Source of the DNA: Obelidium mucronatum
Lineage: Eukaryota; Chytridiomycota; Chytridiomycetes; Chytridiales; Chytriomycetaceae
DNA: 64,000 nt
NCBI GenBank assembly: GCA_025765595.1
Contig: JAIVFH010000134.1
Location: forward strand, 1 to 64,000
Direction of reading: 5' to 3'
Each line of letters starts with the position of its first letter. Position 1 is the first letter of the stretch. This document shows, piece by piece, positions 1-64,000 of the stretch. The translations under genes were made by a program, and so were the position numbers. Under the pieces are notes generated by a model. That model ran no database searches, was not told where the DNA came from, and saw nothing but the letters and a program-made list of their open reading frames with translations.

Positions 1-344
1 CTGAAAATGATTTGAATAAATGCATTTTATTATTCGCCTGTAATTGTCGGGCTTTCAAAATCAAAACAAAAACTTCACTCAAAACAACAATTCGGGAATG
101 CCTTCATCCTCACATCTTCCAACTACGCGTCTACGCCTCCTACCTTTCGCATCGCGTACCACCCCCCTATCTCGCTAGTTGTGTAAGCAAATTTCTCTTT
201 TATTGACAAACTGTCAGTGTCCTAACGACAAACAAACTCATGCCATACAATTCGTCCGTGATAACAGCATCTTATAAACACGCAATCCGCAGATATCTCA
301 GGCACCTATAGCCTCGAATATCGACCTCTGCTCAACGCGGGAAA
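1..344. other. Window edge, no gene recognised
   Basis: A+T-rich sequence leading into the repeat array. Only a short open frame with a TTG start is present and it has no recognisable protein features. I see no RNA gene or repeat here. Confidence 0.5.
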
Positions 345-1555
345 TTTCAAAGACCATTCATTCATCACGGATTCCGTTCTCGGCAAGCGGCACGACTACT
401 CCTGGAGAGCGCTAGACGCCCCTCCGGATACGTGATGAATGGGTGCAGAAATCGAGAACTCAAAAAGCTCTTGTGCAACTGGGCTGGTAATTAATTTGTG
501 GATAATGTTATTCTTACGCGTCCTATTTGCATTTTTACTAACTATTGATTCTCTCTACCAGCTTTCGCGGCACTGGGTTGGACATACACATCCACATGCG
601 TTGGTCGGGGCTGGTAACATACTTTTATTTAATCTTTTTCGCGTTTTCTTTATTCCCATTCATCTGATACTAAATTATGCGTCTCTTTTCTGCTACAGCT
701 CCGGCAGCTCTGGCCATAAACGTCTCAGACCTCTCCACTCATCACCCTGTTGCCAGTGTCACGACTACTCCTGCAGAGCGCTAACATTCCCTTCAACGGT
801 GATGAGTGGGAGCAGGCGTTGTAGCAAAAGTCTTGGCGGCACATGCGTGGTTAGGGCTGGTAAAATACTTTTCTTTAAACATTTTCGCGTTTCCTTTTAT
901 TCCCATTTATCTGATACTAAATTACGCGTCTCTTTTCTGCTACAGCTCCGGCAGCTCCGGCCATAAACGTCTCAGACCTCTCCACTCATCACCCTGTTGC
1001 CAGTGTCACGACTACTCCTGGAGAGCGCTAACATTCCCTTCAACGGTGATGAGTGGGAGCAGACGTTGTAGCAATTATTAGGCTTCTCAGGCGTGCCTGG
1101 AGCTGGTAAGATCATTCTTCTGTTTGCATCCCATTGTTTCTACATTTTTTCTCGGCTAAAACGCGCTTTTTTGACCACAGCTTACAGCTCTAGGCATAAG
1201 CATCCAAGACCTCCCCACCCTCTTGCGCGACCAGTGCCTGCCGTGCCACGACTACTCCTAGAGAGCGCTAGGTCATACCTCCCTGGCGGCAATGGTGGGA
1301 GCAGATGTTGTAGCAATTAGTGGGCTTGTCTTGCGTGCCTGGAGCTGGTAAAATCTTTATTCTTGATGTCTCTGCGTTTATTCTCGGCTAAAACGCGCAT
1401 TTTTTAACCACAGCTTGCGGCTCTAGGCATAAACATCCGAGACCTCTCCACTCATTGCGCGACCAGTCTCCGCCGTGCCACGACTACTCCTAGAGAGCGC
1501 TAGTCACGCCCGCTGGCGGCGATGAGTGGGAGCAGATGTTGTAGCAATTAATAGG
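345..1555 (+). repeat. Tandem array of structured repeat exons (forward array)
   Basis: Five related units each carry the core CACGACTACTCCTGGAGAGC or a near copy (first core at 391). Units lie between splice-like signals: exons at about 699-859, 946-1105, 1181-1347 and from 1414, separated by introns 860-945, 1106-1180 and 1348-1413 that start GTAA and end CAG after a pyrimidine tract. A core-less remnant exon lies at 562-613. Flanks of the core pair and vary together: 735-746 with 798-809 (12 bp), 359-369 with 431-441, and 1229-1237 with 1265-1274. Exon lengths 161, 160 and 167 do not preserve a reading frame, which argues for a noncoding transcript. The array runs tail to tail into the SKI3-like gene. 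I recognise no known RNA family. That it is transcribed and spliced is inference. Confidence 0.7.
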
Positions 1556-1631
1556 CTTTTGCCAGGAGGTTGGAGCATTGGGGAGTTTTATTGGTTTTTG
1601 AGATATATAAAACTCCATAAGACAGTCTTTC

Positions 1632-4145
1632 TTATCGCAGATTAAACTCGTTCGAAACCCACAGCGCCCATTCACACTCCCCATCTTCTTCCAGCACTGC
1701 TGCCACAACTTTCTTGGTCTTGTTCAACGCTCCCGCATTCCCAAACTTCATCATCGACACACACTGCAACAGTCCAAGTTCAGAAGCACCACTACCCGCC
1801 ACATCCAAGCTCTTGAGTTGTTCTAGAGCCGCCGTAGCGTCCTCTCGGTTTTCTTGAATCAAATAAAGCTTGGCCAAACGCGTCAAAACAATCGCTTGGG
1901 AAGAAACGGTACGGCAGTTTGAAAGCGCCTGCATCAATGAGACAAGCGATTGTTGCCACAGATTCGAGTCTGCATAAGCTTCCCCAAGTTCCTGTCCATC
2001 CATACACACATTTTTTAAATATCAAAGCTTGCCAAACAAATGGAAGAAAAAAAAAACCAAAAAACAAACCTCCCACAACGAAACCGAATCCGGTATACAA
2101 GTAATAGCATTCTTGTACGCACCCAACGCAGTCCCTTGCTCCCCCATCGCAAACAACGCCCGCGCCCCAACAGCATACCCCATCGCCATCACCCTCTGAT
2201 CCAAGCATTCCCCATCCGATCGCGCCGCTTCCGTCATTTCCAAAGCATTTTGAAAGATCCCCGTGGCTGCCTCTTTGTTCCCTTGAGCAAACTGTGCAAG
2301 ACCGCGAATGATACTGGAATCGGCGGCGAGCAGATTCGACCAGGATATATCAAGTGCAGTGGATCCCAGTAGATTTGCAGCGTTGGTACACACAGCTTCT
2401 GTTACTCTCGTGGATGTGTCTACTTTATCTTGATCGGATAACTTGTCAACATCTTCTATGGTTCGAGCGTGTAACCCAACCCCCAACGAGAGCCACGTGC
2501 GCGGATCCGATGGATTGCTGTGAACAGCAGAGTGGAAGCATGAGATTGCTGATTTTGTGAACTTCCTTTGTTGTTTCCTAACAACCACCGGAGGTCGCGT
2601 CAACAAGGCATGTCCAAGTGTTTTTTGAATAGACGCAAGTTGAGGGCTCGAAATTGAAGATGGCGATGTACCAGTTTGAGAATGTTGAAGTAATGAAGCT
2701 GATTTCGCCACAGTCACCAGGGATTCTTGAATTTCTGGAGCATACCTTTTTTGAAAAAAAAAAAAAAAAAAAAAACAGGAAAGGATATAAGCCCCCCAAA
2801 AAACAAAACAACAATCAACACACAAAAAGACATTTTTTACCTCGAAATATTTTCAGCTAGCAGCAACCAATTTGTAGCCTTCCAAGGAGCCTGATGAATA
2901 CTTCTCGCCAAAAACCCTCTACTCAATTTACTACCTCCTTGCAACAAGAAATACCGACTCAACAGCATGTTCTTGTCTGCTTCTAGCCCACCAATCATCA
3001 TTGTATCTGGTTTCTCCTTGATCAACTCTGCCGCTGCTTCCTGTGCAAGCTCATCATTCTGGGAAACAATACCCAAGGCCAGTAGAGACATCAACGCTTG
3101 TGGGAAAGAAACACCCCGCTGAAGACTAAACCAAAAAAAAAGGAAATCACATGTTTCTTCTGGTTAGAAATCAGAACTGTCGAATTCGGGGAATGAGATC
3201 CTCTTACCACGCCAACAACTGCTCCTTCGCCAACCCCAAATGAGCATCCGCACCCAAAGCAAACAACACCTGACTCAACAAAAGCCCCACATTATTCTGC
3301 AGTGACACATCCGGTGCTTCCATCCCCGACAGAATATTCAACGCCTCTTGAAACAAGGTCAAACTCTCTTCATACCGTTCCTCGAAAAAGAGAGCCAACC
3401 CAAACCCAACTCTCGTCAACACAGTATCCCCGCCACCACCACTCGCCTCAGTAACCTGCCGCAGCTCATTATAGACTTCAATCGACTCGCCATACATCCC
3501 AGCCGAACACAACGCGCGTGCATAATTCGCCAAACACTGCTCCAACTCCTCGTTTCCACCCCTCCTTCCATTCTTACGACAAATTTCAACAGCCCTCCTA
3601 CACGCTGCCACAGCCTCCCCAAACACACCTTGCTTCTCCCGCAACAACCCCAACAACGTGAACCCAGCCGCATCATTTGCAGAGGCTTCACAGAATTTAA
3701 TCATGCTAAACACGGGGACTGCTAAAACACTTGAATCTTGTTCCAACAATGCCTTGAAGGACAAAGAGGACGTGTGTTTTTGGTATTCAGAGTACGCGTA
3801 GGAATACCCGATTTCCAGGTTTTGACCCTGAGATAGGTCGTTTGCGTGATCAAATAAATCAAGAGCTGCAGCAGCGGTAGGTTCCTTGTTGCCATTGTTG
3901 TTGCTGGGGACGGCGGCGGCGGCAGTGCTTTGGTTAATCAACGCCTGACCATACCAACTGAGGCAAGTTTCAGGATCAATCAGTTGCGCGCGATGGAAAC
4001 ATTGTTTCGCCAAATCAAAGTCTCCGTTAAAGTAATAAAAGTAACCCAAGTTTGTCCATGCCTCGACATTCTAAAAAAAAGAAAAATTTCAAGTTATGAG
4101 ATATATTTACGTTAGTGTTTGCACGGTTGCGTGAATTTGCATGAA

Positions 4146-4188
<43 letters not shown>

Positions 4189-7100
4189 ATCTTTCTTTTG
4201 TTCTTTTTTACCTTCTCATTCAGCTCTACAGCCTTAACAAACGCATGCTGCGCAACCTTCAAATTCACATTAAACACCACACACCCCAACGAATTCCACA
4301 AGTCTTGATTCTCGGGATCCAAATGCAACGCTTTCCATAAACTCGCCAAACTGCATTTCAGGTGTTTCTCTTGTTTAGTCACGTTGTACAGGTAGTGATA
4401 CGCCATGGCAAGGTCGTGCAGGTACGCTGGTTTCATCAGGGTTTGGAAGGTAGCGGCGGCGGTGGGGTTGCTGCTATGGTTGCTGCAAATGTGGATCGCG
4501 ATTTTGTAGGCTGCGATCGCGAGGTCAAGTGCTCGAGTGTAGATTTTCACACTGTCATTCGTTGGTTTCGCTTTTCCTCCGTGACGTCGTCGTCGACTTC
4601 ACACCCTAGAACCCTGAGTCCATTTTCAAGAACCCCCAGATCCACCTACTTCGGCAACATGCCGAGACTTGAATACATAAAACGACATTGCAACGTCTCC
4701 CAAAATCTTGAATATGCTTTGATATTGAGTACTCAAGGTTACAACCGTGATGCAGGCGTCCAAGGCCGCGTTCAACTGATCAATGCAGATTCCAAAAGAA
4801 CCCAAGGAGAAGGACTCGCGCGCCGCGTACAGGTTGCATTCGGCCATGCTTTTTAAACATGGGACTAGGAATCCTGACACGTCTCCTCCTCCTTCTTTGT
4901 TGTTGTTGAGAATGAACTCCTTGACGGATTTGAAGTCAGTGTTGGCGTCATTGAAAAGTCCCAGTTTGAATTTGATTTGTGCGCTTTGGTAGACGGAGAA
5001 AATGCTCGCGGGGATTCAGTTCATGTGCTCTTGTGAAGGCTTTCAATGCAGCCATGTATTTCCTTCCTCGCTGTATGCTTCTCCGAGTCCTTCCCAGGAG
5101 GAAACACTTTGCGTGTCGAGACGCAGAGATGATTGGAAATATGTTATGGAATCAGGGTATTCCTTGTTTTTCTGGGGGAAAAAAAGTTTTGTTCAGTCGA
5201 GCAAAACACAAATAGGAACACAAATAGGCACCTTCAATCACAAGAAATACTTACCAAACTAATAAATCCGAGATACCTCCAAACAACAGCCGACCTAGAA
5301 TTCAAACTCGCAAACTCCAACAACGCAGTTTTCGCAGCTTCAACACCCCCTTCCCCTTCCTCCTCTTCTTCCTGTAAATAAAGCTTCACAAGCTCCACGA
5401 CAGCTTCTTCATCCGTCGCAGTCCACCTCCAACGCTTTTTGAAAACATTTTTTGGCGCGGTCTCGGTTCTGGTCTACACTGAGACAGAATAGGACCGATC
5501 GCTGTGAAGGAGCCAGGGGTGCGTGGGTCTTGTTTAACGGATTTGAGAAAGTAGGTGTATGCAGTGACTCTTGATTCTCCTGTAAATGAATAAAGTTAAA
5601 AGTGAGTACAACCCACAAAACAGGTTTTTTTTTAAAAAAAAAAAAAGAGCAATGTGAAGAAAATACCTCCAATCGCCCACAAGACTTTCCCAACCCTGTA
5701 GTTATGTACCGCGCAATCATTCAATTCCAAAGCACTTTGAAGTAATCTCAAGCAATCCTCTAAATTGTCGCCGCTGCGGTCACTGCCACTATTAGCAGTA
5801 GCATCAAACATTTGAAATTTAATCCATCCGATATCACTGATCGCAGAATCATTGGTCGCATCCAACTCAACGACTTTATAAAGACGTTCAAGCGCTTCCT
5901 GATACTTTTGTACAATAAAGTACGCGTTCGAGAGACCAAGCAGAGCCACAATGTTTTCTGGTTCACGATCAATAATTCTCGTATACAGCGCCACAGCGTC
6001 CTTGATGGAATTTAGCCCCGATTTTGCAGTATGCTTGCGCAAGCGTCATTTCAATTGATTGAGAAACTCTAAAAAAAAGTGCAGCAAAGTATAGTTTAGA
6101 ACCAATATGACATCAATGACACTTTCACACCTGTCCAATACAATCCCATAATCAGATTGAAACTGTGCCACAACAACCAACGCTTTTTTGGAAACTCCAA
6201 TACAAGACTCGTAGTCTTTTGATTCGTGGAGCATCGTGGATAGGATGTGGCTTGTGGATACAGATTGGTTGTTCAACTCGAAACTCTCCTGTTAATTAAA
6301 AAAGTAAGAGAGAGAAAAAATACTACACCGCATTATGACGATAGGTAGTTGAAGCAGAGTATGAATCCCGCCTACGGCGCCATTTTGGCAAGAGGAAGTA
6401 CCCTCACATTCAAATCATCTAAAGCTTCATCAACAGTAAACTCTTCCTCCGTTCGCCACTTGACATAACCAGATGCAGCAAGCCCAGCAGCCTTATACGG
6501 AAACAACCGTGATACAGATTTCATGAGTTGCAAGTCATACTTAGCCGACCCACAATCAGTTGAATTTCAACAAGAATTCAAAAGCGACAATCAAACTGGC
6601 TTCTTCATCATCCCCAGGAACGATAGAGTTTGAATCAGAATTCGCTTGTATCATCCAGAATCCTTTCCGCCAATTTCTTGATATTTGACGCCATCATGCT
6701 TTTTTCTTGTGGGTTTGCAATGTGCTTGATTTTCTTGTTCAAGAATACAAGCAATTTTCCACGAATGGATGATGATGATAAAGAGTCAATGCTGCAGCTG
6801 GTTTCATGGGTTTCTTTTTGGTTTTCAAGAAGGGTCAACAGCTGAGAGTAATACTGATCCAGACGTGATACAAGCACAATTTCAGATTCTACAATCTTTT
6901 TTGTAGTGTTTAGATCGGCTGCACCCAGTCTACGACGACGAAGTTCTACTTGACTGAAGATTGAAGAAAGCAAACAACAAGTCAACTGAACACAGTCATG
7001 CTACATCTTGACTCTTCAAAAAAGAAAAGACGCGCACCGTTCAAACGTCTCTGCATCATGAGTTTCTTGAGCATGAATCAATTTCTGCAACAGATGAATC

Positions 7101-7650
7101 TGAGGAGACTCGACAGAAGCATCCACCGACTTCAAGTGCAATGCGAATTCATCCACGATAGCCTGAGAGTACTCCTTTGCCGCTGGATCCAGCACAAACA
7201 CAGCGACCTCGCCCCACACGGCCAGCAGCTCGCTCCAGTCCTCCTCGGCCTCCAGGATCGCGGCCAGCCGCGCCGTGGCGTGGATGTACTTTTTTGCGTC
7301 CATCTCGTGGCTTGCGAAGACGCGCCGCAGCCCGCGCAGCGCGTCGCTGAGGTCGGGCTTGTCTTGCGGCTTGTCTTCGAGCAGCGCGGCGAGGCCCAGC
7401 CACGGCTGCGCGCTCGCAGGGTTCAACTCGGCCGCGCGCCGCAGGTGAGTCACGGCGGCGCCCGGCTGCGCGGCGTCGGCCGCCGCGCGCGCGAACACAA
7501 GCAGCGCGTTGAACCGCTGCCCGGCGGCGACAGCGGCCGCCGTCCGCGTCGAACACACTGCGGCTGAGCCGCTTGCGCGTCGCCGTGTGCGCCCGCCTTC
7601 GAGGCCGCGAGCGCTGCTTTGAGCGCGGCCTTGGCGGAGGCGTCGTCCAT
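1632..7650 (-). CDS. SKI3: SKI3-like TPR protein (superkiller complex scaffold)
   Basis: Long multi-exon gene read leftward from ATG 7650 to the stop at 1632. Translated exons (7016-7558, 6635-6985, 6046-6276, 5632-6042, 4626-4880, 4107-4550, 3204-4049, 2837-3094, 2022-2825, 1632-2009 approximately) form successive tetratricopeptide helices, for example AAELNPASAQPWLGLAALLE. SKI3/TTC37 proteins scaffold the cytosolic Ski2-Ski3-Ski8 complex that feeds mRNA to the exosome. The N-terminal DASAKAALKAAL followed by a first TPR and the very long TPR superhelix fit that family. The first exon changes frame near 7540-7560: either a very short GC-rich intron (about 38 nt) or an indel. One intron holds a 42-nt G run at 4146-4187. 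The first exon is much more GC-rich than the rest. Another large TPR protein is possible. Confidence 0.72.
4146..4187. repeat. Poly-G/poly-C run of 42 nt in a SKI3 intron
   Basis: An uninterrupted G run on the + strand, so poly-C in the SKI3-sense transcript, immediately upstream of a splice acceptor region. The length is probably unstable and may be mis-sequenced. Confidence 0.9.
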
Positions 7651-8445
7651 TTCTTTTCTTGATTAATTTATTTGTTTTCAGAACTCTTTTTCATTTTTGT
7701 TTATTATTTCAGTATTTTTTATTTCAGTAGTGAACAAGAGAATCCTCAATTCCCAGCCAAGCATCTATCAAGACTCGCGTTATTAAAAGCATTCGCTATA
7801 GCTCTTAAACTTACCATTATATATGCCAAGAATGCGTAAAATAGGCCTGTATCAACTACCTAAATTGAAAATATGGCAAGGCCAGCGGCATTCTCCAAAA
7901 AACGCGTCGAATACGCGTATTCGACGTGTTGGGATCTTTGTGGGATAAGGTGTTAGAGTTTATAAACACGACGCAAAAATAAAAGGCTGTCTTGGGTGAA
8001 TATCGCTGATTCTCAGCATCAAGCTAACTAAGGGCCACCTCAAAGTGGATGTCAGAGCTTGATTAAAAATCTGCCTCAAAACAACAGCGGCAAAGCTCTA
8101 AGGGCCACGCGATATGGATGTCAGAGTTTGACTCAAAGTATGAAGCAAATATTGGGGGGGTTCAGAAAGAAGGGCCTGGTTAAAGGATGTCCTCGCTGAT
8201 TCTCAGCATCAAACTCTAAGGGCCACCTCAAAGTGGATGTCAGAGCTTGACTCCAAACCTGCCTCAACTGCAAAAGAAGGGCCTGATTAAAGGATGTCCT
8301 CGCTGATTCTCAGCATCAAACTCTAAGGGCCACCGTAAGTGGATGTCAGAGCTTGACTCGCAGAATGAAGCAAAACAGAACGAACTGGGAAAAGTGGGAA
8401 GGGAGGTTGGACTTCCCTTTTTAAAACATTTGAGGTACATTCTTC

Positions 8446-8508
<63 letters not shown>

Positions 8509-8516
8509 CAATTTAT
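7651..8516. repeat. Intergenic region with four short hairpin-forming repeats and a T61 run
   Basis: No gene. Between about 8000 and 8365 a module recurs four times: GCTGATTCTCAGC (a 5-bp hairpin), then CTCTAAGGGCCACC, a short loop, and GTGGATGTCAGAG. CCAC pairs with GTGG and CTCT with AGAG, so each copy can form a nested hairpin. One copy lacks the GCTGA hairpin and another has a shortened loop. A separate element, AAGAAGGGCCTG(A/G)TTAAAGG, links copies. Positions 8448-8508 are an unbroken run of 61 T abutting the 3' end of the carrier gene. Confidence 0.65.
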
Positions 8517-9807
8517 TCAAAAATCCAACACTACTTTCATGTACTCGTATACGTAGAACGAGACTAGAAGAAAAAAAAGAGAAGTCAGATTAAAATTCAA
8601 AAAGAAACAAAAAAAAAAGGTTGAAGAAAGAAAGTACTCACCCGCATGCATCGGAACCACCTTCATAAACCCAATCGACAACCCCACAAAGAACCCGCGA
8701 AACCCACGTTTCCGATAAATGAACCGCGTCATCTCAAGCGTCGAAGGAAACTTTTTCACTCCATTGCTACTGGCACCACTACCACCATTCAAAGACTCAA
8801 TCTTGCCTGCAATCTGCATATGCCTTCGAATCACCTCAAACGGATAACTCGCCGTCTGCGCAATCAACCCACTCAGTCCACCTACAGTCAACTGCGCCCA
8901 CCACGTAAGCTGCCGAGACTTTCCATCTTCATCCTAGATACCCTTGTCGATGTTTCGTAGATCCATACGTCCACCATCCGTCCTGATCTACCGCCCAACT
9001 CTTGAGACTCTCATAACACATGAATGAAACTCCTGCATATGGAATCATGCCATACGGTTGTTGGTAACAAAGCCTCTGTAGAAATTTGCGATTCCTCCAA
9101 GGGTTTTTGAGTGTTGGGAGAGCGGGTTCGCTTCATGATAAATCATCCTCGCTGTTTCAATTAATCCAGGAGAAGAATTACTGAGCGGTAGCTTTCCAGA
9201 AACAGTCGTTTGCGTCGTTGTCCGTCGGCGTTGGCATTCGGATTTCATAGGCTAATCGAGTTCGAAGCAGATCCAAAGGGTATGACACAAAGAGAGAGGA
9301 AACTCCTGCCAGACTTCCCGCCAGCGTTCGTCGGAAGGCTGTTTCGTCTTCTTTGCGGGGCATGATCCAGTCCTTGTATTGCTCATAACTCATGAATTTG
9401 ATGGCAGCGTATGGGAAAATTCGTAGTAGATGTTGCAGAGTGGCCTTGGAAGAGGCCTTTGACTCCATAGACTCCGTGGATATCTCTGATTGCTCGAAAT
9501 ACGCCAAAGAAGGATCCTGTGGAAAGAAGATGTCAAGTAAGAACTCTCTTTTTTTTTCCTTGCAATCACACACAAAAACGAACGGCAACATACCCGAGTA
9601 CTTGATATACCGCGGATTGTCTGTTTGGAATAGAATCTTTACACGATCCATGGGTGCAATCACAGTCTTTGCAGCACAGCCTGCGATGCCGCCTCCCAAT
9701 AGACTCTTTAGGACATAGGAAGTCGTCCGTTTCCCACTACTCTTTCGATGGTTTTCTATTGTTGGTGCATCTGGACTTTTGACTGTCGTTGATGAATCGG
9801 AAGCCAT
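8517..9807 (-). CDS. Mitochondrial carrier, CoA-type (LEU5/SLC25A42/SLC25A16 family)
   Basis: Inner-membrane solute carrier read leftward from ATG 9807. The first repeat carries GGGIAGCAAKTVIAPMDRVK, matching the PX(D/E)XX(K/R) signature in its PxD form, followed by ILFQTDNPRYIKY, typical of the CoA/PAP carrier branch. The second repeat has SYPLDLLRTRL, and the third GLIAQTASYPFEVIRRHMQ. Introns: one begins right after KYS (GTATGTTGCC to TTTCCACAG) and one splits the last helix (GTGAGTACTT to CTTCTAG). A frame change near 8930-8950 suggests one more small intron. The last codons (YVYEYMKVVLDF) end in TGAATAAA, so the stop overlaps a canonical poly(A) signal, and a 61-nt A run (sense strand) begins almost at once. 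Substrate is inferred from family resemblance; an adenine-nucleotide relative is the alternative. Confidence 0.85.
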
Positions 9808-10229
9808 TTGTCAGATACAACTCGTGGGATTTCGGGATGGAAAATATCGGAATGGGAGACAAACAAAGGAGCTCACACAAACAAAGGGGAAACTGTTTGA
9901 GCTCACACAAACAAAGGGGAAACTGTTTTTTTTCTATTCCAACACGAACAACCAGCATCTAGAAGCAGATCAACTTTAAAAAGAGAAGAGCTGCTAAATT
10001 GAGCGTCCATCGTAAGTGTTGCTTTTTATTTTTTTAAATTCTCATCCCCCAGTTGGGATTTCCACGATTGTCACTTTGAGAGAGAAAAGCGATCCCCCTC
10101 CTTCTTCTTCTTCTTTTAAAAACGCGCCTTGCAGATTCTCAGTTCTAGAACCATCAGCAAAACGCGCTTCCAGCTTCCATCGCCTTCGCTGAAAAGAAGG
10201 CCTTCTTGAACTTTCGCCGATCCGACTCG
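9808..10229. promoter_or_regulatory. Divergent intergenic region with a 30-bp tandem duplication
   Basis: The 5' regions of the carrier (-) and the heat-shock factor (+). A 30-bp unit starting GAGCTCACACAAACAAAGGG is present twice in direct tandem at about 9869-9928. I see no clear heat-shock element array (GAANNTTC) or TATA box. Confidence 0.4.
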
Positions 10230-12497
10230 ATGGACCACGCGCCGCCGTACGCCGTGACGCACCTGCAGCTGCACGACGACATTGCGCCGTTCGGCCACGC
10301 GCCGCCGCCGCCGCCGCACAGCCACCCCCACACGCACAGCCACAGCCACCCCCACAGCAGCCACGCGCTGCTCGGCGTCGACGACTACGCCGCGCCCGAC
10401 GCCGGCGGCGGCTACTACGGCTACTACGCGGACTTCCCGCACGGCGCGCAAGCCCACGGCCAAGCCCACGGCCAAGCCCACAAGAAAGCCGCCAAGCCGC
10501 ACGCGCCGGCGAAGCGCCCGCTGCGCCCCGCCCCGCCGCAGTTTCCCGTGTCGGCGCCGAGCGCGGCGTCGTCCCACGTGCGCACGCTGCCTGCCAAGGC
10601 GACAAACGCGTCGGCAACAAGCGGCAGTGGTGGCGCGGCGCAAGGGTTCGGCGCCGTGGCGAACCAGAGCGCGTTCATCAACAAACTGTATACTATGCTG
10701 GAAGAAGCGGATCCGGCCTTGATTTCGTGGGATCATACCGGCACGTTTTTCATTGTCAAGAATACAACGGGTTTAGTTGCTTTTTCTTTTGGTTTATTTT
10801 TTATCTGGTTTTGTTTTTAACATGGGTACCCAATCATCAACAGATTTCTCAAAGACTGTTCTCCCGCTCTACTTTAAACACAACAACGTAAAAACATCTT
10901 TACACGCACCATCATCTCTGTCCCACAAGATTTAACACATATTTTCTTTTATACATAGTTTGCCAGTTTTGTTCGTCAACTCAACATGTACGGATTCCAC
11001 AAAATCAATGACTCCTTCTTCAAACTAAACAACACGTGTTCTGAAGTATGGGAATTCAAGGTTCGTTGTTTAATTGGAGAATCCTCTTTTTTTTCATACA
11101 TCTGATGTCACCAAATTCTAAAAAAAAAAAACCATCATTTCTTAGCACCACGACTTCCGCCGCGGAGAATTCGCTCTCCTCTCAAACATCAAACGGAAAG
11201 CACCCAAATCAAACTCTTCCTCCTCTTCCAATACCGGCGGAACAGGTCTCCCGAAAGCATCTCTTGTCAAACAGCAACACCAATACCAGCTCCAACAACA
11301 ACAGCAGTTACTTCAACAGCAGCAACAGCAGCTACAGCAAGGATACCCCCACGCAGCCGGAGGAGCAGGAGGATCAAGCATCGCGTCAAGCCCACTTTGT
11401 ATGATGACAACGCCGGGTGGATTAGATCCTACATCTAGTGGTAGTCGTGTTGGAGGTGGTGGCGGTGGAATCAAGATGGATAGCTGTGGCGATTTGAACG
11501 CGTTTTACACTGGCAGCGGTGGTGGTAACACAAATGCTCCCACAATGATGATAAAGGATGACCGAGTAGATGAACTTGTATCCCGGGTGTATGATTTGGA
11601 AGGGAAACTGTTGAGTGTTTTTTATTTATTTTCGTTATATCTAATTATTCTTTTATTGTTATTCACGTTTTCGCCTCCTTTTCAGAGCAACGCTTTCGGA
11701 ATCTTATGAGCTGGTTTGCAACCAGGCTTTGAGTTGTAAAAAGGAGCTGTCTGGATATAGTGATGTATGTAGTAGTAGTGAAAGAAAAAATATAGGGAAT
11801 TAACTGTGTTTTTTTTTGTTTTCTTCTCAGGTGATGACACATGTCGTTTCATTGCTGGCGACAATGGCACAGAAAGATGGTATTTAAGATCTCTTTATGT
11901 AAATGTAAAATTCATGGTTTTTTTTTTTTAATAGAATCGGCGATTCAAGCGCAACTCAACAATCTCGCGAAAGCATCACTAGAACACTTAAATAACTCTT
12001 CGGAAGATGACCATCATAGCAGCAGTGGATACAATAACAATCACCCACCCCGAAACTCCACCACTACTACCACTACTTCCGCTGCCGCCGCCACTTCTAC
12101 GACAACCATCAAGAAAAATAAAAGAAAGCGACAAAACTCGTCAGATGACGATTTGGATGCCGAGCTTGAAGAATCTGAAGATGGAGATGCATTCGATGAA
12201 GAAGAAGAGCACCACAACAACAACAACGCGGATGATTTCAAAGAAGAAGATGAAATCAAAGAGGAAGAAGAGAAAGAAGAAGAGGGAACAACCATTGAAG
12301 AGGAGGATGAGGATGACGATGATGACAATGTACCAATTGCAAAAACTAGTGTCAAGATCAACAGGAAAAAGTTGAACAGCAGCAGCAGCAATAATAACAA
12401 CAAGAAGGTGAAAGCAAATACTTTATCGCTCATGACACCGCCTATTGGGAATCCAACTTCAAAGGCAAAGAAAAGTCGCGTCACTGGAAAGTATTGA
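10230..12497 (+). CDS. Heat-shock factor-type transcription factor
   Basis: Nuclear DNA-binding activator. The N-terminal 150 residues are low complexity and His/Ala/Pro-rich, from very GC-rich DNA. Then comes a complete HSF domain: FINKLYTMLEEADPALISW and HTGTFFIVKN at the end of exon 1, TVLPLYFKHNN in exon 2, FASFVRQLNMYGFHKIND in the next exon (from about 10959). A Gln-rich run follows, then a helix (DDRVDELVSRVYDLEGKL) that probably starts the trimerisation coiled coil and continues through small exons (LSESYELVCNQAL; MTHVVSLLATMAQK; AIQAQLNNLAK). The C-terminus is strongly acidic with a Lys-rich nuclear-targeting patch (KKNKRKR). I chose ATG 10230 (MDHAPPYAV) because the upstream in-frame start is TTG. 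Introns begin after IVKNT, KHNN, WEFK, EGKL and LSGYSD. The HSF assignment is firm; which paralogue is not. Confidence 0.93.
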
Positions 12498-12838
12498 ATG
12501 ATTTGAAACCCCCCAAAAAATAAAGAAGCACATTTACATTTATATATATAAGTTAGTTGTTCATTTATTGGGGTAAGGGGAAAACGAAAGTAAAATAACA
12601 AATCATCCAAAGTGCATAGTATATAAGAATAGTTATGCATCGAATGACAAAAAAGAAAAAACAACAACAGCTCCACTCATCGTGTATACAAACCGCCCAA
12701 CAAAACATATCCATACAAGAAAGAAGAACGTCCAAAAGAAAGAAAAAAGAAGCTGTGGCAGGGGCAGACCTCCAAGAACAACCAACTAAAAAGCCAACCA
12801 CCTGTTTTTTGAATTCGACACAACCTTTCACTTTCCTC

Positions 12839-14168
12839 TCAAGCAACAGCAACAGCTGGTGCGGCAGCAGCTGGAGCATCCACAACCTTTTCTTCCAAAG
12901 TAAGCGCAACACGAATGCTCAAATCACGTCCATCCACATTCAAACTCGCTTCCTCCAAATCCTTCAACACCTTCTGTTGCTCCGCTTCATTCACCAATTC
13001 AACAAACCCGTACCCTTTGCTGCGTCCGTTACGGAGAGTCACTACTTTGGCAGAGGCAACCTTGTACTCAGCGAAAATGGTTTTCAAGGCCTCAGAATCG
13101 ACTTTGAATGGAAGGTTCGTGACAAAGAGGGTGGTTTTGCTGCTGGGGCCGTCAACTTTGCTTCTTGGGGCACGTGGAGCGCGTGGAGTGCGTGGCTTGG
13201 TTGGAGCGGCGGCAGCGGCGTCACCAGCAGCCGCAGTGGCAGCTGGGGCAGTAGTTCCCTCAGCGGCAGAAGCCGCGGTTTCAGCAGCAGCAGCAGGCTT
13301 CTTGTTCTTCTTTTTGTTGTTGCGCTTCTTGAGTGGCTTTGCATCATCACCCGCAGCCGCCGCAGCATTCGCAGTAACACTCGCGGGAGCAGCAACACCA
13401 CCATCTGCTGACCCAGCACCAGCACTATCAATACGCGCTTCCGCTCCTTCCCCGTCATCCTTCTTGGCTACTCGATCCTTCTTTGCTTTAGGAATCCGTG
13501 GCTTCTTTGGTTCAGCGGCGGCAGCAGCAGCAGCGCCTTCTTCGAGTGGCGCCCGTGGTCTCGCAGCATCGACATTGATTTGACGTTCTTGGAGTGTGCT
13601 CTTGTGGAGTGTTTGGACAGCCTTGTCGACGGCTTCTTGGGTTTTGAAGGAGACGAAACCGTATCCTTGGGAGCGGCCGAAGCGGCGGATTACACGGGCT
13701 CTTACACTATTTGTTTAAATTTAAATTTATAAGTTAAGTTTTTTTTTTCGGTGTTGAGAGAGAGAGAAGTTTGAAGAGATGCTGACATCCAGCAGACACC
13801 AAGAGACATATACACACACCGCGCGCACACAATTTGACTAAACCAAAACATTCATGCTCTTTCGAGCAGATAACAATGATATCCGGGACCCGAATTAATC
13901 CAGTCGTCACAAATCCAAGCAGATGATACAATTACACAGACACAGCCAACGAAGCGCCCGTCCCCAACGAATATTAATGTTAAAAAAATATTAAGAAGAC
14001 TCACACTTCGCCGGCAGTGCTAAAGAAGGTGGTGAGCTCAGCATCGGTGGTTTGGAAAGACAGGTTTCCAACAAAGACTTTTGGGAGGTCATCGTCCTTT
14101 GGAGTGGCTGGTGCGACGTTGGCAGGGGCAGAGGCAGTAGCAGCGGCGGCGTTTTGTTCGAGAGACAT
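12839..14168 (-). CDS. Two-RRM RNA-binding protein
   Basis: Read leftward from ATG 14168 (MSLEQNAAAATAS). The upstream in-frame start at 14207 is TTG. RRM1 has RNP2 VFVGNL, then an intron of about 300 nt (donor GTGAGTC near 14005, acceptor near 13707) and RNP1 GYGFVSF. A linker of about 130 residues is Ala/Lys/Pro/Arg-rich with KKRNNKKKNKK. RRM2 has RNP2 LFVTNL and RNP1 GYGFVEL. The C-terminus is Ala-rich. The layout resembles fungal Sbp1/Nsr1-type proteins that bind RNA through two RRMs joined by a basic low-complexity segment, but RGG boxes are missing, so I do not name an orthologue. The intron contains (GA)n and (AC)n stretches. It lies downstream of, and on the same strand as, the membrane-protein gene at 14382. 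Confidence 0.88.
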
Positions 14169-14381
14169 ACTGGGTTTTGTGTGTTTGTTATTGGTCGTTG
14201 TGGGCAAGTTAACAAGCGCACCTTTGTTTTTCCAATGTTTTTTTATATGACTTTCATCAACTTACCTGTTCACAAATTGAGGATAATCGCCGCGCGATAT
14301 TTGTCTATTTATCTAATAGCTACTCGGAAGTAAGCAAAAATCCAGTTCTTGCAGAAAACATTCGAATGAGGCCCAACTGTA

Positions 14382-15896
14382 TTAATATAAATACTCATCA
14401 CCAACCGAATCATCTGAATAATTGGGAGGCGTCGGACTAAATGCCCGCGATATACCAGCAGGCCCACTCCCACCTCCAAAAACACTGAAATCACTCCCCA
14501 AATTCTCGATCCCCCTCAACAACTTGCCCAGCCACTCCACCTCAACAACTCCACCCAACGAATCATAACCCTTCACTTTCAAAACTTTTATATGAACCTG
14601 CGAAGAAACAGCCGCCCCCGTCGTCATCCTCGCCGTCTCCAGAATAACAGTTTCAAAAACACCAATCCCGAACCCAAGCGCCCTCGAGACAAGCCCCGTC
14701 ACATCCATCACCACGCTTCCCAGATTTACAGAACGCAGAGTTTTGGGGTTGTTGAAGGTGATGAAAAAGGCAACGCCGTAGCTTTGGTTTGCTTCGATAT
14801 GGAAGGGGCTGATGAGGCCCGTGGTGATCATTTTCCGGTTCAAGTAGACTCCGAATTCGATTTCGTGTAGGCGGAGGTCTAGGGCGGGTGGGTATGTGAA
14901 TGTGAGTGAAGCGTCGAGGGTGAGTTGGACGCCTTCGTTTGTGAGCGGGGATTTGTGGAATGTTACGCCGGGTAGGATCCCAGTGAACCCTGGAGGTCTT
15001 GTTGGGATTAGTTCTTGATCATCGTTGGGGTCTGCCGATTGATGTGGCTCTTGTTGTTCCTCTGGATCTTTCTGATAATGAATTGAATGGTCTGTTCCAT
15101 CGTGTGGGTAAATATCTATATTGGAAGTTTCCGGTTTCTGTTGAGTTTGCAAGAGATTTTTGAAGTCCAGTAAACTCGTAAGATTCAAATGGGACGGCGG
15201 AAAGACACCTTTGTAAAGAGTAATGAATCCAAATAGTTTCAGCGACCCGCGTATTCCAATATCCAAAACCACATCATCTGTTGCGTTTTCGATATCCATG
15301 AGGAGTTTAATGAGGTCCAAGAAATCTGATTCATTGTGTATGGAAATATGCATGTTGTCTTGTTTGATCTTGAGGATCGAGCCGTTTTTGGATGTGAAAC
15401 TGATTGGATTGGAGAGTGTGAGATGAACCAGCTCGACTGTGGATGTGGTTCTTGTTGTTGCGGCTGCTGTTTCGTTGGTCGGTTTATCCAAATTGCTCTC
15501 GTATACATGGATCCCTCTCCTCACAAAAGCAAGAGAAACTTCAAGCATCGGGTAGCTGCTGCTCATTTCGGTTTCATCCAGAGACAATGTGAACAGAGGA
15601 ATCATGGCAATGAACCACAACCGCTTGAATTCAAGATCGATATCACACGAAGCTGTTAGTCCGCCTCGGGCAAACGAAAGCACTTTGACAGAGTGAAAGA
15701 CCGGACTTGAGGGTGACAGGAGAAATAGAAGCAGTTGTTTCCTGTTGGTGAAAGCCGAGATTACTCCCACAGACAGGAGAGCAACCAGGAGCCCAATCAC
15801 AAGCTCCAGCCTGATTGTCTTCACTGTTAGTACAGATACTATAAAGACATAGATCAGGGCCAGGACGCTTTCGATGGGAGCTTCGTCGTAGCCCAT
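14382..15896 (-). CDS. Uncharacterised N-terminally membrane-anchored protein, 504 aa
   Basis: Single uninterrupted frame, unusual in this window. Residues about 8-55 form two adjacent hydrophobic segments (VLALIYVFIVSVL; LVIGLLVALLSVGVISAF), suggesting a membrane hairpin or signal anchor. The rest is a beta-rich, mostly soluble region with repeated short stretches such as VELVHLTLSNP and EGVQLTLDASLTF. A short acidic Tyr tail ends it. This resembles fungal vacuolar or cell-surface proteins with LEA-like/DUF3712-like lumenal domains, but I cannot confirm membership. It is divergent from the lipase gene with about 160 bp between starts. Start chosen at ATG 15896. Confidence 0.75.
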   Translation of the reverse strand: MGYDEAPIESVLALIYVFIVSVLTVKTIRLELVIGLLVALLSVGVISAFTNRKQLLLFLLSPSSPVFHSVKVLSFARGGLTASCDIDLEFKRLWFIAMIPLFTLSLDETEMSSSYPMLEVSLAFVRRGIHVYESNLDKPTNETAAATTRTTSTVELVHLTLSNPISFTSKNGSILKIKQDNMHISIHNESDFLDLIKLLMDIENATDDVVLDIGIRGSLKLFGFITLYKGVFPPSHLNLTSLLDFKNLLQTQQKPETSNIDIYPHDGTDHSIHYQKDPEEQQEPHQSADPNDDQELIPTRPPGFTGILPGVTFHKSPLTNEGVQLTLDASLTFTYPPALDLRLHEIEFGVYLNRKMITTGLISPFHIEANQSYGVAFFITFNNPKTLRSVNLGSVVMDVTGLVSRALGFGIGVFETVILETARMTTGAAVSSQVHIKVLKVKGYDSLGGVVEVEWLGKLLRGIENLGSDFSVFGGGSGPAGISRAFSPTPPNYSDDSVGDEYLY

Positions 15897-16055
15897 CGCA
15901 TCAACAACGGCTTCGAGATCAAATCAAGATTGAAAGATAAAAAAAAAAACAAGAGAAGAACGCATAGCCTACTCAATGCTTATTCGAGCTTATTCGAGCT
16001 TATTCGTTATTCCCTCTTGCAATGTTGTAAAAAAAAAAACAAAGCTTCGCTGAAA

Positions 16056-17368
16056 ATGACCAAGGCAAAAACCGCCTCAGCCTCGAGACACAAGTTCAAT
16101 CGCTGTTCATCCCTGATTGCCCTCGCGTTTCTTGCTGTATTCTTTACAGCGTTCCGAGCGGCTGAGACTCAACGGAGGCACAAGCTTCCTGCTGCTAATG
16201 AAACCATCCATGTGCCGCAAGAAGAGATCGACTTCATTAAGGTAACAGCAACAACCTCTTACTTCATTGAATACGTTAGCCAAAAACCAATTTGCTTATT
16301 TCCTTTGTTTTGCAGTATTCTGTCCTGCCATATGCCCAATCTGCGTTTTGTGCTTTTGAGGAACTTGAGTCATGGAGTTGCATACCCTGTATTCGCGGGT
16401 CGGAAGGAACTGTAAATATTACCACATTTGGAGGGACTGCATTCACTGCTTCTGGGTGAGAAGTTGAATTGCGATAATTGATCTTGAGACCTGAACTTTT
16501 ATTCAAAGTTACACGGCATTCAATCCAAGCACACAAACAATTATAATCGCGTTTCGAGGAACAAATTCTTTGGATACTTGGATTTCAGATTGTAATGCTT
16601 GTAGCCCGATGTTTTCCCTATTTTTTTTAAGCACCGTTTTTATTTTGAAAACAGTGCTTATTGCGAAACCCGACTATGACCTACCTTCTGCACCTCCCGG
16701 AACAAAAGTACATTACGGATTCTTGAGTCTATGGCATCCCGTTCGTGAACAAGTTATTGAGAATGTTGCGAGTCTGTTGTTGCAGAATGGCTATGAGACA
16801 GTGAACCTATTGTTTACAGGGCACAGTCTCGGAGGTGCTCTCGCTACAATTGCAGCTGCAGATGTGTATCAGCATTTGTCTCAAGATATTGTGAGTAGGA
16901 CACATTGATCGATAACTTTTGAATTCTGAATAACCGCTGTCTCTTTGCTCTGTATAGAAACCATCACAAGTCTCACTCCTGACATTTGGTCAACCTCGTG
17001 TCGGGAATTCTATATTCTCGACCTGGATAAACAGTTTCAATTTCACAAATTCTCTTCGAATCACCAATCAAGACGACTGGACGCCTCACTTGCCGCCCCA
17101 CTTCTCGGGATTCAAACATTTTCACGAGGAGTTATGGATCGCGAATAAGGAAGGGGATACGATTGAGTGTTGGGATGATAACGGTGATGAGGAGTGGATT
17201 TCTTTGATTGATTCCTTTGGTATTCTCGGTGGCGATGGACGCGGCGATAAGCGAGACGATGGACCTTCATGTGCAGATCGGTTAAAGTGGAAGTACGATG
17301 CAAGGAAACATGCATGGGTTTGGGATCAACCAATTGGATTCCATGTCTGTTTACCACTGCCGCAATGA
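16056..17368 (+). CDS. Secreted class 3 lipase (alpha/beta hydrolase)
   Basis: Likely secreted triacylglycerol lipase or feruloyl-esterase-like hydrolase. ATG 16056 gives MTKAKTASA, then a hydrophobic signal segment (LIALAFLAVFFTAF). Exons read YSVLPYAQSAFCAFEELESW, then IIIAFRGTNSLDTW, then the nucleophile elbow GHSLGGALATIAAADVYQ, then LLTFGQPRVGNSIFSTW. The triad Ser is in GHSLGG, the likely Asp in RITNQDDWTPHLPP, and a His near the C-terminus in GFHVCLPLPQ. GxSxG and GxPRVGN are diagnostic of Lipase_3. Introns are short: after EEIDFIK, after TASG, after TWISD and after LSQDI. An in-frame ATG at 15930 would add 42 basic residues before the signal and is less likely. Confidence 0.9.
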
Positions 17369-17547
17369 AGAGTTGATAATATTATTAACAAAGATGTCGA
17401 CGATAATTTACGATTAATTCACCAAATTTTTGTTACATCGGATACTTTGGAGAGCAAAAAGAATAATATGTCTGATAATTGCAATGTAACTTTTGTTCAC
17501 ATCTACAAAAACTGACAAGCAGGCAAAAAAAAGCGAACCAAACAAAA

Positions 17548-19655
17548 TCATTCCGCAGCCAAAAGTTGGAGCGCCGCCTTTTGACATCTTTTGCGAAGAG
17601 CATTCTTGTAGCGATCCTGGCTTGATATGAGCGGAAGATAAGGCTCCACGTGTTCGGTGAAGAAACGGCATGGTCCGCCAGTTGTTACCAACCCCTCTGC
17701 TAATAAGTGATTCACTCCATGAATCATTTGTCTCGCAACCGCCGCATTCAGTCCACGCATTCCACCTCTCGGGTTGACATCAGCCAAACCCTGCTGCGCT
17801 TTGACCCATGCAATCAGAATCACCCATTTGTGGCGGGTTGTAAACTGTTGATGGCTTGCAAACTTGCTGACTTGAAAGAGACTCCATGCTTTCAGTTTAG
17901 CCTTTCCCTCCTGGAGAGGACAAAGAGGACTGAATTGACCCCAAGCCCAATTATTGAACAGAGCCGACATTCCACGCGCACAGATGATCTTCAGCTGATC
18001 TGAAAACCGACGCACACTCAGATCCTCGCAGAAGCCGTAAAACCAAATCGCATGCCAGTCTTCCAAAGCAAACAAAATGTAGAACTCCAAACATTCCTCC
18101 ACCAACTGTTTCAAACGGCTTTGATGCGCAAGTTTTGCAACTTCAAGGAGTCTAGAAACTGGACAGAGAGCTTCTTCGCGAAAAACAGCGGTGTGAATGA
18201 TATCGATGAGATTATCGTCGGTGTGGTGGAGGCTGCTAGTGATAGCGACTCTTTCGATGGCAGTTTTCTCCATCATGCCATCGAGCCTGATACGAACTGA
18301 CTTGACGAATGAATATGGATCTCTCTAAGGAAAGAATCGGATCACCATTAGATTTGTTCAAAGACCGTCAATTTGGAAACACTGCGCTTACTGTGTCTTG
18401 CCTAGTGAGGATTGGGTGCACGGCAGGAGGAGGCTCTGGACGGTCCTCTTTAAGTGGAGGCATATACTCCGTTTGTACCTCAATGGATGCTGTTTGCACG
18501 GCTTGACATCGCACAGATTCAAGTTGAGCTGCCAGGGAATTTCGGTCTGCTTTAACTGAATCCAGAGAGCCTGAAAGTTCGACGTTTTGAGCTGTGGATT
18601 TTGATTCGCGGAGCTTTGATTGTTCAACTTGACGTTCCAGATCGTGGTTTTTCAGCAGCACTTCCAACGTTTCCTTCCTTGAAATTTCCAAATCTTCCGA
18701 CAACTTTCCGACAGTGGTGGTGAACTCGACCATTTTCGCCTTCAGATATTGATTTTCGCCGACCCTATGGGCCAGCTCTTTGGATTGTGTGTGCAGCGTT
18801 GCTTGCAAATTGGTAATTTGTTTTTGAGTTCCCTCCTTATCGACTCTGGCTTGAACTCTTGGTTCCGACCTCTCTCCCGACTTCGTTAGAAATTTGCTAT
18901 CGCCGCTATATTTGGCGGTTTCTTCGGCTTTGGCAATCGGTTTTTTGGATTCGCGCCCAGATGATTGCACAGTGTCTTCACTTTCCTCGTCGGTTGCTGT
19001 ATTTGAATAGGTGGTACTCACATCGAGTTTATGTTTCGCCAACTTGGTCACATGCTTGGAACTGCTGGAGCTTCCTTGTTGGCTGCCTGTGTCAGTTGGT
19101 GATGCTGGGTTTGCCATTGTGAATAAGAAGGGCGAAAAAAGTGCATGCATGGAGGGCTACTGATGAATAACTCACATGTGATGCGATCGTGATCGCGTTT
19201 ATTGCCCGATTGAGTTGGCTTGTCTTGGGTGGGTTTCCCAGCGATAGGTTCGGCAATCGGGGCAAGAGGCGGGTCAAAATTGTTATTTTCTGCAATAATT
19301 ATGTGGGTAGAGATGACACAAATATCAATAAATGAAGAGTGTCATGTAGTACCTGGGAATTCAATTAGAAGCAGAAGGGATTTGATTCGCACAATCCTGG
19401 CATCAAACGCAGCTAAGACAAAAGTTGCAGCATTTCTCACTCATTAGTCATGGAAAACAAGTCCAGGGAAATTGGTAAACCTCGCAACCGTGCCAACCCT
19501 TCCTGCGAAGCTACACTTGCAACCAAACCACCCCTTTCAAATCCTTCCAGAATCACTTTGTCACGTGTAAATCCATTCAAACTTCTCTGAATGTCGTCCC
19601 ATTTAAACTGGCTTGCGTTGGGAAGGAAGATGGTGAGGTTTTCAGTGGTTGACAT
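17548..19655 (-). CDS. Coiled-coil protein with C-terminal helical (BACK-like) domain, unknown function
   Basis: Exons can be joined in frame from ATG 19655 (MSTTENLTIFLPNASQFKW): a first exon whose fold resembles a small alpha/beta (RRM-like) domain with RDKVILEGFERGG, a 44-nt intron near 19394-19438, a short exon (IVRIKSLLLLIEFP), an exon NNNFDPPLAPIAEP, then the large exon about 18390-19090 predicted as a long coiled coil (QKQITNLQATLHTQSKEL onward). The last exon (to 17548) is all-helical (VSRLLEVAKLAHQSRLKQLV; WAWGQFSPLCPLQEG), like the BACK/Kelch-associated region of BTB proteins, but no BTB fold is visible here. I do not recognise an orthologue. That these exons form one gene is inference from compatible splice phases. 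Confidence 0.6.
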
Positions 19656-19829
19656 TATTTTTTTTATCTGTATAACTAATACTTCTTCGAAACGCATTCC
19701 ACCCAAAATGACTGAACAATAATTAATGATGGAAATTTTCTGCTAAATACTTTGCCACTTTCAACATTGTGAATCCATTTGATAATACATGCATGAAAGA
19801 ATTGTATTTAAAAACATTCGGAGCACGGA

Positions 19830-21480
19830 AGCATGACAAAAGGACTCGGCTACAACATCTGCTCCCACCATTGCCGCCAGGGAGGAGTGACCTAGTGCTC
19901 TCCAGGAGTAGTCACGGCACGGCAGGCACTGGTCACGCAAGGTGGGGAGGTCTTGGATGTTTATGCCCAGAGCTGCGAAACCTGCGACAAAAAATCGAGA
20001 GTTAGAAACCAATGAAGGGGAAAAACGAATTTGTATCAAAGAATAAGAAAGGCAAGCCTACCAGCTCAGAGCACGCCACCGCGAGGAAAGGACTCGGCTA
20101 CAACATCTGCTCCCACCATTGCCGCCAGGGAGGAGTGACCTAGTGCTCTCCAGGAGTAGTCACGGCACGGCAGGCACTGGTCACGCAAGGTGGGGAGGTC
20201 TTGGATGTTTATGCCCAGAGCTGCGAAACCTGCGACAAAAAATCGAGAGTTAGAAACCAATGAAGGGGAAAAATGAATTTGTATCAAAGAATAAGAAAGG
20301 CAAGCCTACCAGCTCAGAGCACGCCACCGCGAGGAAAGGACTCGGCTACAACATCTGCTCCCACCATTGCCGCCAGGGAGGAGTGACCTAGTGCTCTCCA
20401 GGAGTAGTCACGGCACGGCAGGCACTGGTCACGCAAGGTGGGGAGGTCTTGGATGTTTATGCCCAGAGCTGCGAAACCTGCGACAAAAAAATCGAGAGTT
20501 AGAAACCAATGAAAGGGAAAAATGAATTTGTATCAAAGAATAAGAAAGACAAGCCTACCAGCTCAGAGCACGCCACCGCGAGGAAAGGACTCGGCTACAA
20601 CATCTGCTCCCACCATTGCCGCCAGGGAGGAGTGACCTAGTGCTCTCCAGGAGTAGTCACGGCACGGCAGGCACTGGTCACGCAAGGTGGGGAGGTCTTG
20701 GATGTTTATGCAAGGAGCTGCGAGACCTGCGACAAAAAATCGAGAGTTGAAGGGGAAAAACGAATTTGCATCAAAGAATAAGAAAGGCAAGCCTACCAGC
20801 TCAGAGCACGCCACCGCGAGGAAAGGACTCGGCTACAACATCTGCTCCCACCATTGCCGCCAGGGAGGAGTGACCTAGTGCTCTCCAGGAGTAGTCACGG
20901 CACGGCAGGCACTGGTCACGCAAGGTGGGGAGGTCTTGGATGTTTATGCAAGGAGCTGCGAGACCTGCGACAAAAAATCGAGAGTTGAAGGGGAAAAACG
21001 AATTTGCATCAAAGAATAAGAAAGGCAAGCCTACCAGCTCAGAGCACGCCACAGCGAGGAAAGGACTCGGCTACAACATCTGCTCCCACCATTGCCGCCA
21101 GGGAGGAGTGACCTAGTGCTCTCCAGGAGTAGTCACGGCACGGCAGGCACTGGTCACGCAAGGTGGGGAGGTCTTGGATGTTTATGCAAGGAGCTGCGAG
21201 ACCTGCGACAAAAAATCGAGAGTTAGAAACCAATGTATGGGAGGTAAAACAGAGAGAATAAACACGGAGAATGCAAATTTTACCAGCCCAGAGCACGCCA
21301 CCTTGACAGACAAAAGGAATCGGCTACAACATCTGCTCCACCATTGCCGCCAGGGAGGTATGACCTAGTGCTCTCTAGGAGTAGTCACGGGCACGGCAGG
21401 CACTGGTCGCGCAAGCGGGTGGGAGGTCTTGGATGTTGATGCAAGAGCTGCGTAACCTGCAAACAAAAATCGAGAGTTAG
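19830..21480 (-). repeat. Tandem array of structured repeat exons (reverse array)
   Basis: Seven units in inverse orientation to the array at 345-1555. The marker GACTCGGCTACAACATC recurs at 19843, 20091, 20339, 20588, 20826 and 21064, with a variant near 21317, giving periods of 248, 248, 249, 238, 238 and about 253 bp. Read on the minus strand, each unit is an exon (core GTGACTACTCCTGGAGAGCA) ending GAGCTG, then GTAGGC, a spacer, CTAAC (branch-point-like), T-rich tract and CGCAG. The two 238-bp periods reflect loss of about 10 bp that removes part of the CTAAC box. Internal units are almost identical, so the amplification is recent. The outermost unit (about 21300-21480) is more divergent. 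One frame gives a peptide containing TLRDQCLPCRDYSWRAL but stops inside the exon. Confidence 0.85.
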
Positions 21481-21599
21481 TAACCAATGAATTGGAACAA
21501 CCTGTGTAATAATATAAATCAGTGTTTGGAAAAAAACGCGTCACGCTTAATAATTAAACACTTACGGAAATAATTCCAGGCAGACTGCTATAATTTCTG

Positions 21600-21700
21600 T
21601 ACCCATTCATCACGTATCCGGTGGGGCGTCTAGCGCTCTCCAGGAGTAGTCGTGCCGCTTGCCAAGAACGGAATCCGTGATGAATGAATGGTCTTTGAAA
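21600..21700 (-). repeat. Single divergent copy of the structured repeat, mirror of the copy at 340-443
   Basis: Near-identical in inverse orientation to 340-443. The outer 11-bp stem CATTCATCACG/CGTGATGAATG is preserved at 21604-21614 and 21676-21686. The core on the minus strand reads CACGACTACTCCTGGAGAGC. It is the outermost unit of the reverse array, as its partner is the first unit of the forward array. Confidence 0.85.
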
Positions 21701-22421
21701 TTTCACGCGTTTAGAGTTTATAAATGAAGGCTACGGCGGATTTATGGTCGGATAGTGTGTTTTCGAGATAGCATGATGATGATCAAAGGCTATAACATGT
21801 TATTCATAATTAGCTCGACGGTTGAGCACTAAAAGTAGGGGCGTTCTTACTGGGTCACTGTGATTTTACGCGCATGAGGCAGTATGATGGCGAACCGATC
21901 GGCGGTAGTGCGGCGGTGAGCAGATGCGGGGGACGATGTGAATTCCGAATTTTTGTTTTGAGAGAGTTTTGTTTTGATTATTTGAAACGCCGACGACCAA
22001 GAAAAGAAAAAAACAGTGAATTCGCCCAGCATAAAAAGATGAGCGAAATCAACAAGCTGAAGTGAGAGCTTTGGAAATGTCGCGAGATATATATATTTTT
22101 TGTTAATTACCTCCTGACGTTTAAAATATGAAACTTCGCGATCAACTAAGCTAACTGGTTAACTAGAAAGAGCCTTATACAATGCAGTACAAAATATCGA
22201 AGATCCTGTCTGTCATTCTGGATCGAGAAGAGGTTCTGAAATTATTGGTCCAGCCGCAGATACGCTCTTCCGAGTCTCAGGGTGCAAAAACCATTCAAAG
22301 AAAAGAACAGCGAGTATAAATAGATCAATAAACGCCTATCTTTATTATTGAATCTTGCATCGTCCGAATTGTAACTTGAAGGAACGGAATGAATGGAATC
22401 GGAACACACCAAACAGAGGAA
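21701..22421. other. Intergenic, no gene recognised
   Basis: A+T-rich spacer with a few short open frames lacking recognisable composition or domains. I see no RNA gene. The far end is the 3' region of the gene that stops at 22422. Confidence 0.5.
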
Positions 22422-22972
22422 TCAGGCTGCTTGCATCTTTCCGAAGCGACCGCTGACAGTAATACGCTCCAAAAGTGCATCGTACTTGATCTTGGCTGGT
22501 CCGTGAACATACAGGTCATCGTACCTTGCCGATCCATGAACACTGGCGCTCAACACCTCGTCCAGCTCGTTCGGGTTCAATGTACCTTCAGCGCCGAAGA
22601 TTTCCCCAAAGGTAGCATTAAGCATTGGAATGGACACGGCAAATGGCGCCGACGCAGTCCTGCACTTAGCGGTCCATTTCTGGCAACGCATTTGCACCGT
22701 CAACTCATCATGATCATGCAAAGCATAGTTTTCCTCACCATCTGCGCGCCAATCTTTGCCGCCAGGTTCCTCTTTGCGTCTTTCACGTCTTCCTCGTCGC
22801 CGCTCTGTGGGATCTTCAGCTGCTTCTCGAGCGCCGCAACGTACGCCGCAACATCGCCAGCGTCGGCCGCCGAAAGCGCGGCGCCGGGATTCGTCCGCAA
22901 AATTTGCTTTCCGCGTTCGGCGGCGCTTGGCTTCTTGGCGCGCGGCTTTCTGGCTGCGGCGGCGGCGGTCAT
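22422..22972 (-). CDS. Unrecognised small protein, two exons
   Basis: ATG 22972 opens a basic, Ala-rich N-terminus (MTAAAAARKPRAKKPSAAER) followed by amphipathic helix AADAGDVAAYVAALEKQL. A 60-nt GTGAGG-CCAG intron follows GAQM and the frame continues as KWTAKCRTASAPFAVSIPML, NATFGEIFG and NPNELDEVLSASVHGSARYD, ending SGRFGKMQAA. The product is about 165 aa and soluble, with a lysine-rich start that could act in nuclear targeting or nucleic-acid binding. I do not recognise the family. The 5' exon is markedly GC-richer than the 3' exon. Confidence 0.65.
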
Positions 22973-23018
22973 TTTGATTCGGAGCTTGTTTTGAAGTTGT
23001 TCGGACGAAAAGTTTCAC

Positions 23019-24096
23019 TGATTGAAATGCAGCTTTCTCACACTCTCGAAACCAGCAGCGTGAAGGTGAGACTACGTAGGACTTTAGCGAAGTGGTTCAT
23101 GCCGGAAGTTGGCAGTTCCTGCTGGCGGTTGTGGTCAGCGAAGTCTTTACTGTGATCGACCGAAGTTGAGGCCTGAGATTAAGTCTTTGATCATACGAAC
23201 GACAATCGGCAATACAATAAATAGAGTTTTGATCAGAGTACATAGATTTTATTCATATTTTTGCATTTGACACTCATTGTGATGATCGGTGAGGATCAAG
23301 CCAGAATCTTAATGAGAGTTGCAATTACGATTGCGCTCTGATTAAGATTTGTATTGACCTCATAGAGCCCAGAGGGTGATGGTGAGAAAATAAAAGAGGG
23401 GGGGACAGATAAGATAGGTGTCCAATAGAGAGCCGACACACTTTTGTGTCCCAAATCAAGTCCAAGAAAGTGGGAGACGTAAAATGGTGGCTTCTATGAA
23501 GCACTGAAGCATCCGGGAGGGGGGATCGAGGAAGTTGAGACTGATGTTTTTTTCGGAGATGTTTTTTTAAGGAGTTGAGGGAGGAAAAAGAGCGCTATTT
23601 ATACTTTTTCTGAGAAATTCTCCGAGATTAAATTTTTCAAGTGTCTCCAATTTGATCCAATAACGACGGTGTGTTTCATGTTTTGCTGCGCTGAGTGAGT
23701 TCCGCTAGATTGCAGCAGAGAAGTGATTCCAAAGTCTATAGCTGACAGCGCACCTGCAGTCCCAGATTGTTTGTTGCCAAGGGTTATTTAAGAGGTACGA
23801 CCCTTTGCAAGGTCGGGTATGGCGAGCACGATCATATATCTCTCTTTTCCTCGCCGTTAAAGCGATCCGTGGCCATGTAAGGTATAATGTTACATTACGG
23901 AGGTTTACGGCTGGCGATCAACTTTCAACAGTGGCAAAATCAAAGTGCATCCAGTTGAACGATACAACGTATCGGCTTTCTTATCAACGTCAAACATAAA
24001 AAAGGAACACTATAGATCGATCTCATCGCAGGACTTAGCTTCCTTTGCATTCGTCATCCCCACTCAAAAGTAAGCACCCAATAAAAAAACCCACCC
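23019..24096. other. Gene-free interval of about 1.1 kb
   Basis: Mostly A+T-rich sequence with no long open frame and no tRNA-like fold. Nothing recognised beyond short homopurine stretches (GAGGGGGGGACAG near 23395, GGGAGGGGGG near 23515). Confidence 0.5.
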
Positions 24097-24824
24097 ATGC
24101 CAACAATCACCTCCCTGCCTCCACTTCCCACATGGTCCGAGTTACAGGCCGTAAAGTATCTATCGAAAGAAACTCGTCGATCGCCAAGAATGCCAGCGGA
24201 CCCGATGTTTCTAGACAAGTCCATTCGAGGGTGAGTTTCCCCCCCAACACCCACACCGGAAGTTCCGCCGGTTGTCTCATTTTTTAACCCCGCCACCATA
24301 GGTATTTCATGAGGTACCTGATTGTAAAACCGACCCTGGACTTGTCGTTACTTGCGATCGGCTTCGTCTCCCAAGAATCCACACGGTTTTCCATCCAGTA
24401 TTCCCTCGTCAACGCCATCATATCAATAATAACGAACGCATTCGGCTATTTTGCGCTTAAAAATGTGATTCCCGAGTGGTTAGCTGTGTTGGGTTATGGC
24501 ACGATTCTGCAATGCACCGGGGAAATGTGTGTAACAGTGTTTGAAATCACACGAGTGTTGCTTGGAATAAGGGATGCTGCTGCTGCGTCGAAAGATGATG
24601 ATTATTGGGTTTTCGTGAGTGTTTCGATTGTAGTTGTGCTTTTTGTGATTGCGAATGGTTTGTTTTTCTATATTGTGGTATTTAAGGTTATATTCCCTCT
24701 GCGGCTGTATGGTTTGGAATGCCATAGGCGATTTGAAGTTGATTTGTCTCAGTTATCGATGGAATCAAAAGAGAATGTGGATACTAATACAGATATTTTG
24801 ATTACACTTGGTGAGGAAAAATAA
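24097..24824 (+). CDS. Small multi-pass membrane protein, unknown function
   Basis: ATG 24097 (MPTITSLPPLPTW) starts a short exon that splices with a GTGAGT-CATAG intron (about 24231-24300) to the frame YFMRYLIVKPTLDLSLL. Four hydrophobic segments follow: around LDLSLLAIGFV, SLVNAIISIITNAFGYFAL, WLAVLGYGTILQCTG, and VFVSVSIVVVLFVIANGLFFYIVV, then a cytosolic tail rich in Ser/Asp/Glu. About 220 aa. Motifs are insufficient to name a family. It is convergent with the BTB gene: stops at 24824 and 24883. Confidence 0.7.
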
Positions 24825-24882
24825 AATAGAAGGAGCTAAATAGATGACATCAAAAGAGATAAATAAGAAGTAACCAAATCGA

Positions 24883-27142
24883 TCAAAACACTCGCTTAAT
24901 TGGAGATATAGATACAGCAGCCGCGTCCCCCAATACAACACTGGGATACAAAACGGTGGGCAAATTCCTAAACGACACCCCACAATCTACACCATTCACT
25001 TCAAATCCAAGAGTTCTTGCATCTAAATCCAACTTGATTGTCACATTTGTACCTCGCGTAAATGTCACTCCTTTCGGCAAACGGCCCACGAATATCTTGC
25101 CAACGCGAAGCGTTCCATCACTCCACAAGGACCAACCACCATCGTCTCCAACAAACCTCATACCAGTGCCGTCACCGGCAGCGGGACCTCCGATATCTCC
25201 GGCGCACACACTTCCTCGTCGCGACGCAGGACCACTTGGAACACCAAAAAGACTACTCACTCCACTCTCGAATCGCTCCAACAAATCATCAGTTGTACCC
25301 ACGCTGCTGATTCCAGCGGAATTTCTACCCTGAGCGCCACCACTCACACCGACATCTGCGCTCACACCAATCCCTACACCGTGTACAGAATGCAAAGGAA
25401 CCACAGTCCACGTAAACCGCCCTCCACTCGCTCCATTCATCTGCCCCAACGCTTCAGGTGTACAGTATGTGATGTTTCCACATCCAGTGGATGCACTGCC
25501 TCCAACATGAACCCATCGCGTTCTGCTGCTCCATGAACTGCATCGTCGTCCTTTGAAACCACTTGGTACGGGTGCCCAGGATGTGCTCGCGCTTAACGGC
25601 GTAGAAGCAGCTGTTCGATAAAGGCTCAAGATGTGAGATTGAGGTAAGATATCGGCGGGCTCAATTTCGCGAAGGATGTCGGCTGCGGTGAGTGATGGGA
25701 GCTGTAGAGCCTGAAGGGCCGTTTGTTGGGCCAAGGATACGTTCAAAGTACGCTTCTTTTGTTCTACGGCTTGAGTTTGAAGTTGAAGGTTCGATGGCTG
25801 TCTTGCAATGAGAGGTTTCAGACGAGGAGTTGCTGTCGCCGAATGGAGATTGTTGAAGCTTTCCTTTGATTTAAGTACTGGAGCAGGTGAAGAAACAAAA
25901 GCTGTTGCCACTGTACTTGAAGTCTTGGATGAAGGTGTTCCGATATTTGATTCGGCCAATCTTGACGGCGTTTGGGTAGGAGTAGTTGGCGGAGAGAATG
26001 GCCGAACGATATCACCATAATCCGAAACTGGGGAAGCAAGGCAATCATCGTAATGCTTTCCAACCATAAAACCTTCGTCTTCCTCCTCGTCGTCAAACAT
26101 TCCCAGGGTCTTTTGCGCCATGAACCAACTCTTGATGATGCGAAACCTTCCCACGGCCGATTCCAAGTGCTCCGGGATTGCATTTAGGACGCGAATCAAT
26201 ACTGGTAAGCTCAAATCCGCAAGTCGTTGTCTGCCAGTAACGCCCAGCCCCGCATTACCAGTCCCAGAAGAGGACCCGAATAAAACCCAAAACGCGGGTG
26301 CACATGCAATCACAACATCCTCCGCGCCTGAAAGCGACGAAGCAGCCGCCCACATATCGCATGCTGATTCTCGGCCTTGGTTTGTCGACGGATCGTTGAT
26401 TGAGAAAATGTGGGTGAAGACTTGGAGATAGATATCAGCACGCTCAGTTAGACTGATGTGGTGCGCGGCTTGGTAGCACGCTAAAACGAGTCTCCAGTCT
26501 TCTGTGTCAAGAGAGGTGGCTTCGTCGTCCTCTTCCAGGGAATAAATATATCGGAGAACAATTCGAAATGCATCCGCTATAGATGTGAAGGGGGGTTTTT
26601 AAGAACATAAGTTAAAATCAAATAAGCAAGCGCTTACGGTCAAGAAATGGTAGCTCGACAATCAGTTGAGTCAAGCTTCCGGAATTAGTCGCGGCGGATG
26701 CGGGAAGCTCCGCTTTAAAGAAGTCCGAGCGAGTACGAAGAATTAAACTGAATTCATTGTTTTGATTCACGTTATGCAAAGGAAGTGTTATTCAGGGTGG
26801 TGTGGTGTACAATAACACTGACCAATGAGCTGTGAATTGAACGCGGTCCGACCCAACAATCAGAGTCACATCGCTGCCACTTCCAGAATCGAGCAACGAA
26901 AGGAGATCATTTCTGGGTGTCGCTTTGTGGGATGCCCGGCGGTCATCGTGGGATTCTCTTGGTGGAGACGTAAATATTCCCAAGAATGATTGGCGTCGTC
27001 TAACAGAAGCTGAAGTAAGAACAGTCGTTGATGTTGCTGCTGTAGATGCTGATGATGGCGCGTAGGAAGCAGAAGTCATGATTTTTGGTTGTTTGAGCGT
27101 TATGTTTGAGGATTTTAAATGGCTTGATTCATGGCCAAGCAT
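24883..27142 (-). CDS. BTB/POZ protein with C-terminal SPRY-like domain
   Basis: ATG 27142 (or 27079, MTSASYAPSS). After a Ser/Thr-rich start the BTB fold reads GSDVTLIVGSDRVQFTAH, then, across an intron (about 26730-26830), CLILRTRSDFFKAELP, then LPFLDRDAFRIVLRYIYS across a second intron. A helical BACK-like region follows (ADIYLQVFTHIF; LADLSLPVLIRVLNAIPEHL), then a Ser/Thr/Pro-rich linker, then a C-terminal beta-sandwich with GGRFTWTVVPLHS, GWSLWSDGTLRVG, TNVTIKLDLDARTLGFEVNG and VLYPSVVLGD, typical of SPRY/B30.2. BTB proteins commonly act as Cullin-3 adaptors, with the C-terminal domain choosing the substrate. That role is inferred. I do not know a named orthologue. Confidence 0.82.
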
Positions 27143-27413
27143 GTAAAACTATGACCAATGATGCGACCAGCATGTGTAATGAATCTGCTTTGCCGCATGT
27201 CGGAGTTTGTTACCTGCAGATTATCGCGGTTGCAACATAAAAATGCCTTCTTCAATGGTACTACTACTGTGACCATCAGGCGTCGACCTGCCGGCCGCTT
27301 ACATGCGAAAAAAATATTGAAGTAAATTAGAAATTGAATAATAGGACTTAAGTTGCGATATAGTCCATAACCAAATATTTTTTATGTACTTCTACATCTT
27401 TCCCAAATGCATC

Positions 27414-27485
27414 GGCCCAATGGTCTAGTAGTAAGATGCTCGCTTCGGGTGCGAGAGGTCCGGGGTTCAATTCCCCGTTGGGCCC
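27414..27485 (+). tRNA. tRNA-Pro (anticodon CGG)
   Basis: A 72-nt cloverleaf without intron. The acceptor stem GGCCCAA (27414-27420) pairs with TTGGGCC (27478-27484), with discriminator C at 27485. D arm GGTCTAGTAGTAAGATGC. The anticodon stem CTCGC/GCGAG closes the loop TTCGGGT, giving anticodon CGG. T arm CCGGGGTTCAATTCCCCG. The B-box GGTTCAATTCC is intact. The sequence closely resembles eukaryotic nuclear tRNA-Pro. It lies in the spacer between the BTB gene and the GATA/PHD gene. Confidence 0.96.
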
Positions 27486-27693
27486 TTGGCATGAGCCTTT
27501 TGTGAGAATCGGCGATGGGGGGTTTTAGAGATGATGTATCGCGGTGTTGAATGATGGGTATGATCCTATGTCTGCGCATTCACTCGCACCAAGCGCACCC
27601 TTGGAATGTGTTATTTCATGATCTCATTTGTTTTCTTGTCCTCGTTCTTTCTTTCTTTCTCTGTTTGTCTCTTTGCCAATTCTCGGACAACCA

Positions 27694-30091
27694 ATGTCGC
27701 ACCACCAAACAAACCAAACCCGCAAGTGCGACTGCTGCCTGACAACGCACAGCGTCCAGTGGCGAAAAGGGCCGCACCGCTTCGATGTTCTGTGCAACAA
27801 ATGCTGCTTGCGGTGGAAGCGCGGCTCGCTCAAACTACAGGCTGGACACAGCGAGGGCGTCGAACTGCGGCGCGCAGAGAACAAAGAAGAAGAAGAACAA
27901 CAAGAACAAATAGAAGAACAAGGAGAAGACGAAGAACGGGCAGATGAAAAGCCCAAGATGGGCGCTCAGAAGAAGATCCGAGAAACGAGAGCAAAGGCTG
28001 TCAATCAAATTCAACTGCCACCACCGCGAAGAACGACGCAGAAAGCGGCTGCTGCTGTTGTGGTGAAACCCAAACAAACCACGGCAGCCGTGAAGAAGAA
28101 GGTATGAGCAGACGAGGAAAGTCCCCCGTCTCATCTCCAACTTTTAAACTCAGAAGAGTGCCAAACGTGCACCCAAGAGAGCTAAAAGCCGAAGTAATCG
28201 AGCCGCAGCCAAACCACCAGCGAGTCTAATACCTGTCAAAAAAGATGATGAAGCCGATGGAGACGAATATGACTACGAGTATTCAGAGGATGAGGATCCA
28301 ACAAAAGTATACTGTTACTGTCGAAAAAGATACGACCCGAACCTCTTCTATATTCAAGTAAGCAGTTCCATCATATTTTTCTTCAAAAACTCATGTGTGT
28401 CTCTTGACGTTTTTTCAAGTGTGATGGATGTGATGAGTGGTATCACGGAATTTGCGCCAACATGAAAGAGGAGGAAGCCGAACGGATTTTCCTCTGGTTC
28501 TGCCGTATTTGTGAACGCGATAGCGGCAGACGCCCTGTCTTTAAAAAGTTTTGCGCCGGTTGGCTGGCCGGCGAAACATTCCGAGAACAGTCCCTTCTTC
28601 TGGAGCAGCAGCTTCTGCCTTTTAAACAGCAGCAACAGCATCATTCTTTTGGTCCTTCAGCAGTTGGAGAGCGTCTCACTCCAGAATCAGACGCAACCAC
28701 TCCCTCAATATCAGATTCCCCTGAATCCCCTCCACCCATAGCAGACTCCCCGGAATCCCCACCGCCTACTCCGGATTTCGTCGAATACGAGCATCTGGAT
28801 TTCATTGATATCGAGGGATTAACCGAAGAGGCATCCGAATCCATCAACATTGAAGCAATATCTGTACCCCAGTCCCCGTTACCAGTCGTGGTGAATCCAC
28901 AACAACCCGGAAATCGGGAACCACGCGCATCAAAGGAAACAACTACCAATGCCAATGCTGACAAAATCTACAACCAACACTTGAACCTCCTTCAAAAACA
29001 ACACCTATCCCATCTCTACCAAACACTTCCAACATGTCTCAAATATCTTCCGGATCCAATCGCCCCGCACCTGCTACCCACAGAGAAAAAGACCGCCGCG
29101 TCGTCGTCGTCCTCTGCTGCTGCAGATTCCATTTCTACAATCAGTGGGGGCACCAACTCTCGATATTGCAGCGACGTGTGCGGGAAAAGTATATCTCATT
29201 ATCACTTGCACAAGTCTCTCCCATCTCTGCCTCTCCGCAAACACATGCATCCGCTCTTGAAACTGTTGGCGCAACGAAATGAAGACTTGCCAAGTCTAGA
29301 GGCCTTTGACGCGATAGACAGTGACAGGCTGAAAGCATTATGGAAAGAAAAGTGGACCGCGAAACGATGGGTTCAAGTGTGGGAGGAAGGGCGGAAATTG
29401 ATTGATTTGTGTGTGTTCCGGAAGAAGGCTGTGAATTACTTTTTGGGGGCTGCTGCTTCAAGGATGGGGAATGATGATGATAAAGAGAATAGTTTAATTG
29501 CTGGTGAGGAGGAGTTGGTGGTGCGGAAAAAGAGTTCCAAGAGGAAGAAGAGGAGAAAGAATCGGACAGAAGATGACGTAGAGCTGGCTGTTGCGGACGA
29601 AGGAACAATGAATGCAGGGGTTGCGGAAATTTGCGGATTTGATACCCGGATTGTAGATGTGTGGTTGAAGCGGATTGATAGCGGCGAGGCTTTAGAAAAT
29701 GGGGTGTTGGTTATTTCCGACAATGAAAGTGGAAATGAGGAGAACGAAGCCGACGGACTAGGAGGGAGATTGGCGGACCCTGTGTATGGATTAGATTTGG
29801 ACGCGTTGTCATCGGCTTCTACCATGCTTGAAGTGCGGAATGCAGTTCTCCCGACAATGTGCTCAACACCGGGAGACCGATGCAAATGCCATATAGATTG
29901 GGAAGAGCTGAGACTTCAAGAAGTAGATGCTCATATTGAGTTATTGGTATGTGACAATCTTGTCTTCATTATTTTTGCTAATAAGCAAGTTTCTTTTCAA
30001 GGTGGAAAAGGTGGGCGAAATCGTTGCCGAGGAAACAACCATTGTCGATAGAATGCGTAAACGAAGAACGCTAATGGCTCTCACTTTGTAA
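27694..30091 (+). CDS. GATA-finger plus PHD-finger protein, SPP1/CFP1-like
   Basis: Chromatin protein with two zinc modules. N-terminal GATA-type finger: CDCCLTTHSVQWRKGP then LCNKCCLRWKRG (C-x2-C ... C-x2-C). A basic/acidic linker crosses an intron (after AAVKKK, GTATGAGC to AACTCAG). PHD finger: VYCYCRKRYDPNLFYIQ, then across an intron CDGCDEWYHGIC and FLWFCRICE (C4HC3 complete). The C-terminal half has SRYCSDVCGK, like the post-PHD cysteine motif of CFP1, and CKCHIDWEELRLQEVDAHIE followed by a terminal coiled coil, also as in SPP1/CFP1. In yeast and animals that protein is the COMPASS subunit reading H3K4 methylation. The fusion to a GATA finger is unusual; in CFP1 a CXXC finger occupies the DNA-binding slot. 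Start chosen at ATG 27694. Confidence 0.82.
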
Positions 30092-30171
30092 TATTACATA
30101 AAGAAGATCGTTTAATTTATTTACTCTATTAAAATTATTGAATTTCAAATTTACTGTCAACGTGTAAGAGC

Positions 30172-31393
30172 ATGGATTCAGAGATTGGTTTAGCGGTTCT
30201 AGCAGCCATCGCCACATCATTCCTGATCTATCGACTTCTTCTTGCCCCGCTTCCCTTCTCTGTCCGGGATATCCCGGATTTGACTGGGAAGACGGCAATT
30301 ATTACGGGAGCAAATTCAGGTCTTGGATTCGAAGCTGCCAAGGCAATGGCTTCCAAAGGTGATATGCGAATTACTTGCCTAAGTTATCTGATTCATCTTT
30401 GAAATTCTATAACTCGATTTTGTTCAGGCTGTCGAATGTACGGTTTGCTTGCAGTGGGAACGTGTTATTTCTACTTACATCATGCTACCCCCTATCAAAC
30501 AGCATCCTGGCCTGCCGCTCAGAAGAACGCGCCCTTCAAGCAATCAAAGAAATCAAAGAAACAGTTCCTGACGCGGACCTCGAGTTTATGAAATTGGAGC
30601 TAGCTGATTGGGATAGCGTCAAGGCTTTTGCTGGAGAATTCCTGGCCTCCAAGAAACCACTTCATATTCTAATGAATAATGCAGGTACGATTGAAGCGGT
30701 TCGCGTTTTTTTTTATTGAACCTTTTTTATTATTATTTAGGAATCATGGCACCACCGAAATTCCAAAAGTCAAAACACGGCATCGAACTCCAAATGTCTG
30801 GAAACCATTTAGGCCATTTCTACCTAACACTCCTCTTGATGCCGATTCTCGAAAAGACGGCAGTCGCAGCAGCCAAAACCGGAGACTCCATCCGGATCGT
30901 GAACCTTGCCTCCATCGGCCACAGAATTACCTACTGGCGCGGCATTGATTTCAGTAAAATGACGGATGAAAGGGGATACCAACCGTGGCTCGCCTATGGC
31001 CAATCGAAGCTATCCAACATCCTCTTTTCGAAACAGCTGCAACGACGGATCGACAAACAATACCCACATTTATCCAATATATACGTGAACGCAGTGCATC
31101 CCGGCGGAGTGTCTACAAATCTTGGATTTCAAAGTGCAAATGTTGGGGTCTTGTGGAATAACCCAATCATGCTGGGTGTGGCTCTTTCTCCGAGTCAAGG
31201 CGCGTTGACGCAGTTGTATTGTGCAACGTCAAAGGAGATTGTGTGGAGTGGATATAAGGGTTGTTATTTTGTGCCGACGGCCAGGTTGGCGACACCCAGT
31301 TCTTGGGCGTGTGATGAGAATCTGGGGGGTGAGTTGTGGGACTGGTCTGTGGATGTTTTGACCAAGGAAGGGTTTAGTGTTCCCAGCTTTTAA
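30172..31393 (+). CDS. Short-chain dehydrogenase/reductase, membrane-anchored
   Basis: Classical SDR of the retinol dehydrogenase/WWOX-like group. ATG 30172 opens a hydrophobic anchor (LAVLAAIATSFLIYRLLLA). The cofactor loop is TGANSGLG, then after an intron the specificity region ACRSEERALQAI (Arg suggests NADP preference), then MNNAG, the catalytic Ser in LASIGH, and the catalytic pair in YGQSK (Y-x3-K), followed by VHPGGVSTNL. Introns lie after ASKG and after NNAG. C-terminal YFVPTARLATPSSWACDE is typical of the fungal SDR group. Substrate unknown. The tandem gene at 31503-32888 is a paralogue. Confidence 0.9.
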
Positions 31394-31502
31394 AAAACGA
31401 AGTGTTTGTTTTGTTGTGTCAAATAGGGAAATCAAATTTGATGACAAATAACCTCAAATTACCAAACTGTTAAAAAAAAATCTTGAAAAGAAAAGAAGCT
31501 CT

Positions 31503-32888
31503 ATGTTTGTGAGTCCTGAAAGACAAGCCGCCCACCACTCTACGGCTCTAAGACACATAACCTGTAGAGTCTATTTCGTTCAAAGTTCAGCGCCGCAGAT
31601 GTTCCCGACTTGACAGGAAAGACTGCCATCATTACTGGATCTTCCTCAGGTTTAGGGCTCGCCTCCACTTATATGATGGCAAGCAAAGGTACAGATAGTA
31701 TTCTCACAAATCCTCTTTGAATGAAATGCATAAACCTTTTACTTTTGTAGGTTGTCACATGTTAAGTGAAACGAGTGGTTAAAAAAAGCGGCATTATTCT
31801 GACAGTTACACCCAACTTGAACCATTAGCATCATGGCTTGCAGATCTGAAGAGAAAACGCGCGCAGCAATCGAAGAATTGAAAAAAGTCGTTCCTAACGC
31901 CAGCGTTCGGTATATGGGATTGGATCTGTCAAGTCTTGCCAGTGTTCAACAGTTTGCAGATCAAGTCAAGAAGGAAAAGATCCCCATCCATATTTTGATG
32001 AACAATGCGGGTATGGAATCAGTTTGTTTTTTTTTTTTCGAAAAGAGAGAATTGAATTCTTTTATAGGAATTATGGGGTTGGAGAAGTTCTCACTGTCCA
32101 AGAATGGTCTAGTGTCCAAAAGTATAAAATTTATTTCTAAAAAGGGTTTCTATTCGTTTATAAATAGATGTTGAACTACAATTCGCAAGCAATCACTTGG
32201 GTCCGTTTTATTTAACGTCACTGCTTCTCCCCATCATTCAAGAAACAGCTGCATCTGCGGGGAGTGCAAGAATCGTGAACCTCTCGTCCATGGCTCACAC
32301 AACGTCTTACAAGGCTGGTATCGATTTTGCAAACATTAACAGTGCAGAAAGTTAGAGCTTTTTTTTTGTAACACTTGCAGAATCTGACATCCAAAACAAC
32401 CAGCTTACAAGCCATGGCTTGCATACGGCCAAAGCAAAATCGCAAACGTCTTGTTTACAACCCACCTCCAAAAAAAACTCGAGGAAAGTGGCGTCACCAA
32501 CATTTACGTCAATTCTGTTCATCCTGGGATGGTTTCCACCAATTTGGCAAGTGGCGCGAATATTTCTTGGGCATTGAGTGCTCTTGTAAAGCAAATGGCA
32601 GCAACTCCAGCAAGCGGGGCTTTAACTCAGGTTTCTTTTTCTTTTTTTGTTTTTCTTTTGTATGAAAACAGATGAAAACTGATGATTTCATATTATATCG
32701 ACAAAAACAAGGTCTATTGTGCCACGTCGAATGAGATTGTTGAGAAGGGATACAAGGGAATGTATTTTGTGCCCACGGCAACGGTGGGTGAAACGAGTGC
32801 ACAAGGAAAAGACGAGAAGATGGCGCGAGAGTTGTGGGAATGGTCAACAACAACGTTGAAGTCGAAGGGGTTTATTGACAGCGAATAA
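31503..32888 (+). CDS. Second tandem SDR, apparently without the membrane anchor
   Basis: Paralogue of the gene at 30172: DVPDLTGKTAIITGSSSGLG, MACRSEEKTRAAIEELKK, HILMNNAG, NLSSMAH, YGQSK and VHPGMVSTNL keep all cofactor and catalytic motifs. Introns sit after ASKG and NNAG as in the neighbour, plus extra ones after GIMGLEKFSLSKNG, near 32350 and after GALTQ. No ATG precedes DVPDL in frame. A two-codon first exon ATGTTT at 31503 with a GTGAGT donor and the acceptor TTCAAAG would give MFFSAADVPDL in frame, but this is weakly supported. If correct the enzyme is soluble; otherwise the 5' exon is missing and the gene may be broken. Confidence 0.72.
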
Positions 32889-32909
32889 ATCAACGAATAA
32901 AGCACTCGA

Positions 32910-33278
32910 TCAGTTGTCCTGGTCGTCGGGGTCGTTGTACCACTCGATAAACTTGTCCCTTGTCTGAGGCGGCAGCGACTCGAGATACGCCGTCAGCCGC
33001 GCGTTCATCTCAGCCAGCGGCATCTCGCGCGCCGCCTGCAGCGAGTAGTGGTCCGAGTGTTTGTGATCGTGGAACACGCAGAAGCCCTCGGGCACGGCAG
33101 TGGCCTCCTGCATGCGGAACACGCGCAGCTGAGGAGAGTCCGCAGGGAAGTCCGCAAGAACAGCGACCATCTTCGGCGACACCGGCCACAGCGGCAGCGA
33201 CAGCGGCTGCGACGCTGCCACCGGCAGGCGCGGCTGGATGCGGAAGAGCGTGCGCGGGAACACCGTGTAGCGCTGCAT
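32910..33278 (-). CDS. Small protein resembling Tse2-family ADP-ribosyltransferase-fold proteins
   Basis: Single exon, 122 aa, ATG 33278. The N-terminus MQRYTVFPRTLFRIQPRLP and the middle HDHKHSDHYSLQAAREMPL resemble fungal proteins annotated as Tse2-like ADP-ribosyltransferase toxin domains, which share a start of the type FPxTLFR and a DHYSLQ-x-A-x-EM segment. The similarity is from memory and the protein is shorter than most fungal relatives, so activity is uncertain. No signal peptide is seen. Codon use is far GC-richer than the flanking SDR and lectin genes, which may mean transfer or the GC-rich 5' bias noted elsewhere in this window. It is convergent with SDR 2: 21 bp between stops. 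Confidence 0.45.
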   Translation of the reverse strand: MQRYTVFPRTLFRIQPRLPVAASQPLSLPLWPVSPKMVAVLADFPADSPQLRVFRMQEATAVPEGFCVFHDHKHSDHYSLQAAREMPLAEMNARLTAYLESLPPQTRDKFIEWYNDPDDQDN

Positions 33279-33528
33279 TTCTTTCGTTTTTTGGAAGATA
33301 AAGTTTTACTTTATTTTTTAATAAAAGCCTACATGGCTAAAGGCGAATTGTGCTAAAATGCTTTAAAAATATAAATGCATTTTTCAAATGACAAATTACG
33401 AGACAGATTATCTACGATTGTGGCTGATTAGCGAGCGTCTCTTTTTGATCTAGCCAGCCACCAAACAACCCAGCCACACAAGAGCAACAAAATGTTCTCA
33501 AAAATCAATCAGATACCACAAAATATCA

Positions 33529-34049
33529 ATGCACTGTTGGACCATTGCCTCCCTTCTTTTATTTGGCGCTGTTTCTTCTCGTCGTGTAGGACTCATTGTC
33601 GATGAAGGAAAGACCTGTTTGATGGGTGGAGAAACCATGAACAAAGACGACTATATGTTGGCACCAGCTGGCCACGTTCAGCTTACAATGCAGGTAAAGC
33701 TCCTCCCCAAAAAAAAGTTCAACACCAAAAAAACTTAAACCAAATCTAGAGTGATGGAAACCTTGTTGTCTATGGTCATGATAATCCAAATTGGTGCTGG
33801 TTTTATTGGTGCACTTACAGGGCTCGATGGGCTACAAATACTGTTGGTCAAGGGAACGTTTTTGAAAACCACATGAACGGAAACTTGATCTTATGGAGAG
33901 GCGACGGGCAATGGGCTTGGTCATCTGGAACAGTCTACAATGCTCCAAAGCACCTTTGTATCCAAGACGACGGGAACTTGGTGCTTTATAATCAAGATCA
34001 ATACAGTGATCGTGATGCAGTTTGGGCAACAAATACAGATTATAATTAG
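33529..34049 (+). CDS. Secreted bulb-type (GNA-like) mannose-binding lectin 1
   Basis: ATG 33529 gives a signal peptide (MHCWTIASLLLFGAVSS). The B-lectin fold has three beta-prism repeats: QSDGNLVVY, MNGNLILW and QDDGNLVLY. The first and third match the carbohydrate motif QxDxNxVxY; the second is degenerate. An intron interrupts the gene exactly after the LTMQ of the first repeat (GTAAAG to AATCTAG). Ends at TAG 34049. The family binds alpha-mannosides. In fungi such secreted lectins are usually linked to surface recognition or defence. A close paralogue lies at 46905-47496 on the other strand. Confidence 0.88.
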
Positions 34050-34208
34050 AATTGCTCGCCAAGCAATAAATTGAACTCCAAGGGTTTTTTTTTTTTCAAT
34101 TGAGGCATTTTTGGGAAAATGTTCCGAGACGTGTTTACAAGGTTTTTTTTTCCTCGAACAATTTATTTTCCAATTAAATTTCATTTCTTTTAATTTTCTT
34201 TTCTCCAA

Positions 34209-35827
34209 ATGGACTCTGGGGAAGATAAGACCGCCATCAAGAAATCGCTGGTTGCAGCATTAATTCTCTGCTTTGTCTTTTTCCTTGTTGAGCTTGTTGC
34301 TGGTTGGCTTTGCGGCAGTTTAGCGATCCTGAGTGACGCCTTCCACTTGTTAAGTGATGTCGCGGGCTTTGGACTAAGTCTGTTTGCCATGCGTATGTCG
34401 CAGAGAGCTGCAACCAAAGGTGGGGTGATGCCGCATGATCATGATTTATGAACATGGATGATGTGGTACTGACGATACTTATCGATTTATCTTGACCCAT
34501 ATCCAGCTTTCTCGTTTGGTTACAAACGGTTTGAAGTTCTTGCAGCTGTCATGTCTACACTATCTATCTGGTAGGCTGTGGCTATGTTGTCTATATATTC
34601 AATACTAAAAAACCCATACTGTTATTGCGGTTGCAAGGATAATCACAGTATTTCTTGTGATTGAAGCTGCCAACCGCGTTCTTAACCCAACTCCAATCGA
34701 CGCACTAATCATGTTCTGGACTGCATTGTTTGGTGTTGGAGTCAACATTGCTTTGGCGTTTACTCTCCACTCCTCTGACAGCGGTTGCAGCCATTCTCAC
34801 GGAGGAGGAGGAGGTCACGGACACACCAACCCTCACGGTGGAAGTCATGAACACGCTCATTCACACGGCAGTAACTTTTGCAATACTCATTCCCACGATT
34901 CCCATTCCCACAATTCAACGCACAGCCACAGTGACAGTCACAGCCACAATAGTCATACCCACCAAAAATCTAATCCAAGTCACTCGCCTGCTATAAATAA
35001 TTGCTCTACGTCCATTGCGGCCGAAGGTCCTCATTCAAAACATGCCAATTGCACTGGCAGGAAACATAGCTGTCACGGCCATTCTCACACAACTGTGTCT
35101 GATACCACTCCGTTACTCAGCAGCAGCGGCAGCAGCAATTCAAGTATCGCGTATGAAACACTGGAAGCTGGGCAACAGCATCATCACCACTCAGGAGAAG
35201 AATGCGGTTCCGCCGGCGCACAACCTAAAAAAACCAACTGGTTCTGGTTCCTACAAATGGAAGTAAGTTTTCTTTTCTTCTCCGTTAATTGCTTTCCTTT
35301 GTCTTTTTTTTTTGGTGGCTTTCAGTACTTACAACACATAAAAACAACCCCAGAATATGGATATAAACGTTCGAGCTGCAGCTGTCCACGTCATCTCCGA
35401 CCTGATTTCATCCATCGGCGTCATGATTGCCAGCATCATTCTCCTCTTCAAACCCGAATGGACAATCGTGGACCCCTTATGTACCTTCTTTTTTTCGGTT
35501 CTCGTATTTGGATCCACTTGGGGACTCATGTCGCGTTGTTTTGCGATTCTCTTGCAAGGAACGCCAAGTTTGGTTCAAAGTCTCGGCGACAATGAGGTTG
35601 AATCTGCGTTGTGCTCGATTCCGTTTGTCAAGAGCGTTAGTAAATTGAACATGTGGAGTTTGAGTCAAGATTCTCATGTTGCTGTGATGCGGTTGGCGGT
35701 TGGGGTTGAGATTTTGGAAGGAGGTGGTGGAGGGGTGCTTCAGAAGGCGACGGTTTCTCGTGTTACTGAGATTATGAAGGAACGGTTTGGAATTGATCAG
35801 GTTAATGTGGAGTTTGAGTTTTGTTAG
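34209..35827 (+). CDS. Cation diffusion facilitator zinc transporter (ZnT/ZRC1/COT1 type)
   Basis: Vacuolar or endomembrane Zn2+/H+ antiporter. Six-helix layout: VAALILCFVFFLVELVAGW, then the metal site DAFHLLSD (HxxxD) in helix 2; helices 3-4 after two short introns (FSFGYKRFEVLAAVMS; DALIMFWTALFGVGVNIAL); an exceptionally long His-rich cytosolic loop (residues about 190-340, with CSHSHGGGGGHGH and HSHDSHSHNSTHSHSD); helix 5 NVRAAAVHVISDLISS with the second HxxxD; helix 6 WTIVDPLCTFFFSVLVFGS. The C-terminal domain is ferredoxin-like. HxxxD in both helices 2 and 5 with a His-rich loop indicates zinc rather than manganese. An intron before NMDINVRAAAVH restores frame. Confidence 0.93.
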
Positions 35828-35983
35828 AGCGCGAAAGTTTCCTCAGAGGGCTTGTTAATATTTAAAAATTTCATTTGGAGATTAACACAACCAGCCACAC
35901 TATTACACTGATAAAATTTCATAATAAAGTGAAAAGATACCCAAAAGAAAGAAGAAAAAGAACAGATTTCATTTCTAAGTTGA

Positions 35984-38900
35984 TCATACAAAACTGTAAC
36001 CAACTTCTTCCTCCGTTTCACCTCCCTTCACAGCACCCTCCTTTTTCTCGGCTGCAGGACTCGCCGCCCTCTGTTCCTCGTCTTGGTGAAACAAAAGATT
36101 CTGCGTTGAATTCCCACCCGCATCACCAACTACAAACGGTTCATGTTCCGCCAAGCTTCCATTCTTCTTTTCTTGAGCAGCAGCAGCTTCCTGTTCCTTT
36201 TGCAAATCGGTCAAGGAATCAAACCATCCACCTCCCCATGATCCAACTGTAGACCATAACTTTTTGGCATTCGTGCTTACGCTTTCCATAGCCTTTGTCG
36301 CGTTCTCTGGAAGCAAAAAAAAACAATTTTACATATATCACCTTCCTAATTTACATGCCTCTCTCCTCCACCCTAATTTACCTTGCATTACATTGGGATC
36401 CTTGAATCCAGCAACAACAGTCGCGAATCCTTCCTGTGCCACTTTCCCAGCATTCAATGCCGCCACCTCAGCGGCTTTCCCAGCCGTTGACAAGGCATGT
36501 TCAGCAACTTTCCCGAAATCTTGTGCTGCTTCCTTGGCTGTTGTGAGTGTCGTTCCAGCAGCGCTTCGGGCTGTTGATACAGCTTGCTCCAATTTCTCTT
36601 TTTTAACGGTGACGCAATAATAATAATAAAAAAGTATATCGTTTAGATTTTAAGTGCCTCTTTTTTTTTGTAGTTTTGGTGCATTACCTGCCATCACTTT
36701 CTGTTGTTCCGCTGACGTCAAATTCGTGACAGCCGACGCGATCCCGGCTTCAGCTTGCACAAACGCTTTACTCAAGTTTGTTTGGATAGGCGCCAAGGTT
36801 GTCTGAAGACCCCTGAATGCACTCGTGACGGGATCATCGTCAGCGACGCCATGTTTGGGATGGCCTGGTGCTTTTAACCTGACTCCCCCAAGAAGAAAAT
36901 GGAAAAAAAGAAGATTAATTCCAAGAAAAGGGGGAAAAGAAACCAAACACTTTGTACTCAACAAATCGCCTGGATTCACCAACGGATCCGCAACCCACTC
37001 CTTGTAGTTGACTGTTTCCATCCATAATTCGATCCAAGCGTAATTGAAGTCAGCCAACAGATCCTTGTCTACCACTACCATAAAAAAAGAAGTTTAATTT
37101 ACAGTGATGTAAGAAAAAAGAGTTATTAACCTTCAGTATCATCCAACTCATCCAACCCATTCCCCATCATCATAGTGTGTTTTGTTGTTATAAGGAGAGA
37201 CGTGGTGTATTCCTCGAATCGTGCGCGTATGTAATTATCACTACCTTCGTAATCACCCAATTGATCCGAATTGAGATCATCTATGGGAATTCAAGCCAAA
37301 AAAAAAGGGATCAGCAGTGGTTGCACCTTTTTTATCGTTTACTAATTCCCGTTACCATGATCATAGTCCCATGAATTAATCACAGTATCCACGAGTTCTA
37401 AAGACAATTGAGACGGAGTTCAATCGGCAATGAATGAACGATAAAAATTAAAAAATTAAAAAAAACAAGTTAAAAAAAGAAACCTTCAATAAAAGCGCGA
37501 TCTGCTCCACCCAACGCGATTGCACTGGATAAACTTGAATTTATCAAATCAATAGCTCCAGTATCAGTCTTTTCGAATTCGGTGGGGATTGAGTAAAAAC
37601 CATTTTTTTAAAAAAAAGAAAGATGCTTACGTTAATAATCGCATCAATATTAGCACCTCGTTGAACAGCGAAAATGGAATTACTCGTCCCAAAAACCCAC
37701 GCCTTGATATCCGGACTCGTCAACAAATCAATCTGATGCAACGAAATAAACGGCAAAAACCACGATTCTTTGCCAAACAGCTTCAACGGAAGCCCCAAAC
37801 TCTCCCAATGCGACGCCGTTGACGCCAACCTCAAATCCGCAGCACTCTCTGCATTTGCAGGCAACAAAGCGTCTTGCGGTTTCAATGTACACAGCGACCG
37901 CAACAGCCCCGGAAACAGAGATAGAATGCCGTATTGGGTTTGTCCGAGTCGAGCCGTGTTTGTCCCAAAAAAGAGCACGCGGCGTTGGAGGAGGAGGAGT
38001 TTAAAGATTTGTAGGAGGCTTCCTTTGAATGTGGAGACGGTTTCTCTGAGTTTCAAGCCTGTTGTCAAGTCTGAATCGGGTATGTAGGAGTGGAATGTGT
38101 TTTTCAAGGTTTTGTAGAGTTCCTGTGGGTTGTTTTTTAGTATTGATTGATTGATTGATTGATGTGTGGGTGTTGAAGGTGGAATGAATGAGGGAATGAA
38201 AGAGATTCACCGCCGAAGGCGGTGTGAAGGGGTGAATGAAGGGAATGAGCAAGAGACACACACCGCCGTTGGCGGTATGAAAGACAAAACAATATAGGAT
38301 TCACCGCCGAAGGCGGTTTGGAAGAGAGAATGAAGGGAATGAAAGAGAAGACACCGCCTTCGGCGGTTTATCATTGATTGATGTGTGGGTGGGAATGAAA
38401 TTCCGGTGTTGAAGGTGGAATGAAATAAAAAGGGATTCACCGCCTACGGCGGTGTGGAAGAGAGAATAAAGGGAACGAATAAGAGACACCGCCTTTGGCG
38501 GTTTGAAAGAGAAATCGCGAGGAGGGATTCACCGCTTACGGCGGTGTGGGGGGGAGAGAATGAAGGGAATGAAGGATGAAGGTAAGAATGAAGAAAATAA
38601 AGGAAAAGACACCGCCTTCGGCGGTACACAACCGCCTTCGGCTGTGTTGACTGCCTTCGGCAGTATCTTTCGGCGGTAAAAGATTCACCGCCTTCGGCGG
38701 TACACAACCGCCTTCGGCGGTATTCACTGCCTTCGGCAGCATCTTTCGGCGGTAAAAGATTCACCGCCTTCGGCGGTGTTGACTGCCTTCGGCAGTATCT
38801 CTCGCCTTCGGCGAAAAAAAAAAAAAAAAAAAAAACACACTACATCAACAACACCCAAATTCGAAAAATCCCGTTGATCAAAAAAAGCCTTGGTAACCAA

Positions 38901-39622
38901 AATCAACTTATCGACAACCAAACTAGAAATCAAGGGTTCAGTTGAAAGAACGACAAGAGCTTTTTGAACCATAGAACGCGTAACATCGGTAGTTTTGACT
39001 GTTAAATCGGAAGCAAGAATTTGACGAAAACAAGAGAGTCCGTAGATTCTGGGAGAACCAGAGATTGTAGGAATTTGAAAGTCTTGGGAGTTGTGTAAGT
39101 ATCTTGTGTTTGAAAGGAAGAGATCTTGAAGTGGGAATATGAAAAGAAAGAATAAACCGCCTTCGGCGGTGAACCCGACCGCCTTCGGCGGTAGACCCGC
39201 CTTCGGCGGTACGTGAAAAGAAAGAATACATCGCCTTCGGCAGTGTACCCGACCGCCTTCGGCGATGTACCCGCCTACGGCGGTGAGGCTCCGCCTACGG
39301 CGATGGGATCCCGCCTGCGGCGGGCATTTAAACACGAACAGACAAGATTGGCACCATCATCTTCAGACTCGACACTCAAAGAATGGGCGCCATCAGCAAT
39401 GCACAAGAAAGGCTGTAGTACACAGTCTTTAAATTGATTGTTTTGGATTGAAAAACAAGGACAAACCAAGACGGCGAGTTCATCGGGCAACGCGATGCCC
39501 GCCTGCTTTGAAGCGATCGTGTTCTGTTGTTCATCAGTATCGAAAGCAGGAACAGCGTAGTCGATCTGGTTCCCGTTCCTGTGGTGGAAGGAAGCGACGA
39601 GAACGTGAGTGATGAAAGACAT
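35984..39622 (-). CDS. AVL9: AVL9-like late secretory pathway protein (DENN-type)
   Basis: ATG 39622 opens MSFITHVLVASFHHRNGNQI with PFLCIADGAHS, the N-terminal signature of AVL9. The next exon (about 38860-39140) reads YGLSCFRQI, TDVTRSMVQKALVVLS and FFDQRDFSNLGVVDV. The core exon 37544-38107 has GSLLQIFKLLLLQRRVLFFG and QYGILSLFPGLLRSL, then DYEGSDNYIRARFEEYTTSL and WIELWMETVNYKEW. The C-terminus is an Ala-rich helical extension (AEVAALNAGKVAQEGFATVV) with an acidic end. AVL9 acts in exit from the Golgi in yeast. Introns at about 38108-38860 and 39140-39323 are packed with GC palindromes. Only 24 bp separate its ATG from that of epsilon-COP. Assignment is firm; the C-terminal exon joins are less so. 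Confidence 0.87.
38205..38815. repeat. Palindromic GC hairpin cluster A (AVL9 intron)
   Basis: About 16 copies of ACCGCC-NNN-GGCGGT, with centre TTC/GAA or GTA/TAC, spaced 18-80 bp, mostly followed by GAATGAA-type purine spacers. Some copies are altered on both arms (ACTGCCTTCGGCAGT at about 38647, 38726 and 38780), keeping the hairpin. The cluster ends at a run of about 20 A. Confidence 0.9.
39150..39325. repeat. Palindromic GC hairpin cluster B (AVL9 intron)
   Basis: Eight closely packed copies of CCGCCTTCGGCGG, CCGCCTACGGCGG or variants, lying in the intron after the first AVL9 exon. The copies nearest the exon are degenerate on one arm (GCCTACGGCGATG, CCGCCTGCGGCGGG). Confidence 0.88.
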
Positions 39623-39646
39623 TTTTTTTTATTTAAGTTGAAAGAA
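39623..39646. promoter_or_regulatory. 24-bp gap between divergent start codons of AVL9 and epsilon-COP
   Basis: Start codons at 39622 (-) and 39647 (+) leave a gap made of a T run, ATTTAAG and TTGAAAGAA. Both 5' UTRs must be nearly absent or must overlap, so the promoter of each gene lies partly inside the other gene. Confidence 0.7.
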
Positions 39647-41239
39647 ATGGCCGACACAGTCGGTAAGAAACAAGAGAGTGGACATCAACAACATCTAACA
39701 TCAACAACAACATCAACATCAAAAGACGAACTGCATTCGCTGCGCAAGGCGTTCTTCCTCGGCGGGTTCCAGCAGGCGGTCAACGAAGCGGCGAAGCGCG
39801 TGGCGCCTGGCGCGCAGGGCGAGCAGAAGGCGGTGCTGCACCGCGCGTTTCTGGCGCAGGGCCGCCGCGCGCTGGCGCTCGACGTCGCTGCGGCAGACAA
39901 AGACTCGCCGGAGCTGCGCGCGCTCGCGGCGCTGGCGGCCGGCGACGCCGACGCTGCGGCGCGTCTCTTTGCGACAACCACGGCGACGCCGACGCCGACG
40001 CCGCTGCTCGCCGTCCTCGTCGCGTCCGCGCTGTTCAACGCCGCGCGCTTCGACGACGCCCTGGCCACGCTGCATGCGGCTGTCTCGCAGCGGGACTTTG
40101 ACGTCATTGGCCTCAGAGTACAGACTCTCGTGGCGCTAAACAGACTAGATCTGGCGCGCAAGGAAGTCGCGGCAATGAAGTCGTGGGCCGATGACGCAAC
40201 TCAGGCTCAACTCATTGAAGCTTGGATCAATCTGCTCGATCCGGAAAAGGCCAATGACGCTTTTTACACTTTTGATGAACTCGTGGCTTCAAATACCGCC
40301 ACCGCTAAACTCTTGACTAGTAAGGCTGTCGCTAAAATTCAGGCAGGCGACTTTTTGGACGCCGAAGCTGTTTTGACTGAGGCTTTGAATTTGGTTCGGT
40401 TAAAGTACGCTGTACGCCGTAGGCGGTGAAGTACGCCGAAGGCGTGAAAAAAAGTACGCCGAAGGCGTGAGAAACCACGCCGTAGGCGTGGACAGCACCG
40501 CCGTAGGCGGTGTATTTCTTTTTTTTTTTTTGTTTTCGTACCGCCGTAGGCGGTGAAGTACGCCGAAGGCGTGAAAAACCACGCCGTAGGCGTGGACAAC
40601 ACCGCCTACGGCGGTGAATTCTTTCTTTTTTTGTTTTCGTACCGCCGTAGGCGGTGAATTTCTTTCTTTTTTTTATACCGCCGTAGGCGGTGAATCTCTT
40701 TCATTCATCGTTTTTATATCGCCGTAGGCGGTGAATCTCTTTCATTCATCGTTTTTATACCGCCGTAGGCGGTGAATTTCTGTCTTTTTTTGTGTTCATA
40801 CCGCCGTAGGCGGTGAATCCCTCTTTTTTGTTTTTATACCGCCGTAGGCGGTGAATCTCTTTCATCGCAGTTCATATCGCTTTCATATCTCTTTCAATAC
40901 ATATACCCTCCCATACCATACCACAACATACCACACCATACCAAGTAACTAACCCATCATTCTATACCAGAACAACAATGAACCTGAAGCATTAATCAAC
41001 TTGATTGTCTGTGCCCATGCAACCGGCAAACCAGCTGAATTAGTCACACGTCTCACAAAGTATTATAATCATTGTGTTTGTCTTTTTCGTATAGTATACC
41101 GTTTTCACTTATTCTTTTTTTTTTTTCTTATTTTCCATCCAGCCAACTCCGAGATGCTGCTCCAAATCACGTTTACTTACAAGAACTGTCGTTGAAGGAA
41201 CAAATGTTTGATCGCAGTGCTCAGCGATTCGCTCTTTGA
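39647..41239 (+). CDS. Coatomer subunit epsilon (COPI)
   Basis: ATG 39647 gives a Ser/Thr/Gln/His-rich start, then the TPR-like solenoid: DELHSLRKAFFLGGFQQAVN, LFNAARFDDALATLH, QTLVALNRLDLARKEVAAM, NDAFYTFDEL and KIQAGDFLDAEAVLTEALN. Intron 1 (about 40395-40971) is filled with GC palindromes. The next exon reads NNNEPEALINLIVCAHATGK, and intron 2 begins in CACAAA|GTATT and ends CATCCAG. The last exon completes NQLRDAAPNH and LSLKEQMFDRSAQRFAL, the conserved epsilon-COP C-terminus. The protein bridges alpha-COP in the COPI coat of Golgi-to-ER vesicles. The 5' half of exon 1 is extremely GC-rich, unlike the 3' exons. Confidence 0.92.
40410..40870. repeat. Palindromic GC hairpin cluster C (epsilon-COP intron 1)
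   Basis: About 15 copies, in two sizes: ACCGCCGTAGGCGGT and the shorter ACGCCGAAGGCGT / ACGCCGTAGGCGT. Copies are separated by T-rich spacers (TTTCTTTC..TTTTTGTTTTC, TCTCTTTCATTCATCG) that are themselves repeated with the hairpins. All lie inside the intron. Confidence 0.9.
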
Positions 41240-41450
41240 ATACCTTTTAAATAAAAATAAAAAATGAGTTCAGTTCATTTGATTGGTGAATAAGCTTTTT
41301 TTTAGTTCAAATTGATTTGCAAATAAAGCAGTCGCTGAATAAGATGCGCCTCATGGTAAAAAAAAAACACTATAAATAGAACAGACACGTCCATTGTAAT
41401 CGGTCCAACAGAAAAACACAAAGAAAACTCAACTCAATCAACACAAAAAC

Positions 41451-41579
41451 ATGTGCTACCAAGTCAAATGTCCAAAGTGCAGCAAGACTACCTGGGGTGG
41501 TTGTGGAATGCATGTCGAATCTGCCATGGCTGGAGTCGCCCCTGCCGACAGATGTGAATGCCCAAAAGACAAGAAATGA
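41451..41579 (+). CDS. Conserved 42-residue cysteine-rich (probable zinc-binding) microprotein
   Basis: A complete small gene: ATG 41451, TGA at 41577-41579. The protein starts MCYQVKCPKCSKTTW, has GGCGMHVESAMAGVAP, and ends RCECPKDKK. CPKC, GCGMH and CEC provide enough Cys/His to bind one zinc ion. I recall very similar stand-alone proteins of the form MCY-x-(I/V)-x-C-x-x-C-x-K-T-T-W-x-G-C-G-x-H-V in many fungi and other eukaryotes, of unknown function. An upstream TATAAATA (about 41380) and the ACACAAAAAC leader before the ATG fit a real promoter. It lies between epsilon-COP and cyclophilin H. Confidence 0.85.
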   Translation: MCYQVKCPKCSKTTWGGCGMHVESAMAGVAPADRCECPKDKK

Positions 41580-41682
41580 TTGTCATTTCGACTATTCGAT
41601 CGAATCAATTAACTGTACAGAAAAAGATCCAACAATAAAACCGAACTGTTTAACTTAATATTTTTTATTCTCTACCACTTTC

Positions 41683-42677
41683 TTACATTTCACCACACTC
41701 GGTGATTATAACAGGGACTTTTGGTTTATTGTTTGGACCAGTAGGAACGTTTTCGATTTTTCTAAGCGTGAGTAATCCATCAATCAAACGACCTATGGTA
41801 GTTATTTTTTTACTTTGTTGTTGAGTATTCTTTTTTGATTCCCATCCATAACAGAGTTTTCTCTTACCAAAGACGATATGTTTTCCATCCAAGAAATCAG
41901 TCTTGGCACACGTGATAAAGAATTGACAGCCATTCGTGTTTGGTCCAGAGTTTGCCTGGTATCTTTGTTTATCAATGAACTTGGAATAAATAATACAAAA
42001 AAAAAACATGGAACTTACCATTGACAATAACCCTGGCGACGAATGCTTTAATGTAAAGTTTTCGTCTGGAAACGTGTCGCCTCCGTAGATGCACATTGAT
42101 CCAGTTCCATCGCCCTTCAAGAAATCGCCTCCTTGAACCATGAAATCTATTCATTTATTTCTTTAAAAATTAGGGCATCAAAATACAAAAAAAAAAAAAA
42201 GATAAAAAAGAATACCCTTAATGATTCTGTGAAATGTGCAGTTCTTGTATCCTTGTGGGACACCATTTCGCCTTACGTAGAAAAAAAAAGCATAACGTCA
42301 GCTTCCAGATGTAGAAAATGATGTTTCTTTATACTTGTATTCTCCTGTACACAGTTGTCGAAAGTTCTCGGCTGTTTTGGGTACAACATCTTTGAAGAGC
42401 TCCATCTTGATTCGACCAGCTTCCATTGATTGAATTGATTGATGCATTCACTTCATTGATTAGAGTCTAAACACAGCGCATGAGACTTTGCTTCAGGTTA
42501 CCTGGTTGTCCAGCTGGTGCAAGAAACAAAAAAATCAGAACTGCGAACACACACACTGCAAAAACAACTACAAACCAATCGAAACATCAAAGAAAACCTA
42601 CAAACAAAAAGAGAAAACTATAGTTAACTAACAGAACAAACATGCACACACAAGAGCCTCACAATTGGATTCGCCAT
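41683..42677 (-). CDS. PPIH: Cyclophilin H (spliceosomal peptidyl-prolyl isomerase)
   Basis: Read leftward from ATG 42677 (MANPIV) through at least seven exons, some tiny: VFFDVSI, then a 12-nt exon CTGGACAACCAG, then [20 protein letters not shown] and [60 protein letters not shown] core (spliced), [11 protein letters not shown], and [17 protein letters not shown] ending ITECGEM. The catalytic Arg (FHR), the QFFITC segment and the PNNKPK-ECGEM tail match PPIH, the U4/U6.U5 tri-snRNP cyclophilin binding PRP4. Only 20 bp separate its ATG from that of CDK11. Confidence 0.92.
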
Positions 42678-42697
42678 TTTTGAAGTGAACTTTTTAA
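42678..42697. promoter_or_regulatory. 20-bp gap between divergent start codons of cyclophilin H and CDK11
   Basis: Start codons at 42677 (-) and 42698 (+). The gap TTTTGAAGTGAACTTTTTAA contains no core promoter element that I recognise. Transcription start sites of both genes must lie very near or inside the opposing coding region. Confidence 0.7.
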
Positions 42698-44197
42698 ATG
42701 TCTTCCAAAACAAGTAAATGGACAAACAACAACAACGATGACGATGATCAAGACTCGGATAATAATCAGTCAAAGACTCCTCGACCGACAAAGAAGCAGC
42801 GACTCGCTCAGCCGCAGCCAATCAAATCGCCCGAACCCAACCAACAACAACAACAACAACAACACCACCACTCGACCCACCAGCCTCTCATCACCTCCTG
42901 CCGCTCCGTCGACAACTACGAAAAACTAAACCGCATCGAAGAAGGCTCCTACGGCATCGTCTACCGCGCGCGAGACCGCAAAACCAACGAAATCGTCGCC
43001 CTCAAAAAACTCAAACTCGAAAACGAAACAAACGGCTTCCCAATCACAACTCTTCGCGAAATCCACACCCTCCTCCTCGCAAAACACCCCAACATTGTCG
43101 ACGTGCGCGAAATCGTGGTCACGCCGTCGTACCAGGGCGTGTTTATCGTGATGGAGTTTGTCGAGCATGATCTCAAGTCTTTGATGGATTCAATGCGGTC
43201 GCCGTTTTTGATGTCGGAGATCAAGACTTTGATGGGGCAGTTGATTTCTGCGGTGGATTGTTTGCATCAAAAGTGGATTGTTCATCGTGATTTGAAGACG
43301 AGTAATTTGCTCATGAATAATCGGGGGATGATGAAGGTGGCGGATTTTGGGCTGGCGAGGCGGTTTACGGATCCGCCGGGGAATATGACGCAGTTGGTGG
43401 TTACGTTGTGGTATCGGTGAGTCTTTTTTTTTCTTTCATGTTTCCTGACTGCATGGAGGGAATATCTGCCAAAGGGTGGTTAATTGTTTCCTGCTACTCC
43501 CATCTATGTATTATGGCTGTTGAAATTCCTTTTTTTGTGAACCACTGGACAACTGATCGAATGTTCCATTTGGACAGAGCTCCGGAACTCCTATTGGGTG
43601 CCAAAGAATACACAACTGCCATCGACATGTGGAGCGTCGGCTGCATTTTCGCTGAACTCGTCAACAAGGAGCCCCTGCTTCCAGGCCAAGGAGAAATCGA
43701 CCAACTCTCTAAAATCTTCAAACTGCTTGGAACTCCAAGTGAAAAGATTTGGCCTGGGTTCATGGATCTTCCGAATGCAAAGTCGTTTACATTTAAGCAT
43801 CAGCCGTTGAGTAGTTTTTTTTTTCTTCGTTTATTCATGTCAACTGACTCAAAGGAAAAAAAACAGTTTCAATAACCTAAAACTGAGGTTTCCTTCTTTA
43901 ACTGCGAACGGCATTGATCTGATGGAGAAGCTTCTGACATATGATCCAAAGCAAAGAATTACTGCAGCGGAAGCCTTGAAACACCCATACTTTAGCGAAA
44001 GCCCTCCTCCCAAAGACCCTTCCTTCTTTCCCACATTTCCAAGCAAAGGTGCTGGTGAAAAGAAGAAAATACACAGCCCTGGCGTTCCTTACGCGGTGCA
44101 TGGGGGTGATGAAGAAGAGGTGGAAGGTGAAGAACCAAGAGGAAATATGAATTATTCCACGATGCAGAGCACAGGGTTTAGACTCAAATTCATGTGA
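42698..44197 (+). CDS. CDK11/PITSLRE-type cyclin-dependent kinase
   Basis: ATG 42698. The first 70 residues are Asn/Asp/Gln-rich with basic KKQR. The kinase domain starts [19 protein letters not shown] (Gly loop), has VALKKLKL (catalytic Lys), FPITTLREI (the PITSLRE helix with one S-to-T change), [13 protein letters not shown] (catalytic loop), ADFGLARR (DFG), VVTLWYR then, after an intron with a T-rich tract (about 43417-43579), [19 protein letters not shown]. The second intron lies near 43807-43877. The C-terminus [20 protein letters not shown] and FRLKFM matches CDK11. Family members phosphorylate RNA polymerase II/splicing factors. They partner with cyclin L, which is not in this window. 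Confidence 0.93.
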
Positions 44198-44344
44198 ACA
44201 AAATGCAAGGTTGTCTACGTTATTTATGTTAATAAATGGGAGTGGTTCTCAAAAAACGTAATTTATTCCTCATCACACCCATGATTATTATCGCTTATAA
44301 TGGCCCGAATTATTCTTGACCCCCTCTTTTTTCTTCGGTGATTT

Positions 44345-46834
44345 TTATTTTTTCATTTGACTGGCATACTTCTTGGCCAGACTATCTTTCTGTGCCAAAT
44401 AATCATCGCTCAGCTTTCTCATTGTCTTCAAGTAGTACTCCTCCTTCCTCTTGCGAGCAAACTTTTCCTTCCAATCATATCCCCAAACTTCAGATCTGGA
44501 GGAAATAAAATCAGCAAATGCATCCACCACACTCAAACTAACCAAAAAAAAAAAAAAACCTCTTTGGAAATAAAATCATCATATCTGCCAAAGTTCTCTT
44601 CAAAGTATCAGCGAACCTATAAGAACTCGTCTTGCCACCCTTTTTGTTGGATATCGATAGCTTGACGTCATCCACTCCAATCGAATATGCAATTCCGTAT
44701 CCATTCGCCCACGATTGAGAAAAACCTGCATAGAAGCTCCCACTTCCCGCACCACTCGACGAAGATGATATGCTGGACCCAATGTTGACAGTATCCAATC
44801 CAACCTTACGTCCCACCACGGCAGCCCACTCGCTTCCGCCAAAGACGCCCTCAAGCTCCTCCTTTTCTGCACTCGATTCCGCAGCGGCAATCAACGCGGA
44901 GATATGTGACTCCATTTCAAGATCCACCTGCCGCGGGTCCACCTCCACAACCTCCCCATTCTCTCCAAAAGTCACACTCCCAGAGCCAAGCAAAAGGTTC
45001 TCCTCAGCCGCTCTGAACTGCCCACGCTTATCATCATACAACACATCGTCATCATCAAAAGACTCGGCAAACGCCCACGTCTCTTTGGTTCCATCGAATC
45101 CAGTTACAAACTTGTTTGGCGACTCGGTGGAAAGACTGGTGCTCGCTGTTCCAGTCGTGGATTTATGCAAACGACGCCAGGTTACTGCCAAAGCAAGTTT
45201 CATGAACGCGCTTGGATCGCTACGGGCGACTTGCTGCATGTATCGGGATCCGTAAATATCACTGTGGAAGAGCACGCTCTCTGCGTTGGTGGCGGCCATG
45301 GTTTCAACGCGTTTCAAGCTTGTTGAGATTGCTGTTTCTAGTTCTGGAGTCAGTGTCCATGTGAGTTTCGTTGGTTCTGGGAAGAGGATTTGGGGTGTGG
45401 TGGTTGTTTTGTCGCTGGTTTCTTTGGAAGCGGTGGTTTTGTCAATCGCTGGTTCGCTGTTTTTTTTTTGTCATTTTAAGAGAATCAAGCAAGTTAATTT
45501 TCTGATTATAACTGCCAGAAAACTATTCTTACTTGTTGGTCAAGTACTCTGCGAATCTGGTGTATGCCGAAATATCGACGCTTGAGACTTCTACATTGAG
45601 ACCAGTCCTTCCACTGGACGCCAAAATAATTTGTAATGGCTTATCGAACCATCGATTCCTGCCATTATTGTTGTGGATGAATTGGTGGTGCGAGTGGTTG
45701 ATGTTGGCGATTGTCGAGTGGTCATCCAAGCAGACCACAAAGAGGGCCGATGCAATCGCGTCCAAATTCGATTGGTTTTCTGGACTCGCTGATGCCAGTT
45801 TGGTGTAATTCTGTAACGAAAGGCGTGAAGCAGAATCAGTATTGACATATCTTTTGAATGGCTGGAATAACCTCGGCCCATTCATCGCGATTCGTGGATG
45901 TCAAAGCTCCAACGTTTGGCTGAATATCTGTTTCCAAGCTATTGGCTCCAATCGCAAAGAGAAGTCTGTGGTTTTTTTTCTGTGAGTGGGAGAAATAGAC
46001 AGCCAAAAAAAAAAAGAAAACCTCTGGAGTTCTTTCAGTGTTGGCTTGTTTCCAATGTTATCGATAACATTCAGTTTATAGAATTGGTCGCGTGTGATCA
46101 CAACAATGTGCTTCGAATCATGCTTGACAACAGAATCGACCGATTTTAGGGGGATTCGGGCTGCGCCAAATAAGTTTTCATATGGGTCACTTTTTTCCAG
46201 TTATTGATGTCAGTCTATGCTCTCGGACTTAAATGAAAAGGAGAGGCTACAAACGATTGAACAGTGTCCTTGAAGTTGAGAGCATTCAGAATCAACCCCG
46301 CAGCACGCTCGATTTGAAAGCTGGAAATAACATCTTTTGGAGGCGGCTTCGAAATGAGGGTCTTTGGATGGTTTGGGTGATCGCTAAGAACACACTATCA
46401 GAAGGGACAAGCGCCATTTTGTGACATAAGAATTGGCCAAACTCAACTCAAGCTGAAACCACCAATTGGACTTTACGCAAAGCGAAGATCTGGAGGTTAA
46501 ATCTCGACCCAACACAACTTCGCTTTTGATGAATGCGTCCTTATTGTGTTTTCGAGTATGTCAGTCTTCCACTACTTCCACACTTTTCCACACAAAAACA
46601 CACCTTTTTGATCAATCGTTCTTGCAGAGTAGATCCCAGCGTTTCTTTGAATGCTTCTACTCTCTTCACAGTTTCTTGAAACTTTGATGGTTCAGTCACT
46701 GCCTCGATGCAGTTCAAGTACCTCCTGACTGTGTGGTCCAAAACCGGTGGTTGGGCGTGTTTTACGCTGGAACATGAAAACAGGCGGTTTTGTGTGACTC
46801 GAGTTGCTAGTGTTGGCAAACGCAGTCGTAGCAT
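44345..46834 (-). CDS. Carnitine acyltransferase-family protein lacking the usual catalytic His
   Basis: ATG 46834 (MLRLRLPTLATRVTQNRLFS) gives a mitochondrial presequence. Exons carry PPVLDHTVRRYLNCIEAV, SFQIERAAGLILNALNFKD, SKHIVVITRDQFYKLNVID, VGALTSTNRDEWAEVIPAIQ, NRWFDKPLQIIL, SGRTGLNVEVSSVD, SRYMQQVARSDPSAFMKLAL and NGYGIAYSIGVDDVKLSIS, all in family order. In active carnitine acetyl-, octanoyl- and palmitoyltransferases the segment here read as GLNVEVSSVD contains E-H-S/A with the catalytic His. Here that position is Val (GTC at about 45585). The carnitine-binding TET region is also altered (FDGTKETWAF). The last exon ends KYASQMKK. Either a pseudoenzyme or a strongly diverged transferase. 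It is convergent with CDK11. Confidence 0.85.
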
Positions 46835-46904
46835 TTTTTCTGTCAAAAAAGAAAACCATTCTACATTTCATTTTTTTATCAGAACAGAATGAGGTTTATT
46901 TTGT

Positions 46905-47496
46905 TTAGGTTTGGCCCTTCCCATTGACATCCGACCAAGTGCGCCAAGTATTCGTGGACCACACGGCATCCCCTTCTCCGTAGCTGTCTTGATTGTACAA
47001 GACCAAGTTTCCATCATTCTGGAGACAAAGATGTTTTGGGGCATTGTAGATTGTGTCGGAATTCCAACTCCACTCCCAATCATGACTCCACAATACCAAG
47101 TTGCCATTCATAGAATTTTCAAGCACCATCCCATTCATAACATTCGTAAGTAAATTGGTTGCCCACATAGCTCGCCATGTCCTGCCAGAACAATCGTACT
47201 CGAGCTTCCCATCATTGTTCTTGTATTCGCAAAATTTAACGGAGCGGTAGAGAACCAAATTGCCGTCTGACTGTTTTGGGAATGTCAGCAACTCATACGA
47301 AGAACAACGAACTGAATTGTACCTGCATTGACAGCTTGTCCCTTCGGAGAGGATTGAACAACTCAGCCCCATGCCACATTGTTTCTCCTCCCCGAAGACA
47401 CATTTTGTCATGACCAACTGCATGACCCACATCGTAAGCCATTACAAGTGTAGTCGTAAACTGAATGGCGAGCAACAAGTATTGAATCAGAATCAT
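46905..47496 (-). CDS. Secreted bulb-type lectin 2
   Basis: ATG 47496 gives a signal peptide (MILIQYLLLAIQFTTTLVMA). B-lectin repeats: QSDGNLVLY, MNGNLVLW, QNDGNLVLY. The same two of three repeats keep QxDxNxVxY as in lectin 1, and YNAPKHLCLQNDGNLVLYN is nearly shared. The single intron again follows the MQ of the first repeat (GTACAATTC to AAAACAG). An insert with extra Cys (KFCEYKNNDGKLEYDC) distinguishes it from lectin 1. An LTR element begins 106 bp upstream of its start codon, so its promoter may include element sequence. Confidence 0.88.
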
Positions 47497-47602
47497 TTAC
47501 GTGCGTGTCGAACCATTTTGTAGAGGAAAGAGCCCTGTTATATATGGTTGGAAAAGTGTGGCTGGTATTGAACACCAATTTTTGCCAAGTTATACACTTA
47601 TC

Positions 47603-47796
47603 TGTTGGAAGTCGGTCTCCGGGCAACGGATACGACAAGTAATGAGCAACCACAGATAGTGGTGATGTGAATCTGTGCAATAAAATAACAATTAATCTTC
47701 CTATAAACTCTCGCACCACGCACCGCCTCCGGTTCCCGGCTCCATACAGTCGCCGCCACCACACAAGGCCAAGTGCCCGAGAGCTCCCCTCCAATA
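47603..47796 (+). repeat. Left LTR (194 bp)
   Basis: Contains AATAAA and TATAAA boxes near its middle and a GC-rich 3' third. Its C/T difference from the right LTR is the only one I detect, pointing to very recent insertion. Confidence 0.88.
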
Positions 47797-49244
47797 GATT
47801 AAGGGTCTTAACTCTGCCCGTTTGAAACCAATAAGTGTCGAAAACCCCTTCCACTCACCCTTCAAACCCACAACATAGCCTTACATCACACATAGCAACA
47901 CCGCTACATACTCTGTTACAATACACTGAGATTCTTAAGCCCTCCATTAGCGCAGGAGTCTTAACTCTGTCCGTTTGAATCGATAAGTGTTGACTCAACC
48001 ACAACAAAAACTTTCAAACCCAATATAACAACTTTACAACTTCTGTGGCACCGCTGTCACACACACTGTTGCATTGCTACATTCTTTATTTCATAACTAT
48101 TACGAAACAAGAAACTAAACATGCATATCACATCCAATAGAAATAGATAAGATTTTCTTCCAGAATCCTGGAACGACTCAACCACAAAACATCCACATTG
48201 ATGCCAAACTAACAGTATATACTCTTCAGCTTCCAGCAGATACAACAACGTATCACAAGCAACGGAATAACTGATGAGATGTGCTACCACTTGCCCAATA
48301 TGATGTAGAAGCAAACAACGTCGGCTAAACATAGTGACAACTGCTGAACCACGCAATTACGCTACTCAACAAGCATGTTGACTGCACAGCATCGACCAGA
48401 ACAGGACTCTTGGATACAATAACAACACCCATTCCTTGCAATTGATATCCCACTCAATCATGTAGTATACCATATATCTTGCTAACAAATTAAAATATTA
48501 GAGCTATACATGCCTATTATGCCAAACAGGTCTGATCAACCTACTTACGCATTTCCTTTAAATCGCACCTGGACGCCTGCGTTGACTCTTACCGCACCCA
48601 TCACTGACTTGTACTGACAACGACTGCACCTGACGTGACTATTTTGGACGCAAAAATACACACTAACACTTTCAATCAACGAAAACACCCATTAAGCATC
48701 ATCTGCTACGCTATGGAATAACGTTATCTTCTGATTCACCTTACAACATTCCATCATAATGTTAGTAATTGTACTACTTACACAGCACTATGTTCCTTCA
48801 TAATATACACGCTGCACCCTGCCTGTCCTCCCATTTTTTTCCTCACTGAGGTTGTTTTTTGGACACGACATTACACCATCTTAAATTCAATCTACTTTAT
48901 TATCTGCTACGCTACCACTACTACACAAACTTCTATACTATTACAACTCTGCTACTCAATTCAGGGGAAGTCTCGCGCTTCGAACAGGCTCCTTCGCCAC
49001 ACTATTCAGTGTCACTTGAGGGGAATTGTACCTTGTTCTTACCCGCACAATTGAACTGCAACCAACGCACGCGCAAACGTACCAACCGCTGATTACACCA
49101 AGCCTGTTAATCACGACCGCTACATTTGTACCGCTACACTCATGCAACGCGATTAATACACAACGTGACGCAATTGAAAACCTACTAGTATTTACTCAGA
49201 TCCTAACGCACCCACGATTACACTGTGGCTCGCTCAAGGGGAAG

Positions 49245-49438
49245 TGTTGGAAGTCGGTCTCCGGGCAACGGATACGACAAGTAATGAGCAACCACAGATA
49301 GTGGTGATGTGAATCTGTGCAATAAAATAATAATTAATCTTCCTATAAACTCTCGCACCACGCACCGCCTCCGGTTCCCGGCTCCATACAGTCGCCGCCA
49401 CCACACAAGGCCAAGTGCCCGAGAGCTCCCCTCCAATA
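49245..49438 (+). repeat. Right LTR (194 bp)
   Basis: Same length and ends as the left LTR, preceded directly by the polypurine tract and followed by the TTATC target duplication. Confidence 0.88.
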
Positions 49439-49519
49439 TTATCTGTCTGATATTTGAACTCTTCGTAAACCTCCCCTCAATTAATGACAATAAGTGACAA
49501 TAAGAAGAGGAGTTTATAT

Positions 49520-52231
49520 TCAATAACCCTTCATATCTTTCACAACCACCTCTTCCCTGTCTACAGACATGCGCCCATACCCCAGCAGCTTCATGGAGAA
49601 CACTCCAGTTCCTGCAGTCATACCCCGCAAAGTAGTTGAATAACCAAGCATTGATCCAAGGGGTACTGTGGCAGAAATAACATGGCTTTCGTATGAACCC
49701 GACTCAGATACGCCACCCGTCGATTCAGTTCCGAGTGCAATCACATGCCCTCTTCGTGTTCCCGTCAAGTCCTTGGTAACAGCTCCAACATACTTTTCAG
49801 GAACAGTCACTCCAAGATCCATGATAGGCTCCAACAATCGCATAGGACACTTTGGAGAACTTCCAGTGGAACTAACACCTCTCATCAAATCTCGCATGCA
49901 ACGTCCAATCGCTCCCCGTACACCGGCTAAAGAGGTCAACTCTGGTTTCTCCAATCTGACTTCCAAAACAGTGACTTTCAAATTAACCACAGGGAAACCC
50001 AAAATCGGACCTCGAGCCAAAGCACCGTAAATTCCACCCTCAATAGCCTCTTTCAAGTCTTCAATCGACGGATACCCATTAGGCGCCATTGGAATCAAGG
50101 GGCCCTTTCCATTTCGTGATGGAATCATCAGCAAAGGAACTGGAAACATATCCTTGACATCAAAATGAGACGCCATATCCACGACATTGACGGCCTTTGT
50201 TGTTCCGGTTACATCAATCCAGTCTTGATGGTTGTTCTCGGATCCTGTTGCAGCTGCTTCCTCCAACTCCATACCTTCCACAAGCAGCCTCACTCTCAAT
50301 TTCGAATGTTTGCCGAAAATATCTTTGTCATAATAGAGAGTGTAATCAATTGGGCCCACAACATCTCCCGGAATCGTCTCGCGATAAGAAATTGAGACTT
50401 TTCCCATTTGTGCAGCACACTTGTGAGTATCCAACAGCCGTTCGGACGCGATTTCCAAGTGAAGCTCTCCCATGCCCCCCAAAAGAGTCTGCCCACTGTC
50501 TGGATCTGTTGTGACGACGAGAGACGGGTCTTCACGCACAAGAGCATTGAGAGATGTTTCAATTTTACGAGCGTCGTTGGATGAAATTGGTTCCACGGAC
50601 CTCACAAACACGGGTGGAGGGAGATGAATGGTTTCTAGCGTAAAAGCTGACGCAGGTGGCTTGATTTGCTTAGAATGCTGGTCGTTTGATTTTTTGGTGT
50701 TGCCTTTGGCGTTATTGATGCTGTGCTGGTTTGCAATCAAAAGTGTATCTCCGGTTTTGGTTTCCGTTAGACCAAGAACACATGCAATGTTTCCAATGGA
50801 GACGCTGGGAATTTCTTCGTAATCATCAGCGTACATTTGCAAGATTTTAGTTGCTCGTTCGGTTATTCTCTGGGAAGAATTATAGAGAACCACACGTGGC
50901 TCCAAAGCACCTAATTTTCATTATAAACCCATAAATACTCTGAAATTCTATGAATTGAGACATGCCTGAATAAACTCTAATGAAAACCATGGCTCCGCGT
51001 TTCTCGTCATGGATAATCTTGAAAGCCAGTCCAGAGAAATTTTTATCATCATAATTGACAGTGGTTGTCTCTCCGTTTGGCAGTGTTGCGACAGGAGGCA
51101 GTCTCTCTGTTGGGCTTGGGAGATAATCCACCACGGCATCCATCACAGGCTGAACACCAGTATTTTTAAATGCCGAAGCACACATAACTGGAACCACTTT
51201 TCCATCTCCCGTCAGTCGCCTGAGTGCTGATTTCAATATCGAAGATTTTAGGGCAAAATGAGACCCATCAGCTTCTTCCAGAAAAGCCTCCACAACTTGA
51301 TCATCCAGAGCAGCCAACTGTTCCACCAGAGAGACTCTCGCATCAAATATCTGATTCCACAGTTTTTCCACGTGCTCCTGCTTTACTCCTTCCAAAGCAC
51401 CACAGTCCCGACAACAAACTTCGACAAAAGAATCCAACCCAACCATAGTGTCTATTTTACTTCTTTGTACAACGCTCCCTGTGTCATTAGCCCCGAACTC
51501 AACCACGGCCATCTCAATCAAGTCAAACACACCCTTGAACTTTGGGCCAACAGGAGTTTCAGCAAAGATAGGCCACTGAATGACGACAGGCGAGCCCCAG
51601 CCTTTCAACCGATGATTAATAGCAGACAATGCACGTGCGAAGGAGCTCCCTTCGCGATCCATTTTGTTTACGACAATCAACCGCGGAATCTTTTGCCGAT
51701 TCGCTTGCCGCCAAACAGTTTCTGTTTGCGCTTCCACTCCTGCGACCCCATCAAGAAGAACAATCGCGCCATCGAGAACACGAACAGAGCGTTCGACTAT
51801 TCGGGTTTTACTTTTTTAACATCTTATTTCAGTTTGTTGTTTTTCACTTCCTAACCTTCCATTGTGAAATCCACATGTCCTGGCGTGTCAATCAAGTTGA
51901 TTCGGTGGTCGTTCCAGAAGAGAGGAATGCAGGCCGATTGGATAGTAATCCCCCGCGACCTTTCGGCTGGAAGGTAGTCAGTGACGGTTGACCCAGAGTC
52001 GACATCGCCAATGCGCTGAGTATATCCTGCGTAGTAAAGCATTCGCTCGGTGATTGTTGTCTTTCCAGCATCAATGTGGGCCAGCCTTTAGACAGAGTGA
52101 GTTTCTTTCATGGAAGTGTTTTTGCTCTCTTACACGCCAATGTTTCGGATTCGATTCGTTGCAATGTCACTGCTGAATCTGAATTGGCATTTCAGTTTTA
52201 CTGTGAGTTTGAAGAGTGGTCGTTGGAACAT
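49520..52231 (-). CDS. MEF2: Mitochondrial ribosome-releasing factor 2 (EF-G2, MEF2/GFM2)
   Basis: ATG 52231 gives an import sequence ([20 protein letters not shown]). Then RNIGV and, across an intron (GTAAGAGAG to TCTAAAG), [20 protein letters not shown] (G1), [17 protein letters not shown] (G3), a second intron, [19 protein letters not shown] and VVNKMDREG (G4). Domain II and the G-domain insert precede a third intron near 50915-50965. Domains III-V follow: [39 protein letters not shown] and [15 protein letters not shown]. The [20 protein letters not shown] spacing is that of the EF-G2 branch, which splits ribosomes after termination with the recycling factor in mitochondria and does not promote elongation. 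Stop at 49520. Confidence 0.92.
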
Positions 52232-52450
52232 CAAAATGAAAATCGTGTCCCAAACCAGCCAGAAGCATGGGCATAATCCATGTTACCAATAGAATGACAG
52301 TAAATGCTAAGTGCTGCCTGTCTCATCCGGAACACAGCATAACATGAAATAAAACCCAGTAAATATTCGGTTGTAAATTAAGTGCTTGGTCTTAAATGGG
52401 TTTTAAAAGTGGAAAAAAACGAAGAACACTACCCAATACCAGCGTTGAAG

Positions 52451-53743
52451 ATGCAATCACTTCTTAGTCTTGCCACAGTCGCCGCAATTGGCCTATCCCT
52501 CGTTCAAGCATTCCCAGTGATATCCGAATGTGTAGCTGCAAACTGGGATCTCGGACCAAACTCGGATCCACACCCAGGCTTAATCCTGCCCAACCAGCTT
52601 GTCTATATCCAAGATCCAGAGGTATGCTGTGAACCTGCTTTCTTTTATCAGAACAATGGTTAAGTTAACAATTACTGTGGCTGACAAAAGAACTTTTGTA
52701 TCAACTTACCCGATTGGAACGATCCATATCTTCATGCCTACTATTACAGCCATGCTGACGTGTTTCCAACGGTTGTAGCTGCTGAAGGTTACGTTGCCAG
52801 CTTTTGTGTTGGGAAGAAACCGAATGACCAAGTGATGACGATGCCTTCCAACGGTATCCTCAGTGCTCACGTTCTGAGAAACTTTACTGTACCAGGAAAA
52901 AGGTTTCTATATTTGCGTCCTTTTTTATTTGTTTGTGCCGTCGGTGAATTGTTTTCACCGCTTTACAATCGTGATAATTGAGGAGTGTACTTTCCACTCG
53001 CCTCTATAATTCGCCTTTTGATTGACACACTGCAACATCACTCATTATTATCTCCTCTTAGGTACATGCAAATTTGGGGGAAAATGAACTGCTCTGAATT
53101 GAAAATCAATTGCACACCAAGTGCTCCAGATGTGTATGATGATGGGGGTCAATGTAAGTCGGTTGAAAAGAAAACACGAAAATTAATTTAATTAAGACAT
53201 GGTGATTCTTTAGATGACTCTGTGCGCTTTCGAAACTGCGGAAAAGAACCGTACAGTGGTGTTGATCCTGTATTGCAAGGATCCACTTTCATCAATTATG
53301 TTGAACAGGCGGGTGATGGGATCTACTGTATGAGAGTCTGTGAAGGAGGTACAGAGGATGGTGACCCATGTAATGCAAAATTGGACACTGCGGGATGTAG
53401 CGTGACAATGAATATCCGGCCAGAGGATTTGTATGCAGATGGATTTACGTTTATTGATGTTACGGGTGAACCAGCAGTACCAAGTACTCCACAATCAAAT
53501 CCAAACCCAGAGGCTCTTCCCCCATCTGCAGAGCCACAGCAGCAACAACCTGTCCCGATTTCACCGCAAGTACAGTTTTGTATGAGTGAGTTCCAGCAAG
53601 GAACTGATTACTGGGGGAAGAGAGGGTGTATTTGGACTGGAGCTTGTCCATTGGGAGGAAGTTGGTCTGTGAATGACGGAAAGTGTGACTGCTTGCCAGA
53701 TACTCCAATTTGGGATGAGCCCAATTATCGCTGTGTTGCTTAA
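52451..53743 (+). CDS. Secreted cysteine-rich protein with Pro/Gln linker
   Basis: ATG 52451 (MQSLLSLATVAAIGLSLVQA) is a clear signal peptide. The first exon ends at DPE; an intron (GTATGC to AAAAG) leads to NFCINLPDWNDPYLHAYYYS. Further exons: VAAEGYVASFCVGKKPND, YMQIWGKMNCSELKINC, and a large last exon with YCMRVCEGGTEDGDPCNAKL, a Pro/Gln-rich linker, then a compact C-terminal domain with FCMSEFQQGTDYWGKRGC, WTGACPLGGSW and CDCLPDT. At least 14 cysteines indicate a disulfide-stabilised extracellular protein. Its middle resembles fungal secreted glycoproteins seen in basidiomycete and chytrid annotations, but I cannot name it. Shares a 219-bp divergent region with EF-G2. Confidence 0.78.
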
Positions 53744-53900
53744 TTGAATATTGCTTTTGCAAACCAATAAAAAGGTATGGAAAAAAACAATGTCGTTGAG
53801 GTTCTTTAAGCAAGCCCTTGACTCGCGGAAACAACGATACGATACAATCAACATTTATCAAATACATAATTGTCATTACGACTTAGGTACACAAAAAGTT

Positions 53901-55226
53901 CTAAATCTCATCGTCAATCTCGTCATCCAACAAACTCATTCCAGACATCATACCAGGTTTTTGCCGTAAACCACGATCCACAATCTGGGATTGAGTATGC
54001 GCTCCGTGAATTGGACTCACACCGTAATAATGATGATGCATTTGTGCAGCGCCAGCTGCGACTCCAAATTGAGGGATCCCCGACGGATTAGCCGCGAAGC
54101 TCCCGTTTCCAATCGCATTAGAATTAGTTGGCAACTGATGAAACTGTGTCTGTGACGAGTGATGCTGAGGAGAATAATGATTCTGTATGTGATGCTGGAG
54201 TTGAGGAGGTAATGTTTTGAGATTCTCAAAAGATGGCGCCGTGAAATACAAGTACATTGTTCCAAAAAAGAGAACAGAGCCAAAGATCTTGATATGGAGC
54301 AACACAATGTTAGGAGATCCAAGAGCAAACCCCAAACATCTCACCATTGTTTTCACGCTTAATGGTTCAAATAATCGATTCAAGACTTCTGCGATCGCCT
54401 CTGCCCCGACTTTAAGGCGCCCAATCTCATGTGGGTCTCGGTTCATACACAATTCCCAGTCAGAGCACATTTGCTGCATTGCAGGAACTCTGTGCTCAGG
54501 GGGAGAGCATTTATTTGCCAGATACATTTTGCTGCAATCATGAACTTGCTGGATGATGTCTGAAAATCGCATGATAATGAGATCGCAATTCAATAGCAAC
54601 GTTGATATAATTAACCTTGGGAATATTCAACTGCTTTCATTTCCAAATCATGTTGTACAGTTTTGATAAACTGGAAGATCAAATAAACAGACAGACACAT
54701 TGTGAAGAGCGTGAAAGCTAGCCGTAAGTATCTATAATTCAAATTGTAAATAGACAGATCCGCCCCGAAGAGTCTCGGCCGTTCATTACCCCATGAGGAT
54801 ATATGGCCACAGCAAATGGTTGGAAACAGTGCTATGGGAAGTTGGGTGTGTTTGACTGTTCCTCGAATCCCCAGCAAATATTCGCCCAACGAATGACAAA
54901 AGTCCGGGTTTTGGCACAATAGTGCCAGGGCTTTCAATAATGTGTTGGGAGTTGATTGCAGCGGTTTGTACGGTCTGCTTCCGTTTCTGCACATTGGACG
55001 AACTCGTCGAGACTTTCTCTACTTTGTCTTTAGAAGCAGGCGTTGATTGGAGTTCTTTTTCTGTTGATGTTTTTGCTGATGTTTTCTTGATGCCAGACTG
55101 CTTTCCGTCCATCTTTGCCAATGCAGGAGATTCAGGCTTAATCGGTACTGTTGGCGCTTGTGCAGTCCAGCCAGCGAAGGAACTGTGGTCGTCAACATCC
55201 ATTGGTGCATAGCGGTTTCTGTCCAT
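53901..55226 (-). CDS. BRL1/BRR6-type nuclear envelope protein
   Basis: ATG 55226 (MDRNRYAPMDVDDHSSF). A disordered Ser/Thr/Lys-rich N-terminal region is followed by membrane helix LAFTLFTMCLSVYLIFQFIK, then the lumenal disulfide domain: DIIQQVHDCSKMYLANKCSP, RVPAMQQMCSDWELCMNRDP and KVGAEAIAEVLNRLFEP. It has four conserved Cys (C-x7-C ... C-x5-C) as in Brl1/Brr6, then the second membrane helix (IKIFGSVLFFGTMYLYF). The C-terminus is His/Gln-rich and ends acidic (DDEIDDEI). The family sits in the nuclear envelope and ER, acting in nuclear pore insertion and lipid homeostasis, and occurs in organisms with closed or semi-closed mitosis. Introns lie near 54600, 54720 and 54990. Confidence 0.87.
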
Positions 55227-55376
55227 CTTTTTATTTTATTTTTTTATGGTTTGACTGTGTACCTATGCTCGGAAGCTAAAGCCCGTTCCTAATTTCTTTA
55301 AAAAAGTAGGAAATCGGATACGTGTTTCTCCCACTGAAAGGTAAATCGGGTGTGCTGCAAATCTCTCCTCGAAATC

Positions 55377-57291
55377 ATGTCTGCTTCAGTATCGGAGGAC
55401 GCCAATCCGTTCAGCGACCGAAGTGCGATTGCTCTACAAACACTCGAAGAGATTGATTTTCCTTCTAATGATCTTGAAGCATCGCGCTCAATGGATGATG
55501 TGTTAGGCGATGGGAAGAGTGTTCTGGCCGTCAGCATTGCTGTTCCGTCCATCATCAATTCTGTAAATATCAATGATCATTGACGCGTTTGTTAAATTTG
55601 TTTATTTCTTGCGGCGCGTTGGGCTAACTTCAGAGAACAGGCTGCAGACTTGCAGCAGAGCCACCAGAATTTTGCGTCACACTATTCTTCAGCCAATGGA
55701 AGCGACTTTTCCATCGCATCAGCACAATCGCATAATATCAGCTCTATTAGAAGCAAAAGAAACCAAGTGTCGATTGCGAGAGCCAATACTGCTGATAGGG
55801 CAGATAAGCAATCGCCGTCACCGCCAACACAAAGGCGAGTTTCACTGTTGCCTGCCTCCGCTGTAAGAATAGATAATTATTGCTATTGGTTTCAATAACC
55901 TGACCAAAAAATTTGCAATTGTAGCTGGGACGAAATTCCCCCACGCAGTCTAACAATGGATCTCAAGCAGTCACGCCACAGCCTCCAAGCCGAATGCTAT
56001 CTCCAACTGTTTCAGGATTTCTTGCGCAATCCGGTCCGAATTCGCGACCCTCAAAATCTCAGCGACATGAGAAGGTCAAACCTCCAGCCTCCTTTGCAGA
56101 ACTTACTGCAGCTCAGTACACAGCACTCCAACGGGCATTTGAAACCAACAATGTCGATCTCCATGAGTTGGTGGCAAGAATCAATCTTCTCAAAGACAAC
56201 TCTGTTTGGGCACATGCAAATTCAAACGACAAACATGTGAAACATTTGAATCCAAGGAGAACAGATATTTCTCTTATACCCATTCAAGGCATGGCTATCG
56301 TCAAGAAGCGAGGAATTCGGCGGCTCATTGGCAAAATTAAACGAATTCTCGATTGCGACTATTCTGATCCGGCAGTTGATCCTGAACATGAAACACGACT
56401 TGAAGACGAACTTAAACCCGATTATTTCCCACCACCTCCACCAGCAACGCTCGTGAACGACGATTCGTTGAGTTTAGCGATTCATTATCATGAAGAGGGA
56501 AACTTGAGACTTTCAGCTTGGTATCTGAAGAAAGCGGCAGTCTTGCAAGCCGATGATACCATGAATCCGTTGGCTTTATATTTACTAGCTCTTACACGAA
56601 GGCATGGATGGGGTCTCGCCCTTGATAAGCACAAGGGTAAATCTCTCCAACATGTATCGATTCTAACAAATAGCTTTGAAACAGCGTTTCTCGAACTAAC
56701 GTTATGCGTGGAGAAACTTATTCTCATGATACCTGGCCTTGTTCAAATTAAACTTCAACATGGCGAGGAAATGGCGGAGTCGGTTTTCTTGGTGCAAGCT
56801 CCATCACGAGACGCATCAGATAGCAACTTGCAAATGAATCACAGAAACAGCTCTCTCTCTTTGTGGAAGCAAAGACGATTAAGTAGAGCTTCAAATGGTG
56901 TTTCTTCGGCGTTTAGTTTGTTCTCAGTCACGTCGTCCCACCAAGAGGTCCTCAGTCTGGACGATGGTTTGTAAGCCACTTTCACTATGTAAAAAAAGTT
57001 TTAACATATTTCTTAGCAATGAATATGCTACCTCTTCCTTTGTTCGAAATCGCAGTCTCGTTGATGCAGGGTTGGGGAGTTCCTAAATCCATACCAGCAG
57101 CAATGTACTTTTACAAAGTGGCAGCAACACTTGGGGATGTGGATGCAATGTTTGATTTGGGGTATCTTAATTTGAAATTAGGGAATAAAATGGAGGCGGC
57201 AGTTTGGCTACGCGATGCTGTCGCTGGGGGAAGGGAATTGACTGGGGAGACTTGGATCTTCAAAAGGAAATGGGGCGGCGACGGACGATGA
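55377..57291 (+). CDS. Sel1-repeat protein (DSF2/SKT5-like)
   Basis: ATG 55377 (MSASVSEDANPFSDRSA). A long Ser/Asn/Gln-rich N-terminal part crosses introns near 55561-55633 and 55863-55923. A conserved block AELTAAQYTALQRAFETNN and GMAIVKKRGIRRLIGKIKRI precedes Sel1-like helical pairs: SLSLAIHYHEEGNLRLSAWY, PLALYLLALTRRHGWG, then after an intron NMLPLPLFEIAVSLMQGWG, AAMYFYKVAATLGDVDAMFD and KMEAAVWLRDAVAGG. The C-terminal TGETWIFKRKW resembles the end of fungal Dsf2-like Sel1 proteins, which relate to chitin-synthase activators. A phase problem near 56630-56760 suggests one further intron. Confidence 0.78.
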
Positions 57292-57385
57292 AACGCATTG
57301 ATCGTTAGATAATAAACTCTTGTGGATAGAATAACAGATAAAATTTTATAATGTAGTTAGAAGTACTCCTTTCTTTTTTGTTTTC

Positions 57386-60300
57386 ATGTTTCTTGAAGTG
57401 GATTGTCAACTTTGCAGAACGTCGCTGTTCCTCGAAGACAACAGTCCTCTTGAATCCGAAGAAGAAGACGCTCAAGGAGTTTGGATTGATTGTGGCCATG
57501 TTATCTGTAATTCGTGTGTAGCCCTACAAATCTCATTGGATAAGGAGAAGCTATGCCCCTGCGCAGAATCCCACTCTTTGAATGAAAGCCCCTCAAAATC
57601 AACGGCTGAAGTGATTGATCTCACTCTGGAGGACGCTTACTTCACATGTTGCAATAATTTGTGTCGTAAGGTGCTGACAATCGGACGAACACTTGAACTG
57701 GAAGCAAACTATCCAATGATCGTTTGTATTTATTGCGAAACCAAACTTTGCTGCCAATGCCGTTCGATGTGGCACCTGAACGGAGTTTCCTGCTTGGACC
57801 TAAAAGGAAAAGGAAAGGGAAAGGAGGCCAGGATTGTGCTACCAGAAGCTGACTTTGACAATGCGAATCCCAAAAAACTCCAAGAACGCCACATATCAAT
57901 TAGGAAGGAAGCTACCGAGAATCCTTTCAAAAGACGCGCCATTGACTTGGGTAGTGAAGTAACAGACGTCGATTCCCTTACGGCTTCCTCCCTGAGACAT
58001 GATGTACCCCCAACTGATTCGAATGAGCTTCCTGAGTTTGTCCAGCTTAAGCTTATGGACGCACTGGATTTGGTACACGCCAACGAACGAAAATCGAAAG
58101 AAATGTTGGACATCGTTGAATCATTGAAGTCATTGGGCTATTATTCTTTTCTAGAAGCGATGATGGGCGACTCGGAAGATTCGGAGGTGGGAGCAATGTT
58201 TGTTTTTCCATTTGATTGTTTTCTCATAATTATGCTCATTCAAAGAGTCCGTGTTCATCCAGTGCAAATACACATACATGTAAAGCATCTATTTCTAAAC
58301 CCTTGCCAAAATCGATACGAAAGGTACCGCTTGCTTCAAATGAGTCTTCTGGTAGTAACGCTTTTTCCAGCCATCTTTGAATTCCTCACAATCACACCAT
58401 AGCAGAATACTCAACAGAACCTCAATGCTCAAACATCATGGATCGGCATTCTCTTCAAGCCCATCAAAGTCATCTTTGTCTCCGATATATTTCAGTCGCG
58501 GTTCTCCCTTTTACCTCATACTCTTCCAACCAAGCAAAAACCCACCTTGGGAAAAAGACTTTTTCAAACTCACCCCCACAATGCTCCTCCCTTATACCCT
58601 TCCAAAAAAAGTGTCAATAATTCGTGTCAACTACAAGGGTACTCATCGGAAAGATGATTTGGAAAAGTATCGTGAGTTTTGTGAAGCTGGGTTCAATGAT
58701 ACACACGAATTTTTCACATGCACGAGAGCTATGCTTGAAAAGCGGGACTGCTTAATGATTGAGCGGGGAAAGCGAGACGAAGTAATGCGGTACCTATCCC
58801 TGGACTCTGTAATGGATGTATCACGAGTTGTAAAGTACAGCGGGCTGATGATGAATGAATTGGAAAGCGGCGTCGAAGAGATAACGAATGTATTTGTCAG
58901 AATACAGAGTGATATTACAAGGATGGGATATAATTTCACCGATGGTTGTGGACGGATCAGCCGCGATTTGGTCGTGCAGTTGCTACCGAATGCGAATCCT
59001 GTTCCATCTGTTCTTCAGATCCGGGCCCCTGGATTGAAAGGCGTTTTAGTTGTGGATCCGACACTGGAAGATCGCACTATTGTATTTCGGAAGTCAATGC
59101 AAAAACTCAACATTCTAAAAATTCAAGGAGAAGGAAGAGTTGAAAAGTTGCCGATTGCTGTTTTAAATTATTCCAAGCCACTCCTCTGCAGGGGTTTAAA
59201 TATGCAAGTTATTTACATTTTGTTGGAAAGGGGTGTGAATGCCAAAGTAGGTGTGATCAATTGTAAACAGCCAACGCTAAATCGAATTTCAACAGATGAT
59301 ATCAGAAAAAGATCGCCAATACAAAAATGCGGTGAATCACGCTTTGGTGGATATTCAAGCCGCCTTTGATTTCCTCTACATTTGCGGCCATGACCGCGAA
59401 TTCGAGGAATTACAGAACATTCTGTCCAAAACATATTCTCGCAAAGAAGCTTTGAAATCTTTCTGGAATCGATTAAAGACGTTGCAAGCAAGCCAAATCG
59501 GAAAGTGGCGGAGAGGAAAACAAACCAACCCTCCCCATTCCGTTCGTGACGATCCAGACGAACGACTCGAAGACATTGATCCTGAACGGAGAGTGGTTCT
59601 TCCAATCCGAAAGTCAAATCTGCTATATGGAGTCTGTGATCACCGTGGTATTCTAGAACCTGGGCAATGTTATGCCCATGTTTTGTTGCCAAATGGAAAA
59701 TCCGAAGTCTTGAAAGGACGAGTCGCCATAATGCGGAACCCTTGCTACCATCCTGGAGATGTTCTGCTTCTTGAAGCTGTTGATTTGGACGTATTCCATT
59801 CAATACATAATGCGATTGTGTTTTCTGTCAAAGGAGAACGACCTGCAGCAGACGTATGTAGTGGCGGTGACCTGGATGGAGACCGTTTTCTTGTCATATG
59901 GGACTCCGACATTTTGCGAAATATGAAACCAGTGGCAACTTTCGATTATAGACCCCATGTTGTAGCAGATTGTATCAGTCAGACAGTTGCGAAATTGGGT
60001 ATCCTCACTGCGAAGCAATCCTTGAAAAGGCGAAGGGCAAATGAAGAAGACGCAGACGTGATTTTTGGCACTTCCAAAAAGGATTTAATTGACTATCTTA
60101 TATCCCACGGCTCAAAAGACACAATTGTCGGTCGAATTGATGCTCTCCTTTTGAATTTCCAAAAGTTTGAGTTTCAAACAAACGCAAAGTCGATTTTAAC
60201 GCGAGATGAACTTGTTTGCCTGTTGACGGCCTTATTTGCGGCCAGCGTCGATTCTATGGGAATTGATGTGGATGCCATGGTCCATGCAGTATTGAAGGAG

Positions 60301-63300
60301 ATCAACAACAGCAGAACTCCCAATTTATCGGAGTTTAAGATGCTGCACGAGGAATGCATTAGAAATACAGAAGCTACAGCTACATTCGTGAAAGTGTACG
60401 AAAAGCAAGCAAGTTTGTTGTTTTCTTTGTTCATGGATAGTGTGAGAGAGGGCCATGAAATGTGGAAGTCTCCAGTGGAAAAGCTTATACCAAGCGAGTT
60501 TAACAACCACTACGGTTTAACTGCCCGTCTGATGAACGCTCGACGGCTTGTTCACCCTCAAGCAGCAAAAGGCGTTATGGCATCCTTGTTGGACAATGAC
60601 TTTGATCTGTTACGGGGGTGTTTGGATGAAAATACGTTTATGACATGCTGCCAAGCTGTAAGTGGACTGGAAGCTAGGATTGATTCGAGCTTAAATGCTT
60701 GTCAGGTATGCTTTCATAACTATTTTGTAAACTTACTGGCCTAAAGTACTAAGGCAGTCGGAAGAATTGACTGCGATACAGTTTTCGGAAGATGTTATTT
60801 TGTTTGAGAAATGCTACAAGAATAGGCTAGAGTTTGAAAATCTCTTCAATCTACACGCATGTTTTGGTGGGATTATCCGCAAGATATGTAGTTTGGTTAA
60901 ACGGCACAATAACCAAAACAGCATGTCTCAAAACGTCACTACAAATGTGGGCAGGATTCTGAAGTGTGAACTCGATATGATGAATAGGTGTGTGTGTGTG
61001 TGTGTGTGTGTCAACTTGCTAAGGTGTGACTCATTAAAACCGTTTCACTACATAGTGGACTTCCAATCTACCCTTCGAGAATTGCTTTGATGGATTGCTT
61101 CCACGAAAATCGCGTTATGCTAGTAGTTTCCGAAACAGGTGGCCCTTTTCATATTTAGGAAGACTCGCATTAACTTTTCCAAAGGGAGCGGAAAATCAAC
61201 GTGTACCCCAAACTTCGTGGCGAACGAACTTCTCATCAATGACCCAAACCTGGCGGCAAAACCTATTATTGTTGCTCAACCTCGCCGGGAAGCCACGACT
61301 ACGTTAGCGCGGCGCTTGGCAAATTCGCGGAAAACAAAGTATGGCGAAGAAGTTGGGCACCACATTGGCCGCTCCAGTGCCCAAGGACGAACACCAATCA
61401 TTCGCTGCGTTACATATGGTATTCTGCTCCTTTATGCGCAGAAAGATCCGGACTTGGCGGACTTCTCTGTCATAATTCTGGACGAAGTTCATGAATCATC
61501 CAGTGACCTTCACTTTTTGTTTTCGATTCTGGAAAGGGCGCTCACAGTAAACTCAACTTTGAAAATCATTCTCATGTCTGCTTCAGTTAATATCAGAAGC
61601 ATTACAAAGTTTTTTGAAGGGTGTCAAGTGATAACCGTTGATGGCCGTAGCTATCCCGTTGAAGAGGAGTACAGCGGCATCCTTTCGCTCCAACCGGATC
61701 AATACGTTGCGAAGGCTATAGCCAAATGCAAAGAAATCCATGAAAATGAGCCAATTGGCGATAATCCGGACGTTTTGGTCTTTTTACCAACAAAACGGGA
61801 TATTGATGAAGCCGTGTTTCGATTGAGGATCAAGAATCCCGTTCCAAACCTTCACGCGTTTCCGTTCCATTCAAAGATGGGCCGAGAAAAGAAATCTTTC
61901 ATCTTGAATCGACATCCTTTGGAGGATTGGGTGAGACTGAGTAGGAAAGATCGAGATGTAGGTTGATTCTTGTTTTCGAAGAAAAGTGCTGATTTATTTT
62001 TTTGAAATAACTCAGTATCAACAAAGCAGTTTTTTAATCGATGTGGATGAGGATGCTGAAGTTATTGAAGTGATTGATTGGGAAGTTAAAGTCGAAACTC
62101 CACCGACGAACGGTGAAACCTCACGGCGCGTAATTTTTTGCACCAACATCGCCGAAACATCTCTCACAATTCCTTCAATTGGATATGTGATTGATTCCGG
62201 GCTTCAGTATACTGTTGATGTTTCTCCCATCATGAAAGTTCGGCATGGAAAGCTACAACCAGCTGTAAGTGAATATTATTATTGGCTCGTGAACTCATTT
62301 TATTTTAGACAAAGACTTCTGCTATTCAAAGGAAGGGGCGAGCAGGCCGCTTAGGTCCCGGCAAGTGCTTCCGTTTGTATTCTCTCGAAGATGCAGAAGA
62401 ATTTCCAACCGAATATCCTGCTGCTCCAAAGAGCTTTGAAATACATCTGCTTCAAATAATTGACGTGTTTCAAGACCTGCTCACCTATAATTGGTTCAAG
62501 AAACCGTTGGATGCTGAGGTTGGTTGGGCATGGAAGATGCTCGTTGAGTCTGAGTTTGCAGCCGAAGATGATGTGGAGTGCAAGCAAAGTTATATTGCCG
62601 GACGGCAGAATTGCAATGGAGTTCCTTCGTCATGATGTTTCGAGCGAGATGGTTTTGTTTTTACTTCGTGTCTGGAGGTCACCCGACGCTGGAGATGACA
62701 TTCGAGACCAATTGCGCAACCATTGCAGCTTTCCTTTCTTTTGGTACTGCAGATATTTTATCGATGGATTTCGATATAATGATTTTGTGAAGGCGGGATA
62801 CCCAGAGGAATTTAAAACCTTCAACAGCAACGACCCATTGCCATCGAGTTTTTGTAAAGCGAATCTATTTATTGTTTGGTCAAAACTTGGAAAAGAGGAG
62901 CGCGAAGTTTTTTGCGATAAGATGAAGCTGGCGTCGTTTGGAATGGAATCCATCAACGAAATTCGGCAATTCATAGTAAACTACTTGGATGGCAGGAATG
63001 TTGGCAAGGAAGAAAGAGGGGACAAACAAAAACGGGCCGTAAAAATGAACGCCCAAGAGCGACAAAATTTTATATTGGGAAAGCTTGGGGAGGGATGCTT
63101 TATGAATTTGGGCTTTGTTACTGACCGTGGGCATTCGATTGCGTTTGTTTTCAACGACGAATACTGCATCGCCAAATTGGACCAGACTGAAGCAAGCATG
63201 TTTGGATCAAAGAGCGATTGTGGATTGGTTCTGTTCCATTCAATTAGGCGGCAAGCGAGCTCTTGGGATCAATTTATTGTTGGGCACATTGACCCATTGC

Positions 63301-63371
63301 CTGGATGGCCAACCGTTATACCTAATTCGTTTTTAGCAAAGTATTTGGACTATGATCTCTTTCAAGCTTGA
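57386..63371 (+). CDS. Fused RING/IBR-like zinc domain - RNA-dependent RNA polymerase - DEAH-box helicase, 1839 aa
   Basis: Ten exons join in frame: 57386-58186, 58246-58323, 58371-59246, 59296-60705, 60758-60987, 61056-61138, 61185-61957, 62016-62264, 62309-62518 and 62562-63371 (5520 nt). All introns are GT-AG; most are 43-75 nt. Residues 1-150: zinc module with CQLC, CGHVICNSC and CPC, then an IBR-like CIYCETKLCCQCRSMWH. About 350-1055: cellular RdRP with FTDGCGRIS (about 482), QIRAPGLKGVL and the catalytic GGDLDGDRF (about 777; metal-binding Asp triad). About 1130-1839: DEAH helicase with LPIYPSR, SETGSGKST (motif I), QPRREA (Ia), DEVH (II, about 1258), SAS (III), NIAETSLTIPS (V) and QRKGRAGR (VI). 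It probably makes dsRNA from aberrant transcripts and remodels RNA in RNA silencing. Function and single-protein status are inference; whether the zinc part is a ubiquitin ligase is open. Confidence 0.85.
60988..61010 (+). repeat. (GT)n microsatellite starting at an intron donor
   Basis: The intron that joins the RdRP and helicase halves begins directly with about 11 GT units, so its 5' splice site sits at the edge of an unstable dinucleotide repeat. Slippage would usually leave a GT donor intact. Confidence 0.85.
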
Positions 63372-63457
63372 TATCTTTGTTGCTTTTATAGAATACAATA
63401 TTGGCCTTTACAAAATTATGCAGATGTTTGCCATTCTGAAATGCAAACACATCCAAT

Positions 63458-64000
63458 CTATCTTTCACCGAGAAAGTAAACAACTAAATTCTTGCCCTGG
63501 AAGTTGAGAAACCGCGTTTGGACTTGACCAGGTGATTTCTTCTCTTTAATCCATTCCACCAAATCCATTGTTGTGGCCACCGGATTTCCATTCTTGAGGT
63601 ATCGATCACTAAAGTCGTCTCGAAAGACGCAACACGGTATAACTGCAAACGGTAAGTTGCATGCAATAGCTGTTTCGACAATTGCGCCAGTCGCCTGATC
63701 TGGATGCAATCCAACCAGAAGTGAGGCTGCTCTTATTTCATCTGTTACAGACTCTGGAGTAAAATACTGCTGCTTGTATTTAAATGGAAGATCCGCCAGA
63801 AGAGCGGTGTCTAGTTGTCCTGCTTCAAGTTCATGCTGAATCTCAACTTTGCAAGAATCCTCATGTTCCTCAAACGCATCCTCCTCATCAGCACCATCCG
63901 TATTGTCCATATCGTTCTCCTCAGTTTCATTGGTGATACTTTCACCTTCCTTGAAACCTTGATGCTTTCGGCGTTGCTTTTTAATCCATTTCTTCAAACC
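63458..64000 (-). CDS. Methyltransferase-like protein, C-terminal part (gene runs off the window)
   Basis: Open from the window edge to the stop at 63458. An acidic, Asp/Glu-rich stretch (DMDNTDGADEEDAFEEHEDS) precedes FKYKQQYFTPESVTDEIRAA, then SLLVGLHPDQATGAIVETAI and LPFAVIPCCVFRDDF, ending with a beta strand FLNFQGKNLVVYFLGE. LVGLHPDQAT-E/G-AI and PFAV(I/V)PCCVF are typical of a eukaryotic SAM-dependent methyltransferase family (Methyltransf_32-like) whose substrate I do not know. The SAM-binding N-terminal part lies outside. It is convergent with the RdRP-helicase gene: 86 bp between stops. That the first Met shown (63997) is internal is likely. Confidence 0.65.
   Translation of the reverse strand, partial: GLKKWIKKQRRKHQGFKEGESITNETEENDMDNTDGADEEDAFEEHEDSCKVEIQHELEAGQLDTALLADLPFKYKQQYFTPESVTDEIRAASLLVGLHPDQATGAIVETAIACNLPFAVIPCCVFRDDFSDRYLKNGNPVATTMDLVEWIKEKKSPGQVQTRFLNFQGKNLVVYFLGER

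Follow-up and report, generated by a model that had tools for sequence, protein, structure and literature searches.

Cellular RNA-dependent RNA polymerase and DEAH-type helicase fused in one predicted protein of a likely chytrid, other chytrids and two water moulds

RNA-dependent RNA polymerases (RdRPs) that carry an N-terminal Dicer-type helicase are described for Dictyostelium, for the Phytophthora RDR and for Hydra and Nematostella, and the accessible text of the same paper gives the Saprolegnia RDRs as having no such N-terminal helicase (PMC4791657). A paper on silencing in oomycetes mentions Aphanomyces RDRPs and, in its accessible text, does not name a fused helicase (PMC10080066). In Fusarium graminearum, a deletion study of Fgrdrp5 (FGSG_09076) describes, in the part of the paper available, a role in ex-siRNA production (PMC11237814); by Pfam annotation this protein, P0048 in our set, is an RdRP with a C-terminal SF1 (UPF1/NAM7-like) helicase. 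No description of a DEAH helicase at the C-terminus of an RdRP was found in the accessible portions of the open-access literature. The window (the whole stretch of 64,000 nucleotides analysed here; contig C134 of a 48.3 Mb eukaryote genome in 694 contigs, likely that of a chytrid going by nearest relatives) contains a gene whose arrangement, as read from the DNA, is that of one predicted protein joining an RdRP and a DEAH helicase.

The gene lies on the plus strand at 57386-63371; a RING/IBR-like segment and a Ser-rich linker precede the cellular RdRP, which a bridge connects to the DEAH-type helicase. Both the start codon (ATG at 57386) and the stop codon (at 63371) are present, and the model has nine exons and eight GT-AG introns, which in the window copy are 44-68 nt long, the splicing being predicted (Table 1). 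A second copy on contig C12 is collinear with the first (98% identity over 6.6 kb and 97% over the following 3 kb; exon 1, 98%), and C12:217469-223538 gives an uninterrupted protein of 1856 aa with eight introns. Relative to C12, one extra base stands at ~62586 in the window copy, whose model therefore ends at 62635 (1608 aa). The C12 sequence was used unaltered and the window copy was left unedited. An earlier note on this DNA had counted nine introns; the last of these, placed near 62550-62590, was false, as C12 is one base shorter there, reads through and aligns with a diverged paralog on contig C76. Against the note's length of 1839 aa stand the 1856 aa of the C12 protein. Its first intron, of about 184 nt, is better replaced by introns 1 and 2 flanking the 78-nt exon 2; a single intron is a possible reading, but two short ones match the sizes of the other introns better. 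Exon 2, which in C12 carries an in-frame 3-nt insertion, could be skipped with the reading frame unchanged, so that the fusion of RdRP and helicase is independent of it. The counterpart of intron 5 in C12 is 144 nt long. A scan for promoters and terminators, which used a bacterial pattern, gave counts near those of shuffled sequence and is uninformative here.

Table 1. Predicted exons, introns and catalytic motifs of the gene in the window
Feature	Coordinates	Strand	Basis or remark
Exon 1: RING-like (residues 7-63), IBR-like (88-136), helical segment (~217-259)	57386..58186	+	open frame
Intron 1, 59 nt, predicted	58187..58245	+	GT-AG; keeps frame in both copies
Exon 2, 78 nt (26 codons), Ser-rich linker	58246..58323	+	gene model
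Intron 2, 47 nt, predicted	58324..58370	+	gene model
Exon 3: Ser-rich linker, then first half of RdRP	58371..59246	+	PF05183, E 2.8e-22
RdRP motif FTDGCGRIS	58935..58961	+	sequence
Intron 3, 49 nt	59247..59295	+	position common to C76
Exon 4: second half of RdRP and start of bridge	59296..60705	+	PF05183, E 6e-37
RdRP catalytic motif GGDLDGD	59863..59883	+	sequence
Intron 4, 52 nt, TACTAAG close to 3' end	60706..60757	+	gene model
Exon 5: RdRP-helicase bridge	60758..60987	+	gene model
Intron 5, 68 nt, GT repeat, RdRP-helicase junction	60988..61055	+	position common to C76
Exon 6: start of helicase (SGLPIY...SETG)	61056..61138	+	gene model
Intron 6, 46 nt, interrupts motif I	61139..61184	+	gene model
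Exon 7: RecA1 and start of RecA2	61185..61957	+	PF00270, E 1.1e-8
Helicase motif II DEVH	61481..61492	+	sequence
Intron 7, 58 nt	61958..62015	+	gene model
Exon 8: RecA2, motif V NIAETSLT	62016..62264	+	PF00271, E 6.2e-4, below cut-off in the exon piece
Intron 8, 44 nt	62265..62308	+	position common to C76
Exon 9: motif VI QRKGRAGR (62327-62350), C-terminal WH-ratchet-OB	62309..63371	+	open in C12; frame broken at ~62586 in the window

The main claim of the earlier note, i.e. that RdRP and DEAH helicase share one spliced frame, was borne out at the level of DNA, and judged by their sequence the catalytic motifs of both enzymes are intact. PF05183 matches two exons with 79.6 and 128 bits (cut-off 23.8), a search of the genome places an RdRP match at 58821-59249, and the region aligns to the RDR2 structure 7eu0 (E 3.8e-25). 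GGDLDGD and FTDGCGRIS, which are signatures of cellular (QDE-1/RDR-type) RdRPs, are both present; the RdRP head domain PF26253, found in many canonical members, is absent from the precomputed Pfam annotation of the family proteins. In the helicase, the PF00270 match is above the cut-off and DEAH/RHA motifs I, II, III, V and VI are complete (SETGSGKST, DEVH, SAS, NIAETSLT and QRKGRAGR). The predicted fold of the C-terminal exon resembles the WH-ratchet-OB part of Prp2/Prp43. Exon 1, run alone in AF2 without an alignment, was folded without confidence (pLDDT 41), only helices 217-259 being confident.

We consider that the fused RdRP-DEAH/RHA protein is probably one in which the motor strips or feeds the template during second-strand synthesis for RNA silencing. 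One spliced frame, as read in the DNA of both C12 and C76, would join the two enzymes. Going by its class, the helicase would act on RNA that is single-stranded or structured, along which DEAH/RHA helicases travel 3' to 5'. An RdRP reads its template in that direction too, so that the fused chain could remove RNA structure or bound proteins in front of the polymerase. Alternatively, the motor may hold the template and so make synthesis processive. The long dsRNA product would pass to Dicer-like and Argonaute proteins, for which the genome has RNase III and Piwi-domain genes. Experimental support comes closest, and only indirectly, from the role of Fgrdrp5, an SF1-type protein, in ex-siRNA production as given in the accessible text of that study (PMC11237814).

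A somewhat unlikely alternative is that the fusion is real and that its helicase works separately, sensing or remodelling aberrant RNA and recruiting the RdRP rather than driving the template. DEAH helicases have been linked to silencing as stand-alone proteins: the accessible text of one paper links Prp43 with Rde1 and Ago1 in Cryptococcus, and a title among its references names a DEAH-box helicase in transposon silencing in Chlamydomonas (PMC7763443). The bridge (~250 residues) is also less constrained than the enzymes that it joins, which would permit independent movement: between the window and C12, compared only in the part upstream of the 62586 insertion, it has 4 synonymous and 8 nonsynonymous changes (pN/pS 0.52), against 17 and 3 in the helicase (pN/pS 0.05) and 15 and 13 in the RdRP (pN/pS 0.25). 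The strong constraint on the helicase is, however, compatible with a sensor and with a template motor alike.

Several other loci of this genome are also present in pairs, and C12 is therefore likely to be the other haplotype. The window copy could be a decaying allele or a pseudogene, as it differs from C12 by three single-base indels within about 170 bp (two more at ~62710 and ~62757, besides the one that breaks the frame). We regard this as unlikely, since the remaining differences in exon length between the copies are multiples of three, pN/pS is below 1 in every module and a local assembly error accounts equally well for the cluster of indels. In seven introns (excluding that with the GT repeat) 13 of 355 sites differ (3.7%), and at synonymous sites the figure is 2.4-5.4%; divergence of the introns like that of synonymous sites, together with the pN/pS values, fits coding exons and spliced introns. 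Constraint is weaker in the bridge, in the linker (3 synonymous, 6 nonsynonymous; pN/pS 0.59) and in the helical segment of exon 1 (2 synonymous, 4 nonsynonymous; pN/pS 0.56), the range being 0.52-0.59.

The N-terminal part had been put forward in the earlier note as an RBR-like module possibly coupling the polymerase to ubiquitin, and this part of the claim was not supported. By eye, the RING-like part has eight candidate ligands (C7-x2-C10, C36-x-H38-x2-C41-x2-C44 and C57-P-C59) and all eight IBR ligands are present (C88-x4-C93, C114-x2-C117, C122-x2-C125 and H130-x5-C136). Both Pfam matches are below their cut-offs (zf-RING_5, E 5.9e-4, 20.2 bits against 27.9; IBR, E 8.8e-4, 19.7 bits against 24.3), and a search of PDB sequences with exon 1 gave weak RING matches only (best E 0.07). 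Exon 1 has no third Cys-rich domain, and a RING2 with its catalytic Cys is absent, there being no Cys from residue 137 to the end of the exon; membership of the RBR ubiquitin ligases was rejected on this ground. Within the genome the sequence of exon 1 occurs in C134 and C12 only, the C76 paralog has no RING-IBR in front, and a database search with residues 1-345, covering 3607 candidates, gave no match with an E of 1 or below. We compared the N-terminal pieces of 14 family proteins with C12 residues 1-360, and two matched at E <0.01: the start of Rhizoclosmatium P0004, whose gene model joins the helical segment of exon 1 to an RdRP (41% identity, E 1.9e-9), and Physocladia P0002, which has a RING in front of its RdRP (E 0.004). 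The N-terminal alignment score of Entophlyctis P0003 was reached by 3 of 500 shuffles. The matches to P0004 and P0002 indicate that exon 1 is likely to be part of the gene and its zinc part optional, and the RING-IBR part is likely an optional adaptor rather than an RBR ubiquitin ligase. That it is an active ligase marking RNAi or viral proteins seems very unlikely: the IBR ligands and candidate RING ligands seen by eye, the RING of P0002, the existence of animal RBR-DEAH proteins and a pN/pS of 0.14 over residues 1-140, though based on only 4 synonymous and 2 nonsynonymous changes, speak for such a ligase, but the lack of RING2, the C-x-C form of the last RING pair, the sub-threshold matches and the absence from C76 and from the database speak against it.

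The C76 gene (106191-111325, minus strand, six exons, 1613 aa) has the same order of RdRP and then DEAH helicase. Three intron positions are common to it and the window gene, including that at the RdRP-helicase junction, and the shared phases (0, 2, 0), counted from exon lengths, agree. When the genome was searched with helicase exon 7, only C12 (100%) and C76 (47%) were close kin, the other 11 matches having 30-36% identity.

A search of other proteomes, as the note had suggested, found the combination of PF05183 and a DEAH helicase well beyond this genome. Queried with the RdRP region, the database gave 109 proteins; with the helicase region, scoring was confined to the 7989 candidates with the most words in common, 4106 passed and the best 120 of these were listed, P0002 and P0013 not being among them. 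Predicted proteins with the RdRP before the helicase were found in eight genera, i.e. Siphonaria, Physocladia, Entophlyctis, Rhizoclosmatium, Chytriomyces, Blyttiomyces, Phlyctochytrium and Irineochytrium (four of these names were checked as Chytridiomycota), in the water moulds Aphanomyces euteiches and A. astaci, and in two further JGI proteins; every protein from another species is an automatic gene model. Counting 19 database proteins with C12 and C76, all 21 rows have the RdRP N-terminal to its fused helicase and all 21 have GSGKS and DEVH; DxDGD is found in 19 of 21, being missing from P0110 and P0115, which are likely incomplete gene models. The top 18 of the 120 listed helicase matches all have PF05183 and the other 102 listed do not, with a step in E-value between the two sets from 1.8e-60 to 1.5e-52; identity among the non-RdRP proteins listed is 26-37%. 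Several fusion orthologues bear the NCBI names dhx15, prp43 or dhr2. It is highly improbable that gene prediction has simply joined an RdRP gene to a neighbouring DEAH helicase gene, for although the model here was built from DNA alone and automatic annotation did merge P0002 with its neighbour UMPH-1 and P0115 with a second DEAH helicase, a single C76 exon extends from GGDLDGD across the bridge as far as the 68-nt junction intron, after which the helicase starts, the same order recurs in the eight chytrid genera and both Aphanomyces species, and RdRPs in all of the best 18 of 120 listed helicase matches are not expected from chance neighbours.

Trees were built for each enzyme by a quick method without bootstrap, and architecture labels were assigned by hand from Pfam columns and motif positions. 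The RdRP tree has 112 rows, P0012 (span too long), P0010 and P0072 (short) having been dropped by script and P0110, P0115, P0106, P0109 and P0088 by hand; the helicase tree has 69 rows, hand-picked from 219 proteins and two models, with P0116 left out. The fusion rows form one clade in both, i.e. 19 rows in the RdRP tree (SH-aLRT 99) and 21 rows in the helicase tree (SH-aLRT 100), where they stand apart from RBR-DEAH, HrpA and PRP22. In the RdRP tree, C76 groups with Chytriomyces P0007 and P0112 (100). Siphonaria P0001 is grouped with the window gene (96), and the clade of these two includes Chytriomyces P0005 (100); Chytriomyces hyalinus has both types, as P0005 and P0007. These placements imply two gene types older than the split between this fungus and Chytriomyces. 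Three further RdRP-DEAH proteins from ENA (P0061, P0071 and P0086) adjoin the fusion clade (93). One half of the tree (95) holds both RdRP-DEAH types, 30 proteins with an RdRP and an SF1 helicase and 8 without a visible helicase; in the other half, 9 proteins have a Dicer-type helicase at the N-terminus and 43 have no helicase. This suggests a division of eukaryotic RdRPs into two halves, one characterized by C-terminal helicases and the other by N-terminal helicases of the Dicer type. In the helicase tree, the fusion rows and the RBR-bearing RdRP-DEAH type share one side of a branch (96), with a warning of long branches. The AU test spoke against RBR-DEAH helicases as the source of the RdRP-DEAH-RBR type (p 0.020), weakly so because of the long branches.

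More tentatively, eukaryotic silencing polymerases may include a third class, so far undescribed, to which these proteins belong: RNA replicases that carry on the same chain a DEAH motor moving in the same direction, and that come from an old RdRP lineage with an exchangeable C-terminal helicase slot. If so, the slot would be filled by SF2 DEAH helicases in chytrids and Aphanomyces, by SF2 DEAH with RBR, and by SF1 UPF1-type helicases in other fungi and animals, and polymerase and motor would evolve as one exchangeable unit. Such a natural polymerase-motor fusion for RNA silencing would allow the question of how structured or protein-bound templates are copied to be tested with one protein and two active-site mutants. 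The fusion also corrects the annotation of several orthologues, which are named as helicases only.

Like the Dictyostelium type, the fusion unites a cellular RdRP with an SF2 helicase in a single chain; however, the Dictyostelium-type helicase is N-terminal and Dicer-like, whereas that of the fusion is C-terminal and of the DEAH/RHA class with WH-ratchet-OB, so that the difference in order and class drawn by the earlier note holds. Aphanomyces and Saprolegnia belong to the same water-mould group, and the Saprolegnia RDRs have no N-terminal helicase whereas Aphanomyces has the C-terminal DEAH type. PRP43/DHX15, PRP2, PRP22/DHX8 and bacterial HrpA have a helicase core and C-terminal fold like those of the fusion, but no RdRP. 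RBR-DEAH proteins (DEAH11/12 type) are similar to it in combining a DEAH helicase and an RBR-related zinc domain in a single protein; they differ in having no RdRP, in a separate helicase clade and in a complete RBR at the opposite end (by Pfam annotation of animal proteins). In plant DEAH11/12 the complete RBR is likewise C-terminal to the helicase, and the fusion protein ends after its OB part with no C-terminal RBR. The Fgrdrp5 type shares with the fusion the leading RdRP, the C-terminal helicase and the same half of the RdRP tree, but its helicase is SF1 (PF13086/PF13087) rather than SF2 DEAH. P0061, P0071 and P0086 also have an RdRP and then a DEAH helicase; they are distinguished by a long bridge, by DEAH in place of DEVH as motif II, and by a C-terminal zinc domain that is an IBR match in P0086 (E 5.9e-4, below cut-off), is seen by eye in P0071 and is lacking in P0061.

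We compared the fusion gene in the window with its collinear second copy on contig C12, which is 98% identical and served as the open-frame reference. In the last exon the two copies differ by three clustered single-base indels, and the remaining exon length differences are multiples of three. Intron 5 is 144 nt long in the C12 copy versus 68 nt in the window, and holds a GT microsatellite that starts at the donor site itself. The divergence between the two contigs shifts sharply along their length, being 0.14% in the first 2.2 kb upstream of the gene, 1.9-2.2% in the gene and 3.3% in the stretch after it. Immediately upstream of the gene lies a Sel1-repeat fragment (Pfam E 2.1e-5, below cut-off); for the minus-strand frame downstream of the gene, the Pfam search returned no match.

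Coordinates of features in the two gene copies, their flanks and the canonical RdRP locus
Feature	Window	Other contig
Upstream stretch compared	54437-56640	
Sel1-repeat fragment	56917-57288	
Intron 5, holding a GT microsatellite	60988-61055	L009 (piece of C12) 6581-6724
Last-exon indels	~62586, ~62710, ~62757	
Minus-strand frame	63458-64000	
Canonical RdRP locus with copia-type insertion		L011 (G000:C490:1-9900) 1707-7622

The sole canonical RdRP locus detected in the assembly, on contig C490, is split by an LTR retrotransposon of the copia type. This element has 375 bp LTRs (99.5% identical) and an open frame of 1692 aa matching RVT_2 and integrase; the RdRP profile match resumes on its far side. 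The intact RdRPs of this assembly may be the helicase-fused ones alone.

Three database proteins from ENA sources (P0061, P0071 and P0086) have the order RdRP, long bridge, DEAH helicase. P0086 has additional OB and C-terminal IBR matches, both below cut-off, and the end of P0071 is Cys-rich and, judged by eye, RBR-like; an RdRP-DEAH-RBR triple fusion is possible.

In both the RdRP and helicase trees, two Aphanomyces proteins (P0011 and P0117) share a clade with the JGI protein P0009, and transfer between lineages is possible. Apart from this clade the RdRP-DEVH helicase fusion family is chytrid, with a patchy distribution. In one half of the RdRP tree a C-terminal helicase (SF1 or DEAH) is present in 52 of 60 rows; the opposite half holds all nine RdRPs with an N-terminal Dicer-type helicase.
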